DNA of 37,471 nt, from NCBI GenBank assembly GCA_017456845.1, contig JAFTIP010000011.1, positions 1 to 37,471 on the forward strand, in the 5' to 3' direction. The notes under the pieces were generated by a model that worked only from the letters and a program-made list of their open reading frames with translations, did no database searches and was not told the origin of the DNA. Shown here in pieces: positions 1-37,471 of this stretch (position 1 is the stretch's first letter; each line of letters begins with the position of its first letter). Made by a program: the position numbers and the translations under genes. This stretch comes from Ruminococcus sp. Its GTDB lineage: Bacteria; Bacillota; Clostridia; Oscillospirales; Acutalibacteraceae.

Positions 1-1
1 A

Positions 2-724
2 TACTATCCGCTTGAAAATGATATAACATGTGCCCTTGTTAATCCTCTATCTTCATCTGCTGTATCTCAGGGTAACAACTTTCACAAGAGCATATCATTT
101 ATTGATAGTGAAAAAGAGAATGTATCACCTGTAAGCATTACTCTTGAAGAGCAGTTTACAACCATTAAAGACGGCACAGGTTCCGCTGCTACTTATAAAT
201 TCAAGTCCAATAATAACAATACATATCTAACACTTACAAATGGCTCTGTTTCCTTTGCCGCTACAGGCTCTAGGTTCTCACTTGAGTATAAAGATGAGGT
301 AGAGGGTCCTTTGCTTAAATCAGGGGATTATTACCTTGTAATAGATCAAGGCAAATTAAAAGGTGTTAAGGCTGATGTGCTTAACACAGTTACTGCAGTT
401 ACTGTTTATACCGGTACGACTTACGAGTTTAATACCGGACTCACACAGGATAAACAGCTTTATCAGTTTTATAACAGCAAAACCAAACTGCTTGAAACTT
501 TAAGCTCAGCAACTTCACCCAAACTTTTCACTTCAACCAACAGCGACGCTGAAGATACAAGAGTTTGTTCAACACCTGTTACAACGTTGACTAAATCAGC
601 CGGCAGCGATTATTACACATCTCATATTGTAATGCGTGTGTGGGTTGAGGGTACCGATCGAGAGGCAAAAACTCCTCTTGCAGATGGTATTTTCGATATT
701 TCGTTACACTTTACATCACAGTAA
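2..724 (+). CDS. SipW/TasA-type secreted protein, 5' truncated by window edge
   Basis: The frame is open from base 2 to the TAA at 722-724 (240 codons), so the start and signal peptide lie outside the window. A methionine-type start can be placed at 311 (TTG) but has no reason to be used, because coding continues upstream. The C-terminus reads VWVEGTDREAKTPLADG followed by a final beta-strand. This is the same ending as the next gene (IWIEGCDTEARRALVDG), so I read it as a paralogue of that family. The middle holds short repeated beta-rich segments (YLTLTNGSVSFA, YYLVIDQGKLKG) that I do not recognise; a beta-trefoil-like insertion is possible but unproven. Stop and next start are separated by a strong AAGGAGG site, so it is cotranscribed with the genes downstream. 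Secretion is inferred from the family, not seen. Confidence 0.72.
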   Translation, partial: YYPLENDITCALVNPLSSSAVSQGNNFHKSISFIDSEKENVSPVSITLEEQFTTIKDGTGSAATYKFKSNNNNTYLTLTNGSVSFAATGSRFSLEYKDEVEGPLLKSGDYYLVIDQGKLKGVKADVLNTVTAVTVYTGTTYEFNTGLTQDKQLYQFYNSKTKLLETLSSATSPKLFTSTNSDAEDTRVCSTPVTTLTKSAGSDYYTSHIVMRVWVEGTDREAKTPLADGIFDISLHFTSQ

Positions 725-736
725 GGAGGGATTAAG

Positions 737-1726
737 TTGAAAAAGTTAAACATTATTAAAAATAAAAAATTCATAATTATTATCAACTTATTCCTCATCA
801 CTACGCTGATGACTGTTTCTGTTTACGCATGGTTTGCTACTATGGTAAATAACAGAGTTGACGCCTATGAAATTGTTGTAGAATCCGATGACGCACTTGA
901 GCTTTCGTTCACAGGTGCAGATGGTACATGGAGCGGTTCCCTTAATCTTGCTGATCTTATGAAAGAAGGAACAACCACATCTGTTCTTGATTCTATGAAA
1001 TTCGTTGAGGTAACAGGCAACGGCGAAACATTTTACAGCCCCCAGCTAACCCAGAAGAATAACTACGCTATAGTTAATCCCGACGGCGACTGGCCTACCT
1101 CAAATAAAAATCAGGATTATCTTGAATTTACCGTTAAAATGCGTTCTAAAGAGGCTCTTAATGTTTATCTCAGCTCCGACTCAATCGCTTCACCTGCTTC
1201 TCAGGTAGTTACAGGTGCAGATTGCGGTAACCCAAGCTCTTATGCTGCAGGAGATGACGCATTTTCCAAAGACCTGATTGTAGGTGCACTCAGAGTTTCC
1301 TTTGAAAATTCTGCAGATTACAGACAGATATGGATTCCTCGTCCCGAGTATCATCTTAATAACGAAGTGGGTTCAACAGAGTACTCAATGACAACTAACG
1401 CAACAATTAATTCTAACCCTTTCCGTTCAGGTCCCGTAGCAGAGGGTCAGCCTTATCCTTGGAATAACTCTTATGAGCATTATTGCTATGATGAAGATAA
1501 GCAGTTAGTAAGACTTACAACTGCTATTACCTCTTTACCCGATACAGTAACAGTTGTACCAAGCGATAATAGTACTTTACTGGCAACTCTTACAAAGAGC
1601 GGTGACTATTATGTAGGCGAGGCTACTTTTACTATTTGGATTGAAGGTTGTGACACCGAGGCACGTCGAGCACTTGTAGACGGTAAGTTTAATATTTCAC
1701 TTGTATTTGATTCTTTCAGTATTTAA
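737..1726 (+). CDS. SipW/TasA-type secreted protein (core-only form)
   Basis: A 329-residue protein starting at TTG 737, seven bases after AAGGAGG (723-729). Residues 1-11 are basic and 12-29 hydrophobic, followed by Y30-A31-W32-F33, an aromatic-Ala-Trp junction like that of SipW-processed TasA/camelysin precursors. The core ends with IWIEG (300-304) and the DGKFNISLVF strand, matching the preceding gene. The central DYLEFTVKMRSKEALNVYL segment aligns by eye with KYISLDFDL...DVYL in the next gene, so the three are paralogues. There are no extra modules: this is the shortest complete WxEG member and a plausible main fibre subunit. Known family role: TasA and camelysins form extracellular fibres in Bacillus. 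Fibre formation here is inference. Confidence 0.78.
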   Translation: MKKLNIIKNKKFIIIINLFLITTLMTVSVYAWFATMVNNRVDAYEIVVESDDALELSFTGADGTWSGSLNLADLMKEGTTTSVLDSMKFVEVTGNGETFYSPQLTQKNNYAIVNPDGDWPTSNKNQDYLEFTVKMRSKEALNVYLSSDSIASPASQVVTGADCGNPSSYAAGDDAFSKDLIVGALRVSFENSADYRQIWIPRPEYHLNNEVGSTEYSMTTNATINSNPFRSGPVAEGQPYPWNNSYEHYCYDEDKQLVRLTTAITSLPDTVTVVPSDNSTLLATLTKSGDYYVGEATFTIWIEGCDTEARRALVDGKFNISLVFDSFSI

Positions 1727-1755
1727 TTAATTTATAATGGCAAGGAGGTGCTGTT

Positions 1756-3651
1756 ATGAAAATAAGAGAACTTAACATCAAACAAATAGTTACTGCAGTA
1801 ACAGCACTTTTACTTGTATTTGTTATGGGGCTCAGCTTCACATACAGTTGGATAGAAGGCGGTAACAAAGGCTATCTTAATGGCAATACTATTCAAATTA
1901 GTGCAGGTAGCAGCCTTTCTATGATACAGGCAGGCAAGAATACCTCTTCAATTGTTATTCCTACTTGCAATCTGCAGGAAGTATCCAGCGCAGACGGCAA
2001 GAACTTCTTCTTCCCAATGGCAGACAATACCTCTAACAATACTACACAGATGACTTTCCGAGAAGGTATCCCTGCTGACGTAAATACCAAGTATATAAGT
2101 CTTGATTTCGATCTTGTTGCTAACGATAGTGCTGCTGACGTATACCTTGGTTCGGGTACAATTATCCAGTGTAATTTTGATACTGATGGTATGTCAAAAG
2201 AACAAATTGAAACGACTAAAAAGGAAAATAAAAAGCTTTTGGATGCTCTTAGAATGTCGTTTTTTAGCAACGACGGGACTGAGCTTATGGTTTTCAAACC
2301 CACACAGATGCCCGGTATTGATATGGATTATGCTCCGATTACTTCAATTACTGAGGTTGGTGTACCATCTACAACTGAAACTCACACCGATGCATACGGT
2401 GATTATTATTTTAAGGGCGAGGGTAGCAGTACTCCATTATTCGAACTAAAAAAAGGCGAAACAAAAAAAATTACCCTTGCTATCTGGCTTGAAGGTACAG
2501 AATTTTCAGGTAACACAATTGCTGACACAGACTTAAGTATTTATATCGACTTTACCACAACTGTTGATGACCTTATCAAATACAACTTCGTTGATAATTG
2601 TCACAGCCGTGGTGACGCAGAAAAGAACAACTGGGTTCATAACAATATCGAGGATGATGGTGTTGAATATGAAACCATGGTTTATATCTATGACAATACT
2701 GCTTATAGATACTACGCTCTTGAGAAAACCTCTGATACAACTTGGGTAGGATATATCCCTAAATCTGTCAGCAACTTTTATTTCCGCCGATACTCTATAG
2801 ATATAGATGAGTGGTGGAATGAGTGGGAGCCTTCAATGGTAGATATTCCCACACTAAGTAATACATATAATGGGGTAACGATTCCTGAGCGAACCTTTGT
2901 GGCAATTGCTGGTCAGTCAGAGAGTGTAGGTACAAACCTTGATGGTTGTTACGGCTATTGGAAGGATGCAGAGGGTACGTTCCGCATTTATTTTGAGATG
3001 CAGACCCCTTACAGCAACTTGCATTGCTATGCGTGGGATACATCTGATAAGCCTTGTGCATCTACAGGCCAATGGCCCGGTAAGGGGATGACCTTCGTTA
3101 AGAATACCACTAACGGCGTTCTTTATTGTATCGACCTCAAGGAATCTGAAAATATAGCAGGCATACAGTTTAACAATGGCGGTGAAACAAGAGTTTACCT
3201 TGAGAAATTTGACTATGGTGTAAATACATCTGCATATGTTCACTTTAATGACTCTGAAAATGGTGCCAAAAAGGAACCTTTAGGCGCATGGCCCGGTACA
3301 ACCGCTGACTATGATGCAAGCAACACAGTAGGAGCGTATTGGGTTGATTTTACTAATTCAGCCAGCAATCATGGAAATACTTTCTACATCATTGCTAACA
3401 ACAGAAACGGCATTCAGTATCCTGATAGCGGCGGTGCTGAAGGCAAAATTGGTAGAGTTTACAGATTCAATAATAACAGCACAACGCTCGAACGTTTAGC
3501 AGGACCATACGAAATTACAGGTGACGACCTCAATAACAAAATTTTCAATGGTGCTGCTTTCTGGCTCAAGTCAAATAACGAACACGGCTTCTATGTTTAT
3601 ACCGAAAAGGAAAAGAGTCTCATTTACCCCGTAAATGACCCCACACCCTAA
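1756..3651 (+). CDS. SipW/TasA-type secreted protein with tandem starch-binding-like modules
   Basis: A 631-residue protein with ATG after AAGGAGGTG (1742-1750). The signal segment is residues 9-29, ending Y30-S31-W32-I33-E-G-G. The TasA-like core runs to about 268 and contains IWLEG (243-247). Beyond it are three added segments. Residues about 275-365 contain FYFRRYS and are of unknown type. Residues 409-476 form a CBM26-like beta module with QWPGKGM and IQFNNGG. Residues 494-573 form a second one with AWPG at 511-514 and IIANNRNGIQYP. The Trp-Pro-Gly plus 'NN-G-Q' pattern is typical of starch-binding modules in gut Clostridia. There is no catalytic domain, so binding or display rather than hydrolysis is expected. 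Ligand identity is inference. Confidence 0.78.
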   Translation: MKIRELNIKQIVTAVTALLLVFVMGLSFTYSWIEGGNKGYLNGNTIQISAGSSLSMIQAGKNTSSIVIPTCNLQEVSSADGKNFFFPMADNTSNNTTQMTFREGIPADVNTKYISLDFDLVANDSAADVYLGSGTIIQCNFDTDGMSKEQIETTKKENKKLLDALRMSFFSNDGTELMVFKPTQMPGIDMDYAPITSITEVGVPSTTETHTDAYGDYYFKGEGSSTPLFELKKGETKKITLAIWLEGTEFSGNTIADTDLSIYIDFTTTVDDLIKYNFVDNCHSRGDAEKNNWVHNNIEDDGVEYETMVYIYDNTAYRYYALEKTSDTTWVGYIPKSVSNFYFRRYSIDIDEWWNEWEPSMVDIPTLSNTYNGVTIPERTFVAIAGQSESVGTNLDGCYGYWKDAEGTFRIYFEMQTPYSNLHCYAWDTSDKPCASTGQWPGKGMTFVKNTTNGVLYCIDLKESENIAGIQFNNGGETRVYLEKFDYGVNTSAYVHFNDSENGAKKEPLGAWPGTTADYDASNTVGAYWVDFTNSASNHGNTFYIIANNRNGIQYPDSGGAEGKIGRVYRFNNNSTTLERLAGPYEITGDDLNNKIFNGAAFWLKSNNEHGFYVYTEKEKSLIYPVNDPTP

Positions 3652-3685
3652 ATTTTATTAACTTACAGATAAGGAGGTGCCGCTT

Positions 3686-6178
3686 ATGCATTACAGAAAA
3701 TCTAATATTCCAAAATTATTGCTTGTTATTGTGGCACTTCTTACTTTATTTGCGGTTTCAATAGGTGCTACATTCAGCTGGATTGAAGGCGGTGCAACCT
3801 ATACCATTCACTCCGATGAAGAAAATGAACCTATCAAAACCGATACAGTTCCTGATAATGTTGTCTACAGTGGTAAGATTACACTTAACCCTTCAACATC
3901 AAGCGGTATAATTGAGCTTATCAATTATGATGAAAATACAAATATGTACCAGAATCTTTGCTTTTCACCTGTGTCTAGTGTTGATGGAGAGAATTTTCTT
4001 TTTCCAGTAAGCAGCAATGATGGTTCAACAGTATTTTATAGAGAAGCAACTGTTAATGACATCGGTACCAAGTATATCAAATATGATTTTGAAATCGAAA
4101 ATACTACTAAAAAGTGTTATATTGCTTTTGATGATGTGCCTACTATTACTGCAAAAATCGGTAATACAAATATTGATACATCTGCTTTTAGAATTATGAT
4201 AAAATGCGGAGAGGGTGAGGATGATAAGTATATCTTCACAACCGCTGACACAGATAAAACAACAACCGTTGCTACAGGCACAGGCTCATCAGTACAGACT
4301 TTAACAGCGGTTCCATTTACACGTTATCTCAACAATCCTACAACTAAGGCGAATAAGCTTTTTACTTATGATAAGGGAGCAACAGGTAATATTGAGGTTT
4401 CGATATGGCTTGATGACGGTTCTGATACATCTGCACTTCAGGGCTGTGAAATTACCATTGACTTAAATCTTATTGTTGTTGCAGAGGATCTTAGAGCTGA
4501 TTTCTATGCTGTTACTTATAATAAAACAGGTACTGCACTTACAAACGGCTTTACAGGCGGTTCTATTAAGTACGGCTCAACAACATACACCAATCACTTC
4601 TATAAAACAGGCACCAGCTTTACTGCTACTGCAGTCCCTGGCAGTAACTATGAATTTATAGGTTGGTACTCTGACGAGGCGTGTACTAAGCTTATTTCTG
4701 ACAAGGCGGTTCTTCCCACCCAGACTCCTGACGATGATGTTGTTTTCTATGCAAAGTTCCAGGAGAGAAATTCTACAGTAATTTATGTAGAGCCACGTTC
4801 AGGCTTCTCTAAATATTCAGTTTACGCTTATAATGATAATGATTACGGTTCCGATGTTCACTATTACACAGGTGCATGGCCCGGTAGCTCAGCAACACTT
4901 GATGCAAATACAGGTTACTATAAGCTTGAATTTAAGACCACAGACATTGGTAAATTCTATGTAATCATCAGCAATAATGGTGCTGAAGCAGGCAGATATC
5001 CTGCACAGAATGAAGAAGGACTTGAAGGCGATATTGGTGGCACATATCTCTTTACATCACTTAATAAACTTATTGAGTTTGACCCGGCTGATATGATTAC
5101 TATCAATGCTCATGGTAAGGCTCCCGGCGGTTCTGCTTCAGTTGACAGCAAATCTACTGTAATAACACGCTCAGGCAAAACCGTTGCACTTAACGCTACA
5201 CCTGACTCCGGTTACAGGTTTATTGGCTGGTATAAAGATAGTGCATACATAACAACAATCGGCACAAATTACAATGTTGCAAGTCAGAATATTACTTTGA
5301 CAGCAGCTGATGCAGGTAAGACTCTCGACTACTATGCTAAGTTCGAGAAGATTCCTACCCTAACACTTAAGACTTCCGTAACGCCTACTGGCGGCGGTAC
5401 AGCTTATGCTGCAGGTGCAACATCCTCAACTGTTCAGATAGGTTCAGAAGTAAATCTCAAGGCAACTGCTTCAAGTGGCTACAGATTTGTAGGATGGTAC
5501 ATCAATTCCGGCTGTACATCCACAACCGGTATTACTAATCCAACCTCTGCAACAAGTGCAAAATACACCGTAAGCGGTACGGCTGATTCAACAGTTACTC
5601 TGTATGCTAAGTTTATTAAAACTTACACAGTTTCTGCAGAGGCAGGTACAGGCGGTACTGTTACAGTAGATAAATCTACAGTTGATACAGGCGGAAGTGC
5701 TAAGTTTACCGCAACTGCAAATTCTGGTTATGAGTTTGTAGGCTGGTACACAGATTCTACCGGCGGTACTCTGAAGAGTACAAACAATCCATACACACTT
5801 ACAAATATAACTGCTAATACAACCTTGTACGCAAGATTTGAGGCAACTGGCAGAACACTTTATTTCAAACCGTCAGCTGATTGGAAGCAAGCAAATGCTA
5901 AGTTTGGTTGCTATGTATGGGGTGGTGGCTTGAACTCCACATGGTATCCTATGACCGATACTGATGGGGACGGAATTTATTCTGCAGTTATTGAAACTGC
6001 ATATACAAATTGTCTGTTCAGTAGATTTGATCCTAATGTAAGTACATCAGAATACAGTTTCGATACCGACTGGAATCAGTCAGCTGACTTTACAATTCCC
6101 ACTAATGGCAATAATATGGTTACATTAAGTACAACCAACCCGTGGAATAATCCATCAGGTACCTGGTCCAAAAAATAA
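3686..6178 (+). CDS. Large SipW/TasA-type adhesin with InlB-type repeats and CBM-like modules
   Basis: An 830-residue protein. I chose ATG 3686, 9 bases after AAGGAGG (3671-3677); an in-frame GTG at 3677 overlaps that site and is unlikely. The signal segment ends F30-S31-W32-I33-E-G-G. The core runs to about 268 with a relaxed signature, IWLDD (240-244). Modules follow in order: a divergent InlB B-repeat 273-360 (FIGWYSD), a CBM26-like module 364-465 (AWPG 397-400), three further InlB-type repeats at 470-555, 557-645 and 646-720 (each with GYxFxGWY and YAKF/YARF), and a C-terminal beta module 724-830 (LYFKPSADW, FSRFDP, WNQSADF). There is no sortase motif or C-terminal membrane anchor, so retention probably depends on fibre assembly or wall contact. 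Likely an adhesin tip or side subunit (inference). Confidence 0.8.
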   Translation: MHYRKSNIPKLLLVIVALLTLFAVSIGATFSWIEGGATYTIHSDEENEPIKTDTVPDNVVYSGKITLNPSTSSGIIELINYDENTNMYQNLCFSPVSSVDGENFLFPVSSNDGSTVFYREATVNDIGTKYIKYDFEIENTTKKCYIAFDDVPTITAKIGNTNIDTSAFRIMIKCGEGEDDKYIFTTADTDKTTTVATGTGSSVQTLTAVPFTRYLNNPTTKANKLFTYDKGATGNIEVSIWLDDGSDTSALQGCEITIDLNLIVVAEDLRADFYAVTYNKTGTALTNGFTGGSIKYGSTTYTNHFYKTGTSFTATAVPGSNYEFIGWYSDEACTKLISDKAVLPTQTPDDDVVFYAKFQERNSTVIYVEPRSGFSKYSVYAYNDNDYGSDVHYYTGAWPGSSATLDANTGYYKLEFKTTDIGKFYVIISNNGAEAGRYPAQNEEGLEGDIGGTYLFTSLNKLIEFDPADMITINAHGKAPGGSASVDSKSTVITRSGKTVALNATPDSGYRFIGWYKDSAYITTIGTNYNVASQNITLTAADAGKTLDYYAKFEKIPTLTLKTSVTPTGGGTAYAAGATSSTVQIGSEVNLKATASSGYRFVGWYINSGCTSTTGITNPTSATSAKYTVSGTADSTVTLYAKFIKTYTVSAEAGTGGTVTVDKSTVDTGGSAKFTATANSGYEFVGWYTDSTGGTLKSTNNPYTLTNITANTTLYARFEATGRTLYFKPSADWKQANAKFGCYVWGGGLNSTWYPMTDTDGDGIYSAVIETAYTNCLFSRFDPNVSTSEYSFDTDWNQSADFTIPTNGNNMVTLSTTNPWNNPSGTWSKK

Positions 6179-6199
6179 ATTATAAAAGGCGGTGATACC

Positions 6200-6790
6200 A
6201 TGAAAAAAGAATATAAAAGCTTAAAGCTCTTAACGTTTGTGTTAGTTTTTGCTTTAGTTCTTGCTTTGACAGTAGTGTCGGCATTTTCATGGTATGACCG
6301 CACAATGAGAGCTGATGAAGACGGCTATAGGCTTGTCTATTCACAGAATGGTAGAGTGAACAATACATCGGGTGTTACTGTGGTAACATATGCAGGTACT
6401 GTTACTGATGGAGTTGTTGAGTATTCGGATACACCTGTTTCCGGTGCCGTGGACGTTAAAGCAGGGCAGGCTGTATATTTCAAGTCCGTTGTTACTGATA
6501 CTGCAAACTCAAGCGATACAGTGGTTTCTCTTTATCTTAATGGTTTGACATATAACAGTGCTATGGGCGAAAATATTCATATAGGTCTTGTTAGTCCGGA
6601 AAAAACCTTTAAAGAATACAAAGGTGTTGTTTCTGGTAACAACAGAACTGTAAGTACATTTTGTTTAGAAGACAATATAGTAGTTGAAAAACAAAGCACT
6701 ATTGAAGTAGAGTGGTTCATAAAGCCTTCAACTGATTATACTGGTACTTCGGCTATAACTCCGGGTACAATTTATATTGCATATAACTGA
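6200..6790 (+). CDS. Small SipW-type secreted protein
   Basis: A 196-residue protein with start ATG 6200 preceded by AAGGCGGTG. The hydrophobic segment 8-28 ends in F29-S30-W31-Y32-D, the same junction as its neighbours. The mature part is beta-rich and has no WxEG signature; the closest match is EVEWFIKP near the end. It is therefore a divergent member, perhaps an assembly or anchoring subunit comparable in position to TapA of Bacillus (analogy only, no sequence match claimed). Its TGA overlaps the ATG of the first signal peptidase (ATGA at 6787-6790 region), which indicates translational coupling of this substrate to the enzyme. Confidence 0.7.
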   Translation: MKKEYKSLKLLTFVLVFALVLALTVVSAFSWYDRTMRADEDGYRLVYSQNGRVNNTSGVTVVTYAGTVTDGVVEYSDTPVSGAVDVKAGQAVYFKSVVTDTANSSDTVVSLYLNGLTYNSAMGENIHIGLVSPEKTFKEYKGVVSGNNRTVSTFCLEDNIVVEKQSTIEVEWFIKPSTDYTGTSAITPGTIYIAYN

Positions 6791-7356
6791 TGAAATGTAT
6801 AACTGTAAAGCAATTTAAAAGTTTTATCAATAAGCTTATCAGTGTATTTTCTACTATATTATTGATAATTACTTTTTTGCTCCTGATTGTTATGTGTTTT
6901 ACTCGCATACAGGGTAAAACACCTCAGTTATTAGGCTATCAAATATTAAGGGTATCATCCTCAAGTATGGAGCCAATGCTTCACGTAGGAGATGTAATTA
7001 TTTCAAAAAAAACAGATTGCTCTGAAATTTTTCCTGGAGATGTGATTACTTATCATGGTAATTATGGTAGTTACAGCGGAAAACTCATTACACATCAGGT
7101 AGTTGCAGAGCCTTATGAAGTTCAGGGTAAGCTTTATTTTCAGACGATGGGAATTGCCAATGGATATGTTGATCCCGAAATATCAGAAGAACAAATTGTG
7201 GGCAAAATGCTTTTTAAATCTGAATTCTTGCGTATAGTTTATTCTTTCTTTACTACTCCATATGGGCTTATAACAGTTCTCGTAATTCTTGCTTTACTAA
7301 TGGTTAGTGAGTTGTTTGCACTAAAGAATATATCTAATCAGAAAGCCGAATCATAA
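6790..7356 (+). CDS. SipW-like (ER/archaeal-type) signal peptidase I, copy 1
   Basis: A 188-residue membrane protease. One N-terminal membrane segment is at about 17-38 and a second at about 156-175, the SipW arrangement. Visible family motifs are VSSSSMEP with nucleophile Ser59, GDVIISKK, GDVITY, and GKLITHQV with His102 in place of the Lys used by ordinary bacterial SPase I. An Asp (D128 in YVDPEI) stands in the usual last-box position. The Ser-His arrangement places it in the S26B/SipW group, which in Bacillus cleaves TasA and TapA. The start overlaps the stop of the upstream substrate gene, with no separate strong ribosome site. A terminator-like hairpin follows 24 bases after the stop. 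Confidence 0.9.
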   Translation: MKCITVKQFKSFINKLISVFSTILLIITFLLLIVMCFTRIQGKTPQLLGYQILRVSSSSMEPMLHVGDVIISKKTDCSEIFPGDVITYHGNYGSYSGKLITHQVVAEPYEVQGKLYFQTMGIANGYVDPEISEEQIVGKMLFKSEFLRIVYSFFTTPYGLITVLVILALLMVSELFALKNISNQKAES

Positions 7357-7380
7357 TAAGAAATTGAGTTATAAATTTAG

Positions 7381-7412
7381 AAGACAGCAGGCTGGGCTCT
7401 GCTGTCTTTTCT
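7381..7412 (+). terminator. Intrinsic terminator/attenuator between two signal peptidase genes
   Basis: A perfect 10-bp stem: AAGACAGCAG (7381-7390) and CTGCTGTCTT (7399-7408), with an 8-base loop and then TTTC. Only about 28 bases separate it from the next start, leaving no room for a promoter. Downstream expression must therefore rely on read-through or on a promoter inside the upstream gene. Confidence 0.85.
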
Positions 7413-7439
7413 AATAAATTACCGAAGAAGGTAAATAGT

Positions 7440-8075
7440 ATGAAAAAAGCTTTAAAAATTGGTAAAAAATTTTTTGATGTATTATGTTGGGTAGTAATAG
7501 CCGTTCTTGTAATTTCGGTTATTATATCTGTTGCGTCCCGTTTTATGGGCACCAATCCGTCGTTGTTTGGTTACTCTGTGTTTCGTGTTTCAAGCGGTAG
7601 TATGTCGCCTGAGCTTGAGGTTGGTGACGTTATTCTCGGAAAATCTGTTGATGACCCTATGAATATAAAAGTAGGGGATATCGTAACCTACAAAGGAAGC
7701 GGTGAGCTTTCAGGAAAGCTTATAACTCACAAGGTTATAGTTGCACCCGAAGAAGTTGACGGTGAAATAATGCTTCAGACTAAAGGTGTGGCTAACGAAA
7801 TTGCCGACTCACCTATAAACGCTGACCGTGTGGTGTCTGTTGTAATCAGTGAACTAAAGTTTCTTGAGTCTTTTTATAATTTCTTTTTTTCACCTTGGGG
7901 CCTTCTTGTCATTATAGCCCTTATCATAATTGTGTTTATCGATGAGGTTATTGTTATTATTAAAAACTTAACAGGTAATGACGTTAAACGCGAGAAAAAA
8001 GATATCAACGATATTATAGGTCGAATTAAAAATGAAGATGCTACAGATACTGATGCTGAAGTTTCGGATGAATAA
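7440..8075 (+). CDS. SipW-like (ER/archaeal-type) signal peptidase I, copy 2
   Basis: A 211-residue protein with ATG 7440 after GAAGAAGG. Membrane segments are at about 14-34 and 151-175. Motifs: VSSGSMSP with Ser54, GDVILGKS, GDIVTY, GKLITHKV with His97, and LQTKGVAN followed by D123. Copy 1 has the related QTMGIAN; this copy is closer to the family 'TKGDAN' box. The C-terminal tail (about 180-211) is charged and cytoplasmic (EKKDINDII, DATDTDAEVSDE), absent from copy 1. It is clearly paralogous to its neighbours but too different to be a recent duplication. The upstream hairpin suggests expression is set separately from the substrates. Confidence 0.9.
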   Translation: MKKALKIGKKFFDVLCWVVIAVLVISVIISVASRFMGTNPSLFGYSVFRVSSGSMSPELEVGDVILGKSVDDPMNIKVGDIVTYKGSGELSGKLITHKVIVAPEEVDGEIMLQTKGVANEIADSPINADRVVSVVISELKFLESFYNFFFSPWGLLVIIALIIIVFIDEVIVIIKNLTGNDVKREKKDINDIIGRIKNEDATDTDAEVSDE

Positions 8076-8090
8076 CCTATATATTAACGG

Positions 8091-8120
8091 TTGCAAAGCA
8101 TACTTATTCTGTGCTATACT
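8091..8120 (+). promoter_or_regulatory. Probable sigma-A promoter for third signal peptidase
   Basis: TTGCAA at 8091-8096 and TATACT at 8115-8120 with an 18-base spacer, about 53 bases upstream of the ATG. The match to TTGACA/TATAAT is good and the position is intergenic, so the third peptidase is probably an independent unit. Confidence 0.5.
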
Positions 8121-8173
8121 TAACGTAAGCTTGATTCTACAATAGCTTAGATTTTCCTTTAGGAGGAAAGCGG

Positions 8174-8824
8174 ATGTTTCAAAAAATCAAACGAATAGTA
8201 GGCATAGTTCTTGTTGCCGCACTTTTTTTTGCCTTATTTTATATAGCCTACATAAGAATTACTGAAAAGCCTCCGGGATTTTTCGGCTATAGATTAATCC
8301 GAGTTTCTTCAGAATCTATGGAGCCTGCTCTTGACGTTGGCGAGGTTGTAATTGTATCCAAAGCTGAGCCCGAAACCCTTGTAAAGGGAGATGTGATATG
8401 CTACAGAGCAGAAAAAGGTTACTTAAAAGGAAAGCTGATAACACACCAGATTTCCAAAGACCCTTATGTTGAAGACGGTGTATATTATTTTACCACCCGA
8501 AGCATTAAGCCTGAGGCGGTAGATGACCCTGAAATTTCTGAAGATCAGATTATTGGTAAGGTTACCCATAAAATTCCTTATATTGGCACAATATACGACT
8601 TCTTTACTGAGTGGTATGGTATGGTGCTGTTATTGGTACTTATTATTATTGCTTTTTCTGATGACGTCATTAATATCATTAATAAAATCAGAGAGAAAAA
8701 GTACCTTGAAGACGATTCACAGCATTCAAATGTGGAGGATATTGAACAAGGCGAAGTTGCAATGGAGCAACGCCTCAATGAGTTTGACGGCATTATTACT
8801 CAGCTTGATGACCCTGACCTTTAA
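8174..8824 (+). CDS. SipW-like (ER/archaeal-type) signal peptidase I, copy 3
   Basis: A 216-residue protein with ATG 8174 after AGGAGG (8161-8166). One membrane segment is at about 7-27 and another at about 147-168. Motifs: VSSESMEP with Ser48, GDVICY, and GKLITHQI with His91. The box that reads TKGVAN in copy 2 is changed to TTRSIKPEAVDDPE, losing the Ala-Asn but keeping acidic residues D117/D118, so specificity may differ. The acidic C-terminal tail is predicted to be cytoplasmic. It has its own likely promoter upstream and a terminator downstream, so it forms a single-gene unit next to the main cluster. Confidence 0.88.
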   Translation: MFQKIKRIVGIVLVAALFFALFYIAYIRITEKPPGFFGYRLIRVSSESMEPALDVGEVVIVSKAEPETLVKGDVICYRAEKGYLKGKLITHQISKDPYVEDGVYYFTTRSIKPEAVDDPEISEDQIIGKVTHKIPYIGTIYDFFTEWYGMVLLLVLIIIAFSDDVINIINKIREKKYLEDDSQHSNVEDIEQGEVAMEQRLNEFDGIITQLDDPDL

Positions 8825-8831
8825 TATTTTT

Positions 8832-8860
8832 AGCCCAAAGCATTGCTTTGGGCTGATTTT
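8832..8860 (+). terminator. Intrinsic terminator after third signal peptidase
   Basis: AGCCCAAAGCA (8832-8842) pairs with TGCTTTGGGCT (8844-8854), an almost perfect palindrome, followed by GATTTTTA. It closes the signal peptidase unit ahead of the protease gene. Confidence 0.85.
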
Positions 8861-8949
8861 TAAATTTATTCATTTCGGTTTCATTCTTGTTTCAGCTGTT
8901 TTTCACATACTACGTTTAGAATACAGCTAAAAGATTTGGAGGTATATAT

Positions 8950-10410
8950 ATGACAGACAATAGATTTGATAATCCATATGTTAATCCCGAGGTATCTTCC
9001 GGCGACAAGCAGGACTTACCGCTTCAGAATGTTTACCAACCGCAGGAAGTTTCTGTTGAGCAGATGCCTGTTGAAGAACCTGCAGAAGAAGGCTTAAATC
9101 AGCCTCCTTATTCCTGCGAATGGTACGGCGGTAATACTTCACCGATAAATCCTGCTCCTAAGCCACCTTACGTTTCGCCACAGACTGAGCAGATTCCTCA
9201 GAAAAAAGAGCGTAAGCAAAAAGGTGTATCGAAAGGTCTGTTCTTTGCCGGTATTGCAGTTTGCCTCTGCCTTTCTTTTGTGGCAGGCTTTGTTGGCACG
9301 GGAGTATATAACTATATCGATTCGCTTAATGCTGAGATTAAAAATGGGCTTACCATTAATAAAATTGATGCCGAAAGCTACGATACGGCATATAAAGACG
9401 GTGGTCTTTCTACAGTAGAAATTGTAAATAAAGCCGCCGACAGCGTTGTAGAGATTACCACCGAAACTGTAACTACAGGCGTGTTTGCTCAGCAGTTTAT
9501 TAAGTCAGGTGCTGGTTCCGGTGTTATTGTAGATGCTGACGGTTCCATTGTTACAAATCATCACGTTATTGACGGTGCTACAAAAATCTCGGTTACACTT
9601 CGCGACGGAACTACCTATGACGCTAAGTTGGTGGGCAGCGATGAGGAACTTGACGTAGCACTTCTTGAAATCACCCCCGATCAAAAGCTTACTGCCGCAA
9701 CCTTTGGTGATTCTGATATACTTATGGTGGGTCAGCGTACCGTTGCTATCGGTAACCCGTTAGGTCAGCTTGGCGGTTCGGTGACTGAGGGTGTTTTAAG
9801 TGCCTTAAACCGAGATGTTGTAATTGACGGTCAGACCATGAGCTTGCTGCAGACCGACACAGCTATAAACCCAGGTAACTCCGGAGGCGGGTTGTTTGAC
9901 CAGAACGGCAACCTTATAGGTATTGTTAACGCAAAATCCTCAGGTTCTGAGGTTGAGGGTCTTGGTTTTGCGATTCCTATTAACGACGTAATCAACGTAA
10001 TAGGCGACTTGGCTGAATTTGGATATGTTCGCGGCAGAGTTGATTTAGGTATGACTTTTATCGACGTTGATTCTCAACAGGTAGCTTGGATGTACGGACT
10101 TGAAAAGACAGGTTGCTATATATACAGCGTAGAAAAAAATACAAACGCTGATGTTGCAGGTTTTGAAAGCGGCGACAGAGTGATTTCTGTTAACGGTAAA
10201 GAAGTTGCAAAGTCAGAAGAGTTGGAAAAAATAATTAATGACTGTGCAGTTGGTGAGGAGGTAACCTTTAAGGTTGAGAACACCTCAGGTAAAACCTATA
10301 CAATCAGCTTTGAGCTTCAGGAATATGTTCCTGAAGTTGATAATGAAAACTTTTTTGAAAAAGAAAATCAGAATAACGATTTTTCTAACTGGTGGTCCTT
10401 CTTTAATTAA
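8950..10410 (+). CDS. HtrA/DegP-like membrane-anchored serine protease with PDZ domain
   Basis: A 486-residue protein with start ATG 8950 after GGAGG. Residues 1-93 are a Pro/Glu/Gln-rich cytoplasmic region ending in a basic patch, and 96-119 are a membrane segment. The trypsin-like domain (about 150-355) carries His205 (TNHHVID), Asp235 (ELDVALLE) and Ser311 (GNSGGG). One C-terminal PDZ domain spans about 362-455 (GFESGDRVISVNGKEV). This is the standard layout of Gram-positive HtrA: extracytoplasmic quality control of misfolded or over-produced secreted proteins. Standing directly after a secretion cluster it could serve that cluster, but HtrA is also a general housekeeping gene, so this is only a suggestion. 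Confidence 0.95.
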   Translation: MTDNRFDNPYVNPEVSSGDKQDLPLQNVYQPQEVSVEQMPVEEPAEEGLNQPPYSCEWYGGNTSPINPAPKPPYVSPQTEQIPQKKERKQKGVSKGLFFAGIAVCLCLSFVAGFVGTGVYNYIDSLNAEIKNGLTINKIDAESYDTAYKDGGLSTVEIVNKAADSVVEITTETVTTGVFAQQFIKSGAGSGVIVDADGSIVTNHHVIDGATKISVTLRDGTTYDAKLVGSDEELDVALLEITPDQKLTAATFGDSDILMVGQRTVAIGNPLGQLGGSVTEGVLSALNRDVVIDGQTMSLLQTDTAINPGNSGGGLFDQNGNLIGIVNAKSSGSEVEGLGFAIPINDVINVIGDLAEFGYVRGRVDLGMTFIDVDSQQVAWMYGLEKTGCYIYSVEKNTNADVAGFESGDRVISVNGKEVAKSEELEKIINDCAVGEEVTFKVENTSGKTYTISFELQEYVPEVDNENFFEKENQNNDFSNWWSFFN

Positions 10411-10415
10411 AAAAC

Positions 10416-10441
10416 GGGAGATGCATTAATTTGCATCTCCC
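10416..10441. terminator. Bidirectional terminator between htrA-like gene and murC
   Basis: GGGAGATGCA (10416-10425) and TGCATCTCCC (10432-10441) form a perfect 10-bp stem with a 6-base loop. A-rich sequence precedes it and ATTTTC follows, so both converging genes can use it. Confidence 0.88.
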
Positions 10442-10450
10442 ATTTTCATG

Positions 10451-11824
10451 TCAGTCTTTATGTTCCAAAGCCGAGTAAATCATATTTGCACAGCGGTAAA
10501 CGTTTCCGCCGCCCATTGTAAGCACCAAATCGCCTTCTTTTGCGTTTTTTAGAATAAACTCTGTAATTTCTTCAAAGGTGTCAATGCAATGGCTGCCTTC
10601 GATTTTAGCACCTAAATCTGTGGAGTAGATGTTGTAGGTGTTGGTTTCTCTGACTGCTAAAATTTCAGAAATAATAATTTCATCAGGAATACTTAGTGCT
10701 TTTGCGAAGTCATCCAAGAGAATTGCAGTTCTTGAATAAGTGTGAGGCTGAAAAATCGCCCAAACCTTATTAAAGCCCATATTCATTGCTGAAGTAAGCA
10801 CTGCAGTAAGCTCTGTGGGGTGGTGGGCAAAGTCATCAGCTACGGTAATTCCTCTGGTAACACCCAAAACCTCAAATCTTCTGTGAACACCGGTGAACTT
10901 CTCAAGGTTTTCTGCAATTTCCTTGCCTGTAGCCCCAAGGTGATGAGCCGCCGCTGATGCCGCCAAAGCGTTCATAATATTATGCCTTCCGGGAACAACC
11001 AGTTTAACAGTAGCTATAAAATCGTTTTTGTAGTACAAATCAAAGCTCTGGTGCATTCCGTTGGAAATTATATTAACCGCTCTATAGTCACAATTCTCTC
11101 CAACACCAAAGGTGATTTTCTCTAAATTCAATTCCTTAAATGTGTCTGTTGAATTTTCATCATCACCGCAATAAATAACAGCGTGGGTGGTTTGATTTGC
11201 AAATTTTTTAAACGAACTTTTTATGTTGTCAAGATTCTTGAAGTAGTCAAGGTGGTCTGCATCTATATTAAGTACAACTGAAAGATATGGGGTTAACTGC
11301 AAGAAGGTGTCCACGTATTCGCAGGCTTCGCACACAATAATGTCGCTTTGTCCTACATAGCTGTTGCCGCCGATTGCGTTAAGCTTACCTCCGATAATTG
11401 CTGAGGGGTCAAAGCCTGAGCCTATAAGAATTTGGCTAATCATTGCGGTGGTGGAGGTTTTGCCGTGAGTACCAGCCACAGCTACTGAGCGATTGTATCT
11501 CCTTGTAACAATGCCAAGCATAACACTACGCTCAAGGCAGGGGATACCAAGCTCTTTAGCGGCTACAAGCTCAGGGTTGTCACTTTTGACTGCGGCTGTG
11601 TAAACAACCAGTTCGGTATTCTTTACATTCTCAGCAAAGTGTCCCTCAAAAACTTTAATCCCCATATTCTTGATTCTGTCAAGAGTATCGGATTCATTGC
11701 AGTCGGAGCCTGTAATAATAAAGCCTTCGCTGTAAAGAATCTCAGCCAAAGGGCACATACCGCTTCCGCCAATGCCTACAAAATGTATCTTTTTAACTTT
11801 ATCAAGTATGTTATCGTAATTCAT
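10451..11824 (-). CDS. murC: UDP-N-acetylmuramate-L-alanine ligase
   Basis: A 457-residue cytoplasmic Mur ligase that adds L-Ala to UDP-MurNAc in an ATP-dependent step of peptidoglycan synthesis. Residues 13-23 (HFVGIGGSGMC) are the UDP-substrate Rossmann loop and 118-126 (GTHGKTSTT) the ATP P-loop. The middle contains VLNIDADHLDYF and the C-terminal domain starts near GVHRRFEVLG with VADDFAHHPTE. Length matches the family. The ribosome site GAAGGAG lies just upstream on the minus strand. It is a monocistronic unit divergent from rlmD and ends at a shared terminator. Confidence 0.97.
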   Translation of the reverse strand: MNYDNILDKVKKIHFVGIGGSGMCPLAEILYSEGFIITGSDCNESDTLDRIKNMGIKVFEGHFAENVKNTELVVYTAAVKSDNPELVAAKELGIPCLERSVMLGIVTRRYNRSVAVAGTHGKTSTTAMISQILIGSGFDPSAIIGGKLNAIGGNSYVGQSDIIVCEACEYVDTFLQLTPYLSVVLNIDADHLDYFKNLDNIKSSFKKFANQTTHAVIYCGDDENSTDTFKELNLEKITFGVGENCDYRAVNIISNGMHQSFDLYYKNDFIATVKLVVPGRHNIMNALAASAAAHHLGATGKEIAENLEKFTGVHRRFEVLGVTRGITVADDFAHHPTELTAVLTSAMNMGFNKVWAIFQPHTYSRTAILLDDFAKALSIPDEIIISEILAVRETNTYNIYSTDLGAKIEGSHCIDTFEEITEFILKNAKEGDLVLTMGGGNVYRCANMIYSALEHKD

Positions 11825-11913
11825 TTAAATCAACTCCTTCGCTTATTATATTGCATTCTTTCAAAAAAATAAATACCTATCTCAGCATTGTTACACTTTT
11901 TCTTATATAATTG

Positions 11914-11942
11914 TTGTAAATATAAGCGTAAAATGTTAAAAT
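11914..11942 (+). promoter_or_regulatory. Possible sigma-A promoter for rlmD unit
   Basis: TTGTAA (11914-11919) and TAAAAT (11937-11942) with a 17-base spacer in the AT-rich divergent region between murC and rlmD. The region is so AT-rich that chance matches are likely. Confidence 0.35.
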
Positions 11943-11972
11943 ATTATATATTTCTTAAAATTTTGGTGGATT

Positions 11973-13334
11973 ATGAACTTAAAAAAGAATGATATTTTAA
12001 AGCTTAATATAAATTCCATTTCTTCTGAAGGCAGCGGTGTTGCCAAAACTGAAGAGGGAATAACGGTGTTTGTACCAAACTCAGCAGTAGGCGATGAGCT
12101 CAATGTCCGTATTATAAAGGTGCAGAAAACCTATGCCTTCGGTAAGGTAGAGGAAGTCCTTACTCCTTCTCCTGACAGAATCACCCCAACCTGCAGTGTA
12201 GGTTATAAGTGCGGAGGCTGTGTATACTGCCATATTTCTTACGAAGCTGAGCTTAAGGCTAAGGAGCAAAGAGTAAAGGATGCTATTGAGCGAATTGCAA
12301 AGCTTAATGTGCCCGTAAGGCCTATTGTTTGCACAGGCGAGGTTAACAGATATCGCAACAAAGCGATGATTCCAGCAGGGCTTTCTAAAGACGGTAAAAT
12401 CACAATGGGCTTTTACTCTAATCACAGTCATAGAATCGTTGAATGCAACGACTGCTCGCTTCAGCCACAGTGCTTCTTAAAGGCGAGTGAAATTTTAAAA
12501 GCCTTTCTTCAAAGTCACAATATATCAATTTATGACGAAGCCACAGGCAAAGGCCTCTTCCGTCACCTTTACTTACGCCTTGCAGAAAAAACCGACGAGC
12601 TGATGATAACTTTAGTTATCAACGGTAAAGACCTTCCTTTCTCGGATGTTCTTGTTGATGCTTTTAAAGATGAGCTTCCAAATCTTAAATCCGTAGTTTT
12701 AAACGTAAACCGTGAGGATACCAACGTTGTGCTGGGCAAGAAGAGTAAAACTCTTTACGGTGAAGGTTTTATCACAGATGTTCTTTGCGGATTAAAATTT
12801 AAAATCTCACCTCAGTCCTTCTATCAGGTTAACCGTAAAGGTGCCCAGCTTCTGTACTCAAAAGCTGCCGAATATGCCGACTTAAAGGGCAATGAAGTTC
12901 TCCTTGACCTTTATTGCGGTACCGGCACTATAGGTCTTTCTATGGCTCATAAAGCAAAAAGCCTTATCGGAGTTGAGATTGTTCCAAAAGCTATTGAAGA
13001 TGCCAAAGAGAACGCTAAAACAAACGGCATAGAAAATGCACGTTTTATCTGCGGTGACGCCGCTAAGGCCGCCGAAACCCTTAAAGCCGAAGGTTTAACT
13101 CCTGATGTTATTATTATAGACCCGCCCCGCAAGGGATGTGACAAATCTTTAATAAAAACTATTTCTGATTTTAACCCTGAGCGTGTAGTTTACGTTTCCT
13201 GCGACCCTGCTACCTTAGCTCGTGATTTGGCAGTTTTTGCCGAACTGGGCTTTATCACTCAGGAAGTAACCCCTGTTGATATGTTCCCAAGGACCGCCCA
13301 TGTGGAATGTGTAACTTGGCTTAAACGCAAATAG
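11973..13334 (+). CDS. rlmD: 23S rRNA (uracil-5)-methyltransferase, RlmD/RumA family
   Basis: A 453-residue SAM-dependent enzyme forming m5U in 23S rRNA. An N-terminal TRAM domain (about 4-63) is followed by the Fe-S cluster Cys set C74, C80, C83 (pattern C-x5-C-x2-C) with a fourth Cys around NDCSLQPQC. The SAM site reads LLDLYCGTGTIGLSM. The catalytic region has IIIDPPRKG and the nucleophile C410 in YVSCDPATLARDL. In Firmicutes a single RlmCD-type enzyme often modifies two positions (U747 and U1939 in E. coli numbering); which applies here cannot be read from sequence. The ribosome site GGTGGA is unusually close to the ATG. Confidence 0.93.
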   Translation: MNLKKNDILKLNINSISSEGSGVAKTEEGITVFVPNSAVGDELNVRIIKVQKTYAFGKVEEVLTPSPDRITPTCSVGYKCGGCVYCHISYEAELKAKEQRVKDAIERIAKLNVPVRPIVCTGEVNRYRNKAMIPAGLSKDGKITMGFYSNHSHRIVECNDCSLQPQCFLKASEILKAFLQSHNISIYDEATGKGLFRHLYLRLAEKTDELMITLVINGKDLPFSDVLVDAFKDELPNLKSVVLNVNREDTNVVLGKKSKTLYGEGFITDVLCGLKFKISPQSFYQVNRKGAQLLYSKAAEYADLKGNEVLLDLYCGTGTIGLSMAHKAKSLIGVEIVPKAIEDAKENAKTNGIENARFICGDAAKAAETLKAEGLTPDVIIIDPPRKGCDKSLIKTISDFNPERVVYVSCDPATLARDLAVFAELGFITQEVTPVDMFPRTAHVECVTWLKRK

Positions 13335-13362
13335 GTATAATTTTTATTAACGGAGTAACAAT

Positions 13363-13863
13363 ATGAACGTAACATACAGAAAGCCAACAATTGATGAAGT
13401 GTTTAAGATTTATCAGCATTACGTAAGGGTTATTGCTTCAATGCAGGAAATGGGTATAGACCAATGGGACGATTTGTATCCGAACTCTGCTGTAATTGCC
13501 GCCGACATTGAGGCTGGCGATTTGATAGTGGGCGAAGAAGATGGTAAGCTCATCTGTACCTTTGCAGTTAATACTGAATGTGAAGAAGATTACGATGCAT
13601 GTCCGTGGCAATATCCCTCAGAGCCTTATGTTGTGGTTCACCGTCTTGCAGTAAACCCCAAGTACCGCCGTCAGGGCGTGGCTAAAAATGCTATGGAATT
13701 TGTAGAGAATAACGCAAAAGAAAAAGGCATCAGAACAATTCGTCTTGATACCTTTTGCGGCAATCCTGTGGGTGCGGCATTGTATGAAAGCTTAGGATTT
13801 AAAGTTATAGGCTTTGCCCATTGGCGAAAGGGCAAATTCCAGATTATGGAGAAGATAATTTAA
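13363..13863 (+). CDS. GNAT family N-acetyltransferase
   Basis: A 166-residue GNAT-fold protein. The acetyl-CoA-binding motif A is seen as VVHRLAVNPKYRRQGVAKNA with the pyrophosphate loop RRQGVA, followed by the motif B segment GNPVGAALYESLGFKVIG. An early WDDLYPN segment resembles a subgroup common in gut Clostridia. The substrate cannot be inferred. It lies 28 bases after rlmD, and its TAA shares one base with the next ATG (TAATG), so the two are translationally coupled. Confidence 0.85.
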   Translation: MNVTYRKPTIDEVFKIYQHYVRVIASMQEMGIDQWDDLYPNSAVIAADIEAGDLIVGEEDGKLICTFAVNTECEEDYDACPWQYPSEPYVVVHRLAVNPKYRRQGVAKNAMEFVENNAKEKGIRTIRLDTFCGNPVGAALYESLGFKVIGFAHWRKGKFQIMEKII

Positions 13864-14174
13864 TGTCAGTTTTCGAGAAGATTTATGAGGTTGTCTCTCA
13901 AATACCTAAAGGAAAAGTTGCTACTTATGGTCAGGTGGCGCTCCTTGCAGGTAATCCTCGCTGGTCGCGTGTTGTGGGCTATGCACTTCACGCAAACCCT
14001 GACCCCGAAAGAATTCCCTGCCATAGGGTGGTAGACCGCTTCGGTTCAGTATCTAAAGCTTTTGCCTTCGGCGGCGAAAACCGTCAGATTTACCTTTTAG
14101 AAAGGGAAGGTGTAAAGCTTAATAACGGAGTGGTTGATTTGTCCCGCTATCAATGGGACGGCTTTCAGATTTAA
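13863..14174 (+). CDS. Small MGMT-domain protein (DNA-binding domain of O6-alkylguanine transferase)
   Basis: A 103-residue protein starting at ATG 13863, which overlaps the upstream stop; an upstream in-frame ATG at 13821 lies inside the acetyltransferase and is rejected. It consists only of the C-terminal DNA-binding domain of O6-methylguanine-DNA methyltransferases: YEVVSQIPKGKVATYGQ, then IPCHRVV with the Cys that accepts the alkyl group in true transferases. Alkyltransferase-like proteins of the same size usually have Trp there (PWHR). The N-terminal domain of Ada/Ogt is missing. It could be a minimal transferase or a damage-recognition protein. Its stop overlaps by 4 bases the stop of the converging dockerin gene. 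Confidence 0.85.
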   Translation: MSVFEKIYEVVSQIPKGKVATYGQVALLAGNPRWSRVVGYALHANPDPERIPCHRVVDRFGSVSKAFAFGGENRQIYLLEREGVKLNNGVVDLSRYQWDGFQI

Positions 14175-15139
14175 TACATTTTCGAAAGCATTAATAAATC
14201 TTTTGTGGTAATTAATCCGTCAGAGTCCAAATCAGCCGATATAAGATAACTTCCTTGTAAAAGTTCTTTTCGGCTCAAATGATTAAGTAATGCCTTCAAA
14301 TCTCTCGAGTTAACGTTACCCTCACCAGTAAGATCACCATAAATTACAACTGTAATTACCTCACCTGTTGAAAGGGCAAATGTAGCCCCTGTGCCCAACT
14401 TACCGCTATTAATATTTGAGCCGTCAGCCTTTGTAAAGTTTGTGATTTCATACTTTGCAAAGGCTTTCTTTATTTTGCTTACAGTAACTCCTTCTAAAGC
14501 TACATAAAAGCCGTTGCTGGTTTCAGGAGTAATGTTTTCTGTATTGCATTCTGTGGTGTAAACTGTGGTTTCAGGTGCCAAAAGGGTAGGGGATGTGTTC
14601 TGAATTTCTCCGTTTTTGTATGTAAATATTCCATCATCGGTGTGAATGGTTAAAGTGTCTTTATCAGTGATCAAAAGTTTCGTGATTTGGGATTTCAGAT
14701 TAATTTTATTAATATTGCCGTTTTCATAAACGCACATAAAATTAGAATCTTCACCCCATACAAAGTAAACTCTTTCGCCATCGGATGCATAACAGTTTTC
14801 GTTATAAAACGCATCTTCATTAATTACAAAAGAACTTATGCTGTCTTTCTGAAAATAAAAGCAGTAAACAAAAAGCTGATGATTAAGGAAATCTGAGTAA
14901 TAAATATAAAGTGTATTGTCATACATAGAAAATCCGTGAGCATCCTGAATATAGGTGTTTCCTGAAAGCTTGCCGTTATCAAAAACCCTAAGCTCTTTAT
15001 TATTGTAATTAATATCATAAGTTTTGTGTGTTACGGGGTCTGTCATAGTGATATTAAGCAAGTTATCGGCAAAAGCTGTTGAAAAGCATAGTATCAGAAC
15101 CATAAATACCAACACAAAAGCCGCTGTTTTAGTTCTCAT
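14171..15139 (-). CDS. Secreted dockerin-containing protein
   Basis: A 322-residue protein when started at ATG 15139, which follows GGGGGA; a longer reading to 15229 adds 30 residues with no ribosome site. The signal peptide is residues 1-24 (hydrophobic, then STAFA-DN). Residues about 27-190 are beta-rich, with repeated short 'xxLYIYY / RVYFVWG' strands suggesting a propeller-like fold, not recognised further. Residues 208-267 resemble the beta module that often precedes dockerins (GKLGTGATFAL). Residues 268-322 are a type I dockerin with two Ca-binding repeats: D269...E273...N277...D280, and D303-x-D305-x-D307...D314. Dockerins plug into cohesins of scaffoldins; no cohesin is present in this window. 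Confidence 0.85.
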   Translation of the reverse strand: MRTKTAAFVLVFMVLILCFSTAFADNLLNITMTDPVTHKTYDINYNNKELRVFDNGKLSGNTYIQDAHGFSMYDNTLYIYYSDFLNHQLFVYCFYFQKDSISSFVINEDAFYNENCYASDGERVYFVWGEDSNFMCVYENGNINKINLKSQITKLLITDKDTLTIHTDDGIFTYKNGEIQNTSPTLLAPETTVYTTECNTENITPETSNGFYVALEGVTVSKIKKAFAKYEITNFTKADGSNINSGKLGTGATFALSTGEVITVVIYGDLTGEGNVNSRDLKALLNHLSRKELLQGSYLISADLDSDGLITTKDLLMLSKMY

Positions 15140-15226
15140 AGTAATCCCCCGAAGATATAATACAATAATAGTACAATAAAAAGCGGGGAATAGCTTTCGT
15201 TTGTGCAGTATTTTCACAAAGTAAAA

Positions 15227-15254
15227 CAAAAAAGGCAGACGTTAAACGCCTGCC
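15227..15254 (-). terminator. Intrinsic terminator of yebC
   Basis: Read on the minus strand, GGCAGGCG and CGTCTGCC pair (8 bp, one G-U) around a short loop and are followed by seven T residues (15227-15233 are A on the plus strand). It lies just after the yebC stop and upstream of the dockerin gene, isolating the two. Confidence 0.85.
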
Positions 15255-15274
15255 TCGATTTTTAGAATATTAAA

Positions 15275-16015
15275 TTATTCTTCAACCATTTCCCAGTTGT
15301 GCCATACGTTCTGGATATCGTCGTTATCCTCGAACATATCAAGCATCTTCTGCATCTTTTCGCAGGTTTCTTTGTCTTCCAGCTTTGTATAAGTGTTGGG
15401 AACCTGCTCTACTTCAGCTGATGCAAATTCAAAACCCTGTGCGGCTAAGTCATCGCGAACTGCACCTAAATCAGAAGGCTCTGTGTAGATTGTGAAGATA
15501 TCATCATCAGCCTCAAAGTCAGCAGCGCCTGCCTCTAAAGCAGCTTCCATAACTTCGTCCTCAGTTTTATCAAGGTCTTCACGCTCAATTACAAGTACGC
15601 CTTTTCTCTCAAACATAAAGCTAACACAGCCCTGCTGACCCATATTTCCGCCGTATTTGTCAAAGTAATGACGTACGTCGCCTGCTGTACGGTTACGGTT
15701 ATCTGTAAGAGCCTCAACAATTACAGCAACGCCTGAAGGACCGTAGCCCTCGTATGTAATAGCCTCGTAGTTGGAAGCATCAGAGTCGCCTGCAGCCTTT
15801 TTGATAACTCTCTCAATGTTATCGTTGGGAACATTGTTAGCCTTTGCTTTTGCAATGCAGTCCCTGAGCTTTGAGTTAACTGTGGGGTCAGCACTGCCGC
15901 CCTCTTTAACTGCAACAATAATTTCTCTGCCGATTTTAGTGAAAATCTTAGCTCTTGCAGCGTCGTTCTTACCCTTTTTCTGCTTAATGGTACTCCATTT
16001 ATTATGTCCTGACAT
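15275..16015 (-). CDS. YebC/PmpR-TACO1 family protein
   Basis: A 246-residue protein beginning [19 protein letters not shown], the hallmark N-terminus of the YebC family, with [19 protein letters not shown] and a C-terminal NTYTKLED. Full family length. Members were long annotated as transcription regulators. More recent work on the family links YebC/TACO1 proteins to translation of proline-rich stretches. Which role applies here is not visible. It is a single-gene unit with its own terminator, divergent from the yicC operon. Confidence 0.93.
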
Positions 16016-16113
16016 AAAAATTCATCCCTTTTAAAAATTTCCCAAATATTATAGCATATAAAATCTATTAATGCAAATATTTTTTATATAGTTACAAAAG
16101 GGTTACAAATCTA

Positions 16114-16142
16114 TTGTTTTACTGTTTTTGCGGTGTTATAAT
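16114..16142 (+). promoter_or_regulatory. Extended -10 sigma-A promoter of the yicC-rsgA operon
   Basis: TTGTTT (16114-16119), a 17-base spacer and a perfect TATAAT (16137-16142) preceded by TGT, an extended -10 element. It sits 79 bases before the yicC ATG, with no other strong candidate in the divergent region. Confidence 0.7.
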
Positions 16143-16220
16143 ATTAAGGTACTTGAAAGGTAAGATACAGTGCAAGTACGACAGAAGATTAGAAAATTTA
16201 ATAAGAAAGGATTTTTTACA

Positions 16221-17099
16221 ATGATACGCTCTATGACAGGCTTCGGCAGAGCCGAGGCAACAGTAGGCGGTAAGCTGATTACCGTCGAGCTTAAAAGCGT
16301 TAACCACCGCTATTTCGAGTTTAACTGCAGAACAAGCCGCGGCTATGCATTCCTTGAGGAAAAGCTAAAGTCCTATGTTTCAACCCGTGTTTCCCGCGGC
16401 AAGATTGATATGTTTGTTTCTATCACATCAGTTGAAGACAGCGATGTTGAGGTTGTAGTAAACAATTCTTTGGCAACGGCCTACACAAAAGCTTTTGCAG
16501 AGCTTTCTGAAGCCTATAAGGTTGAAAATGACCTTACAGCTTCTATTCTTGCTCGTATTCCCGATGTTCTTACTGTTCATAAGGTGCAGGAGGATGAAAA
16601 CGAAATCTATGAGTTGGTTCTTCCTGTTGCAAGTGAAGCGGTTGATAAATTCGTAGCAATGCGTGAGGTTGAAGGTAAGCGTCTTTCTGACGATGTTATG
16701 GGCAGAGCAAAGACAATTCTTGATATTGTATCTGCAATTGAGGAGCGTTCTCCCGAAACGGTTAAAGAATACGAAAAACGTCTTTACGACAGAATATCCG
16801 AACTTTTGGAGTCCGCAACTGTTGACCAGCAACGTATTCTTACTGAAGCTGCAATTTTTGCCGATAAGGTTGCAGTTGCCGAGGAAACCGTAAGACTCAG
16901 AAGCCACTTTGACCAGATGGAGCTTATTATGCAGAGCTCTGAGGCAGTTGGCAGAAAGCTTGATTTTATTATGCAGGAAATGAACCGTGAAGCCAACACA
17001 ATCGGCTCCAAGGTAACTGACGCTGAGCTTGCTCACAAGGTTGTTGATATTAAAGCAGAGCTTGAAAAAATCCGTGAGCAGATTCAGAATATCGAGTAA
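16221..17099 (+). CDS. yicC: YicC family protein (endoribonuclease family)
   Basis: A 292-residue protein started at ATG 16221 (MIRSMTGFGRAE, the conserved family N-terminus) with AAAGG upstream; the GTG at 16170 would add 17 unsupported residues. The N-terminal YicC domain has SVNHRYFEFNCR and the C-terminal DUF1732-type part has REANTIGSKVTDAEL and ends in a coiled region KAELEKIREQIQNIE. E. coli YicC has been described as an endoribonuclease acting on small RNA. In Firmicutes it is almost always the gene before remA and gmk, as here. First gene of the long operon. Confidence 0.92.
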   Translation: MIRSMTGFGRAEATVGGKLITVELKSVNHRYFEFNCRTSRGYAFLEEKLKSYVSTRVSRGKIDMFVSITSVEDSDVEVVVNNSLATAYTKAFAELSEAYKVENDLTASILARIPDVLTVHKVQEDENEIYELVLPVASEAVDKFVAMREVEGKRLSDDVMGRAKTILDIVSAIEERSPETVKEYEKRLYDRISELLESATVDQQRILTEAAIFADKVAVAEETVRLRSHFDQMELIMQSSEAVGRKLDFIMQEMNREANTIGSKVTDAELAHKVVDIKAELEKIREQIQNIE

Positions 17100-17108
17100 G
17101 GTGATATT

Positions 17109-17360
17109 ATGAAGCTTATAAACATAGGTTTCGGTAATGTTGTTTTTTCAAACCGACTGGTTGCCGTTGTAAGTCCCGATTCAGCCCCAATAAAGCGAAT
17201 CGTGCAGGATGCAAAGAGCAAAAGCCTTCTGGTTGATGCTACTTACGGCAGACGCTGCAAAGCAGTTTTGATTACCGACACCGATCACATAATTCTCTCG
17301 GCGGTTTCTCCCGAAACTATCGCAAACCGAGCAGAGGAGGAGCAAGACAGTGGAAAATAA
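17109..17360 (+). CDS. remA: RemA-like extracellular matrix regulator (DUF370)
   Basis: An 83-residue protein of the DUF370/RemA family: [33 protein letters not shown], and [14 protein letters not shown] with the DNA-contacting Arg-rich turn. RemA of Bacillus subtilis is a DNA-binding activator of the matrix operons, including tapA-sipW-tasA. The family is widely conserved next to gmk even in species without biofilm operons, so context alone does not prove that role. It sits 9 bases after yicC and overlaps the GTG start of gmk by 11 bases. Confidence 0.92.
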
Positions 17361-17916
17361 AAAAGGCAAGTTATTTGTTTATGCCGGTGCTTCGGGTGTT
17401 GGCAAGGGCACAATAATGAAAGAGCTTTTAAAGCGTAACAAAAACATAAAGCTTTCGGTTTCTGCCACAACAAGAGGGCCCAGAGAGGGCGAGGTGCATG
17501 GCAGAGAATATTTTTTCGTAACTAAAGAAAAGTTTGAAGAAATGATTAAGGATAACGGCTTTTTAGAGCATGCTCAGTATTGTGACAATTACTACGGTAC
17601 GCCCAAGGCTTACGTAGACGAACAGCTTAATAAAGGCTACAACGTATTTCTTGAAATTGAACTTCAGGGTGCACAGAATGTGCTTAAAATGCGTCCCGAT
17701 GCCGTAAGTATTTTTATTCTGCCACCATCTGTTGAGGAGCTTGAGAGAAGGCTCCGTGACAGAGGTACCGAAACCGAGGAGGCTATAGTCACGCGTCTTT
17801 CTCAGGCGAAGGTTGAGATGGAAAATGCTAAAATGTATAAATATACAGTAGTAAACGACGATTTGGAAAAAGCAATTGAAGAAGTCCTTGAAATCGTCAG
17901 AAATGAAGCCCAATAA
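17350..17916 (+). CDS. gmk: Guanylate kinase
   Basis: A 188-residue enzyme converting GMP and ATP to GDP and ADP. The P-loop reads [10 protein letters not shown] near residues 13-22, with the GMP-binding [18 protein letters not shown] and the [11 protein letters not shown] segment. Start GTG 17350 follows GAGGAGG and lies inside the end of remA. Family length is normal. Like RemA and the omega subunit that follow the same order in many Firmicutes, it belongs to the conserved yicC-remA-gmk-rpoZ block. Confidence 0.97.
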
Positions 17917-17956
17917 TTAATTAATATATAAAATTTTTTCAGGAGTGAATTTTAAA

Positions 17957-18160
17957 ATGGCAAGAGCATCTATTGAAAAGATGTTAAGCGGTAAAGAAAG
18001 CCGTTACGCACTGGTTATCGGTGTAGCAAAGCGTGCACGTCAGATTGCACAGAACTTTGAGGACGAAGGTATTATTACAGACGATAAGCCTGTATTACTT
18101 GCAGTTGAGGAGTTCAAGAACCACAAGTTCAACATTATCGAGCCCGATACAGATGAATAA
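17957..18160 (+). CDS. rpoZ: RNA polymerase omega subunit
   Basis: A 67-residue protein; ATG 17957 is chosen because AGGAG (17941-17945) sits 11 bases upstream, while the GTG at 17945 overlaps that site. Recognised by the small size, SRYALVIGVAKRARQIA (the conserved helix that contacts the beta-prime subunit) and KPVLLAVEEF. It assists assembly of RNA polymerase. It overlaps the start of priA by 8 bases; the coaBC gene often found between the two in Firmicutes is missing here. Confidence 0.92.
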   Translation: MARASIEKMLSGKESRYALVIGVAKRARQIAQNFEDEGIITDDKPVLLAVEEFKNHKFNIIEPDTDE

Positions 18161-20591
18161 TAACACCATTATTGCCGGTGTTTGGGTGGAAGACACAGTC
18201 TTCCACTTTGATAAGCTTTTCAGCTACATTATCCCTGAGGCTTTGGCAGGTTCTGCAAAAGTCGGCTGTCGTGTCCGCGTGCCTTTTGGCGGCGGTAATA
18301 AAGGCAGGCAAGGCATAATAGCAACCCTCTCAGAGGGCTGTGCTGAAAATTTAAAAGATGTGTCAGCTCTTCTTGACACCGACCCTGTTCTAAGCGAGGA
18401 GCTTATAAAAATGGCTGAGTTTATGCAGAAGCACTACTTCTGCACTTACTTTGAGGCTGTAAAAGCTATGCTTCCTGCAGGGCTTAATTATAAAATCACA
18501 ACAGTATATGAGGCGGCTTCTGATGCCGACGTTTCTTTTTTAGATGAAGAAGAAATGAAGATTTTCACCTACGTTTCAAAAGCTAAAAAGCCCGTAAAAC
18601 GTGAAAAACTTCTTGAAGTTTTCGGCTATAGTGAGATTGAACCTTTTGAGGATTTAGTGCGTCGGGGTGTTCTTATAAAAAGCGACGACGCTTTCCGTAA
18701 AATGGGCGATGCATCTGTTAAAATGATGCGTCTTTGTGAAGAGGCAGACTTAAACTCTTATTCTCTTACCGCTAAACAGGAAAGTGTTGCCGAGCTTCTT
18801 TTGACCATTGGCTCTGCAAGTGTTAAGGAAATCTGCTACTACACAGGTGTAACTTCTGCTGTAGCTGATGCCTTGGTTAAAAAGGGAATAGCCGAGTATT
18901 TTGAAGCTGAGGTTTTCCGCAATACTGTTCCTCAGAATTTCTCAAAGCTTGATTTTCCTGTTTTAAACTCTGATCAGCAAAAGGTGTTTGAAGAAATCTC
19001 AGAGCTTTCTGACAGCGGTAAAGCTGGAGTATCCCTTCTTTACGGTGTAACAGGCTCAGGCAAAACTTCGGTTTTTGTGCATCTGATAAGACATACTGTT
19101 GCAAAGGGAAAAGGCGTTATTTTAATGGTGCCTGAAATTTCCCTTACACCTCAGCTTGTTAATAAGTTTACTTCGCTTTTCGGCAGTCAGGTTGCAGTTT
19201 TTCACAGCGGACTTTCCTTAGGCGAGCGTCTTGACGAGTATAAAAGAGTTAAGAAAGGCTTAGCTAAAATTGCCGTAGGTACCCGAAGTGCTGTTTTTGC
19301 ACCTTTTGAGGACTTAGGTCTTATTATAATGGACGAAGAGCAGGAGCACACCTACAAGGCTGAGAATAAACCTCGTTTTCACGCTACAGAGCTTGCAAAG
19401 TTCAGATGCAACTATAATAACTGTACTCTGCTTTTAAGCTCTGCAACTCCCGATGTGCGTTCTTTTTACTTCGCAAAAAGCGGAAGATATACCCTCCATA
19501 CTTTAAGCAAACGTTTTGGCGGTGTGTCTTTGCCCGATGTTCAGGTTGTTGATATGAACGAGGAACTGAGTCGAGGCAATACTACAGGCTTTTCCGATTA
19601 TCTCCTTGAAAGTCTGGAGCAATCAATTGCTGACGGTAAACAGGCGATTTTACTTTTAAACCGCCGGGGTTTCAATACCTTTGCCGCCTGTAAAAGCTGC
19701 AAAGAGGTAGTAACTTGCCCAAATTGCTCAATTTCTATGACTTATCACAGTGCCAACAAGCGCCTTATGTGCCATTATTGCGGTCATTCGGTGTATTATT
19801 CCGACAAATGCCCAACCTGCGGAAGTCAGGGCTTAAGGCTTTCATGCACAGGTACTCAGAAGGCTGAGCAGGTTCTTGCTGATATGCTTCCCGAAGCACG
19901 GATTCTACGCCTTGACGCTGACGCTGTTATGGCTAAAAATGCCCACGAAAGGTTGCTTTCGGCTTTCGGCAGAGGTGAGTACGATATTTTAATCGGCACA
20001 CAGATGGTAGCAAAGGGTCTGGATTTTCCCAATGTAACTTTGGTTGGTGTTCTTAATGCCGACCAGATGCTTTACTCAGACGATTACCGAAGCTTTGAGC
20101 GTGCGTTTTCTATGCTTACTCAGGTCGTTGGCAGAAGCGGAAGGGGAGGCGAAAAGGGTACTGCAATCGTGCAGACCTTTACCCCTGAGAATCCTGTTAT
20201 TGATTTAGCGGCTTCTCAGGATTACGATGCCTTTTACGAGGATGAAATAGCTTTGCGAAAAGCTATGATATATCCACCTTTTGTGGATTTGCTGCTTTTG
20301 GGCTTTGTAGGAGAAAACAAAAACAAAACCATAGCCTGTGCCAAAGCTTTCTTTTTAAGTCTCAAGGCAAGGCTTGACCAATGCTTACCCGATTTTCCCA
20401 TAAGAGTTTTAGGCCCTTCGCCTGCTCTTGTTTCTAAGGTGAGCAATAAATACAGATACAAAATTATAGTTAAATGTCGCAGTACTGCAGGTTTTCGCGA
20501 AGTTATAAGCTCTCTTTTGGCTGATTTCGGCAAAGATAAAGAGTTTAAAGACGTAACCGTTTATGCAGATGCCGACCCATTAAGATTTTGA
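18153..20591 (+). CDS. priA: Primosomal protein N', replication restart helicase
   Basis: An 812-residue helicase starting at ATG 18153 inside the end of rpoZ. The N-terminal 3'-DNA-binding domain (about 8-110) has DKLFSYIIP and RVRVPFGG. The helicase core has Walker A GVTGSGKTS (298-306) and Walker B DEEQEH (394-399). Eight zinc-binding Cys occur as four pairs: 513/516, 522/525, 540/543 and 553/556. The C-terminal helicase part contains GTQMVAKGLDFPNVTLVGV and QVVGRSGRG. PriA reloads the replisome at stalled forks. Overlap with rpoZ implies translational coupling. Confidence 0.97.
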   Translation: MNNNTIIAGVWVEDTVFHFDKLFSYIIPEALAGSAKVGCRVRVPFGGGNKGRQGIIATLSEGCAENLKDVSALLDTDPVLSEELIKMAEFMQKHYFCTYFEAVKAMLPAGLNYKITTVYEAASDADVSFLDEEEMKIFTYVSKAKKPVKREKLLEVFGYSEIEPFEDLVRRGVLIKSDDAFRKMGDASVKMMRLCEEADLNSYSLTAKQESVAELLLTIGSASVKEICYYTGVTSAVADALVKKGIAEYFEAEVFRNTVPQNFSKLDFPVLNSDQQKVFEEISELSDSGKAGVSLLYGVTGSGKTSVFVHLIRHTVAKGKGVILMVPEISLTPQLVNKFTSLFGSQVAVFHSGLSLGERLDEYKRVKKGLAKIAVGTRSAVFAPFEDLGLIIMDEEQEHTYKAENKPRFHATELAKFRCNYNNCTLLLSSATPDVRSFYFAKSGRYTLHTLSKRFGGVSLPDVQVVDMNEELSRGNTTGFSDYLLESLEQSIADGKQAILLLNRRGFNTFAACKSCKEVVTCPNCSISMTYHSANKRLMCHYCGHSVYYSDKCPTCGSQGLRLSCTGTQKAEQVLADMLPEARILRLDADAVMAKNAHERLLSAFGRGEYDILIGTQMVAKGLDFPNVTLVGVLNADQMLYSDDYRSFERAFSMLTQVVGRSGRGGEKGTAIVQTFTPENPVIDLAASQDYDAFYEDEIALRKAMIYPPFVDLLLLGFVGENKNKTIACAKAFFLSLKARLDQCLPDFPIRVLGPSPALVSKVSNKYRYKIIVKCRSTAGFREVISSLLADFGKDKEFKDVTVYADADPLRF

Positions 20592-20606
20592 TTTGGAGAT
20601 GCTAAA

Positions 20607-21089
20607 ATGGCAATCAGAAATATAGTAAAAGAAGGTGACGAGGTGCTTGCTAAAAAAGCAAGACCCGTTACAGAATTTAACGAAAGACTTCACACACTTT
20701 TAGACGATATGGCTGACACTATGTATGAATCAGGCGGTGTTGGTCTTGCAGGCAATCAGGTAGGCACATTACGCCGTGTTGTTGTTATCGACATCGGCGA
20801 AGGTCTTATTGAGCTTGTAAATCCTGAGATTATAGAGCGTGACGGCGAGCAGGAGTCTGTTGAAGGCTGCCTTTCCTGTCCCGGTGAATACGGCATTACC
20901 CGCCGCCCTTATTACGTTAAAGTGAAAGCTCAGGACAGATTCGGTGAGGAGTTTGAAATCGAGGGCGAAGAGCTACTTGCAAAGGCTTTCTGCCACGAAA
21001 TTGACCACCTTGAGGGTATTATTTACAAGCAGGTTGCTTTAAGAATGTTAGACCCCTCAGAGCTTGAGTTTGACACAGACGAGGACTGA
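20607..21089 (+). CDS. def: Peptide deformylase
   Basis: A 160-residue metalloenzyme that removes the formyl group from nascent proteins. Motif 1 reads [10 protein letters not shown] (44-53), with Gln51 kept but Gly-Asn in place of the usual Ala-Pro/x. Motif 2 is EGCLSCPG with metal ligand Cys88. Motif 3 is CHEIDHLEG with His130, Glu131 and His134. The three metal ligands and catalytic Glu are present, so it should be active. It is paired with fmt two bases downstream, which adds the formyl group this enzyme removes. Confidence 0.96.
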
Positions 21090-21091
21090 TT

Positions 21092-22012
21092 ATGAATATA
21101 GTTTTTATGGGTACACCCGACATTGCCGTAAAAAGCCTTGAAGCTATTATTGCTGATGGTCATAATGTTCAGGCGGTTTACACCAAGGCAGATGCTCCCA
21201 AGGGCAGAAAAATGGTGCTTACACCCAGCGACGTCAAGGTTTGTGCATTAGAGCATAACTTAACCGTGTATACGCCCTCAACTTTTAAAGACGAAGCCGA
21301 GGTTGAGCGTCTTAAAGCTTTAAATCCCGACCTCATTGTGGTTGTGGCTTACGGCAAGCTTCTTCCAAAAAGTGTTCTTGATATTCCAAAGTATGGTTGT
21401 GTTAATGTTCACGGCTCAATCCTTCCTAAATGGCGTGGTGCCGCACCTATTCAGTGGACTGTACTTTCAGGCGATGAATACGGCGGAGTTACCACAATGT
21501 ATATGAATGAGGGCTTGGATACAGGCGATATCATCCTTACCAGAAAAGTCAAGGTTGGCGAAAATGAAACATCAGGCCAGCTTTTTGACCGTCTTTGTGT
21601 TGATGGTGCAGAGCTTTTGAGCGAAACTATCAGGCAGATTCAAGCAGGTACTGCCCCAAGAACTGTTCAGAATAATGATGAAGCAACCTATGCTTCAATG
21701 CTCAGTAAGGAAATCAGTGAAATTGACTTCACTAAACCTAACAAAGAGGTGCATAATAAAGTAAGAGGTCTTTCTCCATGGCCCAGTGCTCAGAGTAAAC
21801 TTTTCGGTAAACGTGTTAAGATTATCGAAACCCGTCTTTCGTCAAAATCAGGCAAAGCCGGTAAGGTTGTATCAGTTAACCCCTTAACAGTTGCTTGCGG
21901 TGAAGGCTCTGTAGAGATTGTTACTCTTCAGCCCGAAGGCAAGCGTGCTATGGCGTCAAGCGATTATTTAAAGGGTCATAATATTGAAATCGGCACGGCT
22001 TTCGGCGAATAA
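21092..22012 (+). CDS. fmt: Methionyl-tRNA formyltransferase
   Basis: A 306-residue enzyme transferring a formyl group from 10-formyl-THF to Met-tRNA. The N-terminus MGTPDIAVKSLEAI and the catalytic block NVHGSILPKWRGAAPIQW (Asn-His plus the SLLPxxRGAAPI signature) are clear, followed by a C-terminal OB-type tRNA-binding domain from about 205. It is two bases after def and in the same operon, the usual def-fmt pairing. Confidence 0.97.
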   Translation: MNIVFMGTPDIAVKSLEAIIADGHNVQAVYTKADAPKGRKMVLTPSDVKVCALEHNLTVYTPSTFKDEAEVERLKALNPDLIVVVAYGKLLPKSVLDIPKYGCVNVHGSILPKWRGAAPIQWTVLSGDEYGGVTTMYMNEGLDTGDIILTRKVKVGENETSGQLFDRLCVDGAELLSETIRQIQAGTAPRTVQNNDEATYASMLSKEISEIDFTKPNKEVHNKVRGLSPWPSAQSKLFGKRVKIIETRLSSKSGKAGKVVSVNPLTVACGEGSVEIVTLQPEGKRAMASSDYLKGHNIEIGTAFGE

Positions 22013-22034
22013 TTGATTTAAATTTGGAGGATAT

Positions 22035-22775
22035 ATGGGATTTTTTTATGGATATTTCGAGTATCTGTTGTGGATGCTCCCTGCACTTATTATTTCTTTA
22101 ATTGCACAGGCAAAGGTTAAGTCAACCTATTCAAAATACTCAAAGGTAATCAACCGAATGGGTATTACAGGTGCTGAGGCAGCACGCAGAGTGCTCTCAG
22201 CAGGCGGTGTTACAAATGTGCAGATAACTTCTGTGGGCGGCAATCTTACCGACCATTTTGACCCCCGCACAAATACAATCCGCCTCTCAGACGGAGTTTA
22301 CGGAAGAAATACTGTTGCCGCTGTTGGCATAGCCGCTCACGAAGCTGGCCACGTATTGCAGCACGCTGAGGGTTATGTGCCCAATAAAATACGTTCTGCT
22401 TTAGTGCCTATTTCCAACATTGGTTCACGTATTGGCTGGATTTTAATTATTATCGGCTTTGCTATGTCAGGCGTAAGCTATTATTATTACTCAACTCCTA
22501 CAACCTATAACTCACCTGTAGGCGATGCTTTGGTAACAATCGGCATTATCCTTTACAGCACATCACTTCTTTTTACACTTATAACTCTTCCTGTTGAGTT
22601 CAACGCTTCAAAGCGTGCCCTTAAAATAATCGAGAGCACAGGAATGCTTCAGGGTGAAGAGTATGAAGGAGCCAAAAAGACCCTTACCGCCGCCGCTATG
22701 ACATATGTAGCTGCTGCATTAACCTCACTTTTACAGCTTTTAAGAATTATTACTATTGCAAAACGCAGACGATAA
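22035..22775 (+). CDS. YugP-type zinc metallopeptidase, membrane bound
   Basis: A 246-residue protein with an N-terminal membrane segment (about 8-26), a zinc motif HEAGHVLQHAEG of HExxH type near residues 106-110, and two or three more membrane segments (about 134-155, 170-193 and 222-240). This matches the YugP/DUF2324-like neutral zinc metallopeptidase family, commonly found between fmt and rsmB in Clostridia. Its substrate is unknown. GGAGG precedes the ATG. Confidence 0.88.
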   Translation: MGFFYGYFEYLLWMLPALIISLIAQAKVKSTYSKYSKVINRMGITGAEAARRVLSAGGVTNVQITSVGGNLTDHFDPRTNTIRLSDGVYGRNTVAAVGIAAHEAGHVLQHAEGYVPNKIRSALVPISNIGSRIGWILIIIGFAMSGVSYYYYSTPTTYNSPVGDALVTIGIILYSTSLLFTLITLPVEFNASKRALKIIESTGMLQGEEYEGAKKTLTAAAMTYVAAALTSLLQLLRIITIAKRRR

Positions 22776-22787
22776 AAGGTAGATTTT

Positions 22788-24125
22788 ATGAAAAACGCAA
22801 GAGAGGCAGCCTTCGAGGTGCTTTACAGAGTAGAGAATGATGCTTCCTACTCAAACCTTACCCTTGATAAGGTTCAAAAAGAGAATAACTTACAGGGTAG
22901 GGATTCCTCATTTTGCACAGCTTTGGTCTATGGTGTCCTTGAGCGTCAGCTCACTCTGGATTATATCATCCGTCAGTATTCCTCGGTAAGACTTAAAAAG
23001 ATTGAAACAAAGGCACTTATTATCCTGAGAATGGGTGTGTATCAGCTTCTCTTTATGGATTCAGTCCACGCAGGTGCCGCTGTTAACGAAAGTGTTACTC
23101 TGGCAAAAAAGCAGAAGCTTCACAAAGCATCAGGCTTTATCAACGGGCTTTTACGCTCTTTTGTAAGGGCAGAGCTTAAGTACAAAATGCCCGACGAAGC
23201 TGATAAAGCAAAGTTCTTATCAGTTAAGTACTCTTGCCCTGAGGATATTGTTAAGCTTTGGCTTTCAGCTTACCGTGAGACATTGGTAGAGGATATGCTC
23301 AAAAGCTTTGTGGGCAGACCCGACCTTACTTTAAGAGTTAACACCCTTAAAGCCACAGTTTCTGATGTTAAATCAGAACTTGAAGCTGAAGGTGTAAAAG
23401 CAGAATTATCGCCCCTTAGTGAAAATGCTTTGGTAGTTTCTTCAACAGGTTCCGTTGAAAGCTTAAAACCTTTTATAGAGGGCAACATCTACGTTCAGGA
23501 CATTTCCTCTGTTATCTGCTCAGAGTTGGTTGCTCCCAAAGCAGGTGAAAAGGTAGCCGACGTTTGTGCGGCTCCCGGCTCTAAAAGTTTTTCTATGGCA
23601 ATTCTTGCTGAAGATAAAGCTAAGCTTTCTTCCTTCGACCTTTATCCTCATAAGGTTGAGCTTATAAAAAAATCTGCCTCAAGACTGGGTATTACATCTA
23701 TAAAAGCCGATGTCCGCAATGCTTTGACAGAGGTTACAGATTTAAAAGAGCAGTTTGACGCTGTTCTATGCGATGCTCCTTGCAGCGGTTTAGGTGTAAT
23801 CGGCAGAAAGCCGGAAATCAGAAACCGTGCATTGGAAGATATAAACGCACTTCCTGCATTGCAGTATGATATCCTTAAGAATACCGCAAAACTTGTTAAA
23901 ACAGGCGGCAGGCTATTTTATTCAACCTGTACCCTGAATCCACAGGAGAATAACCTTATTGCAGACAAATTCCTCAGTGAACATAAAGATTTTGAGGCTT
24001 TGCCCTTAAATCTTAACGAAAACATAAAAAAGGGGATGGATGAGCCTTCAAATCAGCTCACACTTTTCCCACATATTAACGGTACAGACGGATTTTTCAT
24101 TTCCGCCTTTAAAAAGGTAAGGTGA
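22788..24125 (+). CDS. rsmB: 16S rRNA (cytosine-967-C5)-methyltransferase
   Basis: A 445-residue enzyme with an N-terminal NusB-like RNA-binding domain (about 1-135, AREAAFEVLYRVENDASYSN) and a C-terminal SAM methyltransferase. The SAM loop is DVCAAPGSKSF, the catalytic block is CDAPCSGLGVIGRKPEI and the second conserved Cys is in YSTCTLNPQEN. SQDISS-type YVQDISSVI precedes the SAM site. It forms m5C at the position equivalent to 967 in 16S rRNA. Standard length and context (fmt, rsmB, rlmN). Confidence 0.95.
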   Translation: MKNAREAAFEVLYRVENDASYSNLTLDKVQKENNLQGRDSSFCTALVYGVLERQLTLDYIIRQYSSVRLKKIETKALIILRMGVYQLLFMDSVHAGAAVNESVTLAKKQKLHKASGFINGLLRSFVRAELKYKMPDEADKAKFLSVKYSCPEDIVKLWLSAYRETLVEDMLKSFVGRPDLTLRVNTLKATVSDVKSELEAEGVKAELSPLSENALVVSSTGSVESLKPFIEGNIYVQDISSVICSELVAPKAGEKVADVCAAPGSKSFSMAILAEDKAKLSSFDLYPHKVELIKKSASRLGITSIKADVRNALTEVTDLKEQFDAVLCDAPCSGLGVIGRKPEIRNRALEDINALPALQYDILKNTAKLVKTGGRLFYSTCTLNPQENNLIADKFLSEHKDFEALPLNLNENIKKGMDEPSNQLTLFPHINGTDGFFISAFKKVR

Positions 24126-24129
24126 GAGT

Positions 24130-25155
24130 ATGATTGATATAAAGTCAATGTCTTATGATGAAATTGTTAAATTCGTTACCCAAGAACTAAAGCTTCCTAA
24201 ATTCAGAGCTAATCAGATATCGGACTGGCTATCAAAAGGTGTTACTTCTTTTGACCAGATGAAAAATCTTCCAAAAGAGGTAATAGAAAAATTAACCTCA
24301 ATATGTTACATTTCTGTTGCAAATATTGAAAAAAAGCTTAAGTCAAGTTATGATGAAACAGTAAAATATTTGTTTTCTTTTGAAGATAAAGAATGTGTTG
24401 AGGCCGTTGTTATGAAGTATAAGCACGGCTACTCAATGTGCATTTCAACTCAGGTGGGGTGCAAAATGGGTTGCACCTTCTGTGCAACAGGTATGGGCGG
24501 CTTTACTCGCCAGTTAAATCCTTCGGAAATGTTGGCTCAGATAGAAGCAGCTCAACGAGATTTGAACATCCGTATCTCTAACATAGTTCTTATGGGCATG
24601 GGTGAGCCCCTTGATAACTATGCAAATGTTGTCAGGTTTATCCGCCTTGTATCAAGCGAAAAAGGCCTTAACATCGGCACACGCCACATAACCCTTTCAA
24701 CCTGCGGCTTGGTGCCTAAGATTTACGATTTAGCCGATGAAGGCTTTCAGATTACACTTTCGCTTTCACTTCACGCACCTACCGACGAAATCAGAAGCAA
24801 AACAATGCCTGTTAATAAAAAGTATCCTGTTGAAGAGGCTGTAAGAGCCTGCAAATACTACGCCGATAAAACGGGCAGGCGTATTACATACGAATATGCA
24901 ATGATTTCAGGCGTCAACGACACACCTTTCTGTGCACACGCTTTAGGTAATCTTATAAAAGGCACTCTTTGCCATGTTAATTTAATTCCTGTTAACCCGG
25001 TTAAGGGCACAGGCTATAATCCCTCGGGTGACAAACGAATTGTTAATTTCAGGGATATTCTTTCAAAATACAATGTAAATTCTACCGTAAGGCGAACATT
25101 GGGAGCAGATATAAATGCTTCCTGCGGTCAGCTCAGAGGTAAAAATAAAGATTAA
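24130..25155 (+). CDS. rlmN: Dual-specificity 23S rRNA/tRNA adenine-C2 methyltransferase
   Basis: A 341-residue radical SAM enzyme that makes m2A in 23S rRNA and in some tRNAs. The Fe-S cluster ligands are C111, C115 and C118 in QVGCKMGCTFCATG. The methyl-carrying C-terminal Cys is about C332 in DINASCGQLRG. GMGEPLDNY and ISGVNDTPFCA are further family blocks. It follows rsmB by 4 bases. Confidence 0.97.
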   Translation: MIDIKSMSYDEIVKFVTQELKLPKFRANQISDWLSKGVTSFDQMKNLPKEVIEKLTSICYISVANIEKKLKSSYDETVKYLFSFEDKECVEAVVMKYKHGYSMCISTQVGCKMGCTFCATGMGGFTRQLNPSEMLAQIEAAQRDLNIRISNIVLMGMGEPLDNYANVVRFIRLVSSEKGLNIGTRHITLSTCGLVPKIYDLADEGFQITLSLSLHAPTDEIRSKTMPVNKKYPVEEAVRACKYYADKTGRRITYEYAMISGVNDTPFCAHALGNLIKGTLCHVNLIPVNPVKGTGYNPSGDKRIVNFRDILSKYNVNSTVRRTLGADINASCGQLRGKNKD

Positions 25156-25170
25156 AAGGAGGTATACAAC

Positions 25171-25896
25171 TTGGAAGTTTTCAGCAAAAGCGACATAGGT
25201 TTAGTAAGAAGCCAGAATCAGGACGACTGCCGTTTCTCAGTTGTATCCCCAAGCTCAGCATGGGCAGTAGTTTGTGACGGAATGGGAGGTGCCAATGGCG
25301 GCAATGTTGCTTCAGCTTCGGCGGTTGAGCTTATTTCAGAGCAGCTTGAGCAGCTCTATGACGAAACCTTAACCAAAGACCAGCTTGCTACCTTGCTTAC
25401 TGATATTGTACGCCGAGCAAACTCTCATCTTTTTGACCTTGCAATGTCAGAGCCTGAATTAGAGGGTATGGGCACCACCTGTGAACTTGTGTTTGTTAAA
25501 GACAGAACTGTTCACGTTGTTCACGTTGGTGACAGCCGTACATATTCAATCCGAGGCGGTAAAATCAAACAGCTTACTGAAGACCACTCAATAGTTCAGG
25601 AAATGGTTAAACGCGGCGAGATAACTCCTGAGCAGGCTCAGAATCATCCCAATAAAAATATCATTACCCGAGCCTTAGGAATCCGTCCCGACGTTACCCT
25701 TGATTACATAGAGGCTAACTTTACCTATGGTGACGTAATTTTAAGCTGCAGCGACGGACTTACTAACTGTGTGTCAAATGGTGATATTGTTAAAACAGTC
25801 CACGAAAACCGTGGCGAATCCTTAGTTAACACTCTTGTAGAAAAAGCCAAAGAAGGCGGCGGTCAGGATAATATAACCGTCACAGTTATTTATTGA
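25171..25896 (+). CDS. prpC: PP2C-type Ser/Thr protein phosphatase
   Basis: A 241-residue metal-dependent phosphatase starting at TTG 25171, eight bases after AAGGAGG. Family motifs: VRSQNQDD, VVCDGMGGANGG with metal-binding Asp, HVVHVGDSRTY, LTEDHSIVQEM, SCSDGLTNCV and GGQDNITVTVI. It is the partner that reverses phosphorylation by the PASTA kinase encoded next, 14 bases away; the pair is the standard prpC-prkC module. Confidence 0.96.
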   Translation: MEVFSKSDIGLVRSQNQDDCRFSVVSPSSAWAVVCDGMGGANGGNVASASAVELISEQLEQLYDETLTKDQLATLLTDIVRRANSHLFDLAMSEPELEGMGTTCELVFVKDRTVHVVHVGDSRTYSIRGGKIKQLTEDHSIVQEMVKRGEITPEQAQNHPNKNIITRALGIRPDVTLDYIEANFTYGDVILSCSDGLTNCVSNGDIVKTVHENRGESLVNTLVEKAKEGGGQDNITVTVIY

Positions 25897-25909
25897 GAGG
25901 TGGCTTAAT

Positions 25910-27904
25910 ATGGATAAATATGTAGGTAAAAAGCTTGACGGCCGCTACGATATCCGCGAGCTTATCGGCATAGGCGGTATGGCTAACGTTTACCGTTGCT
26001 ATGATACTATCGACGACCGCGAGGTTGCTATAAAAATACTTAAGGACGAATATCTCAACAATCTTGAGTTTATCCGTCGATTTAAGAATGAATCCAAGGC
26101 AATCGCTGTTTTGTCTCATCCCAATATAGTAAAAGTGTTTGACGTTTCTTTCGGCGATATGATTCAGTATATCGTTATGGAGTATATTGACGGTATTACA
26201 CTTAAGGAGTACATCCAGCAACAGGGTGTTTTAACATGGAAAGAGACCGTTCACCTTATAAGTCAGGTTTTAGCGGCTCTTTCTCACGCTCACTCAAAAG
26301 GCGTTGTTCACAGAGATGTTAAGCCTCAGAATATGATGCTCCTCTCTGACGGCACTATCAAGGTTACCGACTTTGGTATCGCACGCTTTTCAAACAACAC
26401 CAAAACTATGACAGAACAGGCAATAGGCTCTGTACATTATATTGCACCTGAGCAGGCAAAAGGAGATATTACCGACGGCAGAACCGACATCTATTCCTTA
26501 GGTGTAATGATGTATGAAATGCTCACAGGTAAGCTTCCTTACGACGGTGATAATGCTGTTTCAGTAGCATTGATGCATCTTCAGCTTACGCCTGATGCTC
26601 CCACAAAGCTTAATGCCGATATTCCTGAGGGCTTAGAGGAAATTACCCTTAAAGCAATGCAAAAACAGCCCGCCGACCGTTATCAGTCGGCTCAGGATAT
26701 GATGGCAGACATTGAGCGTTTCCGACTCAATCCTTCTGTTAAGTTTGAGTATAAGTATTTCTTTGACAAACAGCCTACAAAGTACGTGGATGCAATTAAC
26801 AAAGTCCGCAGTAACAGAACCGAAGCAGGTGAGGACGTAGCAAAGGACGACGATAACGTTCGTCACAGCTCTGCCTTTGCTGTGGTTCTTGGCATTGTAA
26901 TTGCCGCGTTTGTTGCTTTTACAGTTTGCTTTATAATCGGTCTTACACGTCAGACTGCAACCGAAGAGCTTATGGAGGTAGAAATTCCTAACTTTATAGG
27001 TATGAACGTCAACGAAATTGTGAGCAATACAGATTATAAATTCAACTTCGAATACGAGTATATTTATAATAAAGATAAAGAGCTTAATGAAGTAGTAGAC
27101 CAGACTCCTTTGCCAAGTTCCAAGAAAAAGGTAAAGGAAAATGCAACAATTACCCTTTCTGTTAACAGCAAACAGGGCGAGGGCGAAATTCCCTATGTGT
27201 ACGGCGAAACTCAGAGCGTTGCCGTTCAGAAGCTTAAGGAAGCTAACTTTGTTTATTATAAGGTTGAAACCGTTATCGACGATACCTTGACCCCCGGCAC
27301 TGTTAAAAACACTTATCCTCCTCAGAATACTAAGGCAGATTATACTGAAACTGTTTATATTTACGTAGTAGGTGAGGCTGTTGATACCCGAAAATCTGTG
27401 CCTTATGTAATCGGCTACTCTAAGGAAGAGGCTGAGGCTATGATTACTGATGCAGGTTTTGTAGCTGAGTTTAAAACTGTAAAGCATGAAAGTGCCAAGG
27501 ATACGGTTGTTGCACAGTCTCCCGTAAGCGGTAAGCTAAACGCAAAATCTGTAATTAAACTTAGCATAAGCGACGGCGAGCCTCAGAACAGCGTTCAGCT
27601 TGATATAGAGCTTCCGAAAAATGTTGCTGACGATACAAAGTTAACAGTCCGCTGTGATGATATTGTAAGTGATGCTCTCATTCACTCTAATACCCCCAAG
27701 CAGATTGCCGTTACCGTAACAGGAACAGGCGTTAAGAATGCCGAAATAAGCCTTAATGATACACTTTATTGCGTTTACTCAGTAAACTTTACCAAGAAAA
27801 CCTCTGAACTTATTGCATACTACGGAGTAGAGGAAACTACCACCGTGCCTGCAATTACCGAGACCGAAGCTATAACTACTACAGATGCCGAGGGTTTAGA
27901 GTAA
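25910..27904 (+). CDS. prkC: PASTA-domain Ser/Thr protein kinase
   Basis: A 664-residue membrane kinase. Kinase domain about 13-275: GIGGMANVY loop, catalytic Lys42, HRDVKPQN with Asp136, DFG 154-156 and the APE-like APEQ. A juxtamembrane charged stretch is followed by a membrane segment at about 322-345. Three extracellular PASTA domains lie at about 355-420, 424-488 and 494-557, then a C-terminal beta domain and a Thr/Glu-rich tail. PASTA kinases sense muropeptides and control growth, cell division and spore germination in Firmicutes. The three-PASTA count is normal. Its stop shares one base with the rsgA ATG. Confidence 0.96.
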   Translation: MDKYVGKKLDGRYDIRELIGIGGMANVYRCYDTIDDREVAIKILKDEYLNNLEFIRRFKNESKAIAVLSHPNIVKVFDVSFGDMIQYIVMEYIDGITLKEYIQQQGVLTWKETVHLISQVLAALSHAHSKGVVHRDVKPQNMMLLSDGTIKVTDFGIARFSNNTKTMTEQAIGSVHYIAPEQAKGDITDGRTDIYSLGVMMYEMLTGKLPYDGDNAVSVALMHLQLTPDAPTKLNADIPEGLEEITLKAMQKQPADRYQSAQDMMADIERFRLNPSVKFEYKYFFDKQPTKYVDAINKVRSNRTEAGEDVAKDDDNVRHSSAFAVVLGIVIAAFVAFTVCFIIGLTRQTATEELMEVEIPNFIGMNVNEIVSNTDYKFNFEYEYIYNKDKELNEVVDQTPLPSSKKKVKENATITLSVNSKQGEGEIPYVYGETQSVAVQKLKEANFVYYKVETVIDDTLTPGTVKNTYPPQNTKADYTETVYIYVVGEAVDTRKSVPYVIGYSKEEAEAMITDAGFVAEFKTVKHESAKDTVVAQSPVSGKLNAKSVIKLSISDGEPQNSVQLDIELPKNVADDTKLTVRCDDIVSDALIHSNTPKQIAVTVTGTGVKNAEISLNDTLYCVYSVNFTKKTSELIAYYGVEETTTVPAITETEAITTTDAEGLE

Positions 27905-28803
27905 TGAGCTTAGAGAACGAAAAATTAAGAACGGGTATCTTAATTAGAGTTACCGGCGGTTTTTATTACGTTGACTGTCAGGGCGAAATTTTTGAGTGTA
28001 AAGCAAGGGGAGTGTTGCGTAAAAACGGCAACACTCCCGTTGTGGGAGACAGGGTAGAAGTAGAGCTTAAGAAAGACGGATATCATAGCTTAAGTGCTGT
28101 TTTGCCCCGCAAAAATTTCCTTACGCGTCCGCCACTTTCGAATTTAGACAGGCTTTTTATTGTTGTTTCAGCCGTAAGACCCGAGCCTAACACTTTGGTA
28201 ATAGATAAACTTACTGCCGCTGCAGCAGCTATTGACGTTGAGCCTGTTATTGTGTTTTCAAAAACTGATATGTCCTCAGTTGACGATTTGCTCAACACCT
28301 ACTGTAAAGCGGGTTTTAAATGCGTTGTATATTCCGACGTTACCAAAGAAGGGGTAGAAGACGTAAAAGAGTTATTATCTGGTAAGCTTTGTGCTTTTAT
28401 CGGCAACTCAGGCGTTGGCAAATCTACACTTTTAAATAATATCCTGCCTGATTTAGGGCTAAAAACCGCTGATATTAGCGACAAGCTCGGCAGAGGCAGG
28501 CATACCACACGTATTGTAGAACTCTTTAAAACGGAGTCAGGCTATATTGCCGATACTCCGGGTTTTTCTACTGTTGACCTAATACGCTACAGCCTTAATT
28601 CCAAGGAAAATCTTATGAACTGTTTTCCTGAGTTTCAGGATTATTTAGGCTCTTGTATGTTTACTTCATGCTCTCATACCGTTGAAAAAGGCTGTGCTGT
28701 AATTGACGCTGTAAATAACGGCGAAATTGCTTCCTCACGGCATTTGAGCTACAAACTTATGTATGAGGAGCTTAAGGATATCAAAGCCTGGCAGCTAAAG
28801 TAA
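27904..28803 (+). CDS. rsgA: Ribosome small subunit-dependent GTPase A
   Basis: A 299-residue circularly permuted GTPase that acts in late 30S assembly. An N-terminal OB fold (about 8-70) is followed by G4 SKTD (119-122), G1 GNSGVGKST (167-175), G2 RGRHTT and G3 DTPG (217-220), in the permuted order. The C-terminal zinc set is C251, C256, H258 and C264. The rpe and thiN genes that commonly follow in Firmicutes are absent; an HPr-kinase-fold gene takes their place. Confidence 0.96.
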   Translation: MSLENEKLRTGILIRVTGGFYYVDCQGEIFECKARGVLRKNGNTPVVGDRVEVELKKDGYHSLSAVLPRKNFLTRPPLSNLDRLFIVVSAVRPEPNTLVIDKLTAAAAAIDVEPVIVFSKTDMSSVDDLLNTYCKAGFKCVVYSDVTKEGVEDVKELLSGKLCAFIGNSGVGKSTLLNNILPDLGLKTADISDKLGRGRHTTRIVELFKTESGYIADTPGFSTVDLIRYSLNSKENLMNCFPEFQDYLGSCMFTSCSHTVEKGCAVIDAVNNGEIASSRHLSYKLMYEELKDIKAWQLK

Positions 28804-28815
28804 AGGAGTGCACCT

Positions 28816-29523
28816 ATGCTTTATACAATTGCAGATTTTTACGTAGAATACGAGCCAAGATATGCAAGACTTACTGAAAGGTCTCAAAAATACGTTGCTG
28901 AAAACCAGCAGAATGAGCCTGAAATAAAAATTTCTGTATCAGAAGCTGAAATTGACGAGCACGTTTCAAAATATGAAGTCAGCCGTGATTTGGCTGAATA
29001 CGTTATTATGGGCTTAAAATTTTACGATGCAATTTTGGGTAAAAACGCATTCTTTCTTCACTCTTCGGCTGTAGCCGTAGATGGCGAAGGCTTTGCTTTT
29101 ACAGGTCCTTGCGGTGCAGGCAAATCAACCCATTCTTCATTGTGGCGTAAGTATTTCGGTTCTCGTTTGGTTTCTGTTAACGACGATAAGCCTGTTGTAA
29201 GAATAATTGATGACACTGTTTATGTGTGCGGCACACCTTTTTCAGGAAAGCACGATATTAACTCAAATACCATTGTTCCTCTTAAGGGTATCTGCGTTTT
29301 GAATCAGGCAAAAGAAAACTCCATAGTCCGCCTTAAAGCAATAGAGGCTATGTCTGTTATTATGGAGCAAACCTTAAGAAGCGAGGAGCCTTCCAAAATG
29401 GCTGCACTTTTGGACGTGCTTGACATAACCCTGCAGCGTGTGCCTGTTTTCAGTCTTTCCTGCAATATTAGCTTTGAGGCTGTAGAGCTTGCTTATAATA
29501 CTTTAGACGGAAACGAAAATTAA
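28816..29523 (+). CDS. HPr kinase/PEPCK-fold protein of unknown function
   Basis: A 235-residue protein. Residues 78-90 (FFLHSSAVAVDGE) and the P-loop GPCGAGKST (97-105) followed by the double Asp VNDDKP (122-126) are the pattern of the HPr kinase/phosphorylase C-terminal domain. The N-terminal DRTGG-type domain of true HprK is absent, and the segment 1-60 is unlike it. Such stand-alone proteins occur in Clostridia, often near peptide-modification or PqqD-type genes; no such partner is seen here. It is the last gene of the operon, followed by a strong terminator. I infer an ATP-dependent kinase-like activity only from the fold. Confidence 0.75.
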   Translation: MLYTIADFYVEYEPRYARLTERSQKYVAENQQNEPEIKISVSEAEIDEHVSKYEVSRDLAEYVIMGLKFYDAILGKNAFFLHSSAVAVDGEGFAFTGPCGAGKSTHSSLWRKYFGSRLVSVNDDKPVVRIIDDTVYVCGTPFSGKHDINSNTIVPLKGICVLNQAKENSIVRLKAIEAMSVIMEQTLRSEEPSKMAALLDVLDITLQRVPVFSLSCNISFEAVELAYNTLDGNEN

Positions 29524-29531
29524 AAATTATC

Positions 29532-29563
29532 AGACGGCTTTGTTAATCTTAGCCGTCTTTTTG
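29532..29563 (+). terminator. Intrinsic terminator ending the yicC operon
   Basis: AGACGGCT (29532-29539) and AGCCGTCT (29551-29558) pair over an 11-base loop and are followed by TTTTGC. It is the first convincing terminator after the 16114 promoter, so the operon may span about 13.4 kb. Confidence 0.85.
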
Positions 29564-29587
29564 CTTAATTAAATCCAATGGTTTAGT

Positions 29588-29616
29588 TTTACACTCTGTA
29601 TTAATGGAAATAATAA
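29588..29616 (+). promoter_or_regulatory. Possible promoter of apbE-like gene
   Basis: TTTACA (29588-29593) and TAATAA (29611-29616) with a 17-base spacer, placed between the operon terminator and the GGGAGG ribosome site of the lipoprotein gene. Confidence 0.4.
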
Positions 29617-29657
29617 TCAGTATGCAGATTGAATTGTTAATTTCGGGAGGTGTTTCG

Positions 29658-30680
29658 ATGTATAAGCTTAAAAAAATCATTTCTGTTCTTATTCTTATGG
29701 GTTTAATTTGCTGTGCTGTTGCTTGTGAAAAGCAAGATTTAGTCATTAGCGAAGAAATTTACGCCCTTGATACAATCGTTAACCTTACTGTGTATAACGA
29801 GAATAATCAAGCTGTAAATAAAGCAAAGGAAGAGATAAAACGGTTAGAAGCTTTACTTTCTGTTACAAACCCCGAAAGCGATATTAGCAGGATTAATCTA
29901 TATCCCGATACTTTTGTGAAAGTAAATGAGGATACCTTTGAACTTATTAAGTCTTCTATAGCTGTTTCAGAGTGTACAAATGGTACTTTTGACGTTACCG
30001 TATATCCCGCAGTTAAGCTATGGGGATTTACAACTTCAGACTATAACGTACCCTCAGATGCAGAGCTTCTTGAAATTATACCCAAAATTGATTATACTAA
30101 AATTGAACTTGACGAAAGCACCCGAAGCGTAAGAATAAAAAAGGGCACAAGTCTTGACTTAGGCGGTATTGCCAAGGGGTATATTGCTGATAAAACGGCA
30201 GAGGTTTTAATCAACGAAGGTGTAACCTCGGCACTGCTGAACTTTGGGGGTAATATCAGGCTTATCGGTTCAAAGCCCGACGGCTCAGACTTTAAATTGG
30301 GAATAAAAGCTCCCTTTGCCGAGGGTTATTTTGCTGTGCTTAACGCTCAGAACATAACTGCCTCAACTGCAGGAGGCTACGAAAGGTATTTTGAAGAAAA
30401 CGGCAAGCGTTATCATCATATCTTAAATCCCAAAACAGCATCACCCGCAGAGACAGACTTTCTCTCTGCAACTGTGGTCGGTAAAAACGGCGAAATCTGC
30501 GATGCACTTTCTACCGCTGCTTTTATTAATGGTAGTGAAGGAATTGATAAGCTGTCAGCGACATATCCTGATTATGGTTTTATCGCCTTAACAGATACAA
30601 GTGTTTACGTGTCAGAGCGTCTTGCGAAAGACGTTGAGCTTACAGAAGAGTATAAAAATTTAGAAATCAAGATAATATAA
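29658..30680 (+). CDS. apbE: ApbE-family FAD:protein FMN transferase, lipoprotein
   Basis: A 340-residue protein begun at ATG 29658, seven bases after GGGAGG; the ATG at 29604 lacks a ribosome site. Residues 1-17 form a signal segment with Cys at 18, 19 and 23, of which C23 (AVAC-EK) is the most likely lipidated residue. ApbE blocks: VTNPESDISRIN, SLDLGGIAKGYIADK, LLNFGGNI, and a metal/substrate region HHILNPKTASPA then CDALSTAAFI. Family members attach FMN to Rnf/Nqr or extracellular flavoproteins. No flavoprotein partner lies in the window. Confidence 0.92.
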   Translation: MYKLKKIISVLILMGLICCAVACEKQDLVISEEIYALDTIVNLTVYNENNQAVNKAKEEIKRLEALLSVTNPESDISRINLYPDTFVKVNEDTFELIKSSIAVSECTNGTFDVTVYPAVKLWGFTTSDYNVPSDAELLEIIPKIDYTKIELDESTRSVRIKKGTSLDLGGIAKGYIADKTAEVLINEGVTSALLNFGGNIRLIGSKPDGSDFKLGIKAPFAEGYFAVLNAQNITASTAGGYERYFEENGKRYHHILNPKTASPAETDFLSATVVGKNGEICDALSTAAFINGSEGIDKLSATYPDYGFIALTDTSVYVSERLAKDVELTEEYKNLEIKII

Positions 30681-30698
30681 AGGTGTGTTTATTAAAAT

Positions 30699-31754
30699 AT
30701 GAACTCAAAAAAGGTTTTGGTTGCCGTCAGCGGCGGAGTTGACAGCGGTGCCGCTGTTTATCTTCTAAAAAAAGCAGGTTACTCTGTGTCTGCTATAATG
30801 CTTCGACTGTATGATAAAACTGATGATATGGGTAATGTTATTGAAACCGAGGTTAACTCTGCACGTTGTCTCTCAAAGGATTTGGGCATAGAATTTATTT
30901 ATGCTGACTATCGTAAGGAGTTTAAGGCTGACGTAATAGATAATTTTGTCAACAGCTATATGGACGGTAAAACTCCCAATCCTTGCGTAGAGTGCAACCG
31001 AAGCGTTAAGTTTAAATATGTTTTTGATTATGCCGAAAAAAACGGCTTTGACTATATAGCCACAGGCCACTACGCAAGAGTTATTAAGGACGATATAAAC
31101 GGTAGCTTTGCTCTGTATAAAGCTTTAGACTCAAAAAAAGACCAAAGCTACGTGCTTTATAATCTTACAAGAGAGCAGCTTTCTAAGCTTTTGCTTCCAT
31201 TGGGCGAATACTCTAAAGAGCAGGTGAGAGGTTTTGCAAAGGATGCAGGACTAAAAAATTATAACAAAGCCGACAGTCAGGATATCTGCTTTATAAGCGG
31301 CGATTATTACGATTTTATAAAAGACTACACAGGTAAAACTTTCCCTGAGGGTGATTTTATAGACAAAGATGGTAAAATTCTTGGTACGCACAAGGGTATA
31401 ATCCGCTACACTGTAGGTCAGCGTAAAGGCTTGGGGCTTTCTTTTGATTCACCCCGTTTTGTAGTTTCTAAAAATCCAAAGGATAACACAGTAACTCTTG
31501 GTAAATCTGAAGAGCTTTTTCATGAAACCGTATTTGCAGAAAGAGTTAATGTATTAAGCGGTGATTTTACAGACGAGGTAAGATGCGAAGCCATGATACG
31601 CTATAACCAGAAGCCTCAGCCTGCAACGGCATATTTACTGGCCGACAAAACCCTTAAGGTGGTTTTTGATACTCCTCAGCGTGCACCGAGCCCCGGTCAG
31701 TCCATTGTAATTTATCAAGGCGAAAAAGTTCTGGGCGGAGGAATAATTAAGTAA
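30699..31754 (+). CDS. mnmA: tRNA-specific 2-thiouridylase
   Basis: A 351-residue ATP pyrophosphatase that puts sulfur on U34 of tRNA for Lys, Glu and Gln. PP-loop AVSGGVDSGAA (9-19), TPNPCVECN with catalytic Cys about C96, SQDICFI with the second Cys C197, and YTVGQRKGLGL. C-terminal beta-barrel from about 280. The ribosome site AAGGTG is farther than usual from the ATG. Downstream a long palindrome closes the gene. Confidence 0.95.
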   Translation: MNSKKVLVAVSGGVDSGAAVYLLKKAGYSVSAIMLRLYDKTDDMGNVIETEVNSARCLSKDLGIEFIYADYRKEFKADVIDNFVNSYMDGKTPNPCVECNRSVKFKYVFDYAEKNGFDYIATGHYARVIKDDINGSFALYKALDSKKDQSYVLYNLTREQLSKLLLPLGEYSKEQVRGFAKDAGLKNYNKADSQDICFISGDYYDFIKDYTGKTFPEGDFIDKDGKILGTHKGIIRYTVGQRKGLGLSFDSPRFVVSKNPKDNTVTLGKSEELFHETVFAERVNVLSGDFTDEVRCEAMIRYNQKPQPATAYLLADKTLKVVFDTPQRAPSPGQSIVIYQGEKVLGGGIIK

Positions 31755-31755
31755 A

Positions 31756-31782
31756 AATAAGCTTTCCATAGGAAAGCTTATT
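31756..31782. terminator. Bidirectional terminator shared by mnmA and the EIIC gene
   Basis: AATAAGCTTTCC (31756-31767) and GGAAAGCTTATT (31771-31782) form a perfect 12-bp stem with a 3-base loop. It follows mnmA directly, and the minus-strand stop codon of the EIIC gene (31778-31780) lies inside the stem. On the minus strand the stem is followed by TTTAC. Confidence 0.85.
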
Positions 31783-32884
31783 TCTTTATCTCCACAGCCA
31801 CAGGCTCCGTGTATTTAACTTTTGGTTCTTTCTTGATTATTCCCAGTATAACCGCACCAACAAGGCTGCCTGTTACAACTGAAACTGCAAAGAGTAAAGG
31901 TCTGCCAACCAACGGCAATACTAAAAAGCCACCGAAAGGAGCTATAAGGGTACACCCGAAGCCGGCTGATAAGGCTCCGCTTATTGCCGCTCCGATAGTA
32001 CAAGCCGGTATAACTGTTGTTGGATTTTTAGCGGCTAAGGGTATTACACCCTCGGAAATATCAAAGAAGCCGAAAATCAGATTAAGTCTTGCAAGCCGTG
32101 ATTCTTTTTGAGAAAACTTCATTTTAAATACAATTGAGCATATTGCCACACTTAGAGATACCGCCATTCCTGCACTCATTACAGCTGCCATGGCGGTGAA
32201 CTCTCCCGAGGCAAGTGCGGCAGTGGCAAAAATGAACGCTGCTTTCGAAAACGCACCGCCCATATCAACCGCTGTCATTATTCCAAGTACCGCACCGAAT
32301 GCAATGGGATTTGCTTCACTTATAACCATAAGCATTCCTGATAATCCTGTGTTAAGTAATCCCACCAAAGGATTAATACTCAGCATAAACGCTCCTGTAA
32401 TTAATACTGACACAATAGGTAATAATATGCTTCTTACTCCTTGTCTTGCAGTTTCGCTAAGCTTTTCTGTCAGTTTTTTCAGAAATCGGTAAATGTATCC
32501 TGCAAATATACCGCAAAGTACAGCACCGATAAAGCCTGAAACTGCCGTTGTGTTGCCGTATGGGAGCATCAGCGTTGCTCCGTTCTGGGCAAGAATTCCG
32601 CCTACAAGACCGGCGCTAAAGGCTCCTTTGTCAGAAATTTCAACAGCAATGCAGGCTGACAGAACAGGCAGCATAAGGCTGAAGGCAAGTGTTCCCAATG
32701 ATTTTAAAATCACCGCCACAGGATTTTCGTTTCCAAGGCCGTACATTGCATCTCTTGAAAAAATCATATCTGTAATATACGAAAAACTAATCAGCACACC
32801 GCCTGCTACTGCAAAAGGAATAATAAAGTGTACTCCCTTAACTACCGCCGATGATATCTTTTTAATGCTTTTTGTTTTGCTCAA
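31778..32884 (-). CDS. Orphan PTS EIIC membrane protein, fructose family
   Basis: A 368-residue multi-span membrane protein starting at TTG 32884 after a GGGGG site. Fructose-family EIIC landmarks: GVHFIIPFAVAGGVLI near the N-terminus, PYGNTTAVSGFIGA, TAVDMGGAFSKAAF, and FDISEGVIPLAAKNP, the region with the sugar-site Glu. About eight to ten membrane segments can be counted. EIIC normally needs EIIA and EIIB to phosphorylate sugar during import; no such domain is fused or encoded nearby, so the transporter must borrow them, use facilitated uptake, or be a remnant. The broken sugar kinase gene next door suggests a formerly larger locus. Confidence 0.85.
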   Translation of the reverse strand: MSKTKSIKKISSAVVKGVHFIIPFAVAGGVLISFSYITDMIFSRDAMYGLGNENPVAVILKSLGTLAFSLMLPVLSACIAVEISDKGAFSAGLVGGILAQNGATLMLPYGNTTAVSGFIGAVLCGIFAGYIYRFLKKLTEKLSETARQGVRSILLPIVSVLITGAFMLSINPLVGLLNTGLSGMLMVISEANPIAFGAVLGIMTAVDMGGAFSKAAFIFATAALASGEFTAMAAVMSAGMAVSLSVAICSIVFKMKFSQKESRLARLNLIFGFFDISEGVIPLAAKNPTTVIPACTIGAAISGALSAGFGCTLIAPFGGFLVLPLVGRPLLFAVSVVTGSLVGAVILGIIKKEPKVKYTEPVAVEIKK

Positions 32885-32944
32885 TTTAACCCCCAGCCTT
32901 TCTTCGCTTATTATTGCCGAAAATTTGTAAAGTATTAGGGATTA

Positions 32945-32973
32945 TTGACTTATTGTCAGCCTTGTAATAAAAT
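32945..32973 (+). promoter_or_regulatory. Probable sigma-A promoter for pfkB remnant and tcdA
   Basis: TTGACT (32945-32950) and TAAAAT (32968-32973) with a 17-base spacer, followed by GAGGTG at 32981-32986 seven bases before the ATG of the pseudogene. The site is intact although the gene is dead, and probably now serves tcdA. Confidence 0.5.
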
Positions 32974-32992
32974 TAGTTCAGAGGTGATTTTA

Positions 32993-33197
32993 ATGAGCAA
33001 AATCACGGTGTGCGGTCTTGTAAATTTAAAAACGTCAGTACCCAATGAAATTTTCCCGTAAACTATAGCCCTATTAACTATAAGTTTTTCGGAATAACCA
33101 CTCATTTCGCCTCTTACTAAATCGGCGATACTTCTGCCTGCCGAGGCTTTTTTCTGAGAAAGAGCTTATTAATTTAAGTAAGGAACTTGATGAATAA
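32993..33197 (+). pseudogene. Decayed PfkB-family carbohydrate kinase
   Basis: ATG 32993 follows a good ribosome site and reads MSKITVCGLVNLKTSVPNEI before TAA at 33059. A minus-one shift at 33056-33058 restores the frame as VNYSPINYKFFGI, so the N-terminus of a PfkB-type kinase is recovered. The text then jumps directly to what looks like the family C-terminus: HFASY, TAA at 33118 (Lys expected), IGDTSACRGFF, another minus-one shift near 33150, and SEKELINLSKELDE ending at 33197. About 70 residues remain of a family normally near 300, so the centre is deleted. The stop is immediately followed by the tcdA ATG. Family identity rests on memory of the motifs. Confidence 0.75.
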
Positions 33198-33890
33198 ATG
33201 GATAGATTTTTAAGAACAGCCGCCATTTTGGGTGAGCCTGCCATGGAAAAATTAAAATGCACCCGTATTGCTGTTTTCGGCATAGGCGGAGTAGGGGGCT
33301 ACGCTCTTGAAGCTTTGGTGCGTTCCGGCGTAGGTGCGGTTGATATTATCGACGGTGATACAGTTAATATAACTAACCTTAACCGCCAGATAATAGCTAC
33401 AGAAGATACAGTCGGTATGCAAAAGTGCGATGCCGCCAAGTCGCGAATGCTTTCAATCAACCCTCAGCTTAAAATCAATACGCACAGCTTTTTCTATGGC
33501 GAAGATACAAAAGACCTTGTGAATTTTTCGGCTTTTGATTATGTTGTAGATGCCATTGACGATGTAAAGGCAAAAACTCTTATTGCTGTAAAATGCAAGG
33601 AATTGAACATTCCTCTAATAAGCAGTATGGGATTTGGCAATAAAATTGAACCAACAAAGATTGAGGTGGCAGATATAAAGAAAACCTCGGTTTGTCCCTT
33701 GGCGCGTACCATGCGCCGCCGTCTTAAAGATGCAGGCATTAAGGATTTAAAGGTAGTATACTCTAAAGAAGAGCCGAAGGTTGGTTTAAACCCCGACGGA
33801 ACACGCGTTCTGGCAAGCACCGCCTTTGTGCCTTCATCCGCAGGCCTCGTTATCGCCTCAGAAGTGATAAAGGACTTACTTAATCAATAG
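33198..33890 (+). CDS. tcdA: tRNA threonylcarbamoyladenosine dehydratase
   Basis: A 230-residue ThiF/E1-like enzyme that cyclises t6A37 in tRNA in an ATP-dependent step. ATP loop VFGIGGVGGYALEALVRSGVG, the DGDTVNITNLNRQ block and the C-terminal VPSSAGLVIASEVI. Family start MDRFLRTAAILGE-type is intact. The start follows directly on the stop of the pseudogene, so translation may once have been coupled; AAGGA lies about 14 bases upstream. Confidence 0.93.
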   Translation: MDRFLRTAAILGEPAMEKLKCTRIAVFGIGGVGGYALEALVRSGVGAVDIIDGDTVNITNLNRQIIATEDTVGMQKCDAAKSRMLSINPQLKINTHSFFYGEDTKDLVNFSAFDYVVDAIDDVKAKTLIAVKCKELNIPLISSMGFGNKIEPTKIEVADIKKTSVCPLARTMRRRLKDAGIKDLKVVYSKEEPKVGLNPDGTRVLASTAFVPSSAGLVIASEVIKDLLNQ

Positions 33891-33921
33891 AGAAACTGCC
33901 GCAAAATTGCATAAATAAAGT

Positions 33922-33955
33922 AAGCACCAACGTTTTTAAACAAACGTCGGTGCTT
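33922..33955. terminator. Bidirectional terminator between tcdA and PAP2 gene
   Basis: AAGCACC-A-ACGTTT (33922-33935) pairs with AAACGT-C-GGTGCTT (33942-33955), 13 pairs plus one mismatch that becomes G-U on the minus strand. It lies between converging genes, followed by TTGTTTCTT on the plus side. Confidence 0.75.
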
Positions 33956-33973
33956 TGTTGTTTCTTAATTAAT

Positions 33974-34468
33974 TTATATAAATAAAAAAATACTGCCTAT
34001 TAAAGTTCCTATGCAAACGCCCGCCAAAACATCGCTTATAAAATGAACTCCTGCAAAAACCCTTGTTAATGCTATTATAAATGCAACAACCAATAGTATA
34101 ATTCCTAAAAGCGGGCTTACAGAAAACCCCGACATTGCTATAACAAATCCGCAAGCCGAGTGGTTAGAGGGAAAAGACTGGGCTTTTTTATCTTTTGTAA
34201 TCAGGGAGCTAACGCCAAATTTTTCATAGGGTCTTTGCCTGTTTATAAGCTTTCGCATAACGTAAACTCCAATAAGAGTAACAGCAGGCACCACAATGCT
34301 TAATATAAAGTGGTGGTCTAATTCTCTTAGGCCGTTTAGAATAATAATTACAGGGTACACAATAAGCATCACCAATGGTAATACAGTGTATAAAACCTTA
34401 ATCAAATTCATAAGTACCTTTCGGTGCCTTATATATTCCATAAGATTTATGTAAGTTCCTTTTTTCAT
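33974..34468 (-). CDS. PAP2-family membrane phosphatase
   Basis: A 164-residue membrane protein with the three PAP2 motifs: KLINRQRPYE, SFPSNHSACGF and TRVFAGVHFISDVLAG, with active-site His in the second and third. About four or five membrane segments. Family members remove phosphate from undecaprenyl pyrophosphate or lipid phosphates; the substrate cannot be told. Its ribosome site AAAGGAG is part of the 3' arm of a hairpin directly upstream, so initiation may be masked. Confidence 0.88.
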   Translation of the reverse strand: MKKGTYINLMEYIRHRKVLMNLIKVLYTVLPLVMLIVYPVIIILNGLRELDHHFILSIVVPAVTLIGVYVMRKLINRQRPYEKFGVSSLITKDKKAQSFPSNHSACGFVIAMSGFSVSPLLGIILLVVAFIIALTRVFAGVHFISDVLAGVCIGTLIGSIFLFI

Positions 34469-34472
34469 AAAT

Positions 34473-34511
34473 AAAACTCCTTTGAATTGATTTTATCATC
34501 AAAGGAGTTTT
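34473..34511 (-). terminator. Terminator-like hairpin of asnB that contains the PAP2 ribosome site
   Basis: On the minus strand AAAACTCCTTTGA pairs with TCAAAGGAGTTTT (13 bp), with inner TGAT/ATCA pairing in the loop, followed by TTTTATTT. The 3' arm holds AAAGGAG, which is placed as the ribosome site for the PAP2 ATG. The asnB stop is 11 bases upstream. Confidence 0.8.
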
Positions 34512-34522
34512 TTTACAACTGT

Positions 34523-36352
34523 TTATACTAATTTTACGTTATATTCCTCAAACCAAGTGTCAAGCTGAACTATATAAGCCAGAATTTGAGGGGCACGCAT
34601 AAGCTGACCGTACCAAGGCTCCTTAATACTTTCCGGATTCTCCATAATGTTTCTTATTCCGTCTTTTGATAAAAGCTCTGTAAGAGCAGTCTTTTTGTTC
34701 AAAATGCTTCTTACCTTGGCACTCACAGCTTCAAAGTAAAAGGGGTTGTGAGTTTTAGGGTAGGGGCTTTTCTTTCTGTAAACAATTTCTTCAGGCAAAT
34801 CATTTTCAAAGGCTTTTCTTACAATGCCTTTTTCTCTTCCTTTATAGGCTTTAATACTCCAAGGCATATTGTAAGCATACTGTACAATTCTGTAGTCACA
34901 AAAAGGCACTCTTACCTCAAGCCCCGTAAACATACTCATTCTGTCCTTGCGGTCCAGTAAGCATTGCATAAACCAATAGTAATTAAGCATAAACATTTCT
35001 CTCATTCTGCCTTCAAGTTTAGAGTCAGAGGGCAGTTTATCAGTAAGCTTAATGGTGTCAAGATATCTGCCTCTTACGTACTCCTTGCCCTTGGGAAGCA
35101 CACCTTTTCTTAAAATGCTTGCTCTTATATCCTGACTTCTGGACCAAGGGAAGGTGTCCTCGTAGAGGATTTCCTCACGGTGATACCAAGGATAACCGCC
35201 AAAAAGCTCGTCAGCACATTCGCCTGATAAGGCTACGGTAAAATTTTTCTTAACCTCTTTGCAGAATAAATACAGGGAAGAGTCAACATCCGCCATGCCG
35301 GGCAAATCTCTTGCCAAGGTTGCGGGTACAAGTGCTTCGGAAAGCTCAGAGTTATCTACAATAACTTCGTGGTGCCATGTGTTGGAGTGTTTGCTCATCA
35401 GCTTAATGTATTCGTAATCTCTGTTTGGCTGAAACAGACTTTCCTTAAAATATTTTTCGTTGTCTCTGTATTCAACCGAGTAGCTGTGAAGTCTTTCGCC
35501 TTTAACAAAAGCTTGTTTTGATGCCGAGTTTGTAATAATGCTTGAGTCAAGTCCGCCTGATAAAAAGGTACATAACGGTACGTCTGATACAAGCTGTCGT
35601 TTTATATAATCCTCTATAAGCCACTGTGTGTATTCAATGGTTTCAGCCTCGTTGTGAGGATGTTCCTGAGCTTTAATTTTAAAATATTGACTTATATATA
35701 GTCTGCCGTTTTGATATACGGCATATTCACCGGGCTTTAATTCCTTAATATCCTTAAACACTCCAATACCTGATGTTCGTGCAGGGCCTAAAAAGAAAAT
35801 CTCATAAAGCCCTTGTTCATCTACCTCTGCAGATGCAAGCCCTGTTTTGATTACAGATTTAATTTCTGAGCCGAATGCTAATTCCTCATTTTTATGACAG
35901 TAAAATAAAGGTTTAACGCCAATTCTGTCGCGGCATAAAAACAGCTTTTGGCTGTGGCATTCAAAAACGGCAAAAGCAAAAATGCCGTTAAATTTTTCGG
36001 CACAGCTTTCTTTGAACTCTGCATAAGCCTTAAGTACTACCTCAGTGTCGGAGTGACTATGGAAGGTGTAGCCTTTGTCTTTAAGCTCCTTACGAACCTC
36101 GTCGGTATTATACAGCTCTCCGTTGTATACCATCACGTAATGCTCGTTTCCCCGGCAAAAGTGCATGGGCTGTTTGCCGTTTTCAATATCAACTACAGCA
36201 AGTCTTCTGTGTACCATAAGAATTCTTTCGTCAATATAAATTCCGCCTTCGTCAGGGCCTCGTTTTATAAGTGTGTTAAGCATTTTTGGGGCAACCTGTT
36301 CTTTGTATTCCATAGTTTTAACCGAGCTCATAAGTCCTGCAATACCGCACAT
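34523..36352 (-). CDS. asnB: Asparagine synthase (glutamine-hydrolysing)
   Basis: A 609-residue enzyme making Asn from Asp, Gln and ATP. Nucleophile Cys2 follows the start (MCGIAGLMSS), with glutaminase blocks RGPDEGG, HRRLAVVDIENGKQPM and YNGELYN. The C-terminal synthetase has the PP-loop LSGGLDSSII and SGECADELFGGYPWY. GGAGG lies upstream of the ATG. Starts 13 bases after the stop of the YlbJ-like gene, so the two are probably cotranscribed. Confidence 0.96.
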   Translation of the reverse strand: MCGIAGLMSSVKTMEYKEQVAPKMLNTLIKRGPDEGGIYIDERILMVHRRLAVVDIENGKQPMHFCRGNEHYVMVYNGELYNTDEVRKELKDKGYTFHSHSDTEVVLKAYAEFKESCAEKFNGIFAFAVFECHSQKLFLCRDRIGVKPLFYCHKNEELAFGSEIKSVIKTGLASAEVDEQGLYEIFFLGPARTSGIGVFKDIKELKPGEYAVYQNGRLYISQYFKIKAQEHPHNEAETIEYTQWLIEDYIKRQLVSDVPLCTFLSGGLDSSIITNSASKQAFVKGERLHSYSVEYRDNEKYFKESLFQPNRDYEYIKLMSKHSNTWHHEVIVDNSELSEALVPATLARDLPGMADVDSSLYLFCKEVKKNFTVALSGECADELFGGYPWYHREEILYEDTFPWSRSQDIRASILRKGVLPKGKEYVRGRYLDTIKLTDKLPSDSKLEGRMREMFMLNYYWFMQCLLDRKDRMSMFTGLEVRVPFCDYRIVQYAYNMPWSIKAYKGREKGIVRKAFENDLPEEIVYRKKSPYPKTHNPFYFEAVSAKVRSILNKKTALTELLSKDGIRNIMENPESIKEPWYGQLMRAPQILAYIVQLDTWFEEYNVKLV

Positions 36353-36365
36353 AAAATAACCTCCA

Positions 36366-37433
36366 TTAAGATTTACGCCTGTGTCTGGTTGAAATAATAA
36401 ATAAAGCAGATGTAGCTAAAAGTGCAACCGAGCCTGCTATTCCTGAGTAAAAAGTAAGCTCCGGTTTCTCTGTTGCTGTCGAAAAAACCGCATCTCTTAC
36501 AGGAAATGCTAAAAGCAAAAGCTTAGTTGAGAGCAAGCAGACTGCACCTTGTATAAATCTGAAAACATAAAACCTTGATTTAGAATAAGATACCCCCTTA
36601 AGTTCTCTGAAAATCTGCAGATGTACACAAATTCCTCCAAATCCCGTTAAGGCAGAAAGTATTTCCAAGCTTACCTCTCCCGACAAGAGGTTAACGCCCG
36701 TGGTTACTTCAAGCAAAGCAACAACGCCTTTGCCAATTATATTGTTTGCACCAAAACCGTCAGTAAGCACAGCACAGATTATAGAAAAAGCTATAACAAA
36801 TCCGCACATACCTGCTGTTGATTTTACTGCTGAATTTACTGAGGAAACGAGAGCCCCTGATATAGAAGGGCTTTCGGTTATTCTGTTTTCTTCTACAGGT
36901 TCGCATTTGCCAAAAATTATTCTTGAAACTAAACAAAGTATTACTCCGCTGATTATTTGCGAAAGAAGCAGTATAATTCCTGATTCTTTACTCATCAGCA
37001 AAGATACTCCCACAAAGGTAACCAAAAACCCCGGACCTGCAAAACAGCATATTACAGCAAGTCTTTCAGCCTCTTGACTGCTTATTGTTTTGTTTTTATA
37101 AAGTGTTGCTACAGTTCTTGCTCCTACAGGATATCCGCCGATTAACGCCATAAGCACCGGTACAATGCATATTCCTCTTAATCCTAACAAGATTTTTGCA
37201 ATAGGATTTAAGACAGAAGTAATTGAGTCGAGAATATGGCTTTCAGCTAAAAATGAAGCAAGAATAAAGAAAGGAAACAAAGAGGGAATCAGCACCCCTA
37301 AGCACAGCATAAGCCCGTTTAAAGCTCCGTTTTTGCACTCTTCAGAAAAAATAAACAATCCTGCGAACCCTGCAAGTACTACAGTCCAGATTAGAATAAG
37401 TTTTGTTCTTCCGATACATTTATACAAATTCAT
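36366..37433 (-). CDS. YlbJ-like sporulation integral membrane protein
   Basis: A 355-residue membrane protein, started at ATG 37433 (MNLYK); a GTG three codons upstream at 37442 is possible but overlaps the weak GGTGAG site. Nucleoside-recognition/Gate-domain features: LIPSLFPFFILASFLAES, LIGGYPVGARTVATLYK and FAGPGFLVTFVGVSLL. These match YlbJ, a membrane protein needed for sporulation in Bacillus. Only 38 bases upstream are in the window, so the promoter is not seen. Likely first gene of a unit with asnB. Confidence 0.85.
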   Translation of the reverse strand: MNLYKCIGRTKLILIWTVVLAGFAGLFIFSEECKNGALNGLMLCLGVLIPSLFPFFILASFLAESHILDSITSVLNPIAKILLGLRGICIVPVLMALIGGYPVGARTVATLYKNKTISSQEAERLAVICCFAGPGFLVTFVGVSLLMSKESGIILLLSQIISGVILCLVSRIIFGKCEPVEENRITESPSISGALVSSVNSAVKSTAGMCGFVIAFSIICAVLTDGFGANNIIGKGVVALLEVTTGVNLLSGEVSLEILSALTGFGGICVHLQIFRELKGVSYSKSRFYVFRFIQGAVCLLSTKLLLLAFPVRDAVFSTATEKPELTFYSGIAGSVALLATSALFIISTRHRRKS

Positions 37434-37471
37434 TACGCTCACCGAATAATATATATGACACAGCGAGCATA

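Follow-up and report, generated by a model that had tools for sequence, protein, structure and literature searches.

A candidate surface-fibre locus of Ruminococcus sp. with its own S26B signal peptidases and a membrane-bound McrB-like NTPase

A row of SipW-type secreted proteins that ends in three signal peptidases raises the question of what is being exported, and of which neighbouring genes take part. The window (the whole stretch of 37,471 nt from Ruminococcus sp. that was analysed) opens with the following features.

2..724, + strand: s1, SipW-type substrate, C-terminal 240 aa; 5'-open ORF, its N-terminal part closes contig C58 (L066:13312-14554)
737..1726, + strand: s2, SipW-type substrate with signal ...VSVYAWFAT and core domain, 329 aa; ORF
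1756..3651, + strand: s3, SipW-type substrate with signal ...TYSWIEGG, core domain and CBM26; PF16738 E 1.7e-12, core by hhalign
3686..6178, + strand: s4, SipW-type substrate with signal ...TFSWIEGG, core, CBM26-like module and InlB B-repeats; PF18998 E 7.9e-31, PF16738 E 2.5e-5 (below cut-off)
6200..6790, + strand: s5, small SipW-type substrate with signal ...AFSWYDR, 196 aa; ORF, outside the shared core by profile
6788..6792, + strand: TGATG stop/start overlap of s5 and pepA; sequence
6790..7356, + strand: pepA, S26B signal peptidase, 188 aa; TIGR02228 87.1 bits, Ser/His/Asp
7381..7410, + strand: terminator-like hairpin with T run in the pepA-pepB gap; fold of 7370-7420, -19.2 kcal/mol, z -4.95
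7440..8075, + strand: pepB, S26B signal peptidase, 211 aa; TIGR02228 84.9 bits, Ser/His/Asp
8174..8824, + strand: pepC, S26B signal peptidase, 216 aa; TIGR02228 67.3 bits, Ser/His/Asp

The start of s4 is more likely ATG 3686 than GTG 3677, because the syntenic copy of a relative begins at the matching ATG. The one-base overlap of s5 and pepA is also present in the relative L197 (as TAATG), where a similar hairpin (z -2.89) occupies the same place between pepA and pepB. The pattern scan for terminators did not pick up the hairpin at 7381..7410; its matches are at chance in the window (6 vs 7.8 expected) and number 20 vs 8.6 expected in L066. A promoter-like match at 8091-8120 is possibly a promoter of pepC's own, such matches being near chance in number (39 vs 33.5 expected in the window, 23 vs 22.2 in L066).

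The window contains only the right half of a larger locus. Its contig begins within s1, and the remaining half forms the end of C58 in the same genome; aligned with an intact relative of 662 aa, the two pieces of s1 are complementary, residues 1-408 lying at the C58 end and 422-662 in the window. In the close relative G330 the entire locus stands on one contig in the same order, with all four of its S26B genes inside. This order is three core-domain proteins, S26B peptidase 1, an NTPase, its coiled-coil partner, five SipW-type substrates and three S26B peptidases, and similar orders are found in Clostridia-type and Bacilli-type loci. A first-pass annotation had described five substrates with three peptidases; all of these ORFs exist where it placed them, but the full set, of which the window shows the right-hand part, comprises eight core-domain or SipW-type proteins and four peptidases. 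The first protein is truncated at its N-terminus, the ORF at 2-724 having no start and running off the contig edge, and the annotation lacked the upstream half with the fourth peptidase, three further core-domain proteins, the NTPase and the coiled-coil partner. The NxD McrB-like NTPase and the DUF2357/coiled-coil protein are the genes that define the system. An HtrA gene (8950-10410) was rejected as a member of the locus; it lies 3' of pepC in L197 too, but the peptidases of G020 (L067) have other genes after them.

All three peptidases of the window pass the TIGR02228 cut-off for archaeal/ER-type signal peptidase I (51.85 bits). Against the Bacillus SipW equivalog NF046067 (cut-off 190) they score 67-86 bits, and all four of the genome 67-116 bits, which is below that cut-off. 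Each of the four peptidases of this genome has the catalytic Ser and His, which across all rows occur in 117/124 and 116/124 respectively. The whole genome contains four S26B genes over the TIGR02228 cut-off, three in the window and one on C58, within the half that the window lacks. As all four sit in the two halves of the locus, the linkage of peptidases to substrates is beyond chance. The 13 relatives searched contain 41 S26B genes over the cut-off; 31 share a contig with the NTPase and the other 10, spread over five genomes, do not. The proposed association of SipW-type substrates with S26B peptidases was borne out, as homologous loci with both linked recur in many genomes, and so was a substrate set that is modular and sticky.

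Eight classes are secreted or anchored, and by profile comparison seven of them (s1-s4, sA, sB and sC) share one core domain, with hhalign probabilities of 82.8-100 for core pairs and at most 3.1 for control pairs; s5 reaches at most 13.7 against any other class and by profile lacks the core. The classes sA, sC and s2 are small and without recognised modules, and sB retains a membrane segment. The carbohydrate-binding and InlB-type modules of the first-pass annotation are real (CBM26 in s3, E 1.7e-12; InlB B-repeats in s4, E 7.9e-31) and recur in relatives; the CBM26 of s4 falls slightly below cut-off (24.8 vs 28.1 bits). With Pfam and NCBIfam, the five substrates gave convincing scores for CBM26 and InlB-type repeat modules only. 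Matches to s2 were found in 27 of 59 genomes searched, our own counted, and it is 82% identical to its syntenic copy in G330; sC is strongly diverged, its identity being 43% as against 97% for the NTPase.

The signals carry the residues expected of SipW substrates. The W and F of the motif are invariant in 39/39 rows of the s2-type alignment, and in the 35-row sC alignment W is invariant and F present in at least 90%. A motif-bearing substrate was seen in 69/80 NTPase loci by a longest-ORF caller and a crude regex, a count that hides genes under longer reverse ORFs. Each peptidase block may have a cleavage-site residue of its own, a point for which the motif regex is too loose to decide. Judged by sequence, the signals have motifs of TasA/camelysin type (ATFAWFT, compared with ATMAWFTD of camelysin-family proteins); a TasA signal is poorly cut by LepB (PMC10269814). 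The expected TasA/camelysin profile match failed to appear: PF12389 finds nothing in the Ruminococcus sp. genome and does find the B. subtilis control, and a camelysin-family locus was rejected on this ground. Comparison of the combined substrate cores with TasA/camelysin gives a probability of 32.2, or 41.7 without the first 25 core residues (reversed and unrelated controls, at most 0.5), a weak relation that is suggestive of homology of the core to TasA. The curated SipW-signal model TIGR04088 matches 6/35 sC rows (best E 0.011) and the BsaA model TIGR04090 1/39 s2-type rows (E 0.0017), E-values that unrelated models reach too. A sequence search of solved structures gave two unusable matches (E 0.047 and 0.87) with the s2 alignment and none with the sC alignment.

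The low TasA/camelysin probabilities, and the CBM26 and InlB modules on s3, s4 and their relatives, would also suit non-polymeric adhesins or wall proteins, in which case S26B would free single starch- or surface-binding proteins and no fibre would form. We consider this unlikely, since the seven paralogous core classes, including the small module-free sA, sC and s2, look like subunits, and since both described SipW substrates, BsaA and TasA, form polymers (PMC7395162 and PMC9674648).

The NTPase is McrB-like, with an NxD signature (GTANNDD in our copy) and an N-terminal membrane segment. All 79 NTPase ORFs tested have the membrane segment, Walker A and B and the NxD motif, which reads GTANNDD in 60 and GTINNDD in 19. 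Its sequence relatives in the PDB are McrB only (best E 6.7e-7), and an FtsB-like N-terminus is weakly seen (FtsL-type model, E 0.0041, residues 58-110). The membrane segment is absent from 76/76 coiled-coil partners tested. Our own coiled-coil protein and the L201 and L199 partners have no direct DUF2357 match; all seven short partner relatives match DUF2357 (PF09823, E 2e-10 to 1e-12) and also the profile of the genus's N-terminal domain (E 1.7e-40 to 1e-51). Through these short relatives the partner is assigned, by profile, as a McrC homologue (DUF2357). PADLOC also matched the coiled-coil protein to LmuB, JetC and others (E 6e-7 or weaker), but these matches fall within its coiled-coil part and were rejected as kinship.

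The NTPase and the secretion genes travel together. At the best 80 NTPase relatives, an S26B gene is present in 77 loci, the other three starting at the NTPase at a contig edge, and a McrC-like gene in 79; all 120 S26B matches at these loci are on the NTPase strand. Peptidase and partner counts over the 80 loci are six-frame counts, which supersede those of a longest-ORF caller (76/80 for each) that hides genes under longer reverse ORFs. Among 295 genomes of the order, counted by eye, S26B occurs in 25/25 with the membrane-segment NTPase vs 111/295 overall. S26B without this NTPase is common (86/111 S26B genomes of the order), so that not all systems of this kind require the NTPase. In a phylum sample the membrane-segment NTPase was found in 1/299 genomes, our own; nine others match the NTPase domain alone.

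An McrB-like protein also invites an explanation as anti-phage defence. The NTPase and DUF2357 partner would then form a membrane-bound restriction or abortive system of the McrBC type, and the peptidases would process surface proteins that act as sensors or decoys. The NTPase has a match at E 6e-37 to PDC-M26A, a PADLOC candidate-defence model, the CoCoNuT relatives are predicted defence systems (as treated in PMC11090510), and sC, a putative subunit, is as divergent as phage receptors can be. Against this, the constant companions are secretion genes and the gene order is similar in Clostridia- and Bacilli-type loci; no nuclease family was among the Pfam/NCBIfam matches of the partner and relatives scanned, in a scan that covered the partner proteins and whose searches also miss DUF2357 in several, so that a diverged nuclease may have gone unseen. 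Defence is an improbable account. The weakest alternative, a plain multi-substrate SipW fibre operon in which the NTPase and its coiled-coil partner merely lie nearby and do something unrelated, fits the many S26B genomes without the NTPase and the C. perfringens operon as described without one (PMC7395162), but is very doubtful given that the membrane-segment NTPase was never seen without S26B, save at the three contig edges.

The first-pass annotation knew of no described system of this composition. This needs qualifying: the combination of McrBC with signal peptidase was named CoCoPALM in 2024 (PMC11090510), though section 7 of that paper does not describe the secreted proteins, and a single SipW beside several putative secreted proteins is on record for C. 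perfringens sipW-bsaABCRSD (PMC7395162). The window very likely contains the right half of a CoCoPALM-type locus. As described in PMC11090510, CoCoPALM joins an NxD McrB-like NTPase with N-terminal membrane segment, a DUF2357/coiled-coil McrC homologue and signal peptidase genes in the same locus. It differs in that here the secreted proteins are resolved, as a paralogous one-core family with CBM26/InlB modules and two peptidase blocks. Bacillus tapA-sipW-tasA likewise links an S26B-type peptidase to substrates with aromatic cleavage-region residues, with an accessory protein in the operon (PMC9674648, as far as it describes the operon), but has one peptidase and two substrates where our locus has four and eight core or SipW-type proteins, together with the NTPase and DUF2357 partner and an unmatched TasA/camelysin profile; a merely larger tapA-sipW-tasA operon was rejected for this locus. 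C. perfringens sipW-bsaABCRSD shares a SipW homologue with several putative secreted proteins in one locus, including the extracellularly polymerising BsaA, whereas the operon as described in PMC7395162 has a single peptidase, a two-component system and no McrB-like NTPase. McrBC type IV restriction and PDC-M26A share the NTPase domain (McrB closest in the PDB) and DUF2357 partner; here the signature is NxD rather than NxxD, and there is a membrane segment, no endonuclease model match and a tie to secretion genes.

We favour, with a probability of roughly 0.66, a system that builds surface fibres, has signal peptidases of its own and couples assembly to a membrane-bound NTPase machine derived from McrBC. 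Of its parts, the making of a secreted polymer is probable, and work of the NTPase in assembly rather than defence is an even bet. Substrates would pass through the membrane by the Sec route and remain anchored, their signals being poor targets of the general signal peptidase, until the S26B peptidases set them free. Peptidase 1 may act on the upstream block and pepA-C on the downstream one. Released cores would polymerise into a fibre whose base sB may hold through its kept membrane segment, s5 may be a TapA-like assembly helper, and the CBM26 and InlB modules of s3 and s4 may bind starch or surfaces. A cytoplasmic NTPase ring, stimulated by the DUF2357 protein, might gate or drive release or assembly. 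The fuller proposal is tentative, with the odds against it: an McrBC ancestor would have become an assembly machine, bound to the membrane and driven by NTP, and its product would be a TasA-like fibre of the SipW class that has several subunit types and carries starch-binding proteins at the tip.

CoCoPALM is a gene association without a stated cargo in section 7 of PMC11090510. This locus supplies one: a modular family of paralogous SipW-type secreted proteins, with two blocks of S26B peptidases next to it. According to that paper, no NxD McrB-like NTPase had been characterised, and the locus gives a testable claim on a role of these NTPases outside DNA restriction. Scanners for defence genes (PDC-M26A) may be labelling a surface-assembly machine as an anti-phage system. 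A part in starch attachment among herbivore-gut Ruminococcus relatives is suggested by the CBM26 modules. If the fuller proposal is true, Gram-positive-type bacteria would have a powered route of fibre assembly that differs from sortase pili, from type IV pili and from the unpowered donor-strand assembly of TasA.

The five SipW-type substrates (s1-s5 in window order) and three S26B signal peptidases (pepA, pepB and pepC) which the first-pass annotation proposed as a surface-fibre system at 2-8824 are present as placed, but they form the right half of a larger locus, as follows from the upstream genes on another contig of the genome (C58), the complementary parts of s1 and the gene order in the close relative G330. 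Four S26B genes exceed the cut-off in our genome, three in the window and one on C58, whose end falls within a substrate gene; of the intact s1 (662 aa), the end of C58 covers residues 1-408 and the window start residues 422-662. One contig of G330 (97% identity in the NTPase) holds, within 14.3 kb, each of the four S26B genes found there; the upstream genes of G330 (L086) are ordered as on C58 and its order NTPase, s1-s5, pepA, pepB, pepC, HtrA, MurC-like (L197) matches our genome. Wide stretches of relatives, which differ in details and peptidase number, give the recurring order sA (~273 aa), sB (~277 aa), sC (~260 aa), peptidase 1, a ~511-aa protein (the NTPase), a ~770-aa protein (its coiled-coil partner), s1 (or s2) to s5, then peptidase(s). 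The block structure varies, since an S26B gene lies directly behind the first downstream substrate or behind the partner gene in five loci (L121, L122; L145, L147, L148). Two distant loci have large BspA-type leucine-rich-repeat proteins after peptidase 2 (L201:10819-15882, E = 5.4e-93; L198:17382-19901, E = 1.8e-7).

Features of the window:
2-724, open reading frame without a start codon, as the window starts with the first base of contig C1
14171-15229, reverse strand, protein carrying a type I dockerin at its C-terminus (E = 3e-9)
16170-37442, nine more scanned proteins outside the locus, housekeeping-like by Pfam (YicC, PriA, formyltransferase, RsmB/F, PASTA kinase, ApbE, tRNA methyl transferase family, asparagine synthase, Gate-domain protein)

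The coordinates first assigned to the eight open reading frames are correct. Each of s2-s5 has a basic N-terminus together with a hydrophobic stretch; the aromatic motif is AWF in s2, SWI in s3 and s4, and SWY in s5. The carbohydrate-binding and InlB-type modules noted earlier are confirmed as CBM26 in s3 and InlB B-repeats in s4, which also has a CBM26 match scoring below the cut-off; CBM26 or InlB-type repeats occur in 9/9 s3/s4-type relatives hand-picked for scanning. The peptidases, described as SipW-like, all pass TIGR02228 (archaeal/ER-type signal peptidase I), with Ser, His and Asp aligned in all three, but none passes the Bacillus SipW equivalog. A ribosome-binding-site-like GGAGG precedes s2, s3 and s4, and s5 and pepA overlap at TGATG (likewise by one base in L197). 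The terminator-like hairpin between pepA and pepB (fold z = -4.95; -2.89 at the equivalent position of L197), which is absent from the list of the terminator pattern scan, suggests that pepB and pepC may be transcribed separately or only partly with the preceding genes. Given the dockerin protein, a complex of the cellulosome or amylosome type may also be made by the organism; such a complex would be compatible with starch-binding fibres.

In the 511-aa protein, a membrane segment at the N-terminus precedes a P-loop NTPase domain. A sequence search of the PDB at E = 0.1 or better finds three McrB sequences and nothing else (best E = 6.7e-7), and NCBIfam matches the protein weakly to McrB (E = 4e-4). 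All 79 open reading frames tested (the ORF caller missed one of the 80 loci) have Walker A and Walker B motifs and an NxD signature, either GTANNDD or GTINNDD. The 770-aa partner combines a conserved N-terminal domain with a long coiled coil; a membrane-like segment was found in 0/76 relatives. DUF2357 (McrC N-terminal domain) has no match in our coiled-coil protein nor in those of L201 and L199; it matches 7/7 short partner homologues from Bacilli-type loci, and a profile built from the N-terminal domain in the genus also matches these homologues (E = 1.7e-40 to 1e-51). Three partners (L069:4736-7282, L081:5787-8402, L085:2773-5310) have an extra C-terminal stretch that is not coiled-coil-like and not covered by any Pfam match.

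For linkage, 80 NTPase relatives were kept as the best among at least 426; their record titles include, among others, Ruminococcus, Clostridia, Christensenellaceae, Bacilli and Erysipelotrichaceae MAGs. By six-frame count, S26B is present in 77/80 loci (L090, L101 and L135 begin at the NTPase), with one gene in 37, two in 37 and three in 3 within the stretches examined, and 120/120 S26B matches are on the NTPase strand; the partner gene is present in 79/80 (L128 stops after the NTPase). Whole-genome searches of 13 relatives place 31 of 41 over-cut-off S26B genes, counted by eye, on the NTPase contig; the other ten (in G331, G332, G340, G341 and G342) mean either that S26B also occurs away from the locus in those relatives or that their assemblies are split. 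Among 295 genomes of the order, the NTPase is matched in 31 and S26B in 111; S26B occurs in 25/25 genomes whose NTPase has the membrane segment (co-occurrence per genome, by eye from two lists), and in 2/6 with the NTPase domain alone, on other contigs. In a phylum sample the full NTPase is found in 1/299 genomes (our own) against 78/299 for S26B; the NTPase is therefore the marker of a subset of S26B systems.

Mature cores were compared by hhalign, with the signal cut off as far as the aromatic motif (sB at full length), motif-less sequences left out and a maximum of 45 per class [s1 11/16, s2 35/52, s3 34/51, s4 9/23, s5 8/11, sA 36/36, sB 45/58, sC 45/50, and TasA/camelysin, collected with PF12389, 34/45]; classes follow the best BLAST hit, so members may leak between s1 and s2. 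The classes s1-s4, sA, sB and sC match one another (Prob 82.8-100, some sB pairings spanning merely 35-38 columns), s5 reaches at most 13.7 with any other class, and all control pairs (peptidase, NTPase, coiled-coil partner, column shuffles) give 3.1 or less. The N-terminus of sB is longer and its transmembrane segment lacks the aromatic motif, so sB may be an anchored form. Against TasA/camelysin, Prob ranges from 0.9 to 76.6 for single classes, and the highest value rests on 16 columns at the N-terminus of the mature protein; the combined classes (sB and s5 excluded) give 32.2, rising to 41.7 without the first 25 residues, where the alignment covers the C-terminal strands. Controls, reversed or unrelated, give 0.5 or less. 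This is suggestive, not proof, of a relation to TasA/camelysin. Curated models point weakly the same way: TIGR04088 matches 6/35 sC members (best E = 0.011; unrelated models reach e.g. 0.0032 in the same scan) and TIGR04090 (BsaA) 1/39 s2 members (E = 0.0017; unrelated models e.g. 0.0055), while Pfam gave nothing telling on sC members. According to excerpts of the published accounts, C. perfringens sipW-bsaABCRSD combines one SipW with several putative secreted proteins and BsaA forms a SipW-dependent extracellular polymer (PMC7395162), LepB cleaves a TasA signal inefficiently (PMC10269814), and TasA fibres assemble by donor-strand exchange, the excerpt mentioning no powered machine (PMC9674648).

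Identity to G330 is 97% for the NTPase, 93% for sB, 89% for sA, 82% for s2, 73% for pepB, 66% for s3 and pepC, 62% for pepA, 58% for s4, 55% for s5 and 49% and 61% for the s1 parts. With 43% identity (L066:7545-8330 on C58 against L086:8256-9053) and a conserved signal region, sC appears to be a strikingly fast-changing surface protein between two close species; its change beside a near-fixed NTPase would fit an exposed subunit or an arms-race protein.

We file the locus as CoCoPALM, the association of McrBC with signal-peptidase genes named in PMC11090510, on four features, of which three were found; the fourth, FtsB likeness, shows weakly (FtsL-type match, E = 0.0041). Among the papers found under that name, only this CoCoNuT paper and its preprint appear from their titles to concern the subject, and among the matches listed (title or abstract start) they alone appear to treat a combined system of SipW/TasA or McrB with AAA, coiled-coil or signal-peptidase components. 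We read the locus as a putative fibre system with an assembly that would be coupled to an McrBC-type machine put to a new use. The chief alternative is a defence system, since the candidate-defence model PDC-M26A of PADLOC matches the NTPase (L066:9388-10926, E = 6e-37). No nuclease model matched the partner proteins scanned, which counts little because these searches also fail to detect DUF2357 in some of those proteins, and they covered partners rather than neighbouring genes; the stronger point against defence is that secretion genes are the constant neighbours of the NTPase. On the reading as a fibre system, defence scanners that include PDC-M26A may call this surface locus anti-phage defence.
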